Program-made: the position numbers and the translations under genes
Shown: piece after piece, positions 1-64,000 of the stretch
Layout: each line of letters begins with the position of its first letter
How positions within the stretch are numbered: the first letter of the stretch is position 1
Assembly: GCF_009498035.1 (NCBI RefSeq)
Contig: NZ_CP034550.1
Coordinates: 6,138,001 to 6,202,000, forward strand
Direction: 5' to 3'
From: Saccharothrix syringae
GTDB lineage: Bacteria > Actinomycetota > Actinomycetes > Mycobacteriales > Pseudonocardiaceae
Length of the DNA: 64,000 nucleotides
Notes under the pieces: model-generated
Databases searched by the model: none
Seen by the model: only the letters and a program-made list of their open reading frames with translations
What the model was told of the DNA's origin: nothing

Positions 1-165
1 CTCCCCGGCATCGGCGTAGGTCTGCCGGTGCAACCGTTCCTGGCGGATGCCCGGCGCCGGCAGCGCGGCGCAGGTCGTTGCGGTCGACGCAGGGCCGGCG
101 GCGGGTCGACCAGCGGGGACGCGGGATCGTGGTGTGGCGGCTCACCTCGGCCCACCGCCCGGTCG
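1..165 (-). other. Left edge: possible start of a further coupled CDS
   Basis: A GTG at 169-167 overlaps the stop codon (168-166) of the neighbouring XRE gene as GTGA, the same arrangement used by every other pair in this operon, so a further gene may begin here and run off the window. The reading from 169 has high G+C third positions down to about position 50. After that another frame looks better, so there may be an indel. No product is recognised. Confidence 0.3.
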
Positions 166-735
166 TCACTGCGGATCGTGAGGGGATGCCCTGTTCGTCG
201 TGGCGGGGTGTCGATGTGGTCTGTACGGGCACGTGGGCCAGGTCGTGAAGTCCGGCGAGCACGTCGTGGGCGTTGTGGCCCGCGGCCGGCAGGGCCGCCA
301 TGGCGTGGGGGGTGAACCGCACCGGCGCGATCGGCGCGACGCTGCGCGCCGTCCGGGCCCGGCCCCGGGGCACCAGCGGCTGGAGTCGTGGGTCGCTGCT
401 GCGGGCCAGGCGCGTGAGGTCGACCCACAGCCCCCGAAGCCCATGGTGTGGGTTTGGGCGCGTGCTTCGGCGTTGTGCAGCAGGACCGAGGCCGGCAGAC
501 CCAGCACCGCGGCGAGTTCGGCCAGGCGCAGCACGCTCGGGGTCCGGGTGCCGAGTTCGTAGCCGGCCAGGATCTGCAGGCACAACGTGCCTTCGGTCTC
601 GCCCTCGGTGTCGGGGTGGGCGGCGCGCCAGTCCGGCAGTGCCCGGCGAAGGTCCTGACGGGTCCAGCCGAGCGTGTCGCGTGCCTGGCGGAGTTCGGCG
701 TCCAGCGCCGGCCGGAGCCGGTCGAGCGGGTTCAC
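166..735 (-). CDS. XRE-type helix-turn-helix protein, apparent frameshift in C-terminal half
   Basis: The GTG start at 735 overlaps the stop of the upstream regulator by 4 bp (GTGA), so translation is probably coupled. Residues 1-90 look like an XRE/Cro-type helix-turn-helix: a 'TRQDLRRALPDW' helix, then a 'LAGYELGTRTPSVLRLAELAAVLG' type recognition region read in pieces. From about position 442 the annotated frame becomes Arg/Ser-rich. The frame reached by adding one G in the run there instead gives normal-looking protein (WVDLTRLARSSDPRLQPLV, then AHDVLAGLHDLAHVPVQ). The real protein is therefore probably longer and runs in that frame, unless the gene is truly broken. Function is inferred as a DNA-binding partner of the neighbouring DUF5753 regulator. 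No target is known. Confidence 0.6.
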   Translation of the reverse strand: MNPLDRLRPALDAELRQARDTLGWTRQDLRRALPDWRAAHPDTEGETEGTLCLQILAGYELGTRTPSVLRLAELAAVLGLPASVLLHNAEARAQTHTMGFGGCGSTSRAWPAAATHDSSRWCPGAGPGRRAASRRSRRCGSPPTPWRPCRPRATTPTTCSPDFTTWPTCPYRPHRHPATTNRASPHDPQ

Positions 736-1727
736 GGTGCCTCCGGTCGGTCGGGGGACGGGGTGGTGGATGGGGTTGCCGTGGCGCCGGTGGTCGGCTC
801 CGGGGCGTGGAGTTCCTCGGCCAGGAGGCGCAGCCGTGTGGTGGTCGCGGTCCGCGACAGCGCGATGCGGTCCAGCAGGTCCAGCTGTGGCGGGTAGACG
901 TGCTCGTCGCCTTCGGTGAACACGGTGGCGGTGGGGGTTTCGCTGTAGGTCAGAGTCCTGATCGGCTCGGGGAAGGTCATCAGGGTCCAGGACCAGGGCA
1001 TCAGGGTCCAGGCCCAGGGCGGTGCCTCGGGGATGTCGGGGACCAGCCGGATCCGCCACGGATGGTCGTCGTGGCGTGGTGCCAGGGCCAGCAGTTGCCC
1101 GTGTGCGATCGTGTCGTCGCCGAGGCTGCCCAGGGCGGCGCGTCCCAGGGCGGCCTCGTGCAGGTACACGGTCACCGTGGGGGCGGGTGTGCGGTCGAGC
1201 AGTCGTTGTTGGCGTGCCATGCGGAGGTCGACACGTCTGGCGGCGTCGGGCAGGTGCGCGAGGACGGCGCGGGCGTAGTCCTCGGTCTGTACCAGATCGG
1301 GTATGCGCAGGCGGCTGTAGATCGTGATCGTCGTGGCGATGTCCTCGTGGGCGGCCAGCATCGCCAGGTCGTCGGGGGCCAGTGCCGGATGCGCGCGCAC
1401 GACGTGGTCGGCGGCGGGTTCCTGGAGCAGGTGGTGGACCCGCGCGTGGGTGGGGAGGTCGCTGTGGCAGGCGCCGAGGAGCCGGGCGACGTCGAGGGGG
1501 TTCGTGCCGCGCCTGCCCCGTTCCAGGTGGTGCAGCATGCCGTCCGTCCAGCCCATCACGGACAGCAGTTGTTTGACGGTGACCTGGGAGGCCAGTCGGG
1601 CGCGGCGCAGTTCCCGGCCCAGTTCCCTGCGCTGGGCGCTGCCGCCCTCATTGAGCAACGGACGTGACGTGCCGGGCAATACACACTGCCTTTCTGCCTG
1701 GGACAACGGGATGTGCGGGCCGGTCAC
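732..1727 (-). CDS. XRE family regulator with C-terminal DUF5753
   Basis: This 331-aa protein has an N-terminal Cro/C1-type helix-turn-helix at about residues 32-90 (RRELGRELRRARLASQVTVK, then a YL..E-like 'GMLHHLERGRRGTNP') and a DUF5753 ligand/partner domain from about residue 120 to 300. The DUF5753 hallmark 'RIPDLVQTEDYARAVL' is clearly visible. The family occurs in large numbers in actinomycetes, often beside short partner proteins (Scr1-like pairs), where it acts as a DNA-binding regulator. The GTG start at 1727 was chosen because it forms a 4-bp GTGA overlap with the upstream TPR-like gene, and the stop overlaps the next XRE gene in the same way. The regulated promoter is unknown; autoregulation of this operon is the simplest guess. 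Confidence 0.85.
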   Translation of the reverse strand: MTGPHIPLSQAERQCVLPGTSRPLLNEGGSAQRRELGRELRRARLASQVTVKQLLSVMGWTDGMLHHLERGRRGTNPLDVARLLGACHSDLPTHARVHHLLQEPAADHVVRAHPALAPDDLAMLAAHEDIATTITIYSRLRIPDLVQTEDYARAVLAHLPDAARRVDLRMARQQRLLDRTPAPTVTVYLHEAALGRAALGSLGDDTIAHGQLLALAPRHDDHPWRIRLVPDIPEAPPWAWTLMPWSWTLMTFPEPIRTLTYSETPTATVFTEGDEHVYPPQLDLLDRIALSRTATTTRLRLLAEELHAPEPTTGATATPSTTPSPDRPEAP

Positions 1728-2575
1728 GGCCCGGGTGCGGTGAGCGGGTCGGGTCGGCCGGTCCCGGTGATCACCGGGGCGGGCCAGGCGGGCGTGCCGA
1801 ACTCGGCCAGCATGGCCGCGGCCGCGGTGGGGTCGGTGGCGGTCATCGCCGCGACCGGGTCCGGCCCGCCGGTGCGCGCCGCCGGGCCCGCGACACTCAC
1901 CGCGGCCCGGGCCGCGGTGAAGTGCCGTTCGCGTCCGGCCTGGTCGGGTTGCGCCCAGCCCAGCAGGACCAGGCAGACGGCGTGCTCGGCGGCGGCCGCC
2001 GCCGAGAACCGCAGGCGGTGACCCCGCAGGTCCCGGTACAGCTGCGCGGCCCGGGTCAGGTGGTGGTCGGCGGCGTCGGGCCGGCCGACTTCGAGCATGA
2101 CCGCGCCCAGCTCCCGCAGCGCCCAGGCCCGCAACAGCTCGTCGGGCACCTGGAGGAGCTGGAGGAGCTCCAGGAACTCCTCCAGCGCGTCGGCCACCTC
2201 GTGCAGCACGCCCACCGCCCGGTGCAGGCGCGCCAGGGCGTGCAGGGCGTCGCGGTAGCCGGCCACCGTGGCGGGGATCGGCGTGGCGGTGCTCGGTGCG
2301 GTGTCGGCGCGGGCGCGCCACACCGCCAGGGCGCGCAGGCCCATCCCGTGGGCCAGGCGGTGCTGACCGGCGCGGGCGTAGAAGTCGCAGGCGGCGTGCA
2401 GCAGCCCGGCCACCTCGGGCGAGGTCGGGGCGCGGTCGGCCAGGTGCTCGGTCAGGTCGCGCAGCCGCCGCATCCGCTCCGCCGGGACCTCCGCGGGGGT
2501 GGCCGCCCACTGCTGCGCCAGCGACGCTGCCAGCACGGCCACGTCGTCCCAGGGGCCTTCCGCGGCCGGGCTCAC
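1724..2575 (-). CDS. Alpha-helical TPR-like protein of unknown function
   Basis: The 283-aa product is almost entirely predicted helical and Ala/Leu/Arg-rich. Repeated helix pairs such as 'LLHAACDFYARAGQHRLAHG', 'DALHALARLHRAVGVLHEVA' and 'RAAQLYRDLRG' resemble degenerate TPR units, the usual signature of actinomycete regulator-associated TPR proteins. The GTG at 2575 overlaps the preceding stop by 4 bp (GTGA), and its own stop overlaps the start of the DUF5753 regulator. This places it in a translationally coupled chain of small genes. A protein-protein interaction role with the downstream XRE proteins is inferred from this context. No catalytic motif is visible. Confidence 0.75.
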   Translation of the reverse strand: MSPAAEGPWDDVAVLAASLAQQWAATPAEVPAERMRRLRDLTEHLADRAPTSPEVAGLLHAACDFYARAGQHRLAHGMGLRALAVWRARADTAPSTATPIPATVAGYRDALHALARLHRAVGVLHEVADALEEFLELLQLLQVPDELLRAWALRELGAVMLEVGRPDAADHHLTRAAQLYRDLRGHRLRFSAAAAAEHAVCLVLLGWAQPDQAGRERHFTAARAAVSVAGPAARTGGPDPVAAMTATDPTAAAAMLAEFGTPAWPAPVITGTGRPDPLTAPGP

Positions 2576-2913
2576 GCGGCCTGCCCGAACGTCTCGGCCC
2601 GGCGGGCGAGCCGGGTGATCGTCTCCTCGGTCGACCGAGCGTGGAGTTGTCCGCGCTGTCGGCCCGGTCGGAGCCGGTGTGCGTACTGCGCCACGATGTC
2701 CGGGGCGTCGTGGAAGACGGTGGCGGTCGCGTGGGTCGACGAGGCGAACGGCGTTCCCGTGGTGGTCTCGGCCAGCATCACCGCGTCGATGACCGCCCGC
2801 GTCGTCGAGTGGTTCGTCCCGTCCAGGGACAGCAGCGACTCGCGCACCCCGTTCAGGAGCGTCGGCAGTTTGTCCCCGCGGGGTGGGCGGGCGGGCAGAG
2901 GCGTGCGGGGCAT
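2572..2913 (-). CDS. Hypothetical 113-aa protein, first gene of the coupled chain
   Basis: The product has no recognisable domain. The ATG at 2913 was chosen because the sequence upstream in the same frame is His/Pro-rich and not protein-like, whereas from here it reads as an ordinary soluble protein (for example 'LLNGVRESLLSLDGTNHS', 'AVIDAVMLAE'). It ends in a 4-bp GTGA overlap with the TPR-like gene. It is therefore the probable promoter-proximal member of a four-gene minus-strand operon that ends in two XRE regulators. Roughly 80 bp separates it from the upstream gene that stops at 2994. Confidence 0.6.
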   Translation of the reverse strand: MPRTPLPARPPRGDKLPTLLNGVRESLLSLDGTNHSTTRAVIDAVMLAETTTGTPFASSTHATATVFHDAPDIVAQYAHRLRPGRQRGQLHARSTEETITRLARRAETFGQAA

Positions 2914-2993
2914 GGTGTCGTGGTCCTCGTAACAGGTGATGCCGGCCCGGTCGGGTTCGGCGTTGTGGTCCAGGTGGTGGGGCGGGGGTGCTC

Positions 2994-4199
2994 TCACCGC
3001 ACGGTGAGCGGGTGGTGGCGCCCTTGGCTGGTGAGCCAGTTGACGCGCCACCGGATGGGCGCCCCCTGGGGACCTTTGAAGTGGCCTTGGACGGGATGGT
3101 CCTTGTGGTGGCGGCAGGTTCCTTGCTGGTGCTTATGGGTGTCCAGGCACTTGTTCTGCCGGTACTGGCCGACCAGGTGGCGGTGCTCCAGCGGTCCCCA
3201 CAGTCTCCCGGGGTTGGCAGGATGGGCGGGCTGTGTGCGGTGTCGGCTGCGCAGGCGAACCACGTGCACGTGCCCGGTGTCGTGGATGCCGGCGCGGCGG
3301 TCGCGTTTGCGTTCGCTGGTCGGCACGTGCACGAGATCGGTTTCGCCGAGCGCGTCCGTGGTGGGGCCGAGCGAGTGCAGTTGGAACAGCGCGTAGAGCG
3401 TCTGGAGCCAGGGTTGGGCGTAGAGGGGCAGAGTCGGGGATCGCAGTGGCTTTCCGATCTTCACCGTCGACTGGCCGTACCAGACGAGTTCGGCGCACTG
3501 CTCGGCTTGGAGTTCCCGCTGCATCGCTCGTGCCTGAGAGCCGGCGGTCGTCGTGCGGCCGTTGTCCCGGTTGACGGCGACGACGGTGTCGGGGGGAAGG
3601 CGGGCCCAGAGGTTTTCGGGCTGGGGGGTGTAGAAGGACACCCTGAGGCTGTCGTTCCCGTCGAGGACGCCGCGTGCCCAGCTTGCTCCGACGATAGGCA
3701 CCGGCCAGGTCGCTGCGGGATCGAGCCAGATCGGTCGCTGCGCGGTGCGGTATCCCAGCTTGTCCACCAGCCGCATGCGGAAGCCGCCGATGGGCTCCTC
3801 GAACAACGCGAACCCGCTCTGGCTGGGCAGGTAGTCGGCTTCGAGTCGGGTGGCGGGGGTGTCGGCCGCGAGGTTGAGCGCCATCAACGTCATGTCCGGG
3901 TCGACCTGGTACAACGGCGCGCCGCCGAGCAGGTCGGCCTCGAAGTCCAGCATCCGCAGCACGTCGAGGTCGAGTTGGTCGTCGCGCTGTGGTGCCTCGC
4001 GAAACCACAACGGGTCGGTGGTGGCGACCTGGTGGTGGTACTTCTCTATCGTCTTGGCGATGAACTGCGAGGTCATGAGGTGATCGCGGACGTCCCTGCG
4101 CACGCGGGGCAGTTCGGCGGGCGCCGTGGCCCGCCACCGCGGAGGGCGTTGCAGTTGTTGTTGCAGCTCGGCGGGGACATCCGGAGAAATGATCATCAC
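2994..4199 (-). CDS. Uncharacterised 401-aa protein with His/Cys-rich tail
   Basis: I do not recognise this family. The body (residues about 1-300) is soluble and well composed, with segments such as 'LEADYLPSQSGFALFEEP', 'WPVPIVGASWARGVLDG' and 'AELVWYGQSTVKIGKPLRSP'. The last 110 residues are basic and His-rich with two Cys (CLDTHKHQQGTC, then RHHKDHP), which could bind metal or nucleic acid. Start: consecutive ATG codons at 4199 and 4196 follow a GAGGAC ribosome-binding-like stretch; 4199 is used. Proteins of this style occur next to mobile or regulatory loci in actinomycetes, but I assign no function. Confidence 0.7.
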   Translation of the reverse strand: MMIISPDVPAELQQQLQRPPRWRATAPAELPRVRRDVRDHLMTSQFIAKTIEKYHHQVATTDPLWFREAPQRDDQLDLDVLRMLDFEADLLGGAPLYQVDPDMTLMALNLAADTPATRLEADYLPSQSGFALFEEPIGGFRMRLVDKLGYRTAQRPIWLDPAATWPVPIVGASWARGVLDGNDSLRVSFYTPQPENLWARLPPDTVVAVNRDNGRTTTAGSQARAMQRELQAEQCAELVWYGQSTVKIGKPLRSPTLPLYAQPWLQTLYALFQLHSLGPTTDALGETDLVHVPTSERKRDRRAGIHDTGHVHVVRLRSRHRTQPAHPANPGRLWGPLEHRHLVGQYRQNKCLDTHKHQQGTCRHHKDHPVQGHFKGPQGAPIRWRVNWLTSQGRHHPLTVR

Positions 4200-4385
4200 A
4201 GTCCTCGGCCCACGACCAGCGGTGAAGGTGGTCGTGGAGAAGTTCGTCGACCGGAGGGTTGGTCAGGCGCTTCGGGTCGGATCCACGGCGGTGGCCGGGG
4301 CCGCGACGAGCGCCGGGTGATGCCTGGCGGACAACGCGGAGGTGTCCTGGTGTGCATGGCCGCCCGGATGAGGGGAACGTCCAGG

Positions 4386-5315
4386 TCAGTGACCTCGGCC
4401 GGGGCGGCGCAGCAGCCAGCGGGGGTCCAGCGCGGTACCCGTGATCGCGAAGAACAGCGGCATGATGACGAACACGATCACCGCCGATGGCAGTCCGCCC
4501 AGGCCCGCCGCGGTGAGTACGGGGAGCGTGAACGCCGCGACCAGGTCGTAGAGCGTGTGTCCGACGACGATGCCCGCCAGGTTGCGGTGGTATCGCCACC
4601 CGGCGACGGTCAGCAGCACCGGCGCGACGAGGAACAGGGCCGTCGGGCCGGCGTCCAGGTGGTAGGAGACCTGCACCACGACGACGATCGCCGGTGCCCA
4701 CGCGGTGTCGGCGACGGTGCGGCCCCTCCCGGCGGGCAGGTGCTCCAGGACCACCCACACCAGCATCAACGCGACGACCGATTCGACCAGGCCGGCGGCC
4801 ATCGCGTGCTGGACGTCGAGAAGCCAGGGGCGGCTCCGGGCGCGCTCGCCGAACATCAGGGCGCCCAGGCCGGGCACGACGGCACCGACGAGCGCCAGCA
4901 GCGGCCCGGCGACGGTGGCGACCGGGCAGACCACGCGCAGGTAGTAGGCCAGCGCGTAGCGGGTGGTGGTGCCGAGGATCGGCCGCAGACCGGCGGTGTG
5001 GCTGTTGGTCGCCATCCGGACGCATGCCACCGTGATCACCGCGGCGGCGCAGTAGATGAGGTTGCGGGTGGCCAGGTCGGCATCCGATGCCGCCTGCGGT
5101 GGCAGGCCGGCGGCGATCCTGTGCACGTGCTCGATGTTCCTGCCCCACTGCAAGGCGAGGAACACCGACCCGGCCGCGCACGCGGCGGCCAGCATCCACC
5201 GTCGCGTGCCGGTGGCCCGCACGACCGGCTCGTCCGGCGCCGCGATCGGCCCGGGGCGCCAGAACGTCGCGACCGGCGGCGTCGCTGCCGGAGAACCGGT
5301 ATCGGTGGTGGTCAT
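4386..5315 (-). CDS. CPBP-like intramembrane protease-fold membrane protein
   Basis: This 309-aa polytopic membrane protein has about eight hydrophobic segments. In the C-terminal half, 'VVVQVSYHLDAGP' and 'IVVGHTLYDLVAA' match the second (FxxxH-like) and third (HxxxD/N) motifs of the CPBP (Abi/CAAX protease) fold. The first motif, normally EExxxR, is represented only by 'VVLEHL', so catalysis is uncertain. Family members cleave or bind within the membrane and include bacteriocin-immunity and prenyl-protease-like proteins. The ATG at 5315 is supported by a strong AGGAGG at 5321-5326. Its leader contains the four 14-bp repeats listed separately. It appears to be a single-gene unit. Confidence 0.75.
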   Translation of the reverse strand: MTTTDTGSPAATPPVATFWRPGPIAAPDEPVVRATGTRRWMLAAACAAGSVFLALQWGRNIEHVHRIAAGLPPQAASDADLATRNLIYCAAAVITVACVRMATNSHTAGLRPILGTTTRYALAYYLRVVCPVATVAGPLLALVGAVVPGLGALMFGERARSRPWLLDVQHAMAAGLVESVVALMLVWVVLEHLPAGRGRTVADTAWAPAIVVVVQVSYHLDAGPTALFLVAPVLLTVAGWRYHRNLAGIVVGHTLYDLVAAFTLPVLTAAGLGGLPSAVIVFVIMPLFFAITGTALDPRWLLRRPGRGH

Positions 5316-5349
5316 CGGTTCCTCCTGTGGGTGGACGGGTGGGCGAGAC

Positions 5350-5405
5350 GGAGGCGGCGCGGCGGAGGCGGCGCGGCGGAGGCGGCGCGGCGGAGGCGGC
5401 GCGGC
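5350..5405 (-). repeat. Four perfect 14-bp tandem repeats in the 5' leader of the CPBP-like gene
   Basis: Plus-strand unit GGAGGCGGCGCGGC occurs four times without a mismatch, 35-90 bp upstream of the ATG at 5315. In the mRNA sense each unit carries CCTCC, complementary to the AGGAGG ribosome-binding site of that gene, so copy number could influence translation (inference). Confidence 0.9.
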
Positions 5406-6435
5406 GTGCCGCCCGGTCCGCGGACGGGCAACGCCGAGCCCGTACCGGGCGGGTGGGCTGCCGTGCGGGCAGGCGGCCGGTACGAGGCCGATCCCGGCCG
5501 GCAGCGGCACCCGCGGCCCCGCGGATGCCGGCGTGTCGCGGGTGTCGTGCGCGGGCCACTGGTGGGCGGCCGGTCGACCGGTGGCAGGGCGGTCCGGGCG
5601 GGGCGGCCTGTCGGATCGTCGCCCGGTGGCCGGTGCGGGGCGGGCAGCAGCATGCAGTCGGCCGCCGCCGACTCGTGGCGGGGTGGAACTCGGTGCGCGC
5701 TTGAGACACGTCGGGGCCCGTTCGGGGCGCCCGGCGGCGAACAGCGTCCCGGCGACGCGCCCTGACACGTTCGCTCGACCGGTGGAATCGACGCCAGTGG
5801 AATCGACGTCGCCCGGTGCCCGGTCGATCCGATGTGCCAGGGCCGCCTTGCCGACGGGTCCAGGGCAGCGGTCGCACGCCGGGCAAGCCGGACGTGGCCC
5901 GTGTCCCGGCCCGTGTGCGACATCCACTCCCCCGCACCGCCCGGGACGGTGGTGGTTACGTCGTGATCGGGTGGTTACGTCGTGATCGTCGAGTGCGGTG
6001 TGGGCGTGCACCGGTGCGACGTCCGGTCCGAGAACCCGGAGGCGATGCCGGAGCCGCTGGTGGACCGTGGGCGGTGGCCCGGCGGCGAACGGCTCACGGA
6101 CGTCGGTCGGCGCCGTCGCGGCGCAGCGCGGGATGTTGGAAGCCGGGTGCGGCTGCCCCGGCAGTCCCACCCTGGTCGCGGTGTCGGGCCTGGGCCCGGG
6201 CCGTTGGCGGATCCGCGTGGCGTGGCTCGGTGCGCTGCGGGCTTGGATGAGGGTGAGGTGCGTGGGCACAGGTCGTGGGTCCTTGGTTGTGGTGATTACG
6301 CCCGCGAGGACGCAAGGGTGGGCAGCGGGCGCGTCGGGCACCGCACTGGGCCGCCGGTCACGCCGGCGATGCCGGCACCCCGGTCCGGTTGCCTCGACGG
6401 CGGGGTGATGAGGTCGCTTGCGTCGGGGACATCGG
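5406..6435. other. About 1 kb with no convincing gene
   Basis: All reading frames here are Arg/Pro/Gly-rich and look like GC-driven spurious ORFs. Visible structure is limited to the pair of 18-bp repeats at 5952-5988 and a 12-bp direct repeat (GTGGAATCGACG) near 5780-5805. The stretch may hold the promoter of the CPBP-like gene or a decayed gene. Confidence 0.6.
5952..5988. repeat. Tandem 18-bp direct repeat, 19-bp period
   Basis: GTGGTTACGTCGTGATCG occurs at 5952-5969 and again at 5971-5988, perfectly conserved. The near two-turn periodicity is compatible with a cooperative protein-binding site. No gene start lies close, so the role is unknown. Confidence 0.85.
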
Positions 6436-7305
6436 TCACAGCGGACCCGCAGTTGCGGGTTCGGCGTTGACCGCCAGACACACCGGGGGCGCGGGGACGT
6501 CGACGTCGACCTCGGGACACCATCGGTTGGCGCGTTGCACGGGCGCTTGCACTGTCCAACCGGCCCGCTCGACCGCGGCCGCCAGTGCCCGCTCCGGGCC
6601 GGGCCCCGGGCGGGCGGCGGTCTTGAGTGCCGCGGAGACCACCAGCAGCGACCCGACCGGCAGGATCCGGCGCCAGCCCGCCAACACCGATCCCCATCCA
6701 CCGGTGCCGTCGAGGTGCTCGGCCAGTCCCACCGCCACCAGCACGACCGGATCACACGGCGCGCACCGCTCGGTGATCAGCACCCGGGTCCACGTCGAGA
6801 TCGGCAGGCGGGGGTCGGCGAGCACCACCGCGTACCGGGATTCCCCGACGAGCCGGCGTCCCAACGCGGCCTCGATGCCGTCGGAGCACACGTAGGTCAC
6901 CGTGGCCTGCGGCTGGTCGGCCAGGACCGTGTGCGGCGCGCCGACGCCTCCCGGCCCGCACCCCAGGTCCACGAACCGCCGCAGCCCTCGGGCGGCGGCA
7001 TGGCGCACCGCGCGACGTTGGAAGGCCCGACTCGCCACCGCGGCCGCCCTGCACTCGGGACAGGCCCTGAGCCACTGCCCGGCCAGGTCGCGGTCGACCC
7101 GGAAGTTGTGACCTCCTCCCACGAGATAGTCCGTCGCGCGCCCGGGGTGCGCGACGCCGGGACCGATGCCCGACACGTGCGGCGGTGGCGCCGTGCCCGG
7201 GGCGTCTACTGCCGATGCCCCGGCATCACCGGTTCCGTCGCCGACGAAGGCGGTGATGCCGTCTCCGGGTCGTACCGACGACGTGGCGGGCACGTTCTGG
7301 TCCAC
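6436..7305 (-). CDS. SAM-dependent methyltransferase, Methyltransf_19 (DUF574) type
   Basis: The 289-aa product carries the markers of the actinobacterial Methyltransf_19 family: 'RATDYLVGGGHNFRVDRDLA' (family signature DYxxGGxxNfxaDR), 'RAFQRRAVRHAA', and the SAM-binding motif I 'RFVDLGCGPGG' near residue 112. Members are predicted SAM-binding methyltransferases of unknown substrate and are often found beside XRE-DUF5753 regulators. The first ~50 residues are low-complexity and may not be translated; the GTG at 7305 is the longest option. It stands alone between two gene-poor stretches. Confidence 0.85.
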   Translation of the reverse strand: MDQNVPATSSVRPGDGITAFVGDGTGDAGASAVDAPGTAPPPHVSGIGPGVAHPGRATDYLVGGGHNFRVDRDLAGQWLRACPECRAAAVASRAFQRRAVRHAAARGLRRFVDLGCGPGGVGAPHTVLADQPQATVTYVCSDGIEAALGRRLVGESRYAVVLADPRLPISTWTRVLITERCAPCDPVVLVAVGLAEHLDGTGGWGSVLAGWRRILPVGSLLVVSAALKTAARPGPGPERALAAAVERAGWTVQAPVQRANRWCPEVDVDVPAPPVCLAVNAEPATAGPL

Positions 7306-8015
7306 TCTGGATTCACCCCTCGTGTGGAGCGTTGACGGTGGCCGACGATCTGGGCGCTCTCGGCTGGTGGCCTCGGCAGGAATCGGATCCGCGCCGCAGT
7401 GTCACGGCGCCCGTCTCCGCAGCGCGGACCACGGGGATGCCGGTGGCGTGCGGTGGTCGACGCAGTGGTCGACGCGGTCGCTCGCCGGTGGTGGGCCGGG
7501 GCGCGACGCGGTGGCGGAGGCCGGGGTGCAGGCGGGCGGCGGTGCAGGCGGCATCGGCCGGGTGGGACCGCTGCGGTGAACCGGTGGGGAGGGGGCGGCG
7601 TATGCGGTGGTTGCGGTGGACGGGCCGTGTCGAGAAGAAGGTCGCCACGGCCGGGACCGGTAGGAAGACCACGCCTGTCGCCACAGTCGGCACAGCGGGC
7701 GCGGGCCGGTCGCGCAGCACCAACTCGCCGCCGCCACTCTGGTCGGCCGCCACCCGCCGGTGCCGCGGGGCCGGTCGAGCAGCGGGTACCGCCTTGCCCA
7801 CCGCCCGCACCGGCACCGCCGCAGCGGCGACACCGGGCAGGCATCGGGCAGCACAGGTCACGGTGCGACCGACGCGGTGCCCTGCGGCGCGGTCGGGTCC
7901 CCGCTCGATGCGGTGTGCCGGGGTGGCGGACATGGACGGTGATCTCTGTGTTCGGGAGGGTGCGGCAGCGGGTCGTGCGCCGGCGGGCTCGGCCGGTGGC
8001 GGCCGGTCGGGTGGG
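7306..8015. other. About 0.7 kb without a supported gene
   Basis: Long ORFs exist in several frames on both strands, but all are Arg/Pro/Ala-rich with no protein-like periodicity or motif. I could not identify a gene, repeat or structured RNA here. It separates the methyltransferase from the end of the DUF5753 operon. Confidence 0.5.
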
Positions 8016-8933
8016 TCAGGCCGTGGTGGCAGCCGCCGACACCGCAGGTGGGGCGCCCGCCCTGGAGGGCGTCACCGTGGCCTGCTCCGGCGGGTTCCCG
8101 TGGCCGTAGCGCAGGATGAGTTCCACCGATTCGCCCGCCGACAGTGCGATCCTGTCCAGGACCTTGATCTTCTCCTTGTACCGCTCGATGGCCTCGGGGC
8201 TCTCCATGAAGACCGTGGCCATCTCGCCCCTGACGTGGACCAGCGGCGGCAAGGGATCCGGAAAGGCCACCAACGTCCCGGAGTGCCGCAGTTCCGGGAT
8301 GATCGGGGTGGACGCGGGGACCACCCGCAGGACCGCGTCCCACACCTGGCTCTGTGTCACCATGTGCGACATCTGCTTGACCATGGTCCGCCGTGACCCC
8401 ACGGTGCGGATGAGCGCCGATTCCGGCAGGAAGAAAGTGACGTTCGCGCGCCCTTTCCTGGCGAAGTTCCGGATCCGTTCCGACCGGTCGTCGACCACGT
8501 CCTGGTCGCCGGTCAACGCCAGGGTGTAGTCGGAGGTCTGCAGCAGATCGGGGACGAACCGGGCGTCGTAGACGACCATGCGGGCGGCCAGCTCCTCGGT
8601 GATCGCGAGGCAGGCCATCGTGTCGGAGGCGGGGATGTGCAGGCGCGCGAACGGCCCCTGGTGCCCCACCTCCGCGGCCAGCGTCTGGATGCGTTCGCGC
8701 GTCGGCCGATCGGTGCGGAAGACGCCCAGCGCGACCGAGATCTCCTCGGAGCTGGTGTTGCGGTAGCCGTTCTGGAGCTTGCTGACCCATCCCAGGGACC
8801 GGCCCATCGCCTGGGCCATGCCGGCGGTGGAGAACTCTGCTTTCTGTCGTGCGCGGCGCAGTTCTTCGCCGAGTTCCCGGGTGCGGGCGGTGCTGATGCG
8901 CGGGCTGGTGGTGTCTTCGCGTTCGGTGTTCAT
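8016..8933 (-). CDS. XRE family regulator with DUF5753, last gene of five-gene operon
   Basis: This is a 305-aa regulator. The N-terminal helix-turn-helix (about residues 17-75) reads 'ELGEELRRARQKAEF', 'MAQAMGRSLGWVSKLQNGYR'. The DUF5753 domain follows, with 'ARFVPDLLQTSDYTLALTG' and the conserved C-terminal 'DRIALSAGESVELI'. The ATG at 8933 is preceded by a good ACGAGGAACG ribosome-binding site. A GTG at 8993 would overlap the upstream TPR gene's stop as GTGA and is an alternative start. It closes an operon headed by a TauD/TfdA dioxygenase and probably controls it or a partner promoter (inference). Confidence 0.88.
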   Translation of the reverse strand: MNTEREDTTSPRISTARTRELGEELRRARQKAEFSTAGMAQAMGRSLGWVSKLQNGYRNTSSEEISVALGVFRTDRPTRERIQTLAAEVGHQGPFARLHIPASDTMACLAITEELAARMVVYDARFVPDLLQTSDYTLALTGDQDVVDDRSERIRNFARKGRANVTFFLPESALIRTVGSRRTMVKQMSHMVTQSQVWDAVLRVVPASTPIIPELRHSGTLVAFPDPLPPLVHVRGEMATVFMESPEAIERYKEKIKVLDRIALSAGESVELILRYGHGNPPEQATVTPSRAGAPPAVSAAATTA

Positions 8934-8989
8934 CGTTCCTCGTCGGGTGGGATTGTGAGCGTGTCCGGCGGTCCGGGTGGGTGCGGTGG

Positions 8990-10354
8990 TCACGGAACCT
9001 CGGGGGTGGTCGGTCCGTTCGGCGCGTCGGAGTCGCGGTGGTCACCGGTGTCCCGAGCGCGGATCGAGGGGTCCGGCTGTTGCCGGGCTTTGTGGGCCGG
9101 GTGGTCGTGTCCGGCATGGTGGTAGAGCCGGATCGCGTCGTCGCGGTCGCGTCCGGCCTGCTCGTAGTCGCCCAGCGCGGCGTCGGCGTCGGCCAGGGCC
9201 TGTTTGACCCGGGCGAGGTCGACAGGGTCGGTGTCGGGGTCGAGCAGGCCGGCGGCGGCGTGCAGCGTGACGATCGCTTCGGCGGCGTCGCCGGCCGCGG
9301 TGAGCACGCAGCCGAGCACCGTGAGCACATGGGCGCGGTCTCGTCGAGGCGCGTCGCGGGGCAGCTGCTCGACGGCCTGGTAGGCGTGGTCCACCGCCGC
9401 CGTCCGCTCCCCCGCCGCCAGGTGGGTCAGGGCGATCTCGGCGGCCAGTAGACCGCCAGCGGTGTCCGCGCTGGTCGCACGCCCGTCGGGGCCGGTCGGG
9501 GTCCCGGTCGGGTCGCTCTCCCCCGCGGCGTTGACGTCCCTCGCGGCGTGGAACTGCGCGAGGGCCAGGTCGTACTGGCGCAAGCCACGTCGGGCGCCGC
9601 CGAGGACGGTGTGGGCGAGGAAGCGCGACCGGGGGTGCCGGTGTCGCCGGGCCTGCGCCAGTGCCTGTTGGGCGGCTGCCTCCGCATCGGCGTAGCGACC
9701 CAGGGCGTTGTGGGACGCCCCGATCCGGGCGAGCAGCACGCCGGCCACGGGGTGGTCGAGCTGGTCGGCGGCGGTGGCTCCCAGGTCGTTGACGGCCATC
9801 AGGTCGTCGTGGCGTCGGGCATGGTGCAACGCGGGATAGGCGGCGTCGGCGAACTTCCAGGTCAACGGCAGGTCCTTGAGTGCGTAGGCCACCCGCTGGG
9901 CGCCGAGCACGCAGGTCCGTTCCGCGGCGAACCAGCCCAGGGCGGCCCGGTCGTCGGCGAACACCGGGAGTTCCGGGAGTTCGACGAACCGGTGCTCGCC
10001 GGGGGCCAGCCGCGCCGCCACAGCGGCGCAGTGCCGCAGCAGGTATCCCAGCACCCGGTACAGCGCGTCCTTGTCCTCGGCGTCGGCGGGGAGTTCGAGA
10101 ACCGGTTGTCGGGATTGTCCGGTCGCCCGGTAGCGGCGGGTGGGGTCGCCGGCCGGCGCGCAGGCGTCGGCGGGGGCCGGTGTGCCGGAGACCTCCAGGA
10201 CACCCGCGGCCACGAGTTCGGTGATCGCCGCCGTGGTGGTGTCGGTGTCCTGGTCGAGCAGGGCCGCGGCGGCGTCGACACCGAAGTCGTCGCCGGGCAG
10301 CAGCCGGTGCAGTGTCCTCAACCGGGCGGCGAGGGACGGTGTGGGGCTGTTCAT
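8990..10354 (-). CDS. TPR-repeat protein with N-terminal winged-helix-like region
   Basis: The 454-aa product has an N-terminal 60 residues resembling a small winged helix or helical adaptor ('AAALLDQDTDTTTAAITELVAAGVLEV'), then TPR units through the centre: 'GVLLARIGASHNALGRYADAEAAAQQAL', 'AEIALTHLAAGERTAAVDHAYQAV', 'VLGCVLTAAGDAAEAIVTLH' (read in parts). The family resembles the TPR scaffolds found with STAND/XRE regulators. The ATG at 10354 overlaps the preceding stop by 4 bp (ATGA). The first 25 codons and the preceding gene end are duplicated at 13.83-13.97 kb (see repeat entries). Confidence 0.8.
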   Translation of the reverse strand: MNSPTPSLAARLRTLHRLLPGDDFGVDAAAALLDQDTDTTTAAITELVAAGVLEVSGTPAPADACAPAGDPTRRYRATGQSRQPVLELPADAEDKDALYRVLGYLLRHCAAVAARLAPGEHRFVELPELPVFADDRAALGWFAAERTCVLGAQRVAYALKDLPLTWKFADAAYPALHHARRHDDLMAVNDLGATAADQLDHPVAGVLLARIGASHNALGRYADAEAAAQQALAQARRHRHPRSRFLAHTVLGGARRGLRQYDLALAQFHAARDVNAAGESDPTGTPTGPDGRATSADTAGGLLAAEIALTHLAAGERTAAVDHAYQAVEQLPRDAPRRDRAHVLTVLGCVLTAAGDAAEAIVTLHAAAGLLDPDTDPVDLARVKQALADADAALGDYEQAGRDRDDAIRLYHHAGHDHPAHKARQQPDPSIRARDTGDHRDSDAPNGPTTPEVP

Positions 10355-10429
10355 GACGCCTCTGCGGGATCGGTCGGGTCGAAGCAGGGGGTATGGGGGT
10401 TGCGGCGGTGTGTGGGAAGTCGGAGACGG
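10291..10429. repeat. Direct repeat copy 1 (partner at 13829-13970)
   Basis: This stretch covers the end of the CxnCxxC gene and the first 20 codons of the TPR gene. The same arrangement, roughly three-quarters identical by eye, recurs at 13829-13970 in the same orientation: the 'CGGGCAGCAGCCGGTGC' block, the ATGA overlap, and the same C-terminal 'THRR-x-P ... PTD-x-x-EAS stop' pattern. Confidence 0.8.
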
Positions 10430-10836
10430 CGCACCACTGTGTCCTCCGTGGTTGCGGGCGCACCTGCTCCGACGGGCTTGCGGCTGCCCGGTCGACGCAG
10501 CCTGTGCGGTCGACCGGCAGGACGCCTGCTCACGGTGGAGTCCTCCGGCAGTCCTCTCGAGCGCCGACGGGGAGTACCGCCCCGGTCTGGTGCGTGCAGG
10601 TCGAACCGGGGCGGCTGCCGTTCGGGGACGGCCCACACTGCCCGGTTGTCAAGTATTCGGGCACACACCGGGCACACCTCGCGCGCCGGCGCTGGGCCGG
10701 TGATCAGCACCGATGCCGCACCGCAGGCGGCGAACCAGACGGGAATGCCCCGGAAGTCGATCGGCTCGGCTCCCGCCTCGATCAGGTGGGCCAACGGCCG
10801 GAAGATGCCGAAGGCGGTTCGGGCTACGGCGTCCAT
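10351..10836 (-). CDS. Small protein with possible zinc-binding CxnCxxC motif
   Basis: The 161-aa product is unrecognised. The N-terminal half is well composed and contains 'WFAACGAASVLITGP' followed by 'EVCPVCARIL', a C-x16-17-C-x2-C arrangement that could bind zinc. The C-terminal half is Arg/Pro-rich and may be disordered. The ATG at 10836 sits 13 bp inside the end of the upstream gene, and its stop forms an ATGA overlap with the TPR gene. This is the third gene of the operon led by the dioxygenase. Its role is not known. Confidence 0.6.
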   Translation of the reverse strand: MDAVARTAFGIFRPLAHLIEAGAEPIDFRGIPVWFAACGAASVLITGPAPAREVCPVCARILDNRAVWAVPERQPPRFDLHAPDRGGTPRRRSRGLPEDSTVSRRPAGRPHRLRRPGSRKPVGAGAPATTEDTVVRRLRLPTHRRNPHTPCFDPTDPAEAS

Positions 10837-11177
10837 GGCGTCCACAGTGTCGGCGCGGACGCCACCAGCAGGCGGGGAGCGAACCGCTGGTGTGGCGCGG
10901 ACAGGCTCAACAGGCCCTCGACCACATGGGACAGCGAACCGGTGCGCTCCCACACGATGCCGGGCGGCTCGTCGCCGTCTCCGCGCAACGCCATCGCGTC
11001 GGTGTCGCCGCGCACCCGGATGGCGTCGTGCCAGCCGTCCGGCCACAGTCGGAAGCCGTCCAGCCGGGTGGGGACACCGTCAACCAAGCCCTGGTGCACG
11101 AAGCGCCATCCCGCGTCCCTGATGGCGATCAGTCCCGCCAGGGCGGGGAACGCACGTACCGCGATCTCGTCGTTCAT
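10824..11177 (-). CDS. Hypothetical 117-aa protein
   Basis: The product is a compact soluble protein ('GWRFVHQGLVDGVPTRLDGF', 'DAMALRGDGDEPPGIVWE', 'HVVEGLLSLSAPHQRFAP') with no family I can name. The ATG at 11177 overlaps the stop of the dioxygenase as ATGA, so the two are probably translated together at a fixed ratio. The stop lies 13 bp inside the next gene. It may be a partner or immunity-like protein of the dioxygenase; this is context only. Confidence 0.7.
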   Translation of the reverse strand: MNDEIAVRAFPALAGLIAIRDAGWRFVHQGLVDGVPTRLDGFRLWPDGWHDAIRVRGDTDAMALRGDGDEPPGIVWERTGSLSHVVEGLLSLSAPHQRFAPRLLVASAPTLWTPWTP

Positions 11178-11926
11178 GGCGCGCTGCTCCTCATTCGAGC
11201 GGGGATGCCGGTTCGGATGCCGAGGTGGAGCAGGGGGTTGCCGTTGACGCGGTGCACCACCCGGTGCCCGGTGAACGCCCTCCTGCCGTGCAGCCACCGG
11301 TGGTTGTCGAGGACGTAGCCGTGTCCGGCGCTCAGGTCCAGCTCGACCCGGTGCCGGTCGATCGCCGCGTGCAGCGTCGGCAGCCACCGACTCACCTCGG
11401 GCGAGAACCGCACGAGGTCGTCCTGGCGCAGCCTGATCACGATCCGCCCGTCGTCGCACTCGGTGAAGACCGCGCCGAAGTGGCCGGACGCACCGCCGAA
11501 GAGCACGGACCGGGGCGCATGTAGCGCCGCAAGCGCGTCAGGGGCGGTTTCGGCGAGCGTGTCGTGCACCGCTGCCCCGTCGATCAGCACGCACTGCCCT
11601 CCGCTCACGGCGGGCTGCGAGCAGCTCAGGATCGTCAGGGCGGGCGGGTCGGCGACGCCCGAGCGGTCCGTGTGCGGCGCGAGCGCGCACGAGCTGAACC
11701 CGGCGAACGCGCCGCCCTCGGTCGAGCCGAGGTCAACCAGCGTGGTCACGCCGTCCGACGCGCTGTCCCGGTGCGGGACGACCGTGGCGACGGAGCCGGC
11801 GAGACGCAGCAGGTCCGCCGAGTCGGCGAGTCCTTCCACCAGCGCCACGCCGTGCCGCGTCAGCGCGTCCACCACGGCCGATCCGTCGTCGGCCGCGATC
11901 CGACCGCCCTCGAACGGGTCGTTCAT
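11174..11926 (-). CDS. TauD/TfdA-family Fe(II)/2-oxoglutarate dioxygenase
   Basis: This 250-aa protein belongs to the TauD/TfdA/clavaminate synthase-like fold. Iron ligands are visible: H85 and D87 in 'LAPHTDRSG' and the distal H213 in 'WLHGRRAF', with 2-oxoglutarate-binding Arg candidates at 222/226. Such enzymes hydroxylate or otherwise oxidise small molecules using Fe(II), O2 and 2-oxoglutarate in the cytoplasm; the substrate is unknown. The ATG at 11926 follows a strong GGGAGG. It heads a five-gene coupled operon and is divergent from a NUDIX hydrolase. The CCGAAACG palindrome immediately upstream is likely its operator. Confidence 0.88.
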   Translation of the reverse strand: MNDPFEGGRIAADDGSAVVDALTRHGVALVEGLADSADLLRLAGSVATVVPHRDSASDGVTTLVDLGSTEGGAFAGFSSCALAPHTDRSGVADPPALTILSCSQPAVSGGQCVLIDGAAVHDTLAETAPDALAALHAPRSVLFGGASGHFGAVFTECDDGRIVIRLRQDDLVRFSPEVSRWLPTLHAAIDRHRVELDLSAGHGYVLDNHRWLHGRRAFTGHRVVHRVNGNPLLHLGIRTGIPARMRSSAP

Positions 11927-11938
11927 CGTCCCCACCTC

Positions 11939-11956
11939 CCGAAACGCTCGTTTCGG
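11939..11956. promoter_or_regulatory. Perfect 8+8 bp palindrome, likely operator
   Basis: CCGAAACG-CT-CGTTTCGG lies 13 bp upstream of the dioxygenase start and covers its leader, in the intergenic space shared with the divergent NUDIX gene. Perfect dyad symmetry at this position fits a repressor site, perhaps for the XRE regulator at 12518 (inference). Confidence 0.65.
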
Positions 11957-11990
11957 AAGATCATGAGAACGCGCCACGCTCGAACACGTC

Positions 11991-12012
11991 CAGTGACAAC
12001 CTGTCAACACTG
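11991..12012. promoter_or_regulatory. Second inverted repeat and possible NUDIX promoter
   Basis: CAGTGACAACCTGTCAACACTG contains the dyad TGACA-ACC-TGTCA within a wider CAGTG...CACTG. About 25 bp downstream TACGTT resembles a -10 box for the plus-strand NUDIX gene. Promoter assignment is tentative. Confidence 0.4.
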
Positions 12013-12088
12013 CGTCAGATTCAACGGTGTCACCCGGTGCTACGTTGCAGCCTCGACGCCGTTCGCACTCCCGGAGGTCAACGCCACG

Positions 12089-12511
12089 ATGGACCAGTTC
12101 GTCTACCCCGTCTCGATCAAGGGCGTGGTGGTGCGCGACGACCGGGTGTTGCTGCTGAAGAACGAGCGCGAGGAGTGGGAGCTGCCCGGCGGTCGGATTG
12201 AGCCCGGCGAGACGCCCGAGGAGTGCGTGGCGCGGGAGATCACCGAGGAAACACGGTGGAAGGTGACCACCGGCCCGATCCTCGACACGTGGATGTACTA
12301 CATCAGCGTGGCGGAGAAGAACGTGTTCATCGTGACCTACGGCTGCCACCCGGACGGCGACGCCGAACCCGTGCTCTCCCACGAACACAAGGAAATCGGC
12401 CTGTTCACCGAGTCCGAGGTGCGCGGGCTGACCATGCCGGACGGTTACAAGCGCTCGATCGCGACGTGGTTCGCACACCTGCGCGAGGCCGACCGGGAAC
12501 CGGCCCGGTAG
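12089..12511 (+). CDS. NUDIX hydrolase
   Basis: The 140-aa protein contains a Nudix box at residues 35-57: 'GRIEPGETPEECVAREITEE' fits GX5EX7REUXEE, with the usual Gly after EE replaced (residue 56 is Arg). The metal-binding RExxEE core is intact, so Mg2+-dependent hydrolysis of a nucleoside-diphosphate-linked compound is expected, possibly housecleaning. The ATG at 12089 follows CGGAGGTCAACG. It is the first gene of a two-gene plus-strand unit with the XRE-TPR regulator six bp downstream, divergent from the dioxygenase operon. Confidence 0.9.
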   Translation: MDQFVYPVSIKGVVVRDDRVLLLKNEREEWELPGGRIEPGETPEECVAREITEETRWKVTTGPILDTWMYYISVAEKNVFIVTYGCHPDGDAEPVLSHEHKEIGLFTESEVRGLTMPDGYKRSIATWFAHLREADREPAR

Positions 12512-12517
12512 CCGCTC

Positions 12518-13789
12518 ATGACCGGTGGACGGTGCGAGGTATGCGGGGCCGGGCTGAGCAGGCTCGCCGTCGAGCCGATCTGCCCGACGTGCCACGCGAG
12601 CGCACGTCACGCCCCGCCGACCATGCCCGTCCGCCCGCCGACACCGGCGGTGTGGCTGTGGTCGGCCCCGGAGGCGGCAGCGGCGCTGAGGACCCGCGAC
12701 CTGGCGACGATCCTCCGCCTCCACCGCCGGGTCAACGGCCTCAGCCAGGAACGACTCGCCGCGCTGCTCGGCTACGACAAGACCTACGTTTCCATGATCG
12801 AGACCGGTCGGCGCACCATCAGCGATGTCGCCACCCGACGCCACATCGCCCGCGTGCTCGGCTTGCCGATGCACGTGCTCGGCGTGACCGACAACGACGA
12901 CGCCGACTTCGCCGCGATGATCCAGTTCGGCGACTCGACCATCCGACTCGCCGAGATCGCCCGCCAGTCCGGGCGCGCGGTCGACGCGGTCAACGAGCTG
13001 TGGCCGCTCGTCGCCAGGTTGGAGGCACGCGCCGCCGAGGGCCGCGCCGAGCGGGACACGATGATCCTGCTCGGACAGGGCAGGGCCGCACTCGGTGTCT
13101 CGCTGGGAACCGTCCTGCCCGAGGAGCGCCTGGCCGCCGCGGCACGGTGGACCGGCAAGGCCCTGCTCGTCGCCGAGCGCCTGGGCGACCCGGTGTTCCT
13201 CGCGCACGCGCTCCGAATGCACGGCAACGAGCTGCGCAAGGCCGACCACGTCGGCGCGGCGATCGCCCACCTGAGCCGAGCCGTGGCCGTCTCCGGTGAC
13301 CGTGAGGGCCAGGGGACGGCGTTCGCCCTGCTCGCGCGTGCGGCAGGAGAGCGGGGCGACCGGGACCTGTTCGACCACGCGATCACCGGTTACCGCGACC
13401 TGCTCGACATCGGCACAGGCCGCGGAATGCTGTTCAACCCGTTCACGTTCCGCGAGATCGAACTCCGCGGCCTGATCTCGACCGGTCGCGCCGCCGAGGC
13501 GGTGCGCGTCATGCAGGCCGACCAGGTCCACGGGCCACCCGTCGCACCGCAGTGGCACATCATCGAACGCGTGACCACCGGACAAGTGCTGCTCGCCGCC
13601 CACCACCGCGACGGCGCGTCGGAGGCGTTCCGGGCGGCACTGGTTGCCGCCGAGTCGCACAGACTGCCCCATCAGGTACAACGCACGATCCGGGCGGCCG
13701 ACGGGGCTGGTCTCGCCGAGATCGGCGCCGAGGGCCGCGCCGTCCTCCAGCGGCTGACCGATCAGCTTGCCCCGGCAGTACGCCGGTAG
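12518..13789 (+). CDS. XRE regulator with N-terminal CxxC pairs and C-terminal TPR region
   Basis: The 423-aa protein starts with two CxxC pairs (C6/C9 and C22/C25) that suggest a small zinc ribbon. A canonical XRE helix-turn-helix at about residues 65-125 follows ('LSQERLAALLGYDKTYVSMI', 'ETGRRTISDVATRR'). The remaining 290 residues are TPR-type helices ('AHALRMHGNELRKADHVGAA', 'LARAAGERGDRDLFDHAI'). This layout matches actinomycete regulators that sense through TPRs. It follows the NUDIX gene by 6 bp and probably controls the divergent promoters between them through the palindrome at 11939 (inference). Confidence 0.88.
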   Translation: MTGGRCEVCGAGLSRLAVEPICPTCHASARHAPPTMPVRPPTPAVWLWSAPEAAAALRTRDLATILRLHRRVNGLSQERLAALLGYDKTYVSMIETGRRTISDVATRRHIARVLGLPMHVLGVTDNDDADFAAMIQFGDSTIRLAEIARQSGRAVDAVNELWPLVARLEARAAEGRAERDTMILLGQGRAALGVSLGTVLPEERLAAAARWTGKALLVAERLGDPVFLAHALRMHGNELRKADHVGAAIAHLSRAVAVSGDREGQGTAFALLARAAGERGDRDLFDHAITGYRDLLDIGTGRGMLFNPFTFREIELRGLISTGRAAEAVRVMQADQVHGPPVAPQWHIIERVTTGQVLLAAHHRDGASEAFRAALVAAESHRLPHQVQRTIRAADGAGLAEIGAEGRAVLQRLTDQLAPAVRR

Positions 13790-13791
13790 TC

Positions 13792-14251
13792 CGAGAACAT
13801 CCGAGGTTCGTACCCGGCGCGAGGTGGTGCCGGGCAGCAGCCGGTGCGATGCCCTCAACCGGGTGGCGGCCGGTGGCGGTGTCGGGTTGTTCATGACGCC
13901 TCGGTGGAATCGGTCGGCTCGGAGCAGGAGGTATGTGGGGTCGCGGCGATGGGCGAGGAGTCGGAGGCGGGTCGCTCCGCCGTGTTCGGATCGCCGGGAG
14001 TCCGGTACCCGGAATCGGGCGGTGTCGTTCCCGCCGGTCTGCTGAAATAGACCGGCCGTCACCAGCTCGGTCAGGCCGGTGTCGAGCCAGCCGGGTTCGC
14101 GCTCGGACAGCAGGGCATGGACGGCGCCACAGGGCAGGCCACGCTCTGGGTGGGCGCAGGCCAGGGCCCTCGGGCGGAAGTCGGTGAGGTCGTCGGTCAC
14201 GGTCGCAGCACGTCCAGGGGTGCGGATGGTCGGGTCGGGATTCCAGGGCAC
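13792..14251 (-). pseudogene. Truncated paralogue of the CxnCxxC/TPR gene pair
   Basis: The GTG at 14251 lies 3 bp past the stop of the STAND gene and opens a reading frame with plausible protein ('GAVHALLSEREPGWLDTGLT', 'ELVTAGLFQQ'). Its last part matches the end of the gene at 10351 ('RLRLLAHRRDPT' versus 'RLRLPTHRRNPH'; both end PTDxxEAS-stop after a one-base shift). The ATG at 13894 starts 'MNNPTPPPAA', paralogous to 'MNSPTPSLAA' of the TPR protein, but homology stops near 13829, next to the 3' end of the XRE-TPR gene. This is a cut-off duplicate; the upstream part may still be expressed. Confidence 0.6.
13829..13970. repeat. Direct repeat copy 2 (partner at 10291-10429)
   Basis: Same orientation and same gene-junction content as copy 1, with a one-base length difference in the coding part. 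The two copies bracket the 3.4-kb block holding the dioxygenase, NUDIX and XRE-TPR genes. Confidence 0.8.
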
Positions 14252-14253
14252 AG

Positions 14254-16350
14254 TCAGCGCTCGTCCTGGGCCGTCGCGGCGGCCAGGCGGGTACGGAGCC
14301 GGTCGGTGCGCGGCGAGTTGACCGATTCGTAGAGGGCCAGGGCTTCGGCGAGACGCTGCGGATAGGACGGGTCGTCTGTGGCCTGGGCGATGTCGGCCAG
14401 CACCTCCACCGCTCGCGCACGCTCGGCGGGGTTGCCCACCAGCGCCATGCCGTCCGCGGCCTCGACCGCCAGGTCACGGGCTGCTCGGTAGTGCCGCAGT
14501 CCCAGGTGGGCTCGGGCCAGGTCGATGCGCACGCGCAAGGCGTTGTACTCGTCCGGCTCGGCCAGCGCGGCGAACTCCTCCGCCGTGCGCTGCAACTGGA
14601 CCACCGCCAGGCTGTACTGGCCGGTGTCCACCTGGAGCGCGCCGAGGTTGTGGTTGGCCAGGCCCTGCTCGCGCAACGCGCCCACCGCCCGGTAGGTGTT
14701 CGCGGCCAGGCGGAACTGCGTGGCGGCGAAGTCGCTGTCGCCGACCGCCCGGTGGTACAGGCCCAGGGCGTTGCGGCAGTCCGCCTGCCCCCACTGGTCG
14801 CGCAGCGTCAACCGCAACGCCAAGGCCGCTCGCAACGCCTCGTGGGCCTCCTCGTACCCGCCCAGGGAGATCTGCACCAGCCCGATCCGCTTGAGCATCT
14901 CCGCCCGGGCGGCCTCGTCGCCCAACTCCCCGGCCGCACGCAGCGCGAGCGCGTCGAGCTCCAGTCGCAACTCGTAGTGCTTGCGGTGCAGCCACAACGG
15001 CCACAGCGCATCGACCAGCAGCAGCGCCCGCCGGTACTCCCCCGCGGCATACAGGGCATGGGCGTAGGCCGCGAGGGTGTCGACGTGCAGGTCGAGCCAG
15101 GTCAGCGCCTGCGCGCGGTCGGCGAACACCACCTCCCCGAACCGGGCCAGGTCCTCGGAGGGCACCGGGTAGGGCGTACGGCGCCGGTAGGGGGTGATCA
15201 GGATGTCGGCGGCGTGCAGCGCCGGCCACAGCACCTGGTCGACCACGCGCACCACGGCGGCGGCCCGGACCTCCGGGAGGTCGAGCGTGTCGGCGAGCTC
15301 GCGGGCGACCTGGTGCGGCACCGCCTCAATGGTCCACACCGGCCCGGACATACCGGTCGGATCGATGGCGGCGCTCACGGGCGCGGTGTCGAGCGGGTGC
15401 CCGACTAGCAGCGCGGCCCCGGTCAACTCGTCGATCACGCGCCGCACGCGGCTGTCACGTCGAGACCGGGGCCCCGACGGGTCGAGACCGTGATCGTAGT
15501 CGGCCGTCCGGGTGCCCACCGGAAGCGGCCGGGCCTGAGCGGGCGGGAGCAGCGCGGTGAGCATGCGGAAGGAGAACCGGCTGGTCGGCTGCACACCGAT
15601 CAGCCGGAAGAGAGCTTGGCCGAGCGGGGTCAGGCCGTCGTAGTCAGCCTGGACTGCGTGGTTCACGAGGATGTCGCCGTTCCGGTCGAGCATGTCCAGC
15701 GGGCGGTTAAGGTCGTCGACCAGGTCCGCTAACGGCACACCGGGACGGATCGCCGCGGCCGCGGCGCAGGCGGCGATGGTCAGCGGACGCCCGCAGCACA
15801 GCTCGACCAGCCTGGCGGCGGCCGGGCGATCGGAGTGCACGCGATCAGGGCCGGTGATGCCCTGGAACAAGGCCAGCCCGTCCGCATGGTCCAGAGGCCC
15901 TACCCGGTGGACGCGCGCACCGTGTTCAATCAGCGATCCCAGCGGGTGCCGGCTGGTGGTCACCACCAGGCAGGCCGAGCCGCTGGGCAGCAGCGGTGTC
16001 ACCTGCTCGGTGTGCTCGACGTCGTCGAGCAACACCACCAGCGCCCGGTGAGCGGTCAGGGTGCGGTAGAGCGCGACGCAGTAGTCGACATCGACGGGCA
16101 GCACGTCCTGCGCCGCACCCAGCGCGAACAGAAACCCGACCAGGACCACGCCCCGGTCATGAGTGTGGGCTGGGCCGCCGGCGTCGAATCGGGCATACGG
16201 CACCTCGTCCGGGGACCGCTCGCGGATGTCTAGCAACCACCACACAACCAGGATCGACTTGCCGGGATCGGCAGTACAACACAAAGGCATGTACACGGGA
16301 TAAGCCCTGCTCAGGGGTGCTTTAGTTGGTCTGGTCACGACCTGTGCCAT
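14254..16350 (-). CDS. STAND-type NTPase with TPR domain, degenerate P-loop
   Basis: The 698-aa protein resembles AfsR/NB-ARC-like STAND proteins. It has a P-loop region 'CTADPGKSILVVWWLL' near residue 25 (the first Gly of GxxxxGKS is replaced by Cys), a Walker B-like 'ALVVLLDDVEHTEQV', the NB-ARC 'CLVVTTSRHPL' sensor segment, and a C-terminal run of TPRs ('LGLYHRAVGDSDFAATQFRL', 'NHNLGALQVDTGQYSLAVVQ'). No DNA-binding or effector domain precedes the P-loop, so the N-terminus may have been lost. The start is uncertain: ATG 16350 and ATG 16290 are both possible. STAND proteins act as ligand-triggered switches in regulation or defence. Confidence 0.75.
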   Translation of the reverse strand: MAQVVTRPTKAPLSRAYPVYMPLCCTADPGKSILVVWWLLDIRERSPDEVPYARFDAGGPAHTHDRGVVLVGFLFALGAAQDVLPVDVDYCVALYRTLTAHRALVVLLDDVEHTEQVTPLLPSGSACLVVTTSRHPLGSLIEHGARVHRVGPLDHADGLALFQGITGPDRVHSDRPAAARLVELCCGRPLTIAACAAAAAIRPGVPLADLVDDLNRPLDMLDRNGDILVNHAVQADYDGLTPLGQALFRLIGVQPTSRFSFRMLTALLPPAQARPLPVGTRTADYDHGLDPSGPRSRRDSRVRRVIDELTGAALLVGHPLDTAPVSAAIDPTGMSGPVWTIEAVPHQVARELADTLDLPEVRAAAVVRVVDQVLWPALHAADILITPYRRRTPYPVPSEDLARFGEVVFADRAQALTWLDLHVDTLAAYAHALYAAGEYRRALLLVDALWPLWLHRKHYELRLELDALALRAAGELGDEAARAEMLKRIGLVQISLGGYEEAHEALRAALALRLTLRDQWGQADCRNALGLYHRAVGDSDFAATQFRLAANTYRAVGALREQGLANHNLGALQVDTGQYSLAVVQLQRTAEEFAALAEPDEYNALRVRIDLARAHLGLRHYRAARDLAVEAADGMALVGNPAERARAVEVLADIAQATDDPSYPQRLAEALALYESVNSPRTDRLRTRLAAATAQDER

Positions 16351-16396
16351 CCCCTGGAGATCACGGCCACGGCCGGGACACTGCTGAATAGGGCGG

Positions 16397-16630
16397 TCAT
16401 AGAGCACACGCCGCAATCCTGTTGCACCGCAACGGAATCTCCTCCCGTTGCCGCCACTCGCCATCACACCCCGGACACTCGTGCCACGACGCAGGCCACT
16501 CCGAAACCGGCGTGCGCTCCGGGACTGGTGAAACCGCTGTGCCGCAGAGGGTTTCGCCGTCGTCACCGGGTTGGAGGCCCCTATGGACGGCGTGCCGCTT
16601 CCCCTCGTAGGGGAGCCATCGAAACGACAT
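16397..16630 (-). CDS. Small zinc-finger protein of the Pseudonocardiales type
   Basis: The 77-aa protein begins 'MSFRWLPYEGKRHAV' and has Cys at 'ETLCGTAV' and 'WHECPGCDGEWR', a His/Cys pattern typical of the short zinc-finger proteins repeatedly found in Saccharothrix/Amycolatopsis-like genomes beside XRE-DUF5753 genes. The function of that family is unknown. The ATG at 16630 follows GGAGGTGG, a better start than the ATG eight codons upstream. It precedes the STAND gene by about 50 bp on the same strand and may be cotranscribed. Confidence 0.8.
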   Translation of the reverse strand: MSFRWLPYEGKRHAVHRGLQPGDDGETLCGTAVSPVPERTPVSEWPASWHECPGCDGEWRQREEIPLRCNRIAACAL

Positions 16631-16724
16631 CGCGCACCACCTCCACACGTCCAAGTTCGTCGATCAGGACCGTAGGAATGCGGGGAGTGGATCTTTTGCC
16701 ACCCAGGCAAAGTCGCTCGAACGG

Positions 16725-17596
16725 GTTAAGCGATCAGTTCAAAAAGAGGTAGCGTGCCAGCTTTGCCAAAGCCCCAAGGTGTTCCAGGACCGCCGTACGC
16801 CTGAGGAGGTCATGACCGATGAGCTGTGGGCTCGCCCGGAGCCGTCGATGCCGGTGCGGCCGAGGCGCTTCCGGCACCTGGGTCGCAGGCATGCCGACGA
16901 TCGGGCGGCGTTGGAGGAATCCTGTACGCGGTGCGCACCAGCATCGGATGGAACCGGCTGCCCACCGAGCTGTTGGGCGCCTCGGGTGTGACGTGTTGGC
17001 GACGGTTGACCGAGTGACATGAGGCTGGCGTCTGGCAGCAGCCGCACGAACGTCTGCTCGCCGAGCTGCGGGCGACCGGACTGCTGGACCTGTCCGCCGC
17101 ACTGGTCGACTCCACCCACCTGCGCCCTCACGGGACGGACACACCGGGCCGTCCCCTGGTCCGACCGGCGCAAGCCCAGCTCCAAGCACTACCTGATCAC
17201 CGACGCCACGGACGTCCTGCTCGTCGTCACCCCAATCGGCGGCAACCGTAGGCAACGTCACCCGACTGATCCCGCTCATCGACGCCGTGCCACCGACCCG
17301 GGGTGCGGTCGACAAACCCCGGCGGCGCCCGCTTCGGCTCTACGCCGACTGTCGCTACGATCACGACAAGTATCGTCGCCTGGTCAGCGCCCGCGACATC
17401 ACCCCGATTGCCGCCTACCGTGGCGTCGAACCCGGCTCCCGATTGGGCAAGGTCCACTGGCCGGCAGAACGCACCTCCGCCTGACACCAGTTTCCGGCGA
17501 CTTCGAGTCTACACCAAGCCGACGTCCACCAAGCGATGCTCAGGTTGACCTGCCCGATTATCGCCTGCGAAACCCATTCCGGGTTGACCACTAAAC
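16725..17596 (+). mobile_element. Decayed IS5-family (IS112-like) element
   Basis: An element of about 870 bp with imperfect terminal repeats GTTAAGCGATCAG (left) and GTTTAGTGGTCAA (right, reverse complement), matching at 9 of 13 positions. Inside lies a transposase coding region on the plus strand from ATG 16813 (ribosome-binding site GAGGAGG) that is broken by several frameshifts and a TGA at about 17014, where homologues have Trp. Recognisable pieces are 'RFRHLGRRHADDRAALE', 'GILYAVRTSIGWNRLP', 'LVDSTHLR' (first catalytic D), 'RLYADCRYDHDKYRRL' (second D) and 'WPAERT' (E). It cannot move by itself. Confidence 0.8.
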
Positions 17597-18772
17597 AGGC
17601 AGGCCAGCACGGTATGCCATGCCGCGAAGCTCACGGCCCACTGCGTCCCGCTTCGCCTTCACCAGAAGTTCGGCCAGTATCGAACGCATGAATGGGTGGC
17701 GATGGATACGTGCCGGGGAGATCATTTCCGCCCGCCGCAGCGCCAGTACGGCGTCATCCTGCCGACGCGGGAGCCGGGCCAGCGCGCGGCCATACTCGCG
17801 CCAGTACGCGGATTTCCTTGTAGGAGAAGGAAGGGCGTCCGGGTTCACGGTCCTTGCAATACGGGCCGCTTCAGCGTAGTCACCCATTTCGAGTGCGATG
17901 GACATACGCCACACACCGACGTTGCTGGGACCGAATCCGAACCACAGCGCGTTGCCCTCCCCGGTGTGGTCCGCGAGATCCGCCGCGTATTCGATCGCAG
18001 CCAAGCGCTCCGACTGGTTCTTACGGGCAGCGGCAATCAGCGACGACGTCAGAGTGAGCATTCCTGTGGCCTGCACTGCTTCAGGAGAGGCCGTACCGAG
18101 GTTCTGCACTGTCAAAACCTTTGACGCAAGGTCGAACGCGCCAGCGCCCATCAGACCGAACGCCGTGCCGAACGCGCTTACGGCGTGCGACAACGGGTCG
18201 TCAGTCTGGTCCGCCGCCCGTTTCGCCAACGCGGCGGCTTGCCACCCCAAATCCATGTTTGCACCGATATCACCTAGCCACGCTTGAGTCCCTTGAACGT
18301 GCGTCAACACCAGCAGTTCAAGGATTCTCTTGACGTCGCGACCAGCCTTCAACGTCGTGTGCATATCACGAATAAGGGCGGGAAGATCGCGACCGACACT
18401 GACGTAATCACACTGACGTTGCGCCTCAAGAAGAGCAGTGGCGCGTTTCGTGAGAATGTTCACCGGAACTACTTCGCCATCCGGTTCGCCCATGGTCACG
18501 GAAAGAATGGCCAGTCGAACAGGTCCTAGCGAATGATCTTCTTCGAGATGATCGACCGGAGCGAGTGTGGTGATTTCACTGGGAGCTACTTCCAGGGCAT
18601 CCGCCAGCCCTTTGATAAGGGATCGACGGTCCAGTGCCCGCGCACCCGATTCCAACCGCGAAAGGTATGAGACGCTGATTCCGGCACGTCCCGCGATAAC
18701 GGCTAGGGACTTCTTCTTCGCGTGACGGAGTTGGCGGAGTCTCCGCCCGACCTCGCTGGGTGCGTCGCCCAT
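17591..18772 (-). CDS. XRE regulator with TPR-like C-terminal domain
   Basis: The 393-aa protein has an XRE helix-turn-helix at about residues 8-65 ('VGRRLRQLRHAKKKSLAVI', 'GISVSYLSRLESGARA') and a long helical region with TPR-like units ('LGWQAAALAKRAADQTDDP', 'MALEMGDYAEAARIART' type). The ATG at 18772 gives a normal start just before the helix-turn-helix. Its base composition is less GC-rich than its neighbours, suggesting separate acquisition. The TAG stop at 17591-17593 lies within the terminal repeat of the adjacent IS5 relic, so the last residues may be shaped by that insertion. Confidence 0.85.
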   Translation of the reverse strand: MGDAPSEVGRRLRQLRHAKKKSLAVIAGRAGISVSYLSRLESGARALDRRSLIKGLADALEVAPSEITTLAPVDHLEEDHSLGPVRLAILSVTMGEPDGEVVPVNILTKRATALLEAQRQCDYVSVGRDLPALIRDMHTTLKAGRDVKRILELLVLTHVQGTQAWLGDIGANMDLGWQAAALAKRAADQTDDPLSHAVSAFGTAFGLMGAGAFDLASKVLTVQNLGTASPEAVQATGMLTLTSSLIAAARKNQSERLAAIEYAADLADHTGEGNALWFGFGPSNVGVWRMSIALEMGDYAEAARIARTVNPDALPSPTRKSAYWREYGRALARLPRRQDDAVLALRRAEMISPARIHRHPFMRSILAELLVKAKRDAVGRELRGMAYRAGLPV

Positions 18773-18789
18773 GCTTCTAAGGGTAGCCG

Positions 18790-18883
18790 CCCGGAACGGT
18801 GAGGCCAGACACCTCGACGAGCACATCGAGGACTTCGCCCGCGAGGCCCTGGCGACCTCGGCCCCACGGCTGGCGATCAGCTA
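18790..18883 (+). pseudogene. 3' tail of a lost XRE-TPR gene
   Basis: A plus-strand frame reads 'ARHLDEHIEDFAREALATS' and ends in TAA at 18883, overlapping the stop of the convergent epimerase gene. It resembles the 'GERIEDF' end of the XRE-TPR tail at 22.65 kb, which is also convergent with an epimerase copy. Only the tail remains. Confidence 0.45.
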
Positions 18884-19895
18884 AAACCGGCTCGCCGCCC
18901 AGGTGGCGAGCACCGCGGTCTCCTTCTCCGGGTCGATGCCGAGTTCACCGGCGCACTCGTGCTCGACCAACCGGCCCTGCCGTATCCACGCCCAGGTGTC
19001 GCGCACCGTCTGGGCCAGCGGCCGGGTCCGCAGTCCCGCCGCGCGTGCCCCCGTGGCATCGACCGCCCACGCACCCGCGTAGGTGCGCCACAGAGGCACC
19101 TCGGTCCACTGGCGCACGCCCCGCGAGACGAGGAAGTCGTCCGCCACCCACTGCAACTCCGTACCGGCGGGCGCGGCCTCGGTGACACAGGCACCGAGGA
19201 AGTCGGCGAACGTCTCGTCACCGGGAGCGGTCACGTTGAACACACCCGCGGTCTGCATCCCGAGCAGGGCGAAGGCGGCGACATCGCGGACGTCGACCGG
19301 CTGAATCGACCGGCCCGGTTCGCCGGGGGCGAGCACGCGCCCACCGCGCCGCACGCGGTTGAGCCACCACGGCAGACGGTCGACGTACTCGCGCGGCCCC
19401 AGGATCGCCCCCGGTCGGAGGATCATGGTGCGGTGGCCGCCGAACACCTCGGTGACGGCGCGCTCGCAGCCGGCCTTGGTGAAGCCGTACACGCTCGGCC
19501 CCGGATCGCCGTCGTGGCCGAAGTCTCCGTCTGCGTCAGGCGGACACTTCAGTACCGGGGACGACTCGGTCAACGGCTCGATCGGCCAACCGGCGTAGGC
19601 CGACACGGAGGAGACGAACACGTACCGGTCCACAACCGGCTCCAGGACGCAGGCCAACGTGAGCACCTCGCGTGGCACGTACCCGGAGGTGTCGACCACG
19701 ACGTCCCACGGCCCGTGCGACGCCAACCGGGACAAGTCCTCCAAGCTGGTGCGATCCCCGCGCACCACGTGAGCACCGTCCGCGTCCTCACCGGTCAGGC
19801 CCGCCGAAAGGTCGTCACCTGATGCCTGGCCTCCAGTGCCGCGCCGACCACCGCCCGACCGAGAAACCAGGATCCACCAAGTACCAAAACGCGCA
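18881..19895 (-). pseudogene. NAD-dependent epimerase/reductase, copy 1, one-base frameshift
   Basis: Rossmann-fold short-chain (extended SDR) protein. It starts ATG 19895 with 'MRVLVLGGSWFLGRAVVGAA' (GGxxFLG dinucleotide site) and reaches TGA at 19797-19795. Adding one G to the run at 19800-19802 continues as 'LTGEDADGAHVV' into the long frame that carries 'YVFVSSVSAYAG', the YxxxK site 'YGFTKAG', and 'PGAILGPREYVDRLPWW'. The protein would be about 338 aa. Proteins of this group reduce or epimerise sugar-nucleotide or flavonoid-like substrates; the substrate is unknown. Either the gene is inactive or the base is missing from the assembly. It is a paralogue of 22685-23586. Confidence 0.8.
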
Positions 19896-20078
19896 TGGTC
19901 ACCATCCTGGCGAATCCCGTTTCAAGGGAGGAACGCGGGCGACCGTCGCTACGAGGGGGCGCTTGTCCTCCGAATGATGGTCCCGCTCGTCGCGGGCTGC
20001 GAGCAGCCCACGGTCAGTAGGACGGGTATCAGCTGTCGCAGAGGCGGTGATCCCCGTGCGGTCCCCAGGCCGCACGCC

Positions 20079-21975
20079 TCACGGTGCGGGGAGCACCAGG
20101 CGTCGGAGCAGGTCCCGCGCCTCCTCCCGACATGCCTCGCTCCATCGGGCCAGGCACCGGGCGGCGCGCTTGCGTACGTGTGCGGGCAGGGAGTCGTCGA
20201 AGGCGATCGATCGCACCACGGTCGCCGCCTGGTCCTTGCGGTCCCGCCGGAACTCCACGGCGAACTCGGCACAGCGGACCCGGGCCACTGGGCTAGTGGC
20301 CCCGTCGCGCATCATCCGGCCGAGTTCGAGCGCGGCGGCGGTCGGGTCGGCGTCGCCGATCGCGCGCAGCACCTGAGCGCGATGCAGGGGGTTGTCGGTC
20401 GCGAGCAGTTCGCCGGCGGTCCCGAGGACCGCACGCCGATCGGCGAGGGCGAACCAGACGAGCGACTTCAGCGCCTGCGCGCGCAGCGCGGTGGAGGCGT
20501 CCTCGTCGCGCGCGAGGACCCACATGGCTTCCCGCGCCGGGATCCGCATGGCCTCGCCGAGCTGGAGGAGCCGTACGGCGGCGTGGTGGCGCAGGGCAGG
20601 ACGGTGAGCCGGGTCGGTCGCGATGGCGAGCAGGACCCGAGCCGCCGCCACCCGGTCGGCCGAGGAGTAGTTGATCAGGAGGTCGGCGGCCTGGCGGCGG
20701 ACTGCGGGACGCTCGCGTTCGTCGTCTCGGACGGTACGGACGGCGCTCAGCCCGTCGCCCCACCGGAGGGTGAACAGGGCGTTGACCCGGTCCCGGGACG
20801 AGGTCCCTCCATCCGCCGCGTCCTTGCGCAGGAATTCGACGATCTCCTGCGGCGGCGTGGTGGTCAAGTCGGCGACCAGGTGCGCCGCGCGCCAGCGATC
20901 GCGAGTCGGATGCGCCCGGTCGCGGACGACTACCAGCGCCTCGGCGACCACGTGGGCGAAGTGGCGCCGGCCCAGCTTCGCGAGAGCTTTGCTCGCACCC
21001 CTCGTCGGGTTCCCGGCGAGCGCGGGCCGCCTCGGGCACGTGCCGGGTGGAGAGCGCGGCCAGGGCGGAAGCCGCGGCGGCCCGTTCGGCGGGCTGGTGC
21101 TCGGGGGCGTGGAGCACCGCCCTGACCGCTTGTTCGACCTCCGCGGCGAACGGGATGTCGTCCCACACGTCCGGAGCCGGCACCCGCAGGTCGATCGGCA
21201 GCGAGCGGTCGGTGAGGAGATCGTGCTCGACCTCGGTGCGGGCCCACCGCAACATTCGGCTCACGATGCCGCGAAGCGCATCGGTCTTGATCGGAAACCG
21301 CGTGGTCGAGGTGACGAGCGGGAGCAGGGCGTCGAGGTCTTCGGCCGGGGACAGAAACATCAACCGCTCCACGGCGGTGAAGCGCTCGCAGGGAGCCGCT
21401 CGGACGTCCTGGGCGAAGCGCCGCAGCAGGGCGAGCCCGGTCAGGGTGAACGCGCGGTCGAGGCCGATGAGCGCATCGGCCGCCCTGCTCTTGTCCTCCG
21501 CGTCGCTGTAGTCGTCGGCAAGCACCTCCCGGTGGTGGGCGATCGCCTGGTCGGCGGTGTTCGGGTCGCACTCGACGAGCGCGGCGAAAGCGCTCCTGCG
21601 CTGCCGGAGCACCTGGTGCTCCTCAAGCGCCATGCGACGCAGCTCGGCCAGGGCGAGGTCGCGGGCACCGGGGCACAGCTGGGCCAGCAGGACGGCCGTG
21701 TACCGCCGCAGGGTGCGGTGGGTGTCCTCGGCGGTCAGCAACGCACGCAGGTGAGGTACCACGTCCGCACCGGACCGGGCGAGCGCTGTCACGGCCCGCT
21801 GCCAGTAGTGGAGGCCGTTGCTCTCATCGGAGGGCCGCAGCACGTCGACCGACGCCGGGTCGACCCGGGCCAGCAGCGCGGCGGCTCGGTAGCGCGCGAC
21901 CGGGTCGGCGGACTCGTCCGCGGCGGCGGTGCGCAGCGCGGTCGACCCCTCGGGGCTCGTCCCTAGGCCCAATAC
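20079..21975 (-). pseudogene. HEAT-repeat protein, 5' truncated and frameshifted
   Basis: Tandem helical repeats typical of HEAT/PBS-lyase-like scaffolds are visible throughout: 'RYRAAALLARVDPASVDVLR', 'LRRYTAVLLAQLCPGARDLA', 'RAQVLRAIGDADPTAAAL', 'VRKRAARCLARWSEACREEA'. Two frames must be joined near 21025, where removing one C gives 'AALAGNPTRG' and a continuous protein of about 630 aa. At the 5' end the homology ends at about 21975, where IS630-type sequence begins, so the natural start is missing. Probably a former protein-protein interaction scaffold; no enzymatic motif was seen. Confidence 0.65.
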
Positions 21976-22050
21976 TAGTGACTTACTGATCTTCAATTCG
22001 TCTTGTCGTTGAGTGCTGACAGGTCTTGATCGTTGCGGTATGCCGGTGGG

Positions 22051-22245
22051 ATGCGGTATGCGCAGGGTGGCGGGCTGACCGACGAACAGCGGGAGTTCCG
22101 GGAACGGCTGCGCCTGCAGGCGGCCGAGCGGTTCGCCGCAGGTGAGACCAACACGGTGATCGCCAAGGAGCTGCGGGTCAGCGTGCGATCGGTGCAGCGG
22201 TGGCGTCGGTCGTGGGCCGCAGGCGGTTCCCGGGCGCTGGCCTCG
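22051..22245 (+). mobile_element. IS630-type transposase N-terminal fragment
   Basis: The frame starting 'MRYAQGGGLTDEQREF' and continuing 'FAAGETNTVIAKELRVSVRS', 'VQRWRRSW' is the winged-helix N-terminus of an IS630-family transposase. After about 65 residues it passes directly into an unrelated regulator tail, so only the 5' end of the IS remains. Its left edge abuts the truncated HEAT-repeat gene at about 21975. Confidence 0.7.
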
Positions 22246-22690
22246 GCCGGGCACGACCCGTTGCCGGACGAGACCGGCGGGGAACTGGGTTTCGACCGTT
22301 CCCGCCGTGCGCTGTGCGCCGGGGCAGCGTTCGTCTCCCTCGGCGACGGCGAGCGCGCCGAGGCCGAGGCGACGACGGCGCTGGAGCTGTTCGCGCGCAC
22401 CCCCGAGGCGGCGCGGTGGAGCGCCGGAGAACTCGGCCCCCGTGTCGACCCCGCGGCGGCGCACACGATGCGAGGTGACCTGGCCGGGACGGAGGACGCG
22501 CTGGCCGAGGTGTTCGCGCCGGCGCCCCCGAACGCCGCACCGAGGCGCTGAACAGGCGGCTGACCAACCTGGGCCACATGCTGGGCGGCACACGCTTCCG
22601 GGCGGCGGTGGAGGCCGGGCGACTCGGCGAGCGGATCGAGGATTTCACCTCGCTGTCCCCTGCGCGCCGCCGCCCAGCTGGCCATCACCC
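22246..22690 (+). pseudogene. C-terminal tail of an XRE-TPR regulator
   Basis: 'LGFDRSRRALCAGAAFVSLG', 'GERAEAEATTALELFA' and, after a one-base shift near 22530, 'RRLTNLGHMLGGTRFRAAVE', 'AGRLGERIEDF' form the familiar end of actinomycete XRE-TPR proteins. The DNA-binding half has been replaced by the IS630 fragment. It is convergent with the second epimerase copy and overlaps its 3' end. Confidence 0.65.
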
Positions 22691-23586
22691 CCGGCGGCCA
22701 GCCAGGCAGTCGTCCCACGCGGCCAGGATCTCCGCCTCGCGCCGGGGCTCGATGCCCAGTTCCGCGGCGCGCTCGTGGTCGAAGTCCGGCCGGTCGCCGG
22801 TCAGCCACTCCCACGTGTCCCGCACGGTCTCGGCGAGCGGGCGGGTGGTCAACCCGGCCGCCCTCGCCCGCGAGGAGTCCACGTCCCAGGCCCCGGCATA
22901 GGTGCGCCACAACGGCAGCTCGGTCCACTGACGCACGCCCCGCGACACCAGGAACTCCTCCGCCACCCACACCAGCTCGGTACCCGTCGGGGCGACCAGA
23001 CCGGCACACGCGCCCAGGAAGTCACCGAAGGTCTCGGTGCCCGGCCCGGTCACGTCGAACACCCCCGTGACCCCCGCGGCGCAGCGCAGCGCGAACTCCG
23101 CCACGTCCCGCACGTCGACCGGCTGAATCTTCCGGTCGGGTGCGCCGGGCGCGAGGACCCTGCCTTGCCGAACCCGTAGGTCGACGGGCCCGGGTCGCCG
23201 TCGTGGCCGTAGCCGGGACCTGCGTCGGGCGGACAGTCCAGCACCGGAGAGGCTTCGGTGAGCGGTTCGAGCGGCCACCCCCGGTAGGCCGACACGGACG
23301 AGACGACGACGTAGCGCTGGACGTGGTTCCTCAGCACCCGGGCTACGGTCGAGGTCTCGCGCGGCACGTACGCCAGCGTGTCCACCACCGCGTCCCACGG
23401 CCCGTGATCGGCGAGTCGGGCCACGTCGCGCGGGTCGCTGTAGTCGCCTCGCAGGCTGAGGACGTCGGCGGGGTCGACGCCCGAAATGCCGCGCCGGAAG
23501 ACCGTCACGTCCCACCGACGTTCGAGGGCCGCCGAGACCACCGCGCGGCCGAGGAAATGCGTGCCGCCGAGGACGAGAAGTCGCAT
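22685..23586 (-). pseudogene. NAD-dependent epimerase/reductase, copy 2, internal deletion
   Basis: It starts ATG 23586 with 'MRLLVLGGTHFLGRAVVSAA' and runs to the active-site region 'YGFGKAG'. There it jumps, at about 23160-23170, to sequence equivalent to 'RVLAPG...IQPVDVRDVAEF' in another frame. Compared with copy 1 about 45 residues are missing (the stretch holding the catalytic Lys surroundings and 'PGAILGPREYVDRLPWW'). The two halves are otherwise well conserved with copy 1 ('VSRGVRQWTELPLWRTYAGA'). It cannot encode a full enzyme. It was probably produced by segment duplication with copy 1, since both are followed by convergent regulator tails. Confidence 0.8.
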
Positions 23587-23848
23587 GGCCCCATCCTGGC
23601 GAAGAACGAGGGCTCCGACGCCCCGGCCCGGTTTCAACCGGTGGCGCATCGTCCGGATGACGCGATGCTCGATCCCTCTCCGCAAGGCGACCTGCCGACT
23701 CCTCGAACACGCCGCCGTGGCGGTCCATTGCCACCTGGACCTGCCGACCGACGGTGTAACGCACGTCGAGGACGACACGAGGTACAGGCGACCCCCGAGG
23801 AGGAGCCATGCCCGCCGAGATCGACACCCCACCTCGCAAGGAGCAAAC

Positions 23849-24127
23849 GTGAGGACGCTGTACTACGGGCTCGCCGTCGCGGGCTTCCTCGTGCTGGTGG
23901 CGATCACGGCGCTGCTGACGAACGAGCACGCCGACGGCCTCGGCGTCCTACTGCTTGCCTTACTGTGGCTGGCAGCCCCACTGGCCAGTTTGGTCTTCCT
24001 GATCTGGTTCATCGTCACGCTGAACTCGATCGCCCGAAGCCTGCGCGAACAGACCCACATCGCCCGGCACACAGCAGGGCAGCTGGATCTTCTCGCCGCC
24101 CGCGAAGGTGCCGACGCCACCCCCTGA
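23849..24127 (+). CDS. Small two-helix membrane protein
   Basis: The 92-aa protein has two hydrophobic segments (about residues 4-24 'YYGLAVAGFLVLVAITALL' and 32-60 'VLLLALLWLAAPLASLVFLI') followed by a charged, amphipathic C-terminal helix ('LNSIARSLREQTHIARH'). The GTG at 23849 is preceded by AAGGAG. No family is recognised. It is a single plus-strand gene and ends 57 bp before a convergent gene. Confidence 0.7.
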   Translation: MRTLYYGLAVAGFLVLVAITALLTNEHADGLGVLLLALLWLAAPLASLVFLIWFIVTLNSIARSLREQTHIARHTAGQLDLLAAREGADATP

Positions 24128-24184
24128 CGACGAAACGCCGGCGACCGGGCCTACCCGGTCGGCACCACAGCATGCCGGGATAGC

Positions 24185-24523
24185 TCAGTACTCCCGTCGA
24201 CTTGCCCGCTCGAAGTCGTGAAGCGCATTGGCGTGGCGGTCCAGCGCCTGCTCCTGCGCTCGCAGCGCGCCCGCATGGCCGGTCAGCGCGCCATGGTGCT
24301 CCGCCATCCAATGGGAGTGCTTCGTCAACGCCTCCGTGTGCGCCTCGGTGTCCAGGTTCGCCCGGCGCAGCTCGAAGAAGGTCGCGATCCCGATGTCCAG
24401 CGTCGCCTGCGCCAGCAGCTCGGCACGCTCAGCGCCGGTCGCCTCCATGGCACGGTGCCTCGCGTCCAACGCCTTGTGCAGGTAGTCGTCGGCCTCGTCC
24501 GCCGCGTCCGTCGGTGTGCCCAT
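24185..24523 (-). CDS. Helical, possibly coiled-coil protein of unknown function
   Basis: The 112-aa product is rich in Ala, Glu, His and Arg and is predicted almost wholly helical. It has an internal regularity of about 7-11 residues in 'HSHWMAEHHGALTGHAGALR' and 'AQEQALDRHANALHDFER', suggesting a coiled coil or helical bundle. No catalytic motif is seen. It is divergent from the MerR/excisionase-like gene at 24667, about 140 bp away, and may share its control region. Confidence 0.6.
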   Translation of the reverse strand: MGTPTDAADEADDYLHKALDARHRAMEATGAERAELLAQATLDIGIATFFELRRANLDTEAHTEALTKHSHWMAEHHGALTGHAGALRAQEQALDRHANALHDFERASRREY

Positions 24524-24623
24524 CGGTCGAGCCTGGCGCGCGGCACGGACGCCGGAAACCGGCCGTTCGGGTCGTCATCCGGCCCACATGTCCCGCATCG
24601 CCACACGATCGGGTGGACGACGT

Positions 24624-24640
24624 CGTGAACCGTTTTCACG
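24624..24640. promoter_or_regulatory. 6+6 bp inverted repeat upstream of the excisionase-like gene
   Basis: CGTGAA-CCGTT-TTCACG is a perfect dyad 27 bp upstream of the ATG at 24667 and lies in the divergent region with the 112-aa gene. It is a plausible autoregulatory operator; this is inferred only from position and symmetry. Confidence 0.45.
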
Positions 24641-24666
24641 ATCTACCGTGCACGCACCCCACCCGC

Positions 24667-24918
24667 ATGACCGACAAGCCGCTGTTCCACACCGTCTCCG
24701 AAGCCGCGCGCATCCTCCGCGTCGCCCCCTCCACCCTGTACCGGGCGATCCGAGAGGACGCCTTCCCCGCGGTGCGCGTGCGCACCCGGTACGTCATCCC
24801 CGTGAAGGCAATCGAGGCCCTGGCCTCCGGCGCGACGCAGACGGGCGGGGTGCTCGACGTGGCCCGGATGGTGGAGGAGCGGCGGGTGGAGCGAGAGCTG
24901 GCGCAGCGCTGGCGGTGA
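24667..24918 (+). CDS. MerR/BldC-like helix-turn-helix, excisionase family DNA-binding protein
   Basis: The 83-aa protein has a typical excisionase/BldC winged helix-turn-helix: 'FHTVSEAARILRVAPSTLYR', 'AIREDAFPAVRVRTRYVIPV', ending in a basic helix. In this family a single domain binds DNA, either as a transcription regulator or as a recombination directionality factor (Xis). It sits 2 kb from the Tn554/RIT-like recombinase module at 27-33 kb, so a directionality role is possible but unproven. The ATG at 24667 fits the domain boundary. Confidence 0.8.
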   Translation: MTDKPLFHTVSEAARILRVAPSTLYRAIREDAFPAVRVRTRYVIPVKAIEALASGATQTGGVLDVARMVEERRVERELAQRWR

Positions 24919-24949
24919 CACTGCGGATCAGGAGCAAGCCGACCGATGG

Positions 24950-25174
24950 TTACTCGACCAGTTCGGGCAGGCCGTCACCTTCCCGTCGCCAGCGGTACCC
25001 CTCCGCGGAGAACTCGATCACCACGGTGTAGGTCTTCCAGTAGCTCATGCCCTTGTCCGAGGCGACCATCACCACCACCTCGTCGGAAATCGTCTTGCCT
25101 GAGAGAAGGACCGCCACCGGATTCCACCTTTCGAAGGGCCACCGCACTATCGTGGGCGCGCCCCTTGCCCTCAC
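24950..25174 (-). CDS. Hypothetical 74-aa protein, possibly a C-terminal fragment
   Basis: The frame reads as an ordinary protein ('WNPVAVLLSGKTISDEVVVM', 'SDKGMSYWKTYTVVIEFSAE') and ends '..GDGLPELVE'. The GTG start at 25174 has no obvious ribosome-binding site. Upstream, another frame ('MRLDRVMPTKGLCDGWRVKA', 'GRRVAGQYRYGYRG') could be the true N-terminus joined by a frameshift near 25150. The family is unknown. Confidence 0.45.
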   Translation of the reverse strand: MRARGAPTIVRWPFERWNPVAVLLSGKTISDEVVVMVASDKGMSYWKTYTVVIEFSAEGYRWRREGDGLPELVE

Positions 25175-25753
25175 CCCGGTAGCCGTACCGGTACTGGCCA
25201 GCGACGCGCCGTCCCGTGGCAGCCTTGACGCGCCAGCCGTCGCAGAGCCCTTTGGTGGGCATCACACGGTCGAGCCGCATGAAGACTCCAGTTGATCGAC
25301 GACTCGAACGCGACGACCGCCCGACAGACAAGCACGGGGCAGCAAGTCGGCTCGCGCTCGACCGAGACCGGACTGCCGTTCCCCCTCGGTGCGGCCGAGG
25401 TGCGCGACGACCTGCACAACGTGTTGTCGACATGGGTTCGCGACCTGTGGGAGACGCACGGACCACGCCGCGAGGTGCCCACCGGAACAACAACGCGACC
25501 GTTATGTCAACGATCTAGCTGTCGCAGGGGCGATCGTGTCGCAGGTGACGATTGCCGCGGTGACGAGTTCGGCGTCAGCTCAGCCAGTCGTGGTGCAGGT
25601 GCCAGGAACCCATGTGACCCGCGCCCGTCCGTGACACCTGCACCATCCCTGCCGACGCGCCCGCCCCTACAGGCCATTCAGAAGCCGATTTTGCAGTCGG
25701 TACCTCCCTTGTCGTCTGCCGCCGTATCCACAGGATGATAACCTTGTGGGATA
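25175..25753. other. Non-coding stretch with a long inverted repeat
   Basis: No convincing gene. An 11-bp perfect inverted repeat (TGGTGCAGGTG at 25591-25601 and CACCTGCACCA at 25635-25645, 33-bp gap) could form a hairpin or be a recombination or regulatory site. CAGTCG, the core of the dnaE2-borne element, also occurs at 25694-25699, but without other support. Confidence 0.5.
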
Positions 25754-26941
25754 ATGCGGACGTTCATCCGTGACGGCAAGGAGACGCAAGTGGTCAGCGG
25801 TTTCGGCTTGTATTACCCGCACGTTCACTTCCGAAATGCGGCCTGGTTGAAGAACGCGGCCTTGCACTGGGATCGCCTCGATCGCTTCTCCGCCGAGGAT
25901 GCCGCTAGCACACTGCCACACCTGTCCCGAGCCGAGATTGAGCTAGCCGCTGCCGAATTTATCGGTCACATAAAGCCCAATCCTCAACAGCTTGAGGTGG
26001 CAGCCCGCGAGTTCGACTCCGTTCTGGCCGATGTCAACCAAGAGGGTCAGTGGGAAGATGCCGATCAGTACGAGATGGCTGACGGTGTGGCGACCTGGAA
26101 AATGCCGAATTCCTTGGTCGAGCGCCTAGTTGACAACGGCATGGGCAGCGTACGCGGGGGTAGAATTCATATGCAGCCAACCCTTGCACATGCATACCTG
26201 TTGGTTTTAGGGCGACAACTCGCACGAGAACGAGGAAGCCATCTGGTGGCCGACAATGAGTTCGAGCAGGCCGCCAGCACCATCGACGCCAAACGGCTTG
26301 TCGCCGGCATGGTGTCCCCGGCGTCAAATCCGCCGCTCTCCCCCGATGAACATAGAATATTTCTGGTGAATATCGCGATTACCACCGTGCTGCCACGGGG
26401 AATCGAAGACGTACCATCTCGCGAGATTATCAGGTTCCGCGAGAAGTATGCAGATCAACGTGTCCGGTTCCGGGAAGCGGTCGCTGAAATGGTGAAGGAA
26501 GCGATCGAACTCGAAGACATCAAAGACCGACAGGTTCTCATCGACCATCTGCAGTCACGCTACGACACACGGATCCACCCCCAACTGAAGCAGCTTGAGC
26601 GCGCTATGCGCCATCATGGTTGGGTGAACACCACGCTGGGAGCAGTGAATGTTCAGGCTGCGGCCCCCTCTGTTGCCAGTACTGCGCTCGCCATGCTCGC
26701 CTTCCAGCCGCCGCCTGCTGCTAGCGCGGGCATTGGCATGGGCGCTTTCGCACTCGGCGTCTGGCGTTCCGCGCGAGATAGCCGGCGCAAGCGTGAGGAG
26801 ATCCTCGACAACCACTCAATGTCCTACCTGCACTATCTGAGCACGGATAGGCAACTCACGCCCAGCAGGCTGTTGGAGCGTGTCCGGTCCGCGGCGCAAC
26901 CGTTTCGATACAGTCTGCCGGTTCGTAACCGACGGCGCTAG
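25754..26941 (+). CDS. DUF6236-like protein
   Basis: The 395-aa protein has the start typical of DUF6236 ('GFGLYYPHVHFRNAAWLKNA', 'ALHWDRLDRF'), a charged helical centre ('FREAVAEMVKEAIELEDIKD'), and a short hydrophobic or glycine-rich segment near residue 315-345 before a basic tail. No activity is known for the family. Codon choice is markedly less GC-biased than its neighbours, a sign of transfer. A -10-like GATAAC lies just 12 bp before the ATG and no strong ribosome-binding site is present, so the message may be leaderless. It is convergent with the recombinase module and may be its cargo (inference). Confidence 0.7.
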   Translation: MRTFIRDGKETQVVSGFGLYYPHVHFRNAAWLKNAALHWDRLDRFSAEDAASTLPHLSRAEIELAAAEFIGHIKPNPQQLEVAAREFDSVLADVNQEGQWEDADQYEMADGVATWKMPNSLVERLVDNGMGSVRGGRIHMQPTLAHAYLLVLGRQLARERGSHLVADNEFEQAASTIDAKRLVAGMVSPASNPPLSPDEHRIFLVNIAITTVLPRGIEDVPSREIIRFREKYADQRVRFREAVAEMVKEAIELEDIKDRQVLIDHLQSRYDTRIHPQLKQLERAMRHHGWVNTTLGAVNVQAAAPSVASTALAMLAFQPPPAASAGIGMGAFALGVWRSARDSRRKREEILDNHSMSYLHYLSTDRQLTPSRLLERVRSAAQPFRYSLPVRNRRR

Positions 26942-27047
26942 CACGGAGTTGCTGACGCCTCCGCCGCCCCGTATCCTGATCGCTCACTCAATGCGAACAT
27001 CATTGATCGCTCTTGAACAGGGCAATCGTTGTGTTGTCGGGGGCTGT

Positions 27048-27426
27048 TCAGCGCTGGTTGAGATCCTGCAGCTCGATATTGCGGAGGGTGAGAATCTGGA
27101 TTTGGTTAGCATAGAGCCGGATCGTCGCCTCCAGTTCGCGCACTGTTCGTGCATGGTCGCGGTCGGCTTGCTTCCGCGCGTTTTTGAGCGCGTAGACCTC
27201 CTGGCGTAGCGCGACCAGCTCTGGTTGCTGGGCCTCGCGGTTCGCGAAGGCGGCGACGACGGTGTCCTTGAACTGCTGAGGTGACCGGTAGTAGGAGTCC
27301 CTGCCGACGCCTGCTTCGCGGCATAGGCTGGAGATCGTCAGGTCGCCGTCGCTTGTGGCCGGTTGGCCGGTGAGCAGCCGATTGAGCGCTTTGTTCGAGG
27401 CGCGTCTGGGTGGTCGAGCGGGTCAC
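27048..27426 (-). CDS. TnpC/DUF6262-like helper protein, apparent frameshift near its start
   Basis: The body frame gives a convincing protein of about 118 aa: a helix-turn-helix-like 'DLTISSLCREAGVGRDSYYR' and a coiled coil 'ELVALRQEVYALKNARKQAD' through 'ATIRLYANQIQILTLRNIEL'. This is the pattern of the helper proteins that accompany Tn554-type recombinases. The expected start GTG 27426 overlaps the upstream stop as GTGA but is in a different frame. A shift near 27400 (equivalent to restoring CGCGCG for CGCG) joins them. No ATG or GTG exists in the body frame upstream, so there is either a sequence error or a real defect. Confidence 0.6.
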
Positions 27427-29525
27427 GGGCGTGCCTCTGGAGAGTCGAGTTCGGCGATGAGGTGGTCGAGTTCGGTGAGGTGGCTGTCCAGGGCTTGCTG
27501 CTGGAACTGCGGGACCGGTCCGGCGTCCGCCGCCGCGGCCACGAGTTCGGCGGCTTGGCCGCGAGCGAGGGTCAGGCGCGGCAGGTGCACGGTGGTGGAG
27601 CGGCGCGCGTTGGAGCAGCGCAGGCACATGTTGTGCTGGGGCACTGGTCTTCCGATGATGGTGGCGCGCTTGACGCACATCGCGGTGGCGGCGTTGAAGA
27701 AGCAGTCGTTGAGCACGCCGGGATGCAGCGTCTTGGTCAGGTGCACGAGCATCGTGCGCAGCCGGGGCTCATCGGCGACGGTGCCGGGCAGGTCGCCGAG
27801 TTCCCGGCGGATGCGCTCGAACTCGGCGTCGATGCGCTGGGCCGCGGCTCCGCTGGTGCGGGCGCCGCCGTTCCAGTCGCGGTAGAGGTCTTCGACGTAG
27901 TCGAGCGCGGCGACGGCTTCCTCGGCCGCCACCTCGGAGGCGAAGCCGGACGCTGAGGTGCCTGCGTAGCCCTCGAACATCGAGAGCTTGGCGTGGTGGT
28001 ACTGCCGGGCTCCCGCGACTACGCCGTACGGCTGGTGGGCGATGTGCCAGGCGAGGGTGCGGCGGAACTGCCGGGTCGTGAAGGTCCACGGTGCGTCGCC
28101 GTCGGCGGGGATGAACGGGTTCTGTGGTGTGCCGAACAGGTCGTTGACGTGGTTGTGGAATGCCATGATCCGGTTGGTGATCTTGCGGGCCAGCCGGGGT
28201 GGCGAGGTCGGCCAGAGGCGATAGCCGAACAGGTGCGTCGGGTCGTCGTTGATGTGCAGCAACAGGTTCACGGCGTCGTGGACGACGTCGAGCACCACCC
28301 ACTCGGCCTCGTCACCGGAGAGCTGGCGGCCCTTGAACACCCGGCCGCGCAGCTTGTGCCGCGTGCGGCCGTCGAGGGTGGGCGCGGTGAAGGCGCAGTC
28401 GCGGCGCAGCTCCATCACCTCCATATGGCGCATGCCGGACAGGTACGCGATGACGATCCAGCAGGCGGTGCGCAGGTGGTGAACCTCGTCGTGGAGGCTG
28501 CGGTGGTTGAGCCGGGGCCGCCACAGCCGGCCGGTGCCTGGCCACTCGGAGATCGCCGTGTCGAGCCCGCCGTCCTCGTAGCCGAGCTCCGCGCCGTACT
28601 GCTCCATCAGCCGCATCGGTGCGTGCTGGTAGCTGTTGGTTCCGCTCATCAGCGCGACCAGGCTGGCGTTGGGCGCTTGGACGACGCCGTCGATCACCGC
28701 GGCGTTGGGTCGCTGTGGCAGGCAGTACAGCGGCAAGGCAGGAACTCCCCGGCCTGCGGCGCGGCGGCGTTCCAGGAACGCCCCGACTTTCTCGACCACC
28801 TCGCCGCGGTTGCAGCGGATCCCGGCCCGTGCCGCTTCGAGTTCGGCGAGTTCACATTGTGCGGCCAGCAGGTCGGTGCTGGCGGTCTGGACGTAGAACA
28901 GCGCGGCGCGCAGCAGCGGAGCGAGGATCGGTTCCGGGATGCGGGGCGTGGTGTTCTCCTCGTCGACCAGGCGCCCGGCGACCTGTGTGGCCGGGCGACC
29001 GCGCCACGGCACGATGGTGAGCCGGTCCCGACTCAGGTACCTGCCGTGCGCCTCGACGTGCTGGATCACTCCGATCCGGACCGCGATCGTGTTCGCAGTG
29101 CACCGCGTGCGCCAGGCTCGAACCACGGCGTCGAGGTGCCGCTGCCGCGCGTGGGCCAGCCGGGTGACGCCCTGCGCGCGCAACTCGGCGTACAGCAGGC
29201 TGAGGATGTTGACGTCCTTGTAGGCGTTGGTCAGCTTCATCAGCCGCGCAGGCCGCTTGCCGTACGAGGTCGGCACGGCGTGCCGTAGCCGCGAGTACAG
29301 GAACTCCTTGGCGGTGAACGCCGCGACATCGTCGGGGAAGCAGGCGAAGTCGATGCGCAACGAGCCGTTGCTGCGCGGCGCGAACGGCCGCAGATCCCAG
29401 ATGTCCTCGCTGAATCGCGGTCCCCGTCCGGCTTCCGGGGTTGTCAGCGCCTCGGGTAGGACCCACGGGTCGGCGTCCACGTCGGCGGGGGTCGAGGTGG
29501 CCTCGACGGCGAGTGGGCGGGTCAC
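27423..29525 (-). CDS. Tyrosine-recombinase-like protein (third of the trio), partly degenerate
   Basis: In this 700-aa protein the catalytic core region contains 'LSGMRHMEVMELRRDC' (motif I Arg), 'FTTRQFRRTLAWHIAH' in place of HxLRHT, and 'GYAGTSASGF' where GH...Y is usual, so the active site appears incomplete. A C-terminal 'MCVKRATII' and 'MCLRCSNARRST' cluster may bind zinc. Accessory, catalytically weakened recombinases are normal partners in multi-recombinase elements. The GTG at 29525 overlaps the upstream stop by 4 bp, and its stop overlaps the helper gene similarly. Confidence 0.75.
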   Translation of the reverse strand: MTRPLAVEATSTPADVDADPWVLPEALTTPEAGRGPRFSEDIWDLRPFAPRSNGSLRIDFACFPDDVAAFTAKEFLYSRLRHAVPTSYGKRPARLMKLTNAYKDVNILSLLYAELRAQGVTRLAHARQRHLDAVVRAWRTRCTANTIAVRIGVIQHVEAHGRYLSRDRLTIVPWRGRPATQVAGRLVDEENTTPRIPEPILAPLLRAALFYVQTASTDLLAAQCELAELEAARAGIRCNRGEVVEKVGAFLERRRAAGRGVPALPLYCLPQRPNAAVIDGVVQAPNASLVALMSGTNSYQHAPMRLMEQYGAELGYEDGGLDTAISEWPGTGRLWRPRLNHRSLHDEVHHLRTACWIVIAYLSGMRHMEVMELRRDCAFTAPTLDGRTRHKLRGRVFKGRQLSGDEAEWVVLDVVHDAVNLLLHINDDPTHLFGYRLWPTSPPRLARKITNRIMAFHNHVNDLFGTPQNPFIPADGDAPWTFTTRQFRRTLAWHIAHQPYGVVAGARQYHHAKLSMFEGYAGTSASGFASEVAAEEAVAALDYVEDLYRDWNGGARTSGAAAQRIDAEFERIRRELGDLPGTVADEPRLRTMLVHLTKTLHPGVLNDCFFNAATAMCVKRATIIGRPVPQHNMCLRCSNARRSTTVHLPRLTLARGQAAELVAAAADAGPVPQFQQQALDSHLTELDHLIAELDSPEARP

Positions 29526-31366
29526 GCGCGGCTCCAGAACTCGGGCGGCAGCAGAAGGCGAGCGCCTCCGGCCTCGGCGACTGCTTGGGCGGTGGCGACC
29601 TGTTCGTCGCGAAACTTCGCGCGGATGCCGTGCACGATCCGGTTCCACGCGAGGCCGAACCGGATGGTCCATTCCGGACCCGAGTACTCCTCGCGCTGTC
29701 GTTCGAGGAAGTCGAGGAACGTGAGCACCTGCGGCAGATGCCGGGTGGTGAACACCGCGTTGGTGCACTCGAAGCATCCCCACAGCGACACCGGGCACGG
29801 CTTGCCCCGCACGCCGAACGGCGAGTCGTTGAAGTCGCGGCACGAGGCCAGGAACACGTCGCGTTGCCGCGTGAGCGCGGCGTCGACCTCCTGCGCGGTC
29901 AACGTCTCCTGGCTGTCGTCGAGCCGGGCGCCGTCGTCGTCGAGCACGACGGGTGGCGGCAGTGTCACGCCGAGCGCGTCGACCAGGCCGTCCTCGACGG
30001 CCTGGTCGTGCAGCTCGTCGTGGGCGGGGATGTCGGCGTAGTGGCGGGCGGCGACCTCGGTGGTGTGGCCGCTGGCGAAGTCGGACAGCACACCGGCGGC
30101 CTTGAGGTACTGCTGGGACTTGTACGACTTGCGCAGCCGCCGCAGATCCAGCCGCACCGGCTTTCCATCGGAGTCGGTGAGGTCGGTGATGCCGTGCCGG
30201 ACCTGCCAGTCGTGCAGGTGCTGCCACGGGCTTTGCCAGCCGGGCGGGAACGTTTCACGCAGGCCCAGATCACCGTGGTCGACCCACAGGTCGGTGCTGC
30301 CGCTGTGGGCGCGGGCCCGCGCGGTCAGCCGCTGCGCCAGCCTGACGAGCGCGCCGGGGTGGTGCAGGGTGCCGCCGTCGCTGATCCGCACGCTCTTGGC
30401 CCGTGCCGAGCCTGCTCGGCGCTTGAGGTAGTTGATCGTGACGAATCCGCGCGCTGGACTGCTCAAGCAGTCCGAGCGCAGCCGCTTGGCGCACTCCGGT
30501 TCCATGCCGGTCAGGCAGATCAAGGCCACGAGCAGGACGCACACGTCGGCGCGGGTCAGGTACAGTTGGGCGTTGAGGGTACGGCCGTTGCCGAGGCGCT
30601 TGCCGATCAGCGGCCGCAGGAACGCCATGGTCAGCGGGCCGTGCCGGTCGATGTGCCATAGCGCGTTCTCCACCCGGTCCCAGCCTGCGATCTCCGGGTC
30701 CTGCCCGGCCGCGGCAAGAGCCTCCCCGGCCTGGATGCGGCGCTGGATCGCCCGCACATCGGCCAGCGCGGCGTTCTTGATTGCCTCGAACACAGGGGGT
30801 GGGTAGGCGTCCAGGGGCCGTTTGCTGCGCGGGTGATGTTCGCGTGCGGCGAAGCGCAATCGCTCGCCGAACTCGGGATCGAAGGACTCCGGGCGCCGGT
30901 CGAACTCGAGGCGCAGCAGCCGCACGATGGTGGCGACCACAACACTCGGATTCCGGTGACCCGCGCCGTACGTGCGAATCAGCGCCTGCTCGAAGCCGTC
31001 CAGGTGATCTGGTTCGAGGTCGCCGATGTCGAACGTCGCCGCGTTGTCGGGCTCGGCGGCGTCGACGAAGCGCAGGAACTTTCGGATCGACATCATGGCC
31101 TGGGTGACGGTGTGCCACGCCATGTTCGGCTTGTCGGCCGCGTTGACGTGGACGAGGTCGGCGAACCGGCGGGCCAGCTGCGGGCACGGCAGCTCGGACA
31201 AGTCGATCACGCGGTCCGCGCCGTCGAGGTGCAGGCGCAGCACCACGGGACTGATCGTCGGCAGCATGGCCGGCTCGGCGGGCACCTGGTCGGCATCGGG
31301 GAACGCCGCCCACCGACCCCGGCGCCGCGGACCACCGACGGCCGCGTTGTTGGTCGCGTCGGTCAT
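29522..31366 (-). CDS. Tyrosine-recombinase-like protein (second of the trio)
   Basis: The 614-aa protein has an N-terminal SAM-like core-binding helical region ('WHTVTQAMMSIRKFLRFVD') and a C-terminal catalytic-like domain with 'LDLRRLRKSYKSQQYL' (box II region) and 'SGHTTEVAARHYADI' (His and Tyr present). The motif I Arg is not obvious: 'LTGMEPECAKRLRSD' stands where GLRxSE is expected. A CPVSLWGCFECTN cluster near residue 550 could bind zinc. The ATG at 31366 overlaps the previous stop (ATGA), and its stop overlaps the GTG of the 700-aa gene. Confidence 0.78.
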   Translation of the reverse strand: MTDATNNAAVGGPRRRGRWAAFPDADQVPAEPAMLPTISPVVLRLHLDGADRVIDLSELPCPQLARRFADLVHVNAADKPNMAWHTVTQAMMSIRKFLRFVDAAEPDNAATFDIGDLEPDHLDGFEQALIRTYGAGHRNPSVVVATIVRLLRLEFDRRPESFDPEFGERLRFAAREHHPRSKRPLDAYPPPVFEAIKNAALADVRAIQRRIQAGEALAAAGQDPEIAGWDRVENALWHIDRHGPLTMAFLRPLIGKRLGNGRTLNAQLYLTRADVCVLLVALICLTGMEPECAKRLRSDCLSSPARGFVTINYLKRRAGSARAKSVRISDGGTLHHPGALVRLAQRLTARARAHSGSTDLWVDHGDLGLRETFPPGWQSPWQHLHDWQVRHGITDLTDSDGKPVRLDLRRLRKSYKSQQYLKAAGVLSDFASGHTTEVAARHYADIPAHDELHDQAVEDGLVDALGVTLPPPVVLDDDGARLDDSQETLTAQEVDAALTRQRDVFLASCRDFNDSPFGVRGKPCPVSLWGCFECTNAVFTTRHLPQVLTFLDFLERQREEYSGPEWTIRFGLAWNRIVHGIRAKFRDEQVATAQAVAEAGGARLLLPPEFWSRA

Positions 31367-32832
31367 GAGACCACGTCATCGGTGATCTGGACCCGTGTCA
31401 GGGCCTCGGCCTGCTCGTCCCACTCGCGCAGCGCGGACAGCACGATCTCCTGCGCCTCGTCGAGCACGTCCAGGTAGACGAAGACGGTGTCCCGGTTGCG
31501 GTGCCCCAGCAGCAGCTGCAGGCGCCGCATCGGGTCGCCGACCAGCAGCCGCTTGACCCGCTGGCTCAGCAGCGTCTCGCCCGGCTCCATGCGCAACCGG
31601 CGGACTGTCTCACGCAACAACAAGCCCAGCATGTGCACCGCGAACGTGTGGCGCAGCGTGTGCGGGTGGACATCGAAGTCCAAGCCGAACCTCGCGCACC
31701 GCTCGTTCGCGCGCCGGAACACCGCCTGCCACGTCGACCAGCCTAGCGGCATCCCGTTCTCACCCAGCCACAACCACAACGGCCCGCCAGGCCCCGTCTC
31801 ATCACCGAGCCAGCGCAGCTCACGCCGCTGCTTGATCTCCAACTGCCCGTACGGCCGCGCCCTGCCGTCGTCGGCCAAGGTCAGCGTCGACCGCCCAGCA
31901 CTGCACACGCCCAGGGGCAGCGCGGCACCCGCGTACGTTCCCGCCGCGCGGTGTCGTTCGACCAGCTCGCCGCGCTCGATCTCCACGTACTGGTGCAGGC
32001 CGCGCAGCACCCGGCGCGACACGTACACAGTGCGGGCGCGCCGACGCTTCGTGATCGTCGCCGGCAAGTGCAGGTCGCCGGTGAGCCTGCGCGGCGTGAT
32101 CAGCGGCAGCTCGGTCACCAGCAGACTCGACGCCTCCTGCAACCGCACTCCCGTGCATACCAGCAGATCGGCGAAGACCGCGTTACGCTCCCCGTGCCGT
32201 CCTCTCCACAGCGGATCCGCTGCGCCGCTGGGAAGTTGACCGCGTAGCCCGACATCACGCCAGAGCAAGTAGTCCTCATAGGACAGAAACCGGACGGCGG
32301 TGGACTCCTCGTCGACCTCGCGCTCGGCGTTGTGCAGCACGATCATCGGACCGGTTGGCGTGAACACCGTCTTCTCCAACAGTCGGAACGGGCGTTGGTC
32401 CAGCAGCCGCTCATGAAGCGCCCACGCCACCCACTTGTCCAACGCGGCGATGAACCGGTTCCAGGTCGACGCCGACACCTCGAACCCTGGCGTTCGGCGC
32501 CGTGCCCGCTTGTACGCGCGCAGGTCCTCCTGGTCGACGTGCCAGATTGATCGGCCGCCGCGGTGCTGGTGCAGGAATCGCCCGAACAGCATCAGGTCGC
32601 GGGCGTAAGCCTCTCTGGTGTGTTCCGATCTCGCACCCCAGCTGTCGAGCTCGCGAACGAACCGGTTGAGGTGCACGTCGTACGAGCCGTCCGGCCCAAG
32701 TACGAAGGGCATCCCCTCGCCGATCCCAGCTCGATCGAGCACCGCAGCACCGTCGACCGCCAGCCAGCCAGCATCGACGGAGGTCTTGTACATCAGCACG
32801 CGCAACGCCTTCCTGTCACAGCCGTTCGGCAC
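31363..32832 (-). CDS. Tyrosine recombinase/integrase (first of the trio)
   Basis: This 489-aa integrase has a complete catalytic set: Arg in 'VCTGVRLQEASSL', HxLRH in 'HPHTLRHTFAVHML', His in 'LLLGHRNRDTV' and the nucleophile Tyr in 'FVYLDVLDEA'. An N-terminal SAM-like DNA-binding domain is present ('TREAYARDLMLFGRFLHQH'). It is the most likely catalytically competent member of the module. The start is GTG 32832 in the longest form; an ATG 13 codons later is possible. It is followed by two more recombinase-like genes in 4-bp overlaps, implying fixed-ratio synthesis. Confidence 0.88.
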   Translation of the reverse strand: MPNGCDRKALRVLMYKTSVDAGWLAVDGAAVLDRAGIGEGMPFVLGPDGSYDVHLNRFVRELDSWGARSEHTREAYARDLMLFGRFLHQHRGGRSIWHVDQEDLRAYKRARRRTPGFEVSASTWNRFIAALDKWVAWALHERLLDQRPFRLLEKTVFTPTGPMIVLHNAEREVDEESTAVRFLSYEDYLLWRDVGLRGQLPSGAADPLWRGRHGERNAVFADLLVCTGVRLQEASSLLVTELPLITPRRLTGDLHLPATITKRRRARTVYVSRRVLRGLHQYVEIERGELVERHRAAGTYAGAALPLGVCSAGRSTLTLADDGRARPYGQLEIKQRRELRWLGDETGPGGPLWLWLGENGMPLGWSTWQAVFRRANERCARFGLDFDVHPHTLRHTFAVHMLGLLLRETVRRLRMEPGETLLSQRVKRLLVGDPMRRLQLLLGHRNRDTVFVYLDVLDEAQEIVLSALREWDEQAEALTRVQITDDVVS

Positions 32833-32865
32833 CAGACAGGCGGTGGAACTGCGACAGGGTAAAAG

Positions 32866-33056
32866 TTACGACATAATCGGCGAATCGTGCTCCATCGCCC
32901 GCGCCAACAGCAACTCGTCCAACTCTTTGAGCTCCAACGCGGTGGCCAGCAGCTTCAGTGCATCCTCGGCCAGATCGCCGGCACGCCTAGCGTCTCTTTG
33001 CTCTTCGATGCCTTCTCGAACAGGCGCCGCCCGTAGTCGTGGGAGCTGATCCAGCT
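32866..33056 (-). pseudogene. C-terminal fragment of an unknown protein
   Basis: The frame gives 'KLDQLPRLRAAPVREGIEEQ', 'LAEDALKLLATALELKELDE' and ends 'EHDSPIMS' at TAA 32866. It reads as the helical tail of a larger protein, but there is no start codon or further coding sequence upstream in frame. It may be the gene cut by the 27-33 kb element. Confidence 0.4.
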
Positions 33057-33197
33057 TCGTCGGCAGCCGTGACCTACCCGGATGACGTGGTCTCCCGGTC
33101 GAGTGGATCAGGTCACGCCATGCCGCCGCGCGCCGCTGGCCCCGGTACTGCTGGTTCCGACAGCTCGTGTTCGGCGGTGGACGGGGTGTGGTGGGGG

Positions 33198-33866
33198 ATG
33201 CGGTCATGGAAGCGGGCGACGGCGGTAGCGGCAGCGGCGTGCGCGGCACTGGTCGCGCTGGTGGCACCGGGCGTGGCTCATGCGCAGAGCGGGCAGCGGG
33301 CGGAGGTGCCGCTGCGGGTGGCGGTCGCGGTCCTGCCGGTGGCCGACGAGCGTCGCGAGGGCTACGACCGCGGCCTATTCCGGCATTGGATCGACGCCGA
33401 CCGCGACGGGTGCTCCACCCGCGCAGAGGTACTGCTGGAGGAGGCGGTGCAGGCACCCGAGGTCGTCGACCGCTGCACCCTGATCGGCGGCTCCTGGTAC
33501 TCCTACTACGACGACGTCACCGTCACCGAGGCCCGCGCGCTCGACATCGACCACATGGTGCCCCTCGCGGAATCCTGGGACTCCGGCGCGTGGAACTGGA
33601 CGCCCGAGCGACGCCGGGCCTACGCCAACGACCTCGACGAGCCCGTCGCCCTGGTGGCGGTGACCGCCAGGAGCAATCGGTCCAAGGCCGACCAGGACCC
33701 GACCACCTGGCTGCCGCCGCACCGGCCCGCCGTGTGCCGCTACCTCGTTGCGTGGGTGACGGTGAAGATCCGGTGGACGCTCGCCGTCGACCCCGCCGAA
33801 CACGACGTACTCACCGAACTAGCCGCAGGCTGCCCGGACGAGCCGATCTCCGTCGAACCCGCCTGA
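33198..33866 (+). CDS. Secreted HNH-type nuclease (DUF1524-like)
   Basis: The 222-aa protein has a signal peptide: basic 'MRSWKRATAV', a hydrophobic core of Ala/Val/Leu and a 'VAHAQSG' cleavage region near residue 28. The mature part has 'HWIDADRDGCSTRAEVL', conserved Cys, and the catalytic 'ALDIDHMVPLAESWDSGAW' (DxDHxVPL) followed by 'RSNRSKADQDPTTWLPP', as in secreted actinomycete HNH nucleases. It would degrade DNA outside the cell for nutrition or competition. About 120 bp just upstream of the ATG are duplicated at 41.75 kb, where a relic of the nuclease is also visible. It is convergent with the gene at 34047 across a strong terminator. Confidence 0.85.
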   Translation: MRSWKRATAVAAAACAALVALVAPGVAHAQSGQRAEVPLRVAVAVLPVADERREGYDRGLFRHWIDADRDGCSTRAEVLLEEAVQAPEVVDRCTLIGGSWYSYYDDVTVTEARALDIDHMVPLAESWDSGAWNWTPERRRAYANDLDEPVALVAVTARSNRSKADQDPTTWLPPHRPAVCRYLVAWVTVKIRWTLAVDPAEHDVLTELAAGCPDEPISVEPA

Positions 33867-34013
33867 CACCCCCGGCCTGGGCCGGTTGCCCTCGGTGGCG
33901 CCGACCGCATGCTTTACCCCACGAGGTCCATCAACGGCCGCCTCGCCAGCACCGAGCCCTCACTCCCTTGCCTGACCTCGGCCGACAGCACGAATTGAAG
34001 GGCGGTAAAGGCT

Positions 34014-34045
34014 CGTCCGGGGACCGCGTACACGGTCCCCGGACG
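34014..34045. terminator. Perfect 13-bp stem hairpin, bidirectional terminator
   Basis: CGTCCGGGGACCG and CGGTCCCCGGACG flank the six-base loop CGTACA, between the convergent ends of the nuclease gene (33866) and the gene stopping at 34047. There is no T-run, but this fits the usual actinomycete stem-only terminator and serves both strands. Confidence 0.75.
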
Positions 34046-34046
34046 G

Positions 34047-34496
34047 TCAGGCCGGCCAGAGCTGTACGTGCCACCGCTTCACACCACGCGGCGGCTCGGG
34101 CGGATACGACGGGACGTTCGACCGGCCCGACACCACCACCAGGACCGAGTAGGCATCCGGCGCGGGCAGACGCAACGAGGTGGAACTCGCCCACGCCGTG
34201 CCCGAGGCCAGGCGCAGCTCGGCGCTGTCGACGACGAGCACGCCCTCGGCCTGCTCTTCCCAGGCACCCGATGGCCTTGCGGGACGTGATGACCAGGCCT
34301 CGACGCGCATGCGCGCGACGTGGTCGACTCCGCCGCTGCGGAAGGTGACCCCGCCGCGTCCCGCGCGGATCAGTTCGTCCGGCCCGGGTATGCCGAGCGC
34401 CAGTGCAATCTGCGCGCTGAAGTGCGCTTGGAGGACGAGGGCTCCGAACTCGGCGTACACGTCCTCCGCGACGGCGTCGAGCGGTGTCCCCGTCAC
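34047..34496 (-). CDS. Hypothetical 149-aa protein
   Basis: The product is soluble and well composed ('LVLQAHFSAQIALALGIPGP', 'RSGGVDHVARMRVEAWSS', 'VKRWHVQLWPA') with no family I recognise. The GTG at 34496 overlaps the stop of a 35-codon ORF as GTGA, so expression is probably coupled to that short peptide. Its stop lies 2 bp from the terminator hairpin. Confidence 0.65.
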   Translation of the reverse strand: MTGTPLDAVAEDVYAEFGALVLQAHFSAQIALALGIPGPDELIRAGRGGVTFRSGGVDHVARMRVEAWSSRPARPSGAWEEQAEGVLVVDSAELRLASGTAWASSTSLRLPAPDAYSVLVVVSGRSNVPSYPPEPPRGVKRWHVQLWPA

Positions 34497-34600
34497 GGGT
34501 CGATCCGTCCCCAGAATGCGTCGCGGGCGAGGATGTGGTCCTGCGTGTACCAGACGCCGAGGGCCGACCCGGCGTTGCCGTTCCGGGTCCCGTCGACCAT
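34493..34600 (-). CDS. 35-aa coupled leader-like ORF
   Basis: ATG 34600 opens a short frame with natural composition ('GVWYTQDHILARDAFWG') that ends in a GTGA overlap with the 149-aa gene. An in-frame TAG lies four codons upstream of the ATG, so the peptide is short as it stands. It may be a genuine small protein or the end of a truncated gene. Confidence 0.4.
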   Translation of the reverse strand: MVDGTRNGNAGSALGVWYTQDHILARDAFWGRIDP

Positions 34601-34850
34601 CAGAGCCTAGTACTTCCACCTGACACCGGGGACCCCCATGGTGCATTCGTCCCTTCCCACACAGTCGGGACGAAGCCGCACTGCGCGGCGCAGGCATCAG
34701 AGCCTCTTGCTACCGCTTGGAATATTCTTTATTACTTCGAATACGGCGCCGACAAGCGTACCCGGTCGATCGACTCTTGACCTTCGAACAGCTTCCTCCT
34801 AGGCTCGCCAAGCTACGCTGCGCATATTGTTATGCCCACAAGGGGGATTC

Positions 34851-35234
34851 GTGCCTACACGTCTATACAAATTTTGTGCCGCACTCGCGGCCGTCGTGCT
34901 GGTTGCCACCGGCACCTCAACCGCCAGCGCTTCGCCTACTGCTGCCGCGGTTACCTGCGGGCCAAGTGCACCCGACAAGGACAGAGGCACCGCGCAAGTG
35001 ATCAACCGGAATCCCGCCTTCCCCACCGGGGTTGCGATGCGGACCGGCCCTGGCAGCAACTGCGACCTTATCGTCCGAGTGCCCTGGACCGCCTGGGTCG
35101 ACCTCAACTGCTACCGCGCCGGCGAGACCGTCAACAGTGTCACGACCTGGTCCGCCGTGCGCTATGCACAGTATTTCGGATGGATCTCCGACTACTACCT
35201 TTCCGGTCGCGGAAGCGGTTACCGCTGTACGTAA
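34851..35234 (+). CDS. Secreted bacterial SH3-like domain protein
   Basis: The 127-aa protein begins with a signal peptide (basic start, Leu/Val/Ala core, 'STASASPTAAA' cleavage region). Its mature part matches small secreted SH3b proteins of actinomycetes: 'GVAMRTGPGSNCDLIVRVPW' (xxxRxGP.....G) and 'YFGWISDYYLSG' (GWVSxxYL). Paired Cys suggest an extracellular disulfide. Such proteins bind cell-wall components. The GTG at 34851 follows AAGGGGGA. The upstream region has AT-rich stretches around 34725 that may contain its promoter. It stands alone. Confidence 0.8.
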   Translation: MPTRLYKFCAALAAVVLVATGTSTASASPTAAAVTCGPSAPDKDRGTAQVINRNPAFPTGVAMRTGPGSNCDLIVRVPWTAWVDLNCYRAGETVNSVTTWSAVRYAQYFGWISDYYLSGRGSGYRCT

Positions 35235-35337
35235 CAGGGGTGACAAGAGACCAGATACCGACTCCACCGTTTCGACGTAGAGCTGCATCCCGGAATGCCA
35301 ACCCGACAATCCACCCGGTGAGACACTTCTGTGATTG

Positions 35338-35690
35338 CTAAATGGTGTTTGGTCGTGGCCGGGCGGCGGTGAGGAGTCGGAAGAGTCCGCAGCCGACGTA
35401 GCGCTCGAAGATGCGGATGATCCCGCGTCGGGTGTGGCGTCGGACGGTGCGGCGGGCGAGGCAGGCGAGGCTGCGTGGGTCGTGTCCGAGCCGGATCAAG
35501 GCGACGGTGTGGAGGGCCCCGCTGAGGCGGCAGTCTCCGCCGCGGTCGAGGCGGTGCCGCCAGGTGCCGCCCGATAAGGCCGGCAGCGGAGCGACGCCAG
35601 CCAGGGCGGCGAACGCGGTCTCGAAGTGGAGCCTGCCTGGCTGTGACCAGGCTTGTAATACGGTCGCGGCCACTACGAGGCCCACTCTCC
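35338..35690 (-). pseudogene. IS110-family transposase C-terminal fragment
   Basis: The frame contains 'FAALAGVAPLPALSGGTWRH', 'RLDRGGDCRLSGALHTVALI' and an ending 'FERYVGCGLFRLL'. This is the conserved C-terminal Transposase_20 domain of IS110-type (DEDD/serine) transposases. The catalytic N-terminal half is absent, so this is a remnant. Its other border lies near 35690, where different coding debris starts. Confidence 0.75.
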
Positions 35691-36402
35691 GCCCGAGTGG
35701 CCGTCGGCGGTGAATCTGCACGTCGAGGGCGCCTACACCGCCGCGCGCCACGTCGACGGCACTGTGCCCACACCGCCGATGCCCTACCTGGCCCCCGTGT
35801 TGTCACCGACACCTACGAGCGAGGCCGGATCGCCGCATGCCTCAACTGGACCCGCCTGCTGCCCGCCGCCGACCCAGAGCACACCCGCTGCTCTCACCGG
35901 TGTCGGCGGTCCTGGTACGCAGCCGCAGGCAGCGCCAGGCCTAGCGCAACAGGTCGTGGACCGAGGGCGGGTCGACCAGCTCCCGCGGTGCCCGTTGACG
36001 AGCACGGGCGAGACGCTGTGGTGGTGCGACACGCGGCGGCCGAGGACGAAGAAGGGCCGCCAGGTCGGGGCTTCGGCCGTCGTGGCCCGCGAGGCCGGGT
36101 TCGCCGTCGAGCACGATGCGGGCAACCACCGGGACACCGCAGCCGGAAGGAATTCACGCTGGCGTCACCCGATCGGTCGACCCGTTGCGTCGTCACTGCC
36201 CGTGTCGCTTGAATCTTCGGCACAGGTGCTCGTTGAGCTGCGCCCCGAAGGCCAAGTCCACTTGGTTCGTGCGTGGGGCTGTTCGGGTCTGGTTTTCGGA
36301 TCGCGCCGCATCCGGGGTTGCGGAAGCCGGTCCCGGTAGTGGTGGTGGAGTGGGCGGAGTCTGGTGCGAAGCGCCGGGCGGGTGGGTGGCGATGATCGGG
36401 GT
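35661..36402. other. Gene debris between the IS110 fragment and the pentapeptide gene
   Basis: On the plus strand, 'YEAHSPPEWPSAVNLHVEGA', 'YTAARHVDGTVPTPPMPYL' reads well to about 35805. A second frame then gives 'DTYERGRIAACLNWTRLLPA', 'HTRCSHRCRRSWYA'. On the minus strand 35941-36129 reads 'MVARIVLDGEPGLAGHDGRS' and stops at TAG. None is complete or recognised. The region probably holds broken pieces of one or two genes plus the promoter of the downstream gene. Confidence 0.45.
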
Positions 36403-38603
<2,201 letters not shown>

Positions 38604-39233
38604 ATGGATTCAGGCGCTGTCGAACCCCGTGTCCTGTTGATCGACTTGGAGAATAGTGTCGGCGCGGTGCGGCCGCGGCGGCGCGTTCTCCAGACCCGTG
38701 TGGAGGCGCTGCTGGTCGCGGCCGGGCCGGTGCACCACGCGGTCGCCGGGTACGGCGGGGCGGACCTGGCCGACGACCCGACGGCCTCGGTGCTGGCCGA
38801 ACTGGGCGTGTCCGCGCTGCGGGTGACACCGGCGCCGGACGCTGCGGAGGAGGTGCTGCTCGCGCACGCCCGCCGCGTGCACGCGTCCCTCGGCTGCCGG
38901 GCGTTCATCGTCGCCTCGGGCGACCACCGCTTCGCCGAGTTGGCCGGAATGGGCCAGCTGGAAGTGGTGGCCTGGGACGGGCAGCCGGTCGCCGTGCGGC
39001 TGGAGGACGCGGCACACCAGACCCGGCGTGTCCCCCGGCCGGGCGGCACCGTCGCCGAGACGGGCGAGGCGGCCGACACGGTGCCGCCGGGCACCGGTGT
39101 CGGGGCCGAGGCAGCGGCGCCGGTGTCGGCCGTGGGCGGCGGTGTTCGGACGATGGCGGCCGCGCTGCTGGCCGGGATCGGTGTCGGTCTCGGGCAGCGC
39201 CTGGTCGACGTGCTGCTGCCCCGGCGGCGGTGA
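38604..39233 (+). CDS. NYN-domain (PIN-like) putative nuclease
   Basis: The 209-aa protein shows the NYN/LabA-like fold: 'RVLLIDLENSVGAV' (first acidic residue), 'HAVAGYGGADLADD', and 'AFIVASGDHRFAELAG' (the SGD motif with the metal-binding Asp). These proteins are predicted Mg2+-dependent ribonucleases. The C-terminal 70 residues are low-complexity and end in a hydrophobic or glycine-rich helix 'AAALLAGIGVGLGQRLVDVL' that may contact a membrane. The ATG at 38604 was chosen at the fold boundary. It is convergent with the gene at 39257 with 23 bp between. Confidence 0.8.
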   Translation: MDSGAVEPRVLLIDLENSVGAVRPRRRVLQTRVEALLVAAGPVHHAVAGYGGADLADDPTASVLAELGVSALRVTPAPDAAEEVLLAHARRVHASLGCRAFIVASGDHRFAELAGMGQLEVVAWDGQPVAVRLEDAAHQTRRVPRPGGTVAETGEAADTVPPGTGVGAEAAAPVSAVGGGVRTMAAALLAGIGVGLGQRLVDVLLPRRR

Positions 39234-39256
39234 GACGGGTCGCCCGTGGGCGGCGG

Positions 39257-39925
39257 TCACCAGGACACGGGGTTGGTCGATGCGGGGTTGGTCGAGGTGG
39301 TGGGGGCCGGGGCGGTCGCCGGTCGGGCGGCGATGTTGGGTTCGCCGTACCGGGCGACGAGCTGGCGGCGGAGGTCGACGGAGTCCCGGCGGCTGGTGCA
39401 GGGCAGGGCCAGCCAGGACTCCCACGTCAGCCCGTCGCGGTCGAGGGTCTGCAGGCGGCGGAAGAACTGGTGGGTGTAGCCGATGAACACCGGTGCCCCG
39501 CCGTTGCCGAACAGCACGAACGCCACCTCGGCGCCGCGGCCGGGGTATTTGCCGTTGTGCAGGCGGTCGAAGCCGGTGTCGCCGCGCCAGGTGCCGTCCT
39601 CCCGGACCGGCAGGGTCTCGACCAGCCTGGTCAGGTTCTGCCGGTCGTAGGGGATCTGGGCCAACCAGCGCCTGCCGTGCCCGGTGACCCCCTCGGCCTT
39701 CGACCACGCCCGCACCTGCTCGTAGGCGGCCAGCATCCCGCGCCAGTCCAGCTCACCGGCCCGGTGGGCCTGGGCGACCCGGCCGATGAACTCCGCTTCC
39801 GCCTCCAGCATCGCCGCGGTGATCCGGGCCCGTTCCTCGCGCAGCTGCTCCACCCACGCGGCGGCGTCGTCGATCGCCGGTACCCCGGACGCCCACGGCG
39901 CGGCGACCGGCACCTCGGTAGTCAT
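39257..39925 (-). CDS. Uncharacterised 222-aa protein, possible GIY-YIG-like C-terminus
   Basis: The N-terminal 80 residues are helical ('AAWVEQLREERARITAAMLE'). The C-terminal part has 'APVFIGYTHQFFRRLQTLDR' followed by 'WESWLALPCTSRRDSVDLRR' and 'GEPNI'. This resembles the order of GIY-YIG domains (VYIGxTxxxxxRL ... W ... C/S ... E ... PxN), but the diagnostic first GIY is not clear, so nuclease activity is only a suggestion. The ATG at 39925 is the likely start. It is a single minus-strand gene. Confidence 0.6.
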   Translation of the reverse strand: MTTEVPVAAPWASGVPAIDDAAAWVEQLREERARITAAMLEAEAEFIGRVAQAHRAGELDWRGMLAAYEQVRAWSKAEGVTGHGRRWLAQIPYDRQNLTRLVETLPVREDGTWRGDTGFDRLHNGKYPGRGAEVAFVLFGNGGAPVFIGYTHQFFRRLQTLDRDGLTWESWLALPCTSRRDSVDLRRQLVARYGEPNIAARPATAPAPTTSTNPASTNPVSW

Positions 39926-40203
39926 GGCGGCGAGGGTCGCAGCCGGGGCGTACCCGTGGACGTGCCGCTTCGCGACGACACGGCAGAACCACCCGAAAGG
40001 GGATTCGTCGCCGCGGGCGCGGGCCGTGACAACGCCTGCTGATCAGGCCGTACCTGCCCGGCGCGAACACGACCGGCGCAACCCGGCGGCGCGGGGTTCA
40101 CGTGGATAAGGTTGCGAACGTTCGCGTCCCTGCTAACGACGCCGCTCCCGGCGCGGCACCGACGCGGCCGGGTAAGGCTCGACCGACACGATCACTCCGG
40201 TGC

Positions 40204-40528
40204 TCATCGGTCGCCCAGATGCCTGGCCAGCCGGTCCACTTCGCCCGCCAACTCCCGCAGCGCCTTCGTCTGTTCCACCACGGCGGCAGCCTGTGCGGCC
40301 GCCTGGTCGTGCCCGTGCCGCAGCTCGTTGTAGATCGCCATCAGCATGTCCAGTTTCAGCCGGTCCAGGGACGGTTCCGCTCCGCGCGCCGTGTCGTCGG
40401 TCTCCAGGATCTCCCCGACCGAGATGGCGAGGACCTGTCCCGCCTGCCGGTACGGGCTCGTGGCGTCGACGGCCAAGCAGCCGCGGGTGCGGATCGCGCT
40501 CCGGCCTGTCGAGGTCGAGTTCCGTCAC
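40204..40528 (-). CDS. Small helical protein, one-base insertion near residue 18
   Basis: From GTG 40528 the frame reads 'VTELDLDRPERDPHPRL'. Removing one T at the CTT near 40474 continues it as 'AVDATSPYRQAGQVLAISVG', 'EILETDDTARGAEPS', and on to the stop at 40204. The C-terminal half is a coiled-coil-like helix ('HDQAAAQAAAVVEQTKALRE'). Without correction only a TTG-started 90-aa frame remains. The family is unknown. Confidence 0.55.
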
Positions 40529-40658
40529 AACGTCCTGGCTGGCGGCCGGGACGCTGTGACGGAGGCGCACGGCTGCGGCGCGCCGGCACGGCGGGGTTCC
40601 GTGCGACCAGCCGGCCAGCTGGCCGGTACGTGCGGCCGCGCATGTCAGAAGTCGGTGG

Positions 40659-41500
40659 TCAACGGAGGCGGAAGCTGTTCTCCGGGCGCCGTTCGGGCAT
40701 CAAGCTGGGGTGGCTCAGCCTGCCGTTGGAGGCTGTGGCCAACCATCCCGCCCACCTGCCGATGAACTCGTCGAGGTCGTCCACGGTCAGCGGTGTGAAC
40801 GGCCAGGCGAGTTGCCACTCCGCCACTCCGGTCCACAGGGCCTTGGCCGCCTCCGTGCCGGGGTCGAGGGCGAACGGGTCCTGTCGCACCGGGCGGTTGA
40901 TCAGGGGCGAGACCATGAACGCCGTCTCGAACCACTGGTAGCTGCCCTGGCCGGTGGGGGCGGCGTCGCAGAACCACAACGAGTGCTCTCGTCCCTCGTA
41001 GCCGTGACTGTCGGCCGGGACGAGCAGATCGATCTCGGCGTGCGCGATCACGTCGAAGGTAGGGCGGTCCCACGAGCCCCACGCCGATTCCGCCGTCCGC
41101 GTGGGACCGGTCAGGGTGAGCACGGCCTGTCCCAAGTGGATCTCCCAGCCGCCACCGCGCACCGCCTGGACGACGGCTCCCGGGGCGTTGCTGGTCAACG
41201 CGTCTTTGAACGCGTCGGCGATCCTGGCGAAGCTGCGCGTGGCCGCCTCGAACAACCCCGCGCGCCGCTGCTGCTCCGACTGCGCCACGGACTCCGCTCG
41301 CACCGACGCGGCCTTGCGGACGGCTTGGGCGCGGTTGGCCTCCTGCAACGCGGCCAACCCAGGTGAGGCAGCCCGTTCGGCCGCGCGCTCCAGGCGCTTG
41401 ACCAGGTTCACGGCGTTGGGGCGGGCCTGCGGGGACTTGTACAGGCACTCCTCCACCAACACGGCCAGTACCGCCGGGGCGGACACCAGGTGCGGCACGT
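40659..41500 (-). pseudogene. C-terminal portion of a Ser/Thr-kinase-like protein
   Basis: The frame contains 'VLVEECLYKSPQARPNAVNL', 'VKRLERAAERAASPG', the sequence that normally follows helix I of actinobacterial Ser/Thr protein kinases ('..ECLxKxPxxRP'), then a coiled region and a beta-rich C-terminal domain ('WEIHLGQAVLTLTGPTRTAE', 'WPFTPLTVDDLDEFIGRWAG'). The catalytic kinase lobe is absent: upstream of about 41500 the frame degenerates and opposite-strand debris begins. It is probably a non-functional remnant, though the C-terminal domain could still be expressed. Confidence 0.6.
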
Positions 41501-42281
41501 CGCGCCCTTCTACAGCTACAGCTTCTTCGACCCGCTGCGACACACCGCGCTCGCCGTCCACGACGGGCCCGCACCGTTGGGAACCCAGGCCGATCTCGAG
41601 TACTGGTCGCTGCTGCGCTACGCGCGGGCACGGGCCCCCAGAGCAGACGGACCCGCCGCACGACCAGGCACGCAGCACCCAACCCCGTCCCGGCACGACA
41701 CCGACACCGACACCGACACCCACCAACCGGGCCATAGTCGTGACCTGCTCGGATGACATGGTCTCCCGGCCGAGTGGACCCACCCGCACCGCCGCCCGCC
41801 CCCGCCCCGGCTACTGCTGGTCACGACAGCTCGTGCCGAGCGGCGGACGGGGTGTGGTGGACATACGTTCCCTGTCAAGTCAGCGTGTTGAGCCTGCGGA
41901 GAGATCCACGGGCATGCGCCACTCCGAGGTCACGTAGTCGAGCCGCAGCCCACGGACGAGCTGTCCTCGTGGGGAGAGGTCGGCCGGCGTCGATCCGTGC
42001 CAGGCCCATTCGCAGCTCAGTCCGGAGCAGAAGGGCGCGACGCAGCGCGATCGTGTGGATCCGACCCTCATCACGCCGTGTTGTGCGCCATGATCGACGC
42101 GCGGTGGACGCCGACCAGGACGGGTGGGTAACGGCGGTCCGAATCGCCGAAGTCCTCGCGCCTCACCTGGCCTGACCAGATCGGCGCGACCTTGGCGGTG
42201 GACCTCATGCGAACACCCGCCATCCGGGTGTCGATGCGGGGAGTCCGGGACGGCGGCGGGGGCGGAGCGGGAATCTGGGGC
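41490..42281 (+). other. Debris: plus-strand fragment, CGACAC repeats and relic of the nuclease locus
   Basis: 41495-41640 encodes a protein-like piece ('SYSFFDPLRHTALAVHDGPA', 'LEYWSLLRYARARAP') without start or stop. 41698-41722 is a (CGACAC)n run. 41748-41865 repeats the 120 bp upstream of the HNH nuclease gene (the shared 'GACAGCTCGTG' and 'GGACGGGGTGTGGTGG' blocks). At 42100-42170 'VDADQDGWVTAVRIAEVLA' echoes the nuclease's 'IDADRDGCSTRAEVLLEEA'. The block thus looks like a decayed second copy of the nuclease locus next to the second pentapeptide gene. Confidence 0.55.
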
Positions 42282-43760
42282 GTGATCAGAATCAGGCGTC
42301 GGCCCCATGCGCGGCGGCTACCGGCGGTGTCGTGGTGGCGGTCGGTGTTGGTGATCGTCGTGCCGGTGGTGGCCGTGACCGCCGGCGCGGTGCTGCTATT
42401 GCTCCGAGTGCTGGACACGGGCAGTTCGACGGGCCGGTTGGAGCTGATTCGCACAGCCCTGGCGGTCGGCGCCGGGACCGGCGCGATCATGACCCTGGTG
42501 CTGGCCTGGCGGCGGCAACAGGCCACCGAGCACGACGCCGCCGAACGCCGGCTGACCGAGCTGTACCTCAAGGCCGTCGAACAGCTCGGCTCGGACCAGG
42601 CCGCGGTGCGCCACGGGGCGCTGTACGCGCTGGAACGCGTCGCCCAGGACAACCCCGACCACCGCCAGGTCGTGGTCGACGTGCTGTGCGCCTACCTGCG
42701 AGCACCCTTCACCCCTCCTCAGGACAGACCCGGCGCGCGTCGGCTGGGCGGTGTCGGCGGATCACTGCGCCGCAATCCGGCCCGCCGGATCACCTCCACC
42801 ACGGCCCTGCGCCGCACCATCCTCACTCCACCCGTCACCCTGCCCGGTGACGAGCTCCGCCGCCAGGAGCGCGAGGTCCGGCTCACCGCGCAACGCATCC
42901 TCACCCGCCACCTGCGCCCTGGCGACAACTTCCGAACGTCCGTCCCCATGTTCTGGCCCGGCCTCGACCTCGACCTCACCGACGCCGTCCTCATCGACCT
43001 CGACTTCTCCGGATGCCACCTCCGCGTCGCCCTCTTCGACAAGGCGACGTTCACCGGCGAAACCTGGTTCGAGCAGGCGACGTTCACCGGCGCCGCCACG
43101 TTCGGCGGGGCGACGTTCACCGACTACGCATGGTTCGAGCAGGCGACGTTCGCAGCCCACGCCTGGTTCGTCGGGACGACGTTCACCGACGACGCCAACT
43201 TCGAAAAGGCGACGTTCGCAGCCCACGCCTCGTTCGGCAGGACGAGATTCACCGGCGACACCCGGTTCGACCGGGCGACGTTTATCCGCGATGCCAACTT
43301 CGAAAAGGCGACGTTTACGGGCGACGCCTCGTTCGACGGGGCAACGTTCACCCGCAGCGCCCGGTTCCGCTGGATGCCGCGTTCCCGGGACACCGACCAC
43401 GGCGCCCGGTTCGACGGAGCGACGTTCACCTCCTACGCCCGGTTCGACCGGACGACGTTCATCGGCACCGCTTCGTTCGGCAAGGCGACGTTCACCCGTG
43501 GTGCCGACTTCAGCGCGGCCAGGTTCTATGCGCGAGCCACTTGGGAAGGAGGGTGGTTCGAGCGCGTTGCGGTCATGACCGGGGCGACGGCACGCACAAA
43601 TCCTGGTGAGATGACCGATCAGGATGCGTCGGAGTGGCCGATCGGATGGACCACCGCGAACAACGTCAGCACTAGATGGATCGGCGACTGGGGCGCTATG
43701 GTCCCCCAACCTGTGGTTCTCCCGGCTGCGCGACCTCACCAGGCGACTCCGGTGCCGTGA
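42282..43760 (+). CDS. Membrane-anchored pentapeptide-type repeat protein, copy 2
   Basis: This protein of about 492 aa is paralogous to 36403-38274: two N-terminal membrane helices ('SVLVIVVPVVAVTAGAVLLL' and 'LIRTALAVGAGTGAIMTLVL'), the shared module 'LYLKAVEQLGSDQAAVRHGA', 'LYALERVAQDNPDHRQVVVD', 'VLCAYLRAPFTPP', then Phe-centred five-residue repeats ('ATFTGETWFEQATF'). The array is shorter and more diverged than in copy 1, and the end differs. The start is uncertain: GTG 42282 was chosen because a GGAG lies upstream and the anchor follows; ATG 42237 is possible. Confidence 0.82.
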   Translation: MIRIRRRPHARRLPAVSWWRSVLVIVVPVVAVTAGAVLLLLRVLDTGSSTGRLELIRTALAVGAGTGAIMTLVLAWRRQQATEHDAAERRLTELYLKAVEQLGSDQAAVRHGALYALERVAQDNPDHRQVVVDVLCAYLRAPFTPPQDRPGARRLGGVGGSLRRNPARRITSTTALRRTILTPPVTLPGDELRRQEREVRLTAQRILTRHLRPGDNFRTSVPMFWPGLDLDLTDAVLIDLDFSGCHLRVALFDKATFTGETWFEQATFTGAATFGGATFTDYAWFEQATFAAHAWFVGTTFTDDANFEKATFAAHASFGRTRFTGDTRFDRATFIRDANFEKATFTGDASFDGATFTRSARFRWMPRSRDTDHGARFDGATFTSYARFDRTTFIGTASFGKATFTRGADFSAARFYARATWEGGWFERVAVMTGATARTNPGEMTDQDASEWPIGWTTANNVSTRWIGDWGAMVPQPVVLPAARPHQATPVP

Positions 43761-43888
43761 CGATTCCGGCGGGTTCCGGAAGCGTCGAGCCAGCGAACGT
43801 GCTTGTTGACCAGCCGCGCTGACAGGTGTGCACAGCGTGGCGGCCGATACTCCGTTCGGGCGGTCGATATTCCACTCGACCGGTACAG

Positions 43889-44850
43889 TGAGGTTTTCTC
43901 AGCGAAATAGCTGGCGGGTCGATCACGATCTGGTGGCAGGTGGGCTCTGACCTGCGGAAGGACGTGAGCCCCTGGTAGGAACAGATCTGCCGAGACCATG
44001 TTCCGTCAACCAGAGGCTCACGATGGTGACCTATTCTGCCATGCTCGACGTCCCCCGTCCTGTGATCGAGTTCCTGGCCCGCCTGCTCGCCGCCCACCGT
44101 CGGGCGATCGGCACCCCGTCCGGCAGTCGGGTGTTGGGCCCGTTCCGTCAGGCGATGCTGGTCCTGCGTTGGTTTCGTGACCGCGAGCGGGTTCATCGTC
44201 TGGCGGTCGACGTCGGGATCTCGCAGGCCACCGGCTATCGCTATCTGCACGAGGGCATCGACGTGCTGGCCGAGCGGGCGCCTGAACTACACGATGTGCT
44301 CGACCGTCCAGCACGACGAAGGACTGCCCTACGTCGTGCTGGACGGCACCCTGGTCGACTGCGACCGGGTGGCCGGGGTGACCGAGAACGGCAACGACCT
44401 CTGGTACTCCGGCAAGGGCCACCGCTTCGCGGGCAACATCCAGTTCGTCGCCGCGCCCGACGGCACCCCGCTGTGGGTGTCCGATGTGGAGCCGGGCTCG
44501 TTCCACGACCTACGTGCCGCCCGGATCCGCGCACTGCCAGCGTTGTACAAGGCCGCCCGCGACGGACTGCCGGCCTTGGCCGATGTCGGCTACACCGGAG
44601 CAGGCGCCGGTGTGCACACCTCGATCCGACCGCACCCGGACATCCCCAGCCCACTGCATGTCGACAACCGCACCCACAACAAGCTGCTGCGCGGCGTCCG
44701 CATCCGCGGCGAACGCGCCGCCGCGGAACTCAAACAGCGCTGGCACGCTCTACAGCACGTCACCATCAGCCCCAGCCGCATCGGCGCCATCGCCAAAGCC
44801 GCACTCGTCCTCAACAACGCCTGGCGCTGACTTTTGCTGAGAAAACCTCA
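43889..44850 (+). mobile_element. IS5-family element (DDE_Tnp_4 transposase)
   Basis: A 962-bp element bounded by inverted repeats TGAGGTTTTCTCAGC (43889-43903 and its complement at 44836-44850, both perfect, similarity continuing about 5 bp). It contains one transposase gene in two frames on the plus strand. No target duplication is obvious at the borders. The ends are intact, so mobility depends on whether the transposase frames can be joined. Confidence 0.85.
44023..44830 (+). CDS. IS5-family transposase in two frames
   Basis: The first frame (from ATG 44023) gives the helix-turn-helix part 'GPFRQAMLVLRWFRDRERVH', 'VGISQATGYRYLHEGIDVL'. The second, one base ahead, gives the DDE domain with 'YVVLDGTLVDCDRV' (D), 'LADVGYTGAGAGVH' (D) and 'RGERAAAELKQRWHAL' (E). 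The switch must take place near 44300 (around 'GTGCTCGACC'). Either ribosomal frameshifting, known in parts of the IS5 family, or an extra base explains it. All catalytic residues are present across the two frames. Confidence 0.75.
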
Positions 44851-45027
44851 GTGATTTCCTTTCACGTCAACGTGTTGAGCCGGACTTCGGCGCAACAGCC
44901 TTCCTGCCAATTCGCTGGTCGACGTCACGCCAGTTGACGGCGGGCAGGTAGGCGCAGCGATGCCATCGGCACTTGTGCGGCCGAGGGCATGGGGTTCAGC
45001 GGCGCTTTGGGGCAACAACTACAGGCG

Positions 45028-47340
45028 TTACACCTCGATGCCGGGGCTCTGCTGCTCCGCCTTTCCCCGCCAGCGGGCGAGGTTGTGGCGGGTGGCCAGG
45101 GTGTCGGGGTGGTCGGGGCCCAGGACGCGGAGCCTGTCGGCCAGCACCGTCTCCAGTGCGGCCATCGCGCCCGCCGGGTCACCGGCCCTACCCCGCCAGC
45201 AGGCGAGGCTATGGCGGGTGGCCAGGGTGTCGGGGTGGTCGGGGCCCAGGACGCGGAGCCTGTCGGCCAGCAGCATCTCCAGTGCGGCCATCGCGCCCGC
45301 CGGGTCACCGGCCCTACCCCGCCAGGAGGCGAGGCTATGGCGGGCGGTCAGCGTGTGAGGGTGGTCGGGGCCCAGGACGCGGAGCCTGTCGGCCAGCAGC
45401 ATCTCCAGTGCGGCCATCGCGCCCGCCGGGTCACCGGCCTTCCCCCGCGAGAAGGCGAGGTTGTGGCGGGTGGCCAGGGTGTCGGGGTGGTCGGGGCCCA
45501 GGACGCGGAGCCTGTCGGCCAGCACCGTCTCCAGTGCGGCCATCGCGCCCGCCGGGTCACCGGCCCTACCCCGCCAGGAGGCGAGGCTATGGCGGGTGGC
45601 CAGGGTGTCGGGGTGGTCGGGGCCCAGGACGCGGAGCCTGTCGGCCAGCAGCATCTCCAGTGCGGCCATCGCGCCCGCCGGGTCACCGGCCCTACCCCGC
45701 GAGAAGGCGAGGCTATGGCGGGTGGCCAGGGTGTCGGAGTGGTCGGAGCCGAGGTGGGTGCAGGCTTGGTAATGCAGGGCGTGCCAGTAGGTGGTCGCAG
45801 CGTAAACCTGACCGGTCTTGCCCAGGGAGTTGCCAGCACGGACGAACACGAGGTGCAACGCGGGGGTGAGCAGCATGGGGGTGGTGTGGGTATGGAGAGT
45901 GTCGGTGCCGGAGCGTAGGGCCTGTTCGAGGTCGGGGTTGGTGGTGTCGTTCTCGGGCCAGACGGTGTGCAGGGCGTCGGCGGTGGTGTGGGCGAGGGTG
46001 TGGAGCCGGTCGGGGGTGAGGGTGTCGCGGACGGCGCGTTGGACCAGGGCGTGTACGGCGACTGTGCGTGCGGGTCGGTCGGGAGTCAGGGTGATCAGGG
46101 AGAATCGGTGCAGTCGGGTTAGTCCGTGGTGGACGTCGGTGGCGGTGACCTCGCGTCCGGTTCGGGTGGTGAGGTGGTCCAGGACGGGCCGGGCGGTGAA
46201 CACCGCGAGTGGGGTGCCGTTGGGGTCGAGCAGAGCGGCGATCTCCAGCAGCGGCCGTACCAGGCCACCGCCCCGGGAGCCGGTGGTCCTGCGTACCCGG
46301 GTGAGCAGGCCGCGCCACCGGGAGGTCGTCGGTGACCTGGTGTCGTCGGCCCGGTCGGCGTGTTCGATGGACAGCGACCAGGTCGCCGCGACGGTGAGCT
46401 GGTGGTCGGGCAGGGCGTGTTCGGGCGGGGTGAGCTCGGCCAGGGTGCGGCGCCGGTCGGCCAGCATGGCCCGGTAGTCGGCGACGCCGAGCAGGGGTTG
46501 GTCGGTGAGGTAGGCCGCGGCCTGGCCCAGCGCCAACGGCAACCACCCCAACTCCGCCGCCAACCCCTCCAGCTGGTCCCGGTCGGTGCCGTCGGTGGTG
46601 CCGGTCAGGGCCTCGGCGAGGTAGGCCACCGCCTGGTCGGGGGTGAACACGTCCAGCTCGATCACCCGGTGACCGCCCTGCGTCAGCGCCGCGTCCCGCA
46701 ACCGACTGGTAATCACCACCCGGCCGGACGGCACCGCGGGCGGGTCCAGTCCCTTCAGGGCGGCGGGGTCCTGCACGTCGTCGAGCACCACCAGCCACCG
46801 CCGCGACGTGCCCGCCAGCCACTCCCGGAACAACCCCGCCGCCCGCTCCGGCGGGCGCTCGCCGATACCCGGGTCCCGCTCGACCAGTACCCGGGCGGCG
46901 GCCTCGGCATAGGCGGTGACCACCGCGTCCCGCGACAACGCCGACACCCACACCGCCACGTCCAGGTCCGGGTCGGACCACACTGACCAGGCGTACTGGG
47001 CGGCCAGCTGGGTCTTGCCCACCCCGCCCAACCCCGACACCACCACGCCCGCCCGCTGCCGGGCGCCGACCAGCACGGCCGCGCGCCCCTCGGTCAACGT
47101 TTCCACCAGCACCGCCTGGACCTGCCGCCGCTGCTGGTAGTGCTGCGCCGGTGTGGGCGGAATCCCCACTCGCACCGGCCATGTCACCCGCACCTGACCC
47201 GTCTGGTGGACCGCGATTCGCACGTCGCGCACGTCCCGGCCGGCCTGCACCGCCACCCCGAGCTCCGACACGGTCGCGTCCTGCCGCACCCTCGGCACAC
47301 CACCGTCGTCTCCGGAGCCTTCGCCCGTCACCACACGCAC
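45028..47340 (-). CDS. STAND (NB-ARC) ATPase with C-terminal 42-residue TPR repeats
   Basis: This 770-aa protein has an intact P-loop 'GLGGVGKTQLAAQYAW' near residue 105, Walker B 'RRWLVVLDDVQDP', the 'GRVVITSRLRD' sensor, and winged-helix region 'LDHLTTRTGREVTATDVHHG'. The C-terminal third is six tandem 42-residue kinesin-light-chain-type TPRs ('DHPDTLATRHSLASWRG', 'GAMAALEMLLADRLRVLGP'). There is no effector domain N-terminal to the P-loop beyond about 60 residues, so the output is unclear. Proteins of this type act as signal-triggered oligomerising switches in regulation or phage defence. The start is GTG 47340. It is divergent from the gene at 47569. Confidence 0.87.
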   Translation of the reverse strand: MRVVTGEGSGDDGGVPRVRQDATVSELGVAVQAGRDVRDVRIAVHQTGQVRVTWPVRVGIPPTPAQHYQQRRQVQAVLVETLTEGRAAVLVGARQRAGVVVSGLGGVGKTQLAAQYAWSVWSDPDLDVAVWVSALSRDAVVTAYAEAAARVLVERDPGIGERPPERAAGLFREWLAGTSRRWLVVLDDVQDPAALKGLDPPAVPSGRVVITSRLRDAALTQGGHRVIELDVFTPDQAVAYLAEALTGTTDGTDRDQLEGLAAELGWLPLALGQAAAYLTDQPLLGVADYRAMLADRRRTLAELTPPEHALPDHQLTVAATWSLSIEHADRADDTRSPTTSRWRGLLTRVRRTTGSRGGGLVRPLLEIAALLDPNGTPLAVFTARPVLDHLTTRTGREVTATDVHHGLTRLHRFSLITLTPDRPARTVAVHALVQRAVRDTLTPDRLHTLAHTTADALHTVWPENDTTNPDLEQALRSGTDTLHTHTTPMLLTPALHLVFVRAGNSLGKTGQVYAATTYWHALHYQACTHLGSDHSDTLATRHSLAFSRGRAGDPAGAMAALEMLLADRLRVLGPDHPDTLATRHSLASWRGRAGDPAGAMAALETVLADRLRVLGPDHPDTLATRHNLAFSRGKAGDPAGAMAALEMLLADRLRVLGPDHPHTLTARHSLASWRGRAGDPAGAMAALEMLLADRLRVLGPDHPDTLATRHSLACWRGRAGDPAGAMAALETVLADRLRVLGPDHPDTLATRHNLARWRGKAEQQSPGIEV
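45060..45740 (-). repeat. 126-bp tandem repeats encoding the TPR array
   Basis: Five to six units of 126 bp, mostly differing at only a few positions, encode the 42-residue TPRs of the NB-ARC protein. Such identity implies recent amplification or gene conversion, and copy number can change without breaking the frame. Confidence 0.9.
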
Positions 47341-47568
47341 CCCGTTCCGCCCCGCCGGATCGACAGGCCACCGGGCATACCATCACCCCCGCGCAGCGAC
47401 CCACACCGCACAACTACGGTCACAGCCGACCACCCGATACCGCGATCACGGCCCGCGCAACTTCCGCGAACCGGCCGACGACCAGGCACGACACCCGGAA
47501 CACACGCCACTCCGCCACGTTGCAATTCCCTCTCGACGTGCATCAACACGCACATCCGATAGGGAAGG

Positions 47569-47868
47569 ATGCCTCCCGGCCACGTCCGGGCGTTCCTCAC
47601 CCGTGCCCAGGTCGCCGCCGTCCTGGGCGTCGACACCGACCAGGTCGACCGGTGGGCGGTCGACCGGAGCATCCACACCGGGGACGCCGTCTCCCCCGTC
47701 AACCCCGAGAGCACCGGCCGGTACGTGGCCGCCCGCTACCGCGACGGCAACCTGCCCTGGCCCGGTCCGGACATGATCGAACCCTGCTACGTCGGCATCG
47801 CCCACCTCGACGAGCGCGTGCCCCGACCCGACTGGGCCCGCGTCGTGCCGGCGTTGCGCAACGTCTGA
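47569..47868 (+). CDS. Small putative helix-turn-helix protein
   Basis: The 99-aa protein starts 'MPPGHVRAFLTRAQVAAVLG', 'VDTDQVDRWAVDR', which resembles a DNA-binding helix-turn-helix at the N-terminus. The C-terminal half ('GRYVAARYRDGNLPWPGPDM') has no known domain. A strong AGGGAAGG precedes ATG 47569. It is divergent from the NB-ARC gene with 228 bp between, so it may control that promoter (inference). Confidence 0.65.
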   Translation: MPPGHVRAFLTRAQVAAVLGVDTDQVDRWAVDRSIHTGDAVSPVNPESTGRYVAARYRDGNLPWPGPDMIEPCYVGIAHLDERVPRPDWARVVPALRNV

Positions 47869-48330
47869 TCCCCGGGCCGGCCCCGAACATCGGAATGCAG
47901 CTCCGTCGTGGAATGCAGCTCCGTCCTGGTGATCGCGCGGCCGGTGACGAGCCCAGTCCCGGCCCGTCACCGGCCGCGCACGCCGAGTCCGGCCGGTGTG
48001 CTGGAACACGGCCGGGTGCCGGCCGCCGCCGTCGCCGAGGCCCTTTGCGGGCACACCGCGACCACCACGGCGGCCGCGACAACGGTCCGAGCTCCACCGA
48101 CGGCGCTCGGAGCGCACGGGCCGGCGCCGGGACGGTGATCCGCGACCCGCCGACGGCCAGGAAAGCTCCGGGCGTGAGGCTGCGGGCGACCTTCCTGCCG
48201 CTGTCGCCGGCCGGACGGTGACGCGCCCCGGCCTCCGAGCACCGGCCGGCGGCCCTTGTCCCGGCCGCGACGGCCTGTCGACCGGGTGGGTCGGGGCCGT
48301 CGTCGTGCCCTCCGCGTCGACACCGGTCGT
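47869..48330. other. Gene-free stretch with an 18-bp tandem repeat
   Basis: No convincing ORF. GAATGCAGCTCCGTC occurs twice within 47891-47928 at an 18-bp period. The rest is GC-rich and without recognisable sites. It forms the 3' flank of dnaE2. Confidence 0.5.
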
Positions 48331-49653
48331 CTACCGGAAGTTCCTCGCCGTCGTGCCCGCCGCGCGGGGATCGAGCAGACGCAGTTGGTCGGCCAGTACG
48401 CCGAGCGGTCCGCTCGCGGTGTCGAGCATGCCGCGCACGAGCAGGGCGCCGGCGTCGCGGGCGTAGGGGCGGCTGGCACGCCACAGGCCGGGGCCGACGG
48501 TGACGTTGAGCATGCCGGTCTCGTCCTCCAGGTTGAGGAAGACCACGCCGCCGGCGGTGGGCGGCTGTTGGCGGTGGGTGACCGCCCCGGCGACGAGCAC
48601 GCGGGTGCCGTGCGGGAGGTGGCGCAGCCGGTCGACGGGGACCGCGCCCAGCGTGGCGAGGTGGGCGCGCAGCAGCTCGACCGGGTGGCTGTCGGGGGTG
48701 ATGCCGGTCCAGCGGATGTCGGCCGCGACCAGTTCCCACTGCGACATGCCGGGCAGCGCCGGTGCGCCCGCCGCGGCGGTGCCGGGCAGCGTGCCGGGGG
48801 TGCGTTCGCGGGCGGCGGCGCCGGCCTGCCACAGCCCGGTCCGGCGGTCCCCGGTGAGCTCGTCGACCGCGCCCGCGCTCGCCAGGGCCTCCAGGTGGGC
48901 GGTGGACAGGTCCGCGCGCCGGGCCAGCTCGCCCAGGCCGTGGTAAGGGCCGTCGGCCTGGCGGGCGGTGACGATGCGGTCGGCGGCCGCGTCGCCCAGG
49001 TCGCGGATCGCGGCCAGCCCGAGCCGGACCGCCTGCCCGCCGCGGCTGTCGGGATGCGGGTTCAGGGTGGCGTGGGCCAGGGCGGTGTTGACGCCGGCGC
49101 GCAGGATCCGCACCCCGTGGCGGCGGGCGTCGGCGACCAGCGACTGCGGGGTGTAGAAGCCCATCGGCTGCGCGCGCAGCAGCGCCGCGCAGAACGCCGA
49201 GGGGTAGTAGAGCTTGAGCCAGGCGCTGGTGAACACCAGGTGCGCGAAGGCCAGGGAATGCGACATCGGGAAGCCGTACCCGCTGAACGCCTTGACCTGG
49301 CCGAAGATCCGGTCGGCGAGTTCGCCGGTGACGCCGTTGCGCGCCGCTCCGGCGTAGAAGCGCTCGCGCAGGCGGTCCATCTTCGCCGAGGCCCGTTTGG
49401 AGCCCATCGCGCGGCGCAGTTCGTCGGCCTCGCCCGGGGTGAAGCCGGCGACGTCGATGGCGACGCGCATGACCTGCTCCTGGAACAGCGGCACGCCCAG
49501 GGTGCGGTCCAGCGCGTCGGCGAGCAGCGGGTGCTCGTGGCGCCACGGCTCGCCCCGGCGGCGTCGGAGGTAGGGGTGTACCGAGCCGCCCTGGATCGGG
49601 CCGGGCCGGATCAGCGCGACCTCGACCGCGAGGTCCCAGAACGTCTCCGGGCG
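48331..49653 (-). pseudogene. dnaE2: dnaE2 3' part (C-terminal 441 codons), separated by insertion
   Basis: Encodes the C-terminal part of DnaE2, the error-prone C-family polymerase that works with ImuA'/ImuB in SOS mutagenesis. It begins at '..RLRPETFWDLAVEVALIR' with the finger motif 'RPGPIQGGSVHPYLRRR', then 'GVPLFQEQVMRVAIDVAGF', 'FPMSHSLAFAHLVFTSAWL', and an OB-fold ('GTRVLVAGAVTHRQQPPT'), ending TAG at 48331. It lacks the PHP and palm domains, which lie 9.3 kb away at 58947-60964. Its own frame can open at GTG 49671 inside the element, but the product would be inactive. The join at CAGTCG is frame-perfect. Confidence 0.92.
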
Positions 49654-49659
49654 CAGTCG
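49654..49659. repeat. Left core/att site CAGTCG
   Basis: Six-base core shared with 58947-58952. The left flank continues into the dnaE2 3' part; inside the element TTTTTCAACC follows. Probable strand-exchange site of the tyrosine recombinases. Confidence 0.8.
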
Positions 49660-50073
49660 TTTTTCAACCACCGGCGGCAGGGGCGTGCCTCCGACGTGGA
49701 CTGTAGCGACGCGTACATGTCAGCCAAGTAGATGTCGCTCGCACGGCGTGTTGTCGTGTCGAAGTCGGTCACACCGCAGCGGTCGAACGAGCCGTGCAGT
49801 TGTGTGACCGCCGCGCTGGCAGCGCTGTAGAGCCGCTCGCAGTCGGCGAGGGTGGCCTCACGCGCAGCACCAAGTCCGTTGTACCTGGCGTTACCGGATC
49901 GTTGTCGCGTGCTGCGGCGACTGCGGCGTCACGCCAGGTGCACCACGCCCGGTCGCGCTGTGGTCCGGCAGCAGCGAGTGGGTGCGGGTCGCCGACGGCG
50001 CCGTAGCAGTGGCCGCGCAGCACGGTTTCTGGCGGGTGTCCTCCCTGCTGGCCGGTGGGCCGGTGCCGGTCAC
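49660..50073 (-). CDS. Cargo gene 4, unknown, two apparent frameshifts
   Basis: GTG 50073 overlaps the stop of the membrane-protein gene as GTGA. The protein-like pieces lie in successive frames: 'RHRPTGQQGGHPPETVLRGH' and 'AWCTWRDAAVAAARDNDPV', then 'NARYNGLGAAREATLADCER', 'LYSAASAAVTQLHGSFDRCG', 'DIYLADMYASLQSTSEARP'. Each switch fits a single missing base. The last frame crosses the element border and would end inside dnaE2 sequence. The composition suggests a real helical protein of about 135 aa; the family is unknown. Confidence 0.45.
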
Positions 50074-50504
50074 GGACCCGGCGCTGCGGTGAGGGCGGCC
50101 AGCACAGCCACCAGTCCGCAGATCGTCGCGACGGTGACCACCCCGAGGCCCACGTTGATCACCTGCTGGCGGCGCCGCGCCGCCCTTAGGAACTGCTCGA
50201 CTACGTCGTCGTAGTCGTCGGGGCTGATCGCGAGGCGCTGCCCTCGCACCGCCCAGGAGAACAGCAGGGTAGCCGCCAAGAAGGCGAAGCAGGCGATCGC
50301 CAGTAGCACCGCCTTCCAACCGGCGAAATTCGTGCCCACCTTCAGGAATCCGGCCAGCGACAGCAGCACCCCGATCGCGGTCATCGCAGTAGTCGCCATG
50401 ATCTTCGCGAACCCGGTGACCACGTCGTTGGACGTCTTCATCAGGTGCCAGGCGAAGGCCCGCTTGTCCTCGTCGTCATGCCCGACCGGCAGCACCTCAC
50501 TCAT
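50070..50504 (-). CDS. Cargo gene 3: three-helix membrane protein
   Basis: The 144-aa protein has an N-terminal soluble helix, then hydrophobic segments at about 40-58 ('MTAIGVLLSLAGFLKVG'), 63-88 ('AVLLAIACFAFLAATLLFSW') and 117-140 ('VGLGVVTVATICGLVAVLAA'). A charged cytoplasmic loop 'DDYDDVVEQFLRAARRRQQV' lies between helices 2 and 3. No family is recognised. It could be the membrane effector or anchor of the metallopeptidase system. The ATG at 50504 overlaps the CxxC gene by 8 bp, indicating coupled expression. Confidence 0.75.
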   Translation of the reverse strand: MSEVLPVGHDDEDKRAFAWHLMKTSNDVVTGFAKIMATTAMTAIGVLLSLAGFLKVGTNFAGWKAVLLAIACFAFLAATLLFSWAVRGQRLAISPDDYDDVVEQFLRAARRRQQVINVGLGVVTVATICGLVAVLAALTAAPGP

Positions 50505-50748
50505 CGGTCGTGTGGATTACGCGGCGGACCAGGTACGGCCGGCGCCAGGACGCCGACGGTGGCGAGAACGCCAGCTTCGCGGCACCGTTGCAGACCTCGC
50601 AGCGCAACCGCAGCGGGACGGGCGCGGGCAGCGTGCCGCCGCCGGTGTCGAACCCGAAGACCGGCGAGTTGTTGCCGGACACAACGACCTGGTGCGGGTG
50701 CCCGTTGAGCTCCACGTCGACCGTGCAGACGGTCTCCTCCGACGCCAT
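50497..50748 (-). CDS. Cargo gene 2: small CxxC protein
   Basis: The 83-aa protein is beta-rich ('VCTVDVELNGHPHQVVVSGN', 'NSPVFGFDTGGG') with 'LRLRCEVCNGAAKLAFSP', a single CxxC plus an upstream Cys that may bind zinc or act in redox. It lies 9 bp after the metallopeptidase gene and overlaps the membrane-protein gene by 8 bp. Its role may be as an adaptor or regulator of the peptidase; this is inferred from position only. Confidence 0.7.
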   Translation of the reverse strand: MASEETVCTVDVELNGHPHQVVVSGNNSPVFGFDTGGGTLPAPVPLRLRCEVCNGAAKLAFSPPSASWRRPYLVRRVIHTTDE

Positions 50749-50757
50749 GCGCCCTCC

Positions 50758-53700
50758 TCAGCGGCCTTCAAGGGTGGCCGCGAACCGATCGTAGTAGTCG
50801 ATCGAGCCGAGTTCTGGTCTGCGGCGCAGCAGCGACCGGATCAGGTTCACCGCCCGAAACACCAGCGGGCGGTGGCCGGTCCCGTCAGGGGAGCCGTCGA
50901 TCCGCACGGACAGATCCTGCCGCTCCTGATTCGTCGGCGTGTGTCTCCGCTGCCGCCGCACCTCGTAGGCGTATAGGCTGCGAAGCTGGATCGACATGGC
51001 GAGATACAGCTCATCAGCGCTGTCCTGGGCGGCGATGCCGTCGAGGAAGAACGCGTCGGCCTCCTCCTCGAGGGCGAGCGCTTCCCGTGCGGTCCGGGCG
51101 CCCGCCGCGTGGCCGTGGTGGGCGTGCCCGATCTCGTGGGCGATCACCCATTCGAGCAGGGCCCGTTGCCGGGCGCGTGCCTTCGTGGTCAGGACCGTGG
51201 CGGCCGCCTCCCACTCACTGCCAGCGAGGCTCTTCTGGATGATCGCCTCCTCGGCATCCCAGGTGAGTTCACCGGCGTTGAACAGGTCCTCCAGGTATGA
51301 CAACGAGCAGACGATCATTTCGGACTCCGGGACGTACACGCAGCCGTGCAGGCCCGCTAGGTGGCCCTCCGGATCGGACTGGTAGAAGTAGACGTCCAGG
51401 CTGGCTCCGGGAACCGGCTGGTTGATTCGGGCTATGTCGTCGAACCGCGACAGCGCCGACCAGCGGTCGAGAACCGGCCCGAACACGGCCAGGTCGGGCA
51501 GCTGCCAGACGCCACGTTCGTGGTAGTGCGCGATCACTTCGCGCCAGGGCGCCCCAGCCGGCAGGCCCGGGCCGCCGGTCAGCGGGATCGACGCGATGCG
51601 GTTGGAGCGCGTTCTCCAGGCGTCCGCCTCATAGTCTCCAAACACCCGGCGCCCCATCAGCGGGTCGCCGCGTCTCGCGCCGGCGAGCGTGTCGATGAGG
51701 GCGTCGCCGAGCGCTTTCCATGTGGTGGGGATGAGCAGTCGGTGGATGTCCTCATCGGGCGCGCCGAGCCCGCGTAGGGTCTCGGCGAGCCCGGCCAGGT
51801 CCTTGTGCCGGGCGGGAGCCACCGTTTTGCCCGGCCACCGGGCCGCGGCCCGGCCAGCGGCAACGGCGGCGTGCCCGAGGCCAGCCCAGTCGTCGAAGCC
51901 GTCGGCCCTCCACGACGTCACCGTCTTGCGGGCGGCACCCCAGCGGTGTTCGCGGATTGCGCAAGCCACAAGGATCCGCTGCAGGGCGATTCGCTCGTCG
52001 TCGTCCATCTGGGTCTCCGGATCGGTGAGCATCCAGTTCGCCCGGTCGGCGGCGGCCGCGAAGTCGTCGAACAGGAACTGCGACTCGACCATCCCGCGGT
52101 TTACGTCGAACGCCACGTGGTCGTAATCGCCGGCGACGCCTCGCGCGTCCACGTCCATCTCGAGGACCAATCGGTCGGCGACAGTGGCGTACATCAGGGC
52201 GTCGCCGCGTTCCAGTTCCCGGAACACCGACGACAGCTGTTCGAGGGCGTAGGCCATGGAGACGATGTCATCGGTCGCGCGGAAGTCCTCGACCGCCCCC
52301 CGGAAGTGGTGCACTGCGGTCGGGAAGTCATCGTCGTAGTCATGGGCGAAGATGCCGGCCCGGAGCCGGAGTAGGCCGCGCAGCGCGCGGCTGCCGACCG
52401 CCGTGAGAAGCTGATGCGCCTCCCGGAACGCGGCTCGGGCGGTGTCCAGGTCACCCTGCTTCGAGCTGACCACCCCGAGGTTCACCAGGTCGTATGGCCG
52501 CCGGCCTGGCGGGCTCCCAGGTGTACGACGCTCGGCGAGTTCCTGGGCGATCTCGCGTTCGGCGGCCTGGTTCCCAGCCTGGGCCTGTGCGGTCAGCAGC
52601 AGTTCGAGGGCTCGGTCCCGCAGATAGCCTCGATGTCGTCCGACCAGCACGGTAAGCTGCGGAATGCCGGTGGTCTCCGCGAGTTCGGCCCAGTCCGCGT
52701 AGGCCGCCTCGACCCCGCGTTCCGCGGCGTCGGCGACCAGCCCGACCCTCCAGATCTCGTCGTCGGGCGCACGCCGGCGTAGCAGGTCCAGCGCGGCCTC
52801 GCGCCCAGCCATGAACACCTCGGTGGGTGCGGCCAACAGGATGTCGCGGGACGTCTCCAGATCCGGTGCGCTGACCGCCGCCAGCAGGTGATCCTCGGCG
52901 GCCGGGGTGCCGTGTTTCACCGGGTAACGTCGCTGCGCCTCGGTGGCCGCCGCCTCGATTCCGTGCTCCCAGGCGTCCTCGAGGACTTGGCCGTGCGCGT
53001 CGAGGACCGCCAGTTGCGCGGCCGTGTACCGGACGTCGCGCTTCATCCCGGCCAGGATATCGCCGGCCAGGTCACCACCAAGTTCGTCCGGGTACGCGCG
53101 GTGCACCTCGGCCGCCGCGGCCCAGGTGGGCGCGGACAGGAACGCCTCCAGCGCCTCCAGAACGAGGAACTCGCAGGTCGCGAAGGCGGCCGCCTGCCCG
53201 TCCTCGGTCGCCCGGACCACGAGATCCCGGACCGCGCGGACCACCCGCCGGCTATCCGGATTCGATAGGACCTCGACCGCCTCGTCCAGCCGGTCCCGGG
53301 TCCACGGGTCGCGCAGTAGGTCGAGGTGCCGGCGGATCGCGTCGCGCCGGGCCGTCCAGGTGCGCGCGTCCAGCAGCAGCCAGCTCAGCAGCTCATTGGC
53401 GGTCGGCTCGTCGGACGGCTCGTCGCGCGCGGCGAGCAGGCCGGTGACCGCGAGGTTGGCCGCGTTCTCCGCGCGGGTCAGCGACGCCTCCGCGAGCATC
53501 GCGTCGGCCTCGTCGCGCCCGTTCACCCCGATCCACAGCGAGAACCGCAGGTTCGTGTCGTCGACCGCCTCGTCGGGATGGAACAGCTGGTAGTGGGCTT
53601 GTTCGTCAGGGCTCAACGGCAGGCCGAGCAGGAAGAACCGGGCATCACGGCGGCGGAACTCGGCCTCGATCTCGGCGAGCCGATGACCGGCGGCCATCAG

Positions 53701-53802
53701 GTCGCGCAGCCGGAGTGCGACGAAGACGGCACCGGGGTGGCCGAGTTCCTCGTACTCGGCGCACAGCAGTCCAACCTCGCTGCTCAGACTGCCGCCTGTC
53801 AC
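50758..53802 (-). CDS. Cargo gene 1: large helical/TPR protein with C-terminal HExxH metallopeptidase
   Basis: The 1014-aa protein is long and alpha-helical, with TPR-like units in the middle ('VNLGVVSSKQGDLDTARAAF', 'YALEQLSSVFRELERGDALM'). At residues 889-893 is the zinc site 'VIAHEIGHAHHGHA' (HExxH), and 20 residues later 'LALEEEADAFFLDG' supplies the third ligand (ExxxD), the gluzincin pattern. I know no named family with this architecture. Coupling of a sensor-like helical domain to a protease suggests a triggered effector or processing enzyme, as seen in conflict and defence systems (inference). The start ATG/GTG at 53802 follows IS481 debris. First gene of the cargo operon. Confidence 0.8.
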   Translation of the reverse strand: MTGGSLSSEVGLLCAEYEELGHPGAVFVALRLRDLMAAGHRLAEIEAEFRRRDARFFLLGLPLSPDEQAHYQLFHPDEAVDDTNLRFSLWIGVNGRDEADAMLAEASLTRAENAANLAVTGLLAARDEPSDEPTANELLSWLLLDARTWTARRDAIRRHLDLLRDPWTRDRLDEAVEVLSNPDSRRVVRAVRDLVVRATEDGQAAAFATCEFLVLEALEAFLSAPTWAAAAEVHRAYPDELGGDLAGDILAGMKRDVRYTAAQLAVLDAHGQVLEDAWEHGIEAAATEAQRRYPVKHGTPAAEDHLLAAVSAPDLETSRDILLAAPTEVFMAGREAALDLLRRRAPDDEIWRVGLVADAAERGVEAAYADWAELAETTGIPQLTVLVGRHRGYLRDRALELLLTAQAQAGNQAAEREIAQELAERRTPGSPPGRRPYDLVNLGVVSSKQGDLDTARAAFREAHQLLTAVGSRALRGLLRLRAGIFAHDYDDDFPTAVHHFRGAVEDFRATDDIVSMAYALEQLSSVFRELERGDALMYATVADRLVLEMDVDARGVAGDYDHVAFDVNRGMVESQFLFDDFAAAADRANWMLTDPETQMDDDERIALQRILVACAIREHRWGAARKTVTSWRADGFDDWAGLGHAAVAAGRAAARWPGKTVAPARHKDLAGLAETLRGLGAPDEDIHRLLIPTTWKALGDALIDTLAGARRGDPLMGRRVFGDYEADAWRTRSNRIASIPLTGGPGLPAGAPWREVIAHYHERGVWQLPDLAVFGPVLDRWSALSRFDDIARINQPVPGASLDVYFYQSDPEGHLAGLHGCVYVPESEMIVCSLSYLEDLFNAGELTWDAEEAIIQKSLAGSEWEAAATVLTTKARARQRALLEWVIAHEIGHAHHGHAAGARTAREALALEEEADAFFLDGIAAQDSADELYLAMSIQLRSLYAYEVRRQRRHTPTNQERQDLSVRIDGSPDGTGHRPLVFRAVNLIRSLLRRRPELGSIDYYDRFAATLEGR

Positions 53803-53823
53803 CAGCTCAACATATCGAATAGG

Positions 53824-54340
53824 TCAGTGGAAACCATGGACGACGTTGAGCACCGTCTGCGCCAGGTCACGCGCCGACGATTTGGTGGATCCGGGCGCGA
53901 CCGGGCCACCGGGCGACGATCCGGCGGGCACACGGTTGTTCTCCCCGGTCGGGTCGAGGAACCGGCGGCCGTTGAGCCCGAGTGGTCCAGGTGTCGGCCG
54001 ACGGTACGCACCGACACCGCCGTGCCCTCGGCGGCGAGTTCCAGCGCGATGCGACGGGCCGACCATTGGCGCTCCCGCCGCGGCCGCTCGATCCGGACTA
54101 CCACCGCGGCCGGTGCGGCGGTGGGCTGCCTGCGCGGAGCACTGGGACGGTCGGGCAGCCCGGCCTCGTCGAAGCGGCGGTAGCGGTTGACCCATTTCGA
54201 GGCGCACTGCCGGAGATGCCCATCTCGGCCGCGACATGGGCGATGGGGTGGGTGCGGCAGCGTTGCACCAGGCGGTGGCTGCCTTCGACCGATAGCGGGG
54301 CGTTACCGTGAAGCGTGGACGGGTCTTTCTGCTCGGCGGA
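53824..54340 (-). pseudogene. IS481-family transposase remnant
   Basis: Pieces in different frames reconstruct the N-terminal half of an IS481-type transposase: 'GNAPLSVEGSHRLVQRC', 'VVRIERPRRERQWSARRIAL', 'ELAAEGTAVSVRTVGRHLDH', 'LGLNGRRFLDPTGENN'. At least three frame breaks and loss of the DDE half make it inactive. It separates the cargo operon from the recombinase genes of the element. Confidence 0.75.
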
Positions 54341-54396
54341 TGTATTGGTCGCACTTCCATCCTGCCGCCGAAAGACCCGTCCCCTCGTGTCAGCCC

Positions 54397-55056
54397 TTAA
54401 CGGCCGTCACCGACGTCATCACGCGCAACATCAGCAGTCCGACCTGACCGTTGGAGGCCGATTCCGGGCATGTCCGGGATCTCGTGGTGGAGCAGGCGTG
54501 CCTCCAGGTCGCCGAGCCGGCGGTCGAGGAAGCGGTTGTTGGAGCGTGCGGCTTCCAACCGCTCGGTGAGTAGTCGGTTTCCGTCGTCGAGTTGCCGGAC
54601 CTGTTGTGCGAGCGCGGTGTTCTCGGTGACGAGTCGGTCGACGGTCGCCTGTGCGTCATGTGGGGCGAGGTCGCGGATGTGGCCCAGCAGTTCGGCGATC
54701 CGCCGGCGTTGCAGGGTGATCTCACGATGCGCGGCGGTCAGGGCGTCCTCGGCGTTGAGTGCCCGTTCCCGCCAGGACGATTCCGCTGTCCGGTCGTGGG
54801 TCTCGGTCGTCGTTCTGTGCCGTGCGCCAGCCGTCGCGATCGCGGCTTCGACCAACCGGCGTGCTTCGGCGTTCTCGTAGAGGAAGGTGCGGGAGACGCC
54901 CGCCCGGGTGGCGACTGCGCGGACGGTGACCCGGGAGCCGTCCTTGCGGATCTTCCGCAGCGCCTCCTCGACGTCGCGGAGCAGGCGGCCAGCGTGCTGG
55001 CGGCGTGCCATCACGGCGGCGGCGGTACGGTCACCGTTACGGGTCGCGCCGGTCAT
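54397..55056 (-). CDS. TnpC/DUF6262-like helper of the Tn554-type element
   Basis: The 219-aa protein has a helix-turn-helix-like segment ('SRVTVRAVATRAGVSRTFLY') followed by a long coiled coil ('ALTAAHREITLQRRRIAELL', 'LVTENTALAQQVRQLDDGNR'). This is the DUF6262/TnpC pattern. In Tn554, TnpC stimulates and orients recombination by TnpA and TnpB. The GTG at 55056 overlaps the upstream recombinase stop by 4 bp. It is the last gene of the recombination operon and lies about 600 bp before the cargo gene on the same strand. Confidence 0.82.
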   Translation of the reverse strand: MTGATRNGDRTAAAVMARRQHAGRLLRDVEEALRKIRKDGSRVTVRAVATRAGVSRTFLYENAEARRLVEAAIATAGARHRTTTETHDRTAESSWRERALNAEDALTAAHREITLQRRRIAELLGHIRDLAPHDAQATVDRLVTENTALAQQVRQLDDGNRLLTERLEAARSNNRFLDRRLGDLEARLLHHEIPDMPGIGLQRSGRTADVARDDVGDGR

Positions 55057-57641
55057 TCCGGAACCTTCTGACTGTTGTCGTGGTCAGTGGCGAGGTCGGC
55101 GGCAGGGAAGGAGGTGCTCCAGACCCGGTTGAAGAAGTCCTGCGGACGGCGCATGTCCAGGGAGAGGGCGTCGTCGAGCAGACCGAGCGCGGCCAGGGCC
55201 TTCTCGAGTCCATCGATCGCGCGACCGGTCGGTGCGAACACCTGGTGCAGGTAGTCCGCGGTGGCGTCGTCGGGGGCGCGTTCGGCGATAGCTCGCCACT
55301 GTTCGCGTTTGCGCCGCCAGTAGAGCAGGTCCGCGCCGGACAGCACGAACTTGTCGCAGTTGTGGCAGTCAAGATTCCACGGGCAGCGGTGACCCTGGAC
55401 CACGGGCTGAAAGGTGCAGAATCCACCCTCGGCCGGAGTGCTGCGTCTCGCGAGATCCACGGCGAGAGCTTCGGCGCGGGCGCGGTCCATCGGCTCGATC
55501 CCGGTGGACAGCGCTTGGCCGGGGATGGGTGAGCCGGGGCCGGTGACCCAGACATGCTGGAGCACGTCCTCGATCTCGGACAAGGCGATCTTGGCGTACC
55601 GTTCGGTCATCCGTTCGGAGACGTGGCCGAGGTATCGGCGGATGTGCGACAGGCCCGCGCCGTGGCGCAGCAGGGCGGTGGCCAGGGTATGACGTGCCTG
55701 GTGGGCGACGAACCCGCCCAGATGCAGCCCGTCCATCCAGATCCGGAACGCTCGGTAGAACCAACTGTAGTCCAACGGCTTGGTGCCGAAGGGATTGCGG
55801 ATGGGGGTGGGGAACAGCGCCAGGCCGGCGCGTTCGTCGACGCTTGGGTGGCGACCGTGGCGTTGGACGAACGCTGCGAGGGTCTTGCGGCGGCGTTCCT
55901 CCAAGCGGGCGTGCACCGATTGCGGAATGCGGATCGCCTCGTCGTAGTGGCCGATCTTGGTCTGGTCGTGCCACAGCAGCGGCAGTCCGTGGTGGACCTC
56001 CACGCACTCCAACTTCAGCCCGATCACCTCTCCGCAGCGGCGGCCGGTGGCGACGAGGGTCTCCCAGACGTCGCGCAGCCCTCGGTCGTCGGTGTCCAAC
56101 GCGTCGAGGCGGTCGAGGTTGGCGGGGTCAGCCACCGCCTTGGCGACGTGGTCGGGGAACGGCCGCCGCACCCTGCCCCCGCGCGCTCCGGTCGCCGGTA
56201 CGGCCACGGCGAACTCCCGGTCCAGACGGATCTGCTCCAACCGGCCCTGATTCCAGGCGTTGGTCAGCAGCCGGCGCAGGGCGTCGAGCACATCGGCGCG
56301 GGTGCCTGCGGTGACCAGGGCCGGTGTGCCGTCGCTGCGGATCAGCGCCGGGGAGGGTAGGCGGTCGCGTTCGCGGCGCCGGTAGTCGGCGACGAACCGG
56401 TCCATGTGCCCGGCCCGCAGCAGCGTGGGGTCGTGCCCGCCCTCGGGCGCGTCGCCGGCGAGGAACGCGCCGAGTTCGACGCAGGCCCGGCGCATGCGGT
56501 CGAACGGGCCTCGCTGCGGGCATTTCGGCGAGCGGAGCAGGGCCGCCATCGCATCCCAGCACAGATCCCGGAGCCAGCGCTGCGGGATCGCGGTGAGGCT
56601 GAAATGACTGGTGTTGCGACGGAACCGGACTCCGAAGTGGTCGGTTTCGATGAAACCCGCCTCGCGGGTGTCCTCCACGGTGAAGTAGACCAGCCGCAAC
56701 TCGTCGAGGATCTCCCGCGCCACGGTCCGCGCGTAGGGGACGCAGTCCGCCAGCTCCAGGTCGACCAACGTCGTCACTTGTGCCTGCAGGCAGGCGTTGG
56801 CCAGCGCCTGCACCCACGCCAACGGCCACGTCGAGCGTGCACCGTCCTGGTGGCGGAACAGCCCCCACCTGATTTCGGCCGCGACCAGTGGATGCAGCCC
56901 CAGCAGGTTCGCCTGTCCGGGCACCGGCTCCACCGGCGCCCGGCGGCACCACTCACGGAACGCCGCGCGGTCCACGCAGGAGATCGGGACCGGCCTGCCG
57001 CAGCTCTCGAAGTACCGGAACCACCTCGCAGGGATTGCCATCCCGCCGGGCCGCCCGGCGCGTCCGTAGGCGCCCTCGTGCCAGCGACACAACCTCAACG
57101 GCGACCAGGCCAGATCCGGGCACGCGGCGGCCTGGCAGTCGCCGTAGCCGTCGAACGCGGCCTGGTCGACCAGCCACTGCTCCAGCGTGACCTCGGGGTG
57201 CTTCGGGGACCAGTGCCTCCACCGGTTGTAGTGCCGGTGGCAGAGGCGGTGGCCGTTGCTGCGGGCCGGGCGGACCAGGCAGATCCGGCACGGCACCTGC
57301 CCCACGTATCCGGCCGCCGTCAACGGCTGCGCCGTCAGCAGGAATTCGGCCCGGCCGGTCCCGGCGGCCCGTGCCTGCCGCCAGAGCCTGCCGTGCTCCC
57401 AGCAGTGGTTGAAGTTGCTGGTCTGTTCGTTCGGTCGTTCGCATCCGGCGACCACGCACATCCACCGGTAGGTGGGGTGGTCGGGTGGGAACCGCACGAG
57501 GTGCGGACGCAGGAGCGGGTCGAACGACGGCGCGGCGATCAGCGCCGTGAGCAGCTCCAACCGGTCACCGGGAAGACGATCCCTCTGAGGATCGCCGGGG
57601 TTGCGCAGCAGGTTCAGTCGCACCGTCGACGTGGTCGTCAC
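55053..57641 (-). CDS. TnpB-like large tyrosine recombinase
   Basis: This 862-aa protein is much longer than Tn554 TnpB (about 630 aa). The N-terminal 230 residues contain several Cys/His pairs ('CRICLVRPARSNGHRLCHRH', 'LCRWHEGAYGRAGRPGG') that look like zinc-binding modules. The C-terminal half has a full catalytic set: 'GRRCGEVIGLKLEC' (R), 'AHQARHTLATALLRHG' (HxxR), 'RYLGHVSERMTERYAKI' (H, Tyr). A final 'CPWNLDCHNCDKF' cluster follows. GTG 57641 overlaps the stop of the TnpA-like gene, and its own stop overlaps the helper gene, both as 4-bp GTGA. Confidence 0.87.
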   Translation of the reverse strand: MTTTSTVRLNLLRNPGDPQRDRLPGDRLELLTALIAAPSFDPLLRPHLVRFPPDHPTYRWMCVVAGCERPNEQTSNFNHCWEHGRLWRQARAAGTGRAEFLLTAQPLTAAGYVGQVPCRICLVRPARSNGHRLCHRHYNRWRHWSPKHPEVTLEQWLVDQAAFDGYGDCQAAACPDLAWSPLRLCRWHEGAYGRAGRPGGMAIPARWFRYFESCGRPVPISCVDRAAFREWCRRAPVEPVPGQANLLGLHPLVAAEIRWGLFRHQDGARSTWPLAWVQALANACLQAQVTTLVDLELADCVPYARTVAREILDELRLVYFTVEDTREAGFIETDHFGVRFRRNTSHFSLTAIPQRWLRDLCWDAMAALLRSPKCPQRGPFDRMRRACVELGAFLAGDAPEGGHDPTLLRAGHMDRFVADYRRRERDRLPSPALIRSDGTPALVTAGTRADVLDALRRLLTNAWNQGRLEQIRLDREFAVAVPATGARGGRVRRPFPDHVAKAVADPANLDRLDALDTDDRGLRDVWETLVATGRRCGEVIGLKLECVEVHHGLPLLWHDQTKIGHYDEAIRIPQSVHARLEERRRKTLAAFVQRHGRHPSVDERAGLALFPTPIRNPFGTKPLDYSWFYRAFRIWMDGLHLGGFVAHQARHTLATALLRHGAGLSHIRRYLGHVSERMTERYAKIALSEIEDVLQHVWVTGPGSPIPGQALSTGIEPMDRARAEALAVDLARRSTPAEGGFCTFQPVVQGHRCPWNLDCHNCDKFVLSGADLLYWRRKREQWRAIAERAPDDATADYLHQVFAPTGRAIDGLEKALAALGLLDDALSLDMRRPQDFFNRVWSTSFPAADLATDHDNSQKVPE

Positions 57642-58831
57642 CGCTGCCCCCAGACCGTGCGCAGTGCCGCGTCGAACGCCAGATCGTGCAGATCCACATG
57701 GGCGTAGATCTCGTCCACCATCGCCGTTGATGCCCACCCGCCCGCCTCGCGCGCCACCACCAGGTTCCCGCCGCTGGCCTCCAGCACCGCCGTGGCGAAA
57801 CTGTGCCGGAACATGTGTGGCCGGACCCGGCCCAATCCCGCCCTGCGGCCCGCACGTCGCAGCATCCCCCGCGCAGCCGCGGGAGCCCACGCCTGCCCGA
57901 TACCCGGCCCGGCCAGTTGTACCAGCAGCAGTTCGTGCCCGGCGGCGACGGTCCGCCGTTCCCCGACGATGTAGTCGAAGTAGGCATGCACCATCGCCGG
58001 ACTGACCCGCTTGATCAACCCTCCGATGACCGTGCCGTCCTCGACCGACCACGGCACCCGACCTTTGGCCAGCGCGTCGTTGGGGTTGTCGTGCCGGCGG
58101 CACACGTGCACATGCGGCGACCGACACTCCCCGCACGCCGCGTCCGACCTCAGATGGAGGTCAGCCAGGTGCAGCCCGCACAACTCGCCGATCCGTAGAC
58201 CGCCGTCCGCAAGCCACTGGACCACCAGCCGGTCCCGCGCATAGGTCAGGACCGGCAGCAGCTTCTCCTTCGCGCCCTCCGGCAGCATCTTCGGGTGGCG
58301 TCGTCGCACCCGCTGCGGCGCGAGAGGGTTGGCCGCGACCCGTCCTGTCACGTGGCCGAGCAGTCGGCGGCGCCGGTCCGCGCGGGTCGGCAGGCGCGAC
58401 CGGTCCAGCTCCTCGGCCAGCGCCCGGTTCACTCCCGACTTCGCCTGCTCCAGGTAGAAGCCCTTCAGACATGCCGCCGCCGTCGACAGCGCGCTGTCCC
58501 CGTACGGACGCTTGCCCACCCGCCACGGCACACCGAGCGGACCTGGGATCTTCGCCCCGACCGCGCCCATGTACCGCTCCAGATCCCGCAACGTCACCCG
58601 TCCCGGCGCAAGCCCTTCGCGCACGCACCACCGCAGGTGGTCGACCAGGCAATACGCGTAGGTGCGCTGGGTTCCCGACCCGTCGTGGAGCGCCAAGAAC
58701 CGGTCGGCACCCTCGTGCACCCGACCGTCCGCCTCCACGATCGTGAAGGACTTCCACCCGACCGACCGGTCGACCGACTGCACCCGCAACTGCCCGACCA
58801 CCAATAGCCGACGTCCCACACACGCCTCCAT
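57638..58831 (-). CDS. TnpA-like tyrosine recombinase
   Basis: This integrase is about 397 aa. Its catalytic motifs are 'ADGGLRIGELCGLHLAD' (Arg), 'PHMFRHSFATAVLE' (HxxR), 'AGGWASTAMVDEIYAHVD' (His replaced by Trp, as often; Tyr nucleophile). The N-terminal core-binding domain is present ('GTQRTYAYCLVDHLRWCVRE'). An extra 'ACGECRSPHVHVCRRH' insertion with Cys/His may bind zinc. The start is uncertain: ATG 58831, GTG 58819 (better spaced to GGAGG) or GTG 58885. It is the first gene after the truncated dnaE2, 86 bp or less downstream on the same strand. Confidence 0.87.
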   Translation of the reverse strand: MEACVGRRLLVVGQLRVQSVDRSVGWKSFTIVEADGRVHEGADRFLALHDGSGTQRTYAYCLVDHLRWCVREGLAPGRVTLRDLERYMGAVGAKIPGPLGVPWRVGKRPYGDSALSTAAACLKGFYLEQAKSGVNRALAEELDRSRLPTRADRRRRLLGHVTGRVAANPLAPQRVRRRHPKMLPEGAKEKLLPVLTYARDRLVVQWLADGGLRIGELCGLHLADLHLRSDAACGECRSPHVHVCRRHDNPNDALAKGRVPWSVEDGTVIGGLIKRVSPAMVHAYFDYIVGERRTVAAGHELLLVQLAGPGIGQAWAPAAARGMLRRAGRRAGLGRVRPHMFRHSFATAVLEASGGNLVVAREAGGWASTAMVDEIYAHVDLHDLAFDAALRTVWGQR

Positions 58832-58916
58832 CCCGGGGACGCCCGCACACCACGCACGTCCCGTACCAAGTCGGTAAAGAGGCACGCTGGCTTGAGGACA
58901 AGCCGGTCCGCGAACG

Positions 58917-60964
58917 TCACGAACACCCCAACGGGTGGTCGGAAAACAGTCGGGGCAGGGTGGACATCTGGGCCCGGCTCTCCACCTGGAACACCCCGAC
59001 GGTGTCGGCGTCGCACAGCATCGCGTAGACGGCCGGGTCGGCGAGGTCGAGGCGTGCGAGGTCGACCCGGACGCCGTGGTGGGCGGCGATCAGGTCGCGG
59101 GCGTAGCGGACCGCGGAGAGCATCCCGAGCCCGAGCAGGTCGAACTTGACCAGCCCGGCGGTGGCGCAGTCGTCCTTGTCCCACTGCAGGACGGTCCGGC
59201 CCGGCATGCGCGCGCGCTCGACGGGGACCACCTCGGCCACCGGCCGGTCGCAGATCACCATGCCGCCGGAGTGGATGCCCAGGTGCCGCGGGAACCCCTC
59301 GATCCGGGCCGCGAGGGCGAGCACGTCGGCGGGCACCGGCGGCACACGTCCCGCCGCGCCGTCGCGCCCGGCCGCCGGCGGCGCGGCGGCGGCGTCGCGC
59401 ACGGTGCCCCACGAGTCCGCGGTCCTGCTCCAGGCGTCCCGGCTGCCCGGCGGGTGCCCGAGGGCGTACGCGGCATCGCGGATCGCCGAACGGACCCGGT
59501 AGGTGACGACGTTGGCGACCTGGGCGGCGTGACGGCGGCCGTACTTGCCGTAGACGTACTGGATGGCCTGCTCGCGCCGGTCGGACTCGATGTCGAGGTC
59601 GATGTCGGGCGGTCCGTCCCGCCCGACGCTGAGAAACCGCTCGAACAGCAGGTCCCAGCGCACGGGGTCCACGTTGGTCACGCCGAGCGCGAAGCAGACC
59701 GCCGAGTTCGCCGCGGACCCCCGTCCCTGGCACAGGATGTCGTTGCGGCGGCAGAAGTCCACGATGTCGTGCACCACCAGGAAGTAGCCCGCGAAGTCCA
59801 GGCGCTCGATGACGTCGAGCTCGTGCTCCAGCTGCGCGTGGGCACGCGGGTCGGCATCGGGCGGCCCGTACCGCTCGCGGGCGCCGGCGAGGGTCAGCGT
59901 GCGCAGCCAGGACACCTCGCTGTGGCCCTCGGGCACCGGGAACGGCGGCAGCCGGGGCGCGACCACGCGCAGGTCGAACGCGCACTCCATGCCCAGCACG
60001 GCCGCGCGGGCCACGGCACCGGGGTAGCGGGCGAACCGCGCGGCCATCCGCTCCCCGGAGCGCAGGGCGGCCTGCCCGTGCGGCGGCAGCCGGCCCGCCA
60101 TCGCCTCCAGCGGCAGCCGTGACCGCACCGACGCCAACGCCGCCGCGACCCGTCCGGCCCGCGGCTCGGCGTAGTGCACCGCGTTGGTCGCCACCACCGC
60201 CACCCCGACCTCGGCGGCCACCGCCGCCAACAGGTCGTTGCGCACCGAGTCGCCTGGCTGCGCGTGGTCGACCAGTTCCACCACGACGTGGTCGCGGCCG
60301 TACCGGTCCACCAGCGCGTGCAGCCGCTCGGCGGCCGCGGCCGGGCCGTGCTCGGCCAGGGCGCGGCGCACCGCGCCCTTGCGGCACCCGGTCAACACCA
60401 GCACGTGCCCCGCCAGCTCGTCGACCACCTGCTCCGGGTCGTAGACCGGCACCCCTTGTCGTCGCCGCGCAGGTGCGCGTCGCTGATCACCGAGCACAGC
60501 CGTCGGTACCCCTCCGGCCCGCGGGCCAGCACCAGCAGGTGCTCACCCGCCGGGTCCGGCACGCCGGTGCGCGGGGCACCGCCCAGGCCCAGCTCGGCGC
60601 CGTAGGCGGTGTGCACGCCGAGGTCCCGGGCGGCCTCGGCGAAGCGGACCACGCCGTACATGCCGTCGTGGTCGGTCAGCGCGACCACATCCAGGCCCAG
60701 CCGGGACGCCTCCTCCACCAGCTCCTCGGGATGGCTCGCGCCGTCGAGGAAGCTGAAGTTGGAGTGGACGTGCAGCTCGCCGTAGGGCACCCGGGCCAGG
60801 CCGGGCTCCTCGCGGGTCACCCGCCGCCCGGCCAGGTCCTGCGCCCGCACGTACCCGTCCCGGCCCCGCGGACCCGGCGACCGGTGCCCGACGGCGTCGA
60901 CCCGCCCGGACAACGCCCCCGCCGGCTCGCTCCACGGCCCATCCGGCCGGCTGTCGAAGCCCAC
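58917..60964 (-). pseudogene. dnaE2: dnaE2 5' part (PHP and palm domains), truncated by the element
   Basis: Encodes the first ~672 codons of DnaE2: PHP domain ('GELHVHSNFSFLDGASHPEE', 'VVALTDHDGMYG'), then 'GRGSAANSAVCFALGV', the catalytic 'GPPDIDLDIESDRREQAI' and 'GIHSGGMVICDRPVAEVVPV'. After '..AQMSTLPRL' the frame enters the element and stops nine codons later at 58917. A one-base deletion in the G run near 60456 also separates the PHP frame ('CSVISDAHLRGDDKG') from the rest ('VPVYDPEQVVDELAG'). GTG 60964 follows GGGGGAGAGG. A LexA-like box lies 60 bp upstream. The 3' part is at 48331-49653. Confidence 0.92.
58947..58952. repeat. Right core/att site CAGTCG
   Basis: Second copy of the core. 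Outside lies dnaE2 5' sequence; inside, the complement TTTTCCGACCACC mirrors the left inner end. Confidence 0.8.
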
Positions 60965-61023
60965 CGCACACCTCTCCCCCGACGACAACGCCGAGGGGAA
61001 GCCGGCATCCGCTGCTCGACTGG

Positions 61024-61039
61024 TCGAACACCAGTACGA
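61024..61039. promoter_or_regulatory. LexA (SOS) box upstream of dnaE2
   Basis: TCGAACACCAGTACGA differs at one position from the actinobacterial SOS box TCGAAC-N4-GTTCGA. It is 60 bp upstream of the dnaE2 start, the expected place for SOS control of this gene. Confidence 0.7.
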
Positions 61040-61223
61040 GCGCGATTCTCACTCGCAAGGAATGCCGGTGCAACCGCTCCGTCTCGCGGACCACCTGCGC
61101 CGGACCCGGCCGCCTCCGGCCGGGTCCTCTGCTAACGTCGTGCGCGAACTCGCTCCCCGCGCCGGCGGGGGACAGGGCGCGTGCCGCTTCGCCGCGCCGC
61201 CGTCCCCACCCCAGGAGCGTTAA

Positions 61224-61613
61224 GTGGACGACCACGACACCACCGCCCCGAGCGTCGACCAGGACTTCTTCCTGCGCCCGGTCGAGGAGTGGACACCTGA
61301 GCAGTGCACGGCCTTCGGCGACGGCCTCGCCGACTGGATCGCGGGCCTGGTGAAGACGGGAACACTGGAAGCGCACGTCGCCACCCTGATCGTCAACACC
61401 GCCTCGCCACGCGAGTACGGGAAGCTCGTGCGGGTGCACACCGCCACAGCCCTGGCGCTCGGCCCTGCCCGTGCACGCGACTACCCGTCGCCGATGGTGC
61501 ACGCGGGCATGGAGATCCTCCCCGCCCTGAACACCGCGAGCTCGCGCTCGCACCGGATCGTCGCCAGCCTCATGCAGGGCTTCTTCGCTCGCCAGTCGGA
61601 GTCGTCCGGCTGA
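61224..61613 (+). CDS. Hypothetical 129-aa protein
   Basis: The product has natural composition ('FFLRPVEEWTPEQCTAFGDG', 'AHVATLIVNTASPREYGKLV', 'RIVASLMQGFFARQSE') but no family I recognise. GTG 61224 follows CCAGGAGCG. It is divergent from dnaE2, sharing a 260-bp intergenic region that contains the LexA-like box, so it may also be damage-inducible (inference). It ends 72 bp before the convergent short gene at 61685. Confidence 0.7.
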   Translation: MDDHDTTAPSVDQDFFLRPVEEWTPEQCTAFGDGLADWIAGLVKTGTLEAHVATLIVNTASPREYGKLVRVHTATALALGPARARDYPSPMVHAGMEILPALNTASSRSHRIVASLMQGFFARQSESSG

Positions 61614-61684
61614 GCGCGGTGTCGACACCAGATCACCGCGTGGGTGCACCGGGCCTGCCGATGCCGTACGAAGATCGGCTCTGA

Positions 61685-61913
61685 TCAGGACGCGATCCGA
61701 CGGTATGCCTCGACGGAGCAGTGGATTCCGCCGTAGGCGACATGATGCGGGCTGCCACCGAGAAGGGGCCAGGAGTCGGCCAAGGCGCGGAAGAAGTCGC
61801 CGACAACTGGACAGACCCCCTTTCGGTTCGCCGGTGTAGATCAGCAAGTGCCTTGCGTAGTCGCGGAGGGCGTCGTGGGCGAGCGGTTCATCGGGCAGTG
61901 GCCAGCACAGCAT
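61685..61913 (-). CDS. Short protein of about 76 aa with a one-base frameshift
   Basis: From ATG 61913 the frame reads 'MLCWPLPDEPLAHDALRDYA', 'RHLLIYTGEPKG'. Shifting one base at the G run near 61815 continues as 'CPVVGDFFRALADSWPLLGG', 'SPHHVAYGGIHCSVEAYRRI', then TGA at 61685. Both pieces are clearly protein-like. An in-frame TGA sits seven codons upstream of the ATG, so this is either a short gene or the 3' end of a damaged one. The family is unknown. Confidence 0.55.
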
Positions 61914-62142
61914 GAGCGCGCGGTGCGGGCATCAGGCCGCGACCCCCTGCCCGCCGCGCTCGACCGGGTGGTACCGGGGCCCGGCCGCGCCGTGGCGTTG
62001 GCCCTGGAAGTCGCGGACTGGCAACCGGACAGTGTTGCAAACCTGCGCAATTCTCCAGCGCGCAGTTGCGTTGGTTGGCCGAGCTCGACAGCCTTCCGAA
62101 GAGGAATCGTTGATCTGTCGGTGGCACCTGTCCGCTGGGGTC

Positions 62143-64000
62143 CTACCGGCCGGGGTCGTCGCGCTGGTCGGGCATGGAGGGCTGTGGTGCGTCGTCCCGG
62201 GTGGTCGCGGCGCAGTCGTCGACAGGCTCGGCGGCCAGGTCGAAAGCCACCGCGTGCTCGTGATGGCCTGTCAGGTTCAGGTCTCGGCGTAGTTGCGCCG
62301 CGGCGCGCTGGTAGCGCGCCTCGTACAGCTCGGGGTCTTGTTCGGCGCATTCCCGCCATAGCGTCACTGCTTCGTGTTGTGCACGAAGCGCACCGTCGAG
62401 GTCTCCCATCTCGCTCAAGATGACGCCGAGGCTGTACAGCGAGTGGGCCCGGTCGGGGCGGTGGCGGTCGGACTCGGCCTCGACCTCGGCCTCGGCCTCG
62501 GCCAACTCACGGTAGATGGCCACGGTCTGCTCGATGGCGGTCAGCGCCTCCCGCGCCCGCCCCACGTCCCGCAAGCAGATGCCGAGGTTGTACAGCGAAT
62601 CGGCCAGGTCGGGGCGGTGGCGGTCGGACTCGGCCTCGACCAACTCACGGTAGATGGCCACGGCCTGCTCGACAGCGGTCAGCGCCTCCCGCGCCCGCCC
62701 CACCTCGCCCAGAATGGCGCCGAGGTTGTGCAGGGAGCTGGCCAGGTCGGCGCGGTGGCGTTCGGGCTCGGCCTCGGCCTCGGCCAGCACACGTCGGATG
62801 GCCACGGCCTGCTCGACAGCGGTCAGCGCCTCCCGCGCCCGCCCCACCTCGCCCAAGATGGCGCCGAGGTTGTGCAGGGACCTGGCCAGGTCGGCGCGGT
62901 GGCGATCAGGGTCGGCCTCGGCCAGCACACGGCAGTGATCCACGGCCTGCTCGGCGACGATCACTCCCTCCCGCGCCCGGCCCACCTCCACCAAGCAGGA
63001 CCCGAGGATGTGCAGAGACCTGGCCAGGTCGGCGCGGTGGCGATCAGGGTCGGCCTCGGCCTCGGCCAGCACACGTCGGATGGCCACGGCCTGCTCGGCG
63101 GCGGCCAGCGCCTCCCGCGCCCGGCCCACCTCCACCAAGCAGGACCCGAGGTTGTGCAGTGACACGGCCAGGTCGGCGCGGTGGCGATCAGGGTCGGCCT
63201 CGGCCAGCACACGGTAGTGATCCACGGCCTGCTCGGCGGCGGCCAGCGCCTCCCGCGCCCGGCCCACCTCCACCAAGCAGGACCCGAGGTTGTGCAGTGA
63301 CACGGCCAGGTCGGCGCGGTGGCGATCAGGGTCGGCCTCGGCCAGCACACGGTAGTGATCCACGGCCTGCTCGGCGGCGGCCAGCGCCTCCCGCGCCCGG
63401 CCCACCTCCACCAAGCAGGACCCGAGGTTGTGCAGCGATCGGGCCAGGTCGGCGCGGTGGCGATCAGGGTCGGCCTCGGCCAGCACACGGCAGTGATCCA
63501 CGGCCTGCTCGGCGACGGCCAGCGCCTCCCGCGCCCGCCCCACCTCCACCAAGCAGGACCCGAGGTTGTGCAGCGATCGGGCCAGGTCGAGGCGGTGGCG
63601 GTCGGGCTCGGCCTCGGCCAGCACACGGTAGTGCTCGACGCGGAGACGGGCTTGGGCCAGGGACAGGTACGGCAGCTCTGGGATGTCGTCCAGTGTGATG
63701 AGGCGCGTGCGCAGGTCGCTGTCGGTGCCGTAGGTGTCGATCAGGGCGGCGAGGGCGTGGTCGAGGGTGCGGCCGGTGACGCCGGTGGCCAGGACGGCGG
63801 CCAGCGCGTCGGGCAGAAGGTGTGGTTGGCGGGTGAGCAGGGCGGTGAGGTGGTCGAGCGCGTCGGGGAAGCTGCTGTGGGCGCGGGCCAGCACCGGCGC
63901 CACGGCCGGGACGTCGTCGTCGCGGAGCAGGCTCGGGGTCCGGGTGAGGGTGTCGAGCACCAGTCGTTCGCCGACCAGGTGGGGCCGCAGGTCCAGACGG
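62143..64000 (-). CDS. TPR-array protein, 5' end outside the window
   Basis: At least 619 residues are visible; the frame is open to the right edge, so the N-terminus is missing. An upstream helical domain ('VPAVAPVLARAHSSFPDALD') is followed by about nine TPRs of roughly 40-43 residues ('LHNLGSCLVEVGRAREALAA', 'AEQAVDHYRVLAEADPDRHR'), then a non-repetitive tail. The architecture suits the C-terminus of a larger STAND or CHAT-type protein, where TPRs bind the trigger or partner; the missing part decides this. Adjacent repeats are almost identical at DNA level. Confidence 0.8.
   Translation of the reverse strand, partial: RLDLRPHLVGERLVLDTLTRTPSLLRDDDVPAVAPVLARAHSSFPDALDHLTALLTRQPHLLPDALAAVLATGVTGRTLDHALAALIDTYGTDSDLRTRLITLDDIPELPYLSLAQARLRVEHYRVLAEAEPDRHRLDLARSLHNLGSCLVEVGRAREALAVAEQAVDHCRVLAEADPDRHRADLARSLHNLGSCLVEVGRAREALAAAEQAVDHYRVLAEADPDRHRADLAVSLHNLGSCLVEVGRAREALAAAEQAVDHYRVLAEADPDRHRADLAVSLHNLGSCLVEVGRAREALAAAEQAVAIRRVLAEAEADPDRHRADLARSLHILGSCLVEVGRAREGVIVAEQAVDHCRVLAEADPDRHRADLARSLHNLGAILGEVGRAREALTAVEQAVAIRRVLAEAEAEPERHRADLASSLHNLGAILGEVGRAREALTAVEQAVAIYRELVEAESDRHRPDLADSLYNLGICLRDVGRAREALTAIEQTVAIYRELAEAEAEVEAESDRHRPDRAHSLYSLGVILSEMGDLDGALRAQHEAVTLWRECAEQDPELYEARYQRAAAQLRRDLNLTGHHEHAVAFDLAAEPVDDCAATTRDDAPQPSMPDQRDDPGR
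62490..63640 (-). repeat. About 120-bp tandem repeats of the TPR array
   Basis: Eight to nine units of 120-129 bp. Between about 63105 and 63415 two successive 120-bp units are identical over almost their whole length. Length variants come from extra GCCTCG codon pairs (Ala-Glu). Confidence 0.9.

Follow-up and report, generated by a model that had tools for sequence, protein, structure and literature searches.

The dnaE2 gene of Saccharothrix syringae treated here is interrupted by a 9,287-bp Tn554-like element at positions 49660-58946, with the hexamer CAGTCG at each border. Coordinates refer to the window, the whole 64,000-nucleotide stretch of DNA analysed (positions 6,138,001-6,202,000 of a single 10.93-Mb contig), unless genomic positions are given. 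The insertion in dnaE2 is confirmed as real and precise. It is very probably the work of a site-specific, Tn554-related transposon carrying tnpABC and passenger genes, which would have entered as a circular copy, leaving the hexamer of the target at one border and that of the donor at the other.

The split dnaE2 gene and its intact relatives

The interrupted gene is read on the minus strand and lies in three pieces, here placed on PRK05672, the NCBIfam error-prone DNA polymerase model of 1047 positions. The 5′ part (60392-60988) encodes the PHP domain (PF02811, 1.5e-25; PRK05672 positions 4-115), and its frame is lost ahead of the next piece. The middle part (58917-60497; PF07733, 2.1e-79) reaches from PRK05672 position 107 to 607, includes positions 1-59 of the fingers domain PF17657 and ends in STLPRL, followed by nine codons of the element and a stop. 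The 3′ part (48331-49671), whose first four codons belong to the element end, supplies the rest of the fingers as well as the HHH and OB regions (PF17657 positions 57-166 and PF14579; PRK05672 positions 606-1047). An earlier sequence-only reading had recognized two DnaE2 halves on the same strand, and their complementary coverage of the model (606-1047 against 4-607) agrees with it. This places the 9.3-kb gap between adjacent positions of the model (607/606), inside PF17657.

The hexamer CAGTCG, noticed at both borders in the same reading, is found on the plus strand at 58947-58952, the tnpA-proximal or left border (CGACTG in the sense of dnaE2), and at 49654-49659, the right border. Two random hexamers would match by chance with a probability of about 6e-4, given the base composition of the window. 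The conserved ends of related elements also set the borders, independently of the repeat.

The codon of insertion is intact in close relatives, as the sequence-only reading had expected. DnaE2 was found at the cut-off in 21 of 25 genomes of the genus, giving 25 listed loci, and in 24 of these, including the intact paralogue of the same genome, the codon is uninterrupted; the sole exception is the split gene itself. When the flanks are joined with one copy of the core they read LPRL-RPETF and align without gaps to three intact genes, with 414 of 479 bases identical in L051, 415 of 479 in L029 and 415 of 480 in L049. Alignment to the more distant paralogue of the host (L050) requires a single 3-base gap that does not touch the junction. 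L051 reads CCC CGA CTG CGC CCC, which is the predicted empty-site core with its neighbours, and none of the other 23 intact loci carries CGA CTG. One of the unbroken loci (L052) has an apparent frame change elsewhere, its two parts lying in open frames of 704 and 930. The frame-perfect core claimed earlier is correct insofar as the flanks rejoin as LPRL-RPETF, but any insertion that keeps the core would give the same result.

A second frame break lies in the N-terminal part of the split gene, which occupies two frames near 60.45-60.50 kb. The L029 orthologue lies within a 1151-residue open frame without stops and is open where the window sequence shifts frame; the break may reflect decay or a sequencing error. 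The split copy is very likely inactive. It is flanked by genes for an NB-ARC/TPR protein (45028-47340) and a TPR-repeat protein (62143-63960).

The suggestion that the element had struck the mutasome polymerase does not hold. The split gene, with its second frame break, is a spare paralogue and not the ImuB-linked DnaE2. An intact DnaE2 is encoded at genomic positions 10,278,224-10,281,568, and one of the two PF00817 proteins of the host is encoded about 1.8 kb upstream of it (10,283,412-10,283,786), presumably an ImuB-like neighbour; no PF00817 gene of the host lies near the split copy. The nearest named relatives of the intact protein are Saccharothrix and Actinosynnema proteins (92% identity). 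The nearest relatives of the split copy are 73-85% identical (others 57-70%) and were seen in two genomes only (G601 and G606). Loss of the mutasome was considered and rejected, since the split gene is the spare copy and both the intact DnaE2 and its adjoining PF00817 gene are present. The effect of the insertion on the host is probably small because the intact DnaE2 remains.

Recombinase genes and passengers of the element

The whole element (49660-58946, minus strand) is bounded by the ends TTTTCCGACC and GGTTGAAAAA, which form imperfect inverted repeats: TTTTCCGACC faces TTTTTCAACC when the other end is read in reverse, and ACC follows in both. DNA folding of the left end is unremarkable (z -1.37). 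All genes described below lie on the minus strand. The first, tnpA (57638-58885, start codon unsettled), encodes a short tyrosine recombinase (PF00589, 2.1e-18). The catalytic motif R-HxxR-(H/W)-Y is kept in TnpA, where R231, H357, R360, W384 and Y394 are invariant across all 13 proteins of the TnpA alignment. The long tyrosine recombinase TnpB (55053-57641; PF00589, 6.3e-15) would comprise 862 amino acids, assuming a start at the GTG within the four-base overlap with the end of tnpA (GTGA). It is followed by tnpC (54397-55056), which overlaps tnpB by ATGA and encodes a DUF6262 protein (PF19776, 4e-11, above the cut-off); its other matches are to Csm1_N, below the cut-off, and weakly to PADLOC mad1 (0.0095). 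Judged from gene position, the DUF6262 protein would be the counterpart of TnpC. Two PF00589 matches and DUF6262 thus bear out the tnpABC assignment made from the sequence alone. A second copy of the element was sought in the host genome and none was found; its four further TnpA-like matches show 31-41% identity.

Three open frames can be regarded as passengers, and PADLOC gave no match to them. The largest (50758-53802) encodes a 1014-amino acid protein with a weak TPR match (PF07719, below the cut-off) and, by eye, a HEIGH motif resembling that of metal proteases. It is rare: scoring 7,992 candidates gave five homologues, the best of them 92% identical and located on another contig. An 83-amino acid frame (50497-50748) has no Pfam match. 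A 144-amino acid frame (50070-50504), membrane-spanning in appearance by eye, has no match in Pfam, NCBIfam or PADLOC. Between the 1014-amino acid passenger and tnpC, the stretch 53824-54360 resembles by eye a decayed insertion-sequence transposase, and the frame tested has no Pfam match.

Related elements, border hexamers and the proposed course of insertion

Matches to TnpA at or below 1e-100 number 845 among 7,993 scored candidates, the closest besides the protein itself being P0007 (82%) and P0008 (76%). Across the order, TnpA is sparse (7 of 397 genomes at 1e-60, the host included), as it is across the class (4 of 394 at 1e-110, again with the host), and no relative was found in the viral contigs searched. 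The 26 relative loci examined comprise five from named contigs, six from the order, three from the class and 12 of 21 plasmid matches.

Target genes were identified from a Pfam run on 13 of the 26 left flanks. The elements break a creatininase (L020), an MvdD-type ATP-grasp protein (L021), comM/Mg-chelatase (L023 and L069), a restriction helicase (L024) and a TniB-like ATPase (L067). On a Streptomyces plasmid, L078 splits ku, with the right half annotated as Ku and equal cores CCTGGG. Matches below the cut-off are to an ADP-ribosylglycohydrolase at L076, supported by the annotation of the right half, and to DUF222 at L011; the left flanks of L073, L074, L082 and L083 have no Pfam match. By eye, L013 resembles trpA read on the other strand. 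L023 and L069 are diverged elements from genomes of different families, and both interrupt ComM at an identical position, the codon after RG(I/V)LFLD.

Other elements at the dnaE2 codon, which the sequence-only reading had proposed to look for, did not appear. The junction was recovered from one of 390 family genomes and one of 394 class genomes, both times the host itself, with patterns limited to elements whose left end is similar and that show the exact codon pattern; the two sets overlap in G000, G014 and G027. No DnaE2 match at 1e-3 was found in the available DNA around the 26 relatives, with left flanks of 68 bases at L009 and 56 bases at L010, and the window, used as a positive control, was detected. 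From these sequences, dnaE2 does not so far appear to be a recurrent target.

Both borders could be set in 10 of the 26 relatives. Because L081 is the L076 locus again, from a second assembly of that strain, it was set aside; the nine remaining relatives and the window make up 10 insertions for comparison. The other 16 have short contigs or divergent or ambiguous ends; L010, for instance, stops exactly at the right end of the element. Like ends and 6-bp hexamers are found in all nine. The two hexamers are equal in five of the 10 insertions (the window, L021, L067, L078 and L080) and unequal in the other five (L009, L073, L074, L076 and L077). Rhodococcus sp. WAY2 carries L073 and L074 on two plasmids, and the two are 99.6% identical over 4,820 aligned bases; their left hexamers are GTCGAT and GTCGAG, and their right hexamer is GTGGAG in both. 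The genes that these two elements interrupt are related to each other and have no Pfam match. When each hexamer is read as two codons, left and right specify identical residues in L074, L076 and L077, though at L077 the joined frame is not open and the reading there may not be that of the gene. They encode similar residues in L073 (VD and VE) and L009 (LD and VE, frame by eye).

This pattern recalls the strand-biased circularizing integrative elements (SEs). For SEs, the accessible text of PMC10214605 gives the rule that the left 6 bp come from the target and the right 6 bp from the donor. The same portion of the source states that a 6-bp footprint is observed for Tn554-related elements too, and that Tn554 had yet to be assessed for formation of the empty site and the circle. 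The unequal hexamers fit the expectation that the left one belongs to the new target and the right one to the last home. The favoured course of events would accordingly run as follows. The transposon inserted site-specifically between two codons of a conserved motif in the DnaE2 fingers, LPRL and RPETF. In the most likely scheme, TnpA and TnpB act on a circular form of the element and recombine it with the 6-bp target core; the joint of the circle would carry a 6-bp spacer, so that the hexamer of the target ends up at the tnpA-proximal border and that of the last home at the other. Relatives and the published work on SEs point to the circle and to a donor hexamer that is carried along. The equal hexamers of the window are compatible with carry-over, with a plain shared core or with a 6-bp target duplication. 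Most simply, they would mean a previous home that also had CGACTG, perhaps, as a guess, another dnaE2.

One possible, though unlikely, extension of that guess is a lineage dedicated to dnaE2, in which the element would already have resided in a dnaE2 carrying CGACTG at the same codon before its last move. The low chance of a CGACTG/CGACTG match speaks for it, as does L051, which shows that dnaE2 alleles with this hexamer exist. So do the right hexamers of the unequal relatives, whose residues match or resemble those of the left, and the ComM codon shared by L023 and L069. These observations are set against a junction seen in the host alone among the 390 family and 394 class genomes, a CGACTG present in just one of 24 intact loci and the lack of any DnaE2 match near the 26 relatives. 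In broader form, each actinobacterial Tn554-like lineage might be faithful to one protein motif (the Walker B motif of comM, SD|D in ADP-ribosylglycohydrolase, a site in ku, LPRL| in DnaE2), with the right hexamer as a record of the last home and the present element moving from dnaE2 to dnaE2; this is a speculative and rather doubtful proposal.

Phage-like excision and integration, in which both partners share a 6-bp core apart from an occasional mismatch, would account for the five insertions with equal cores, but cores are unequal in the other five, and two copies at different sites share their right hexamer; it is improbable. Far less credible is the idea that the dnaE2 halves remain functional, whether they act as a split polymerase or the insert is removed at the RNA or protein level. 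Although the element end supplies an in-frame GTG to the C-terminal half, the break lies inside the fingers domain and the N-terminal part has its further frame break. In addition, no Rfam family, introns included, reaches the threshold in 49000-59500, and no intein match was found in the five element frames scanned with Pfam. An assembly artefact, or the joining of two unrelated loci, can be practically dismissed. The N-terminal frame break could be a small sequence error, but the locus lies on one 10.93-Mb contig and its ends, hexamers and gene content agree with those of independent relatives. Site-specific insertion through a circular copy remains the preferred reading.

Place among known elements

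The usual target of Tn554 is radC. In this narrow sense the element departs from Tn554, as its target is dnaE2 and its passengers differ. The sequence-only reading had regarded the target as undescribed: no paper treating Tn554 and dnaE2 together was found in the open-access papers searched (subscription papers were mostly outside the search), no listed title dealt with this target, and nothing there contradicts the claim. A target other than radC is, however, ordinary in the actinobacterial branch, because relatives sit in various genes. What is new, as far as the searches go, is dnaE2 as a target gene; the kind of element is already known.

PMC3414803 introduced an actinobacterial Tn554-related class in 2012 from a clustering of recombinase proteins. 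In its members, as in the element described here, a short tyrosine recombinase gene lies next to an abnormally long one, and many carry a third, TnpC-like gene read in the same direction. The element fits this class in its short and long recombinases, its DUF6262 gene in the same direction and its imperfect inverted ends. In contrast to that description, as far as the source is available, borders, 6-bp cores and target genes, dnaE2 among them, are resolved here. With Tn554 of Staphylococcus the element shares tnpABC, imperfect inverted ends, a 6-bp footprint and site specificity (accessible parts of PMC10214605 and PMC3414803). The hosts of Tn554 named in the available text of PMC10214605 are Staphylococcus and Enterococcus only.

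SEs, described from Gammaproteobacteria, have a Tfp gene between their recombinase genes (available portion of PMC10214605), whereas tnpA and tnpB of the element overlap by four bases. RIT elements and GInts, as presented in the accessible parts of PMC10214605 and PMC3414803, resemble the element in their rows of several such genes. RIT elements consist of three tyrosine recombinases in a row, and the third protein of the element is instead a DUF6262 protein without a recombinase match; GInts have four genes against three here.

L073 and L074 constitute a natural pair for testing the Tn554/SE carry-over rule in Actinobacteria. A transposon class defined in 2012 from recombinase clustering gains a description of its borders and targets, and dnaE2, together with ku and comM in relatives, is added to the genes that it breaks.
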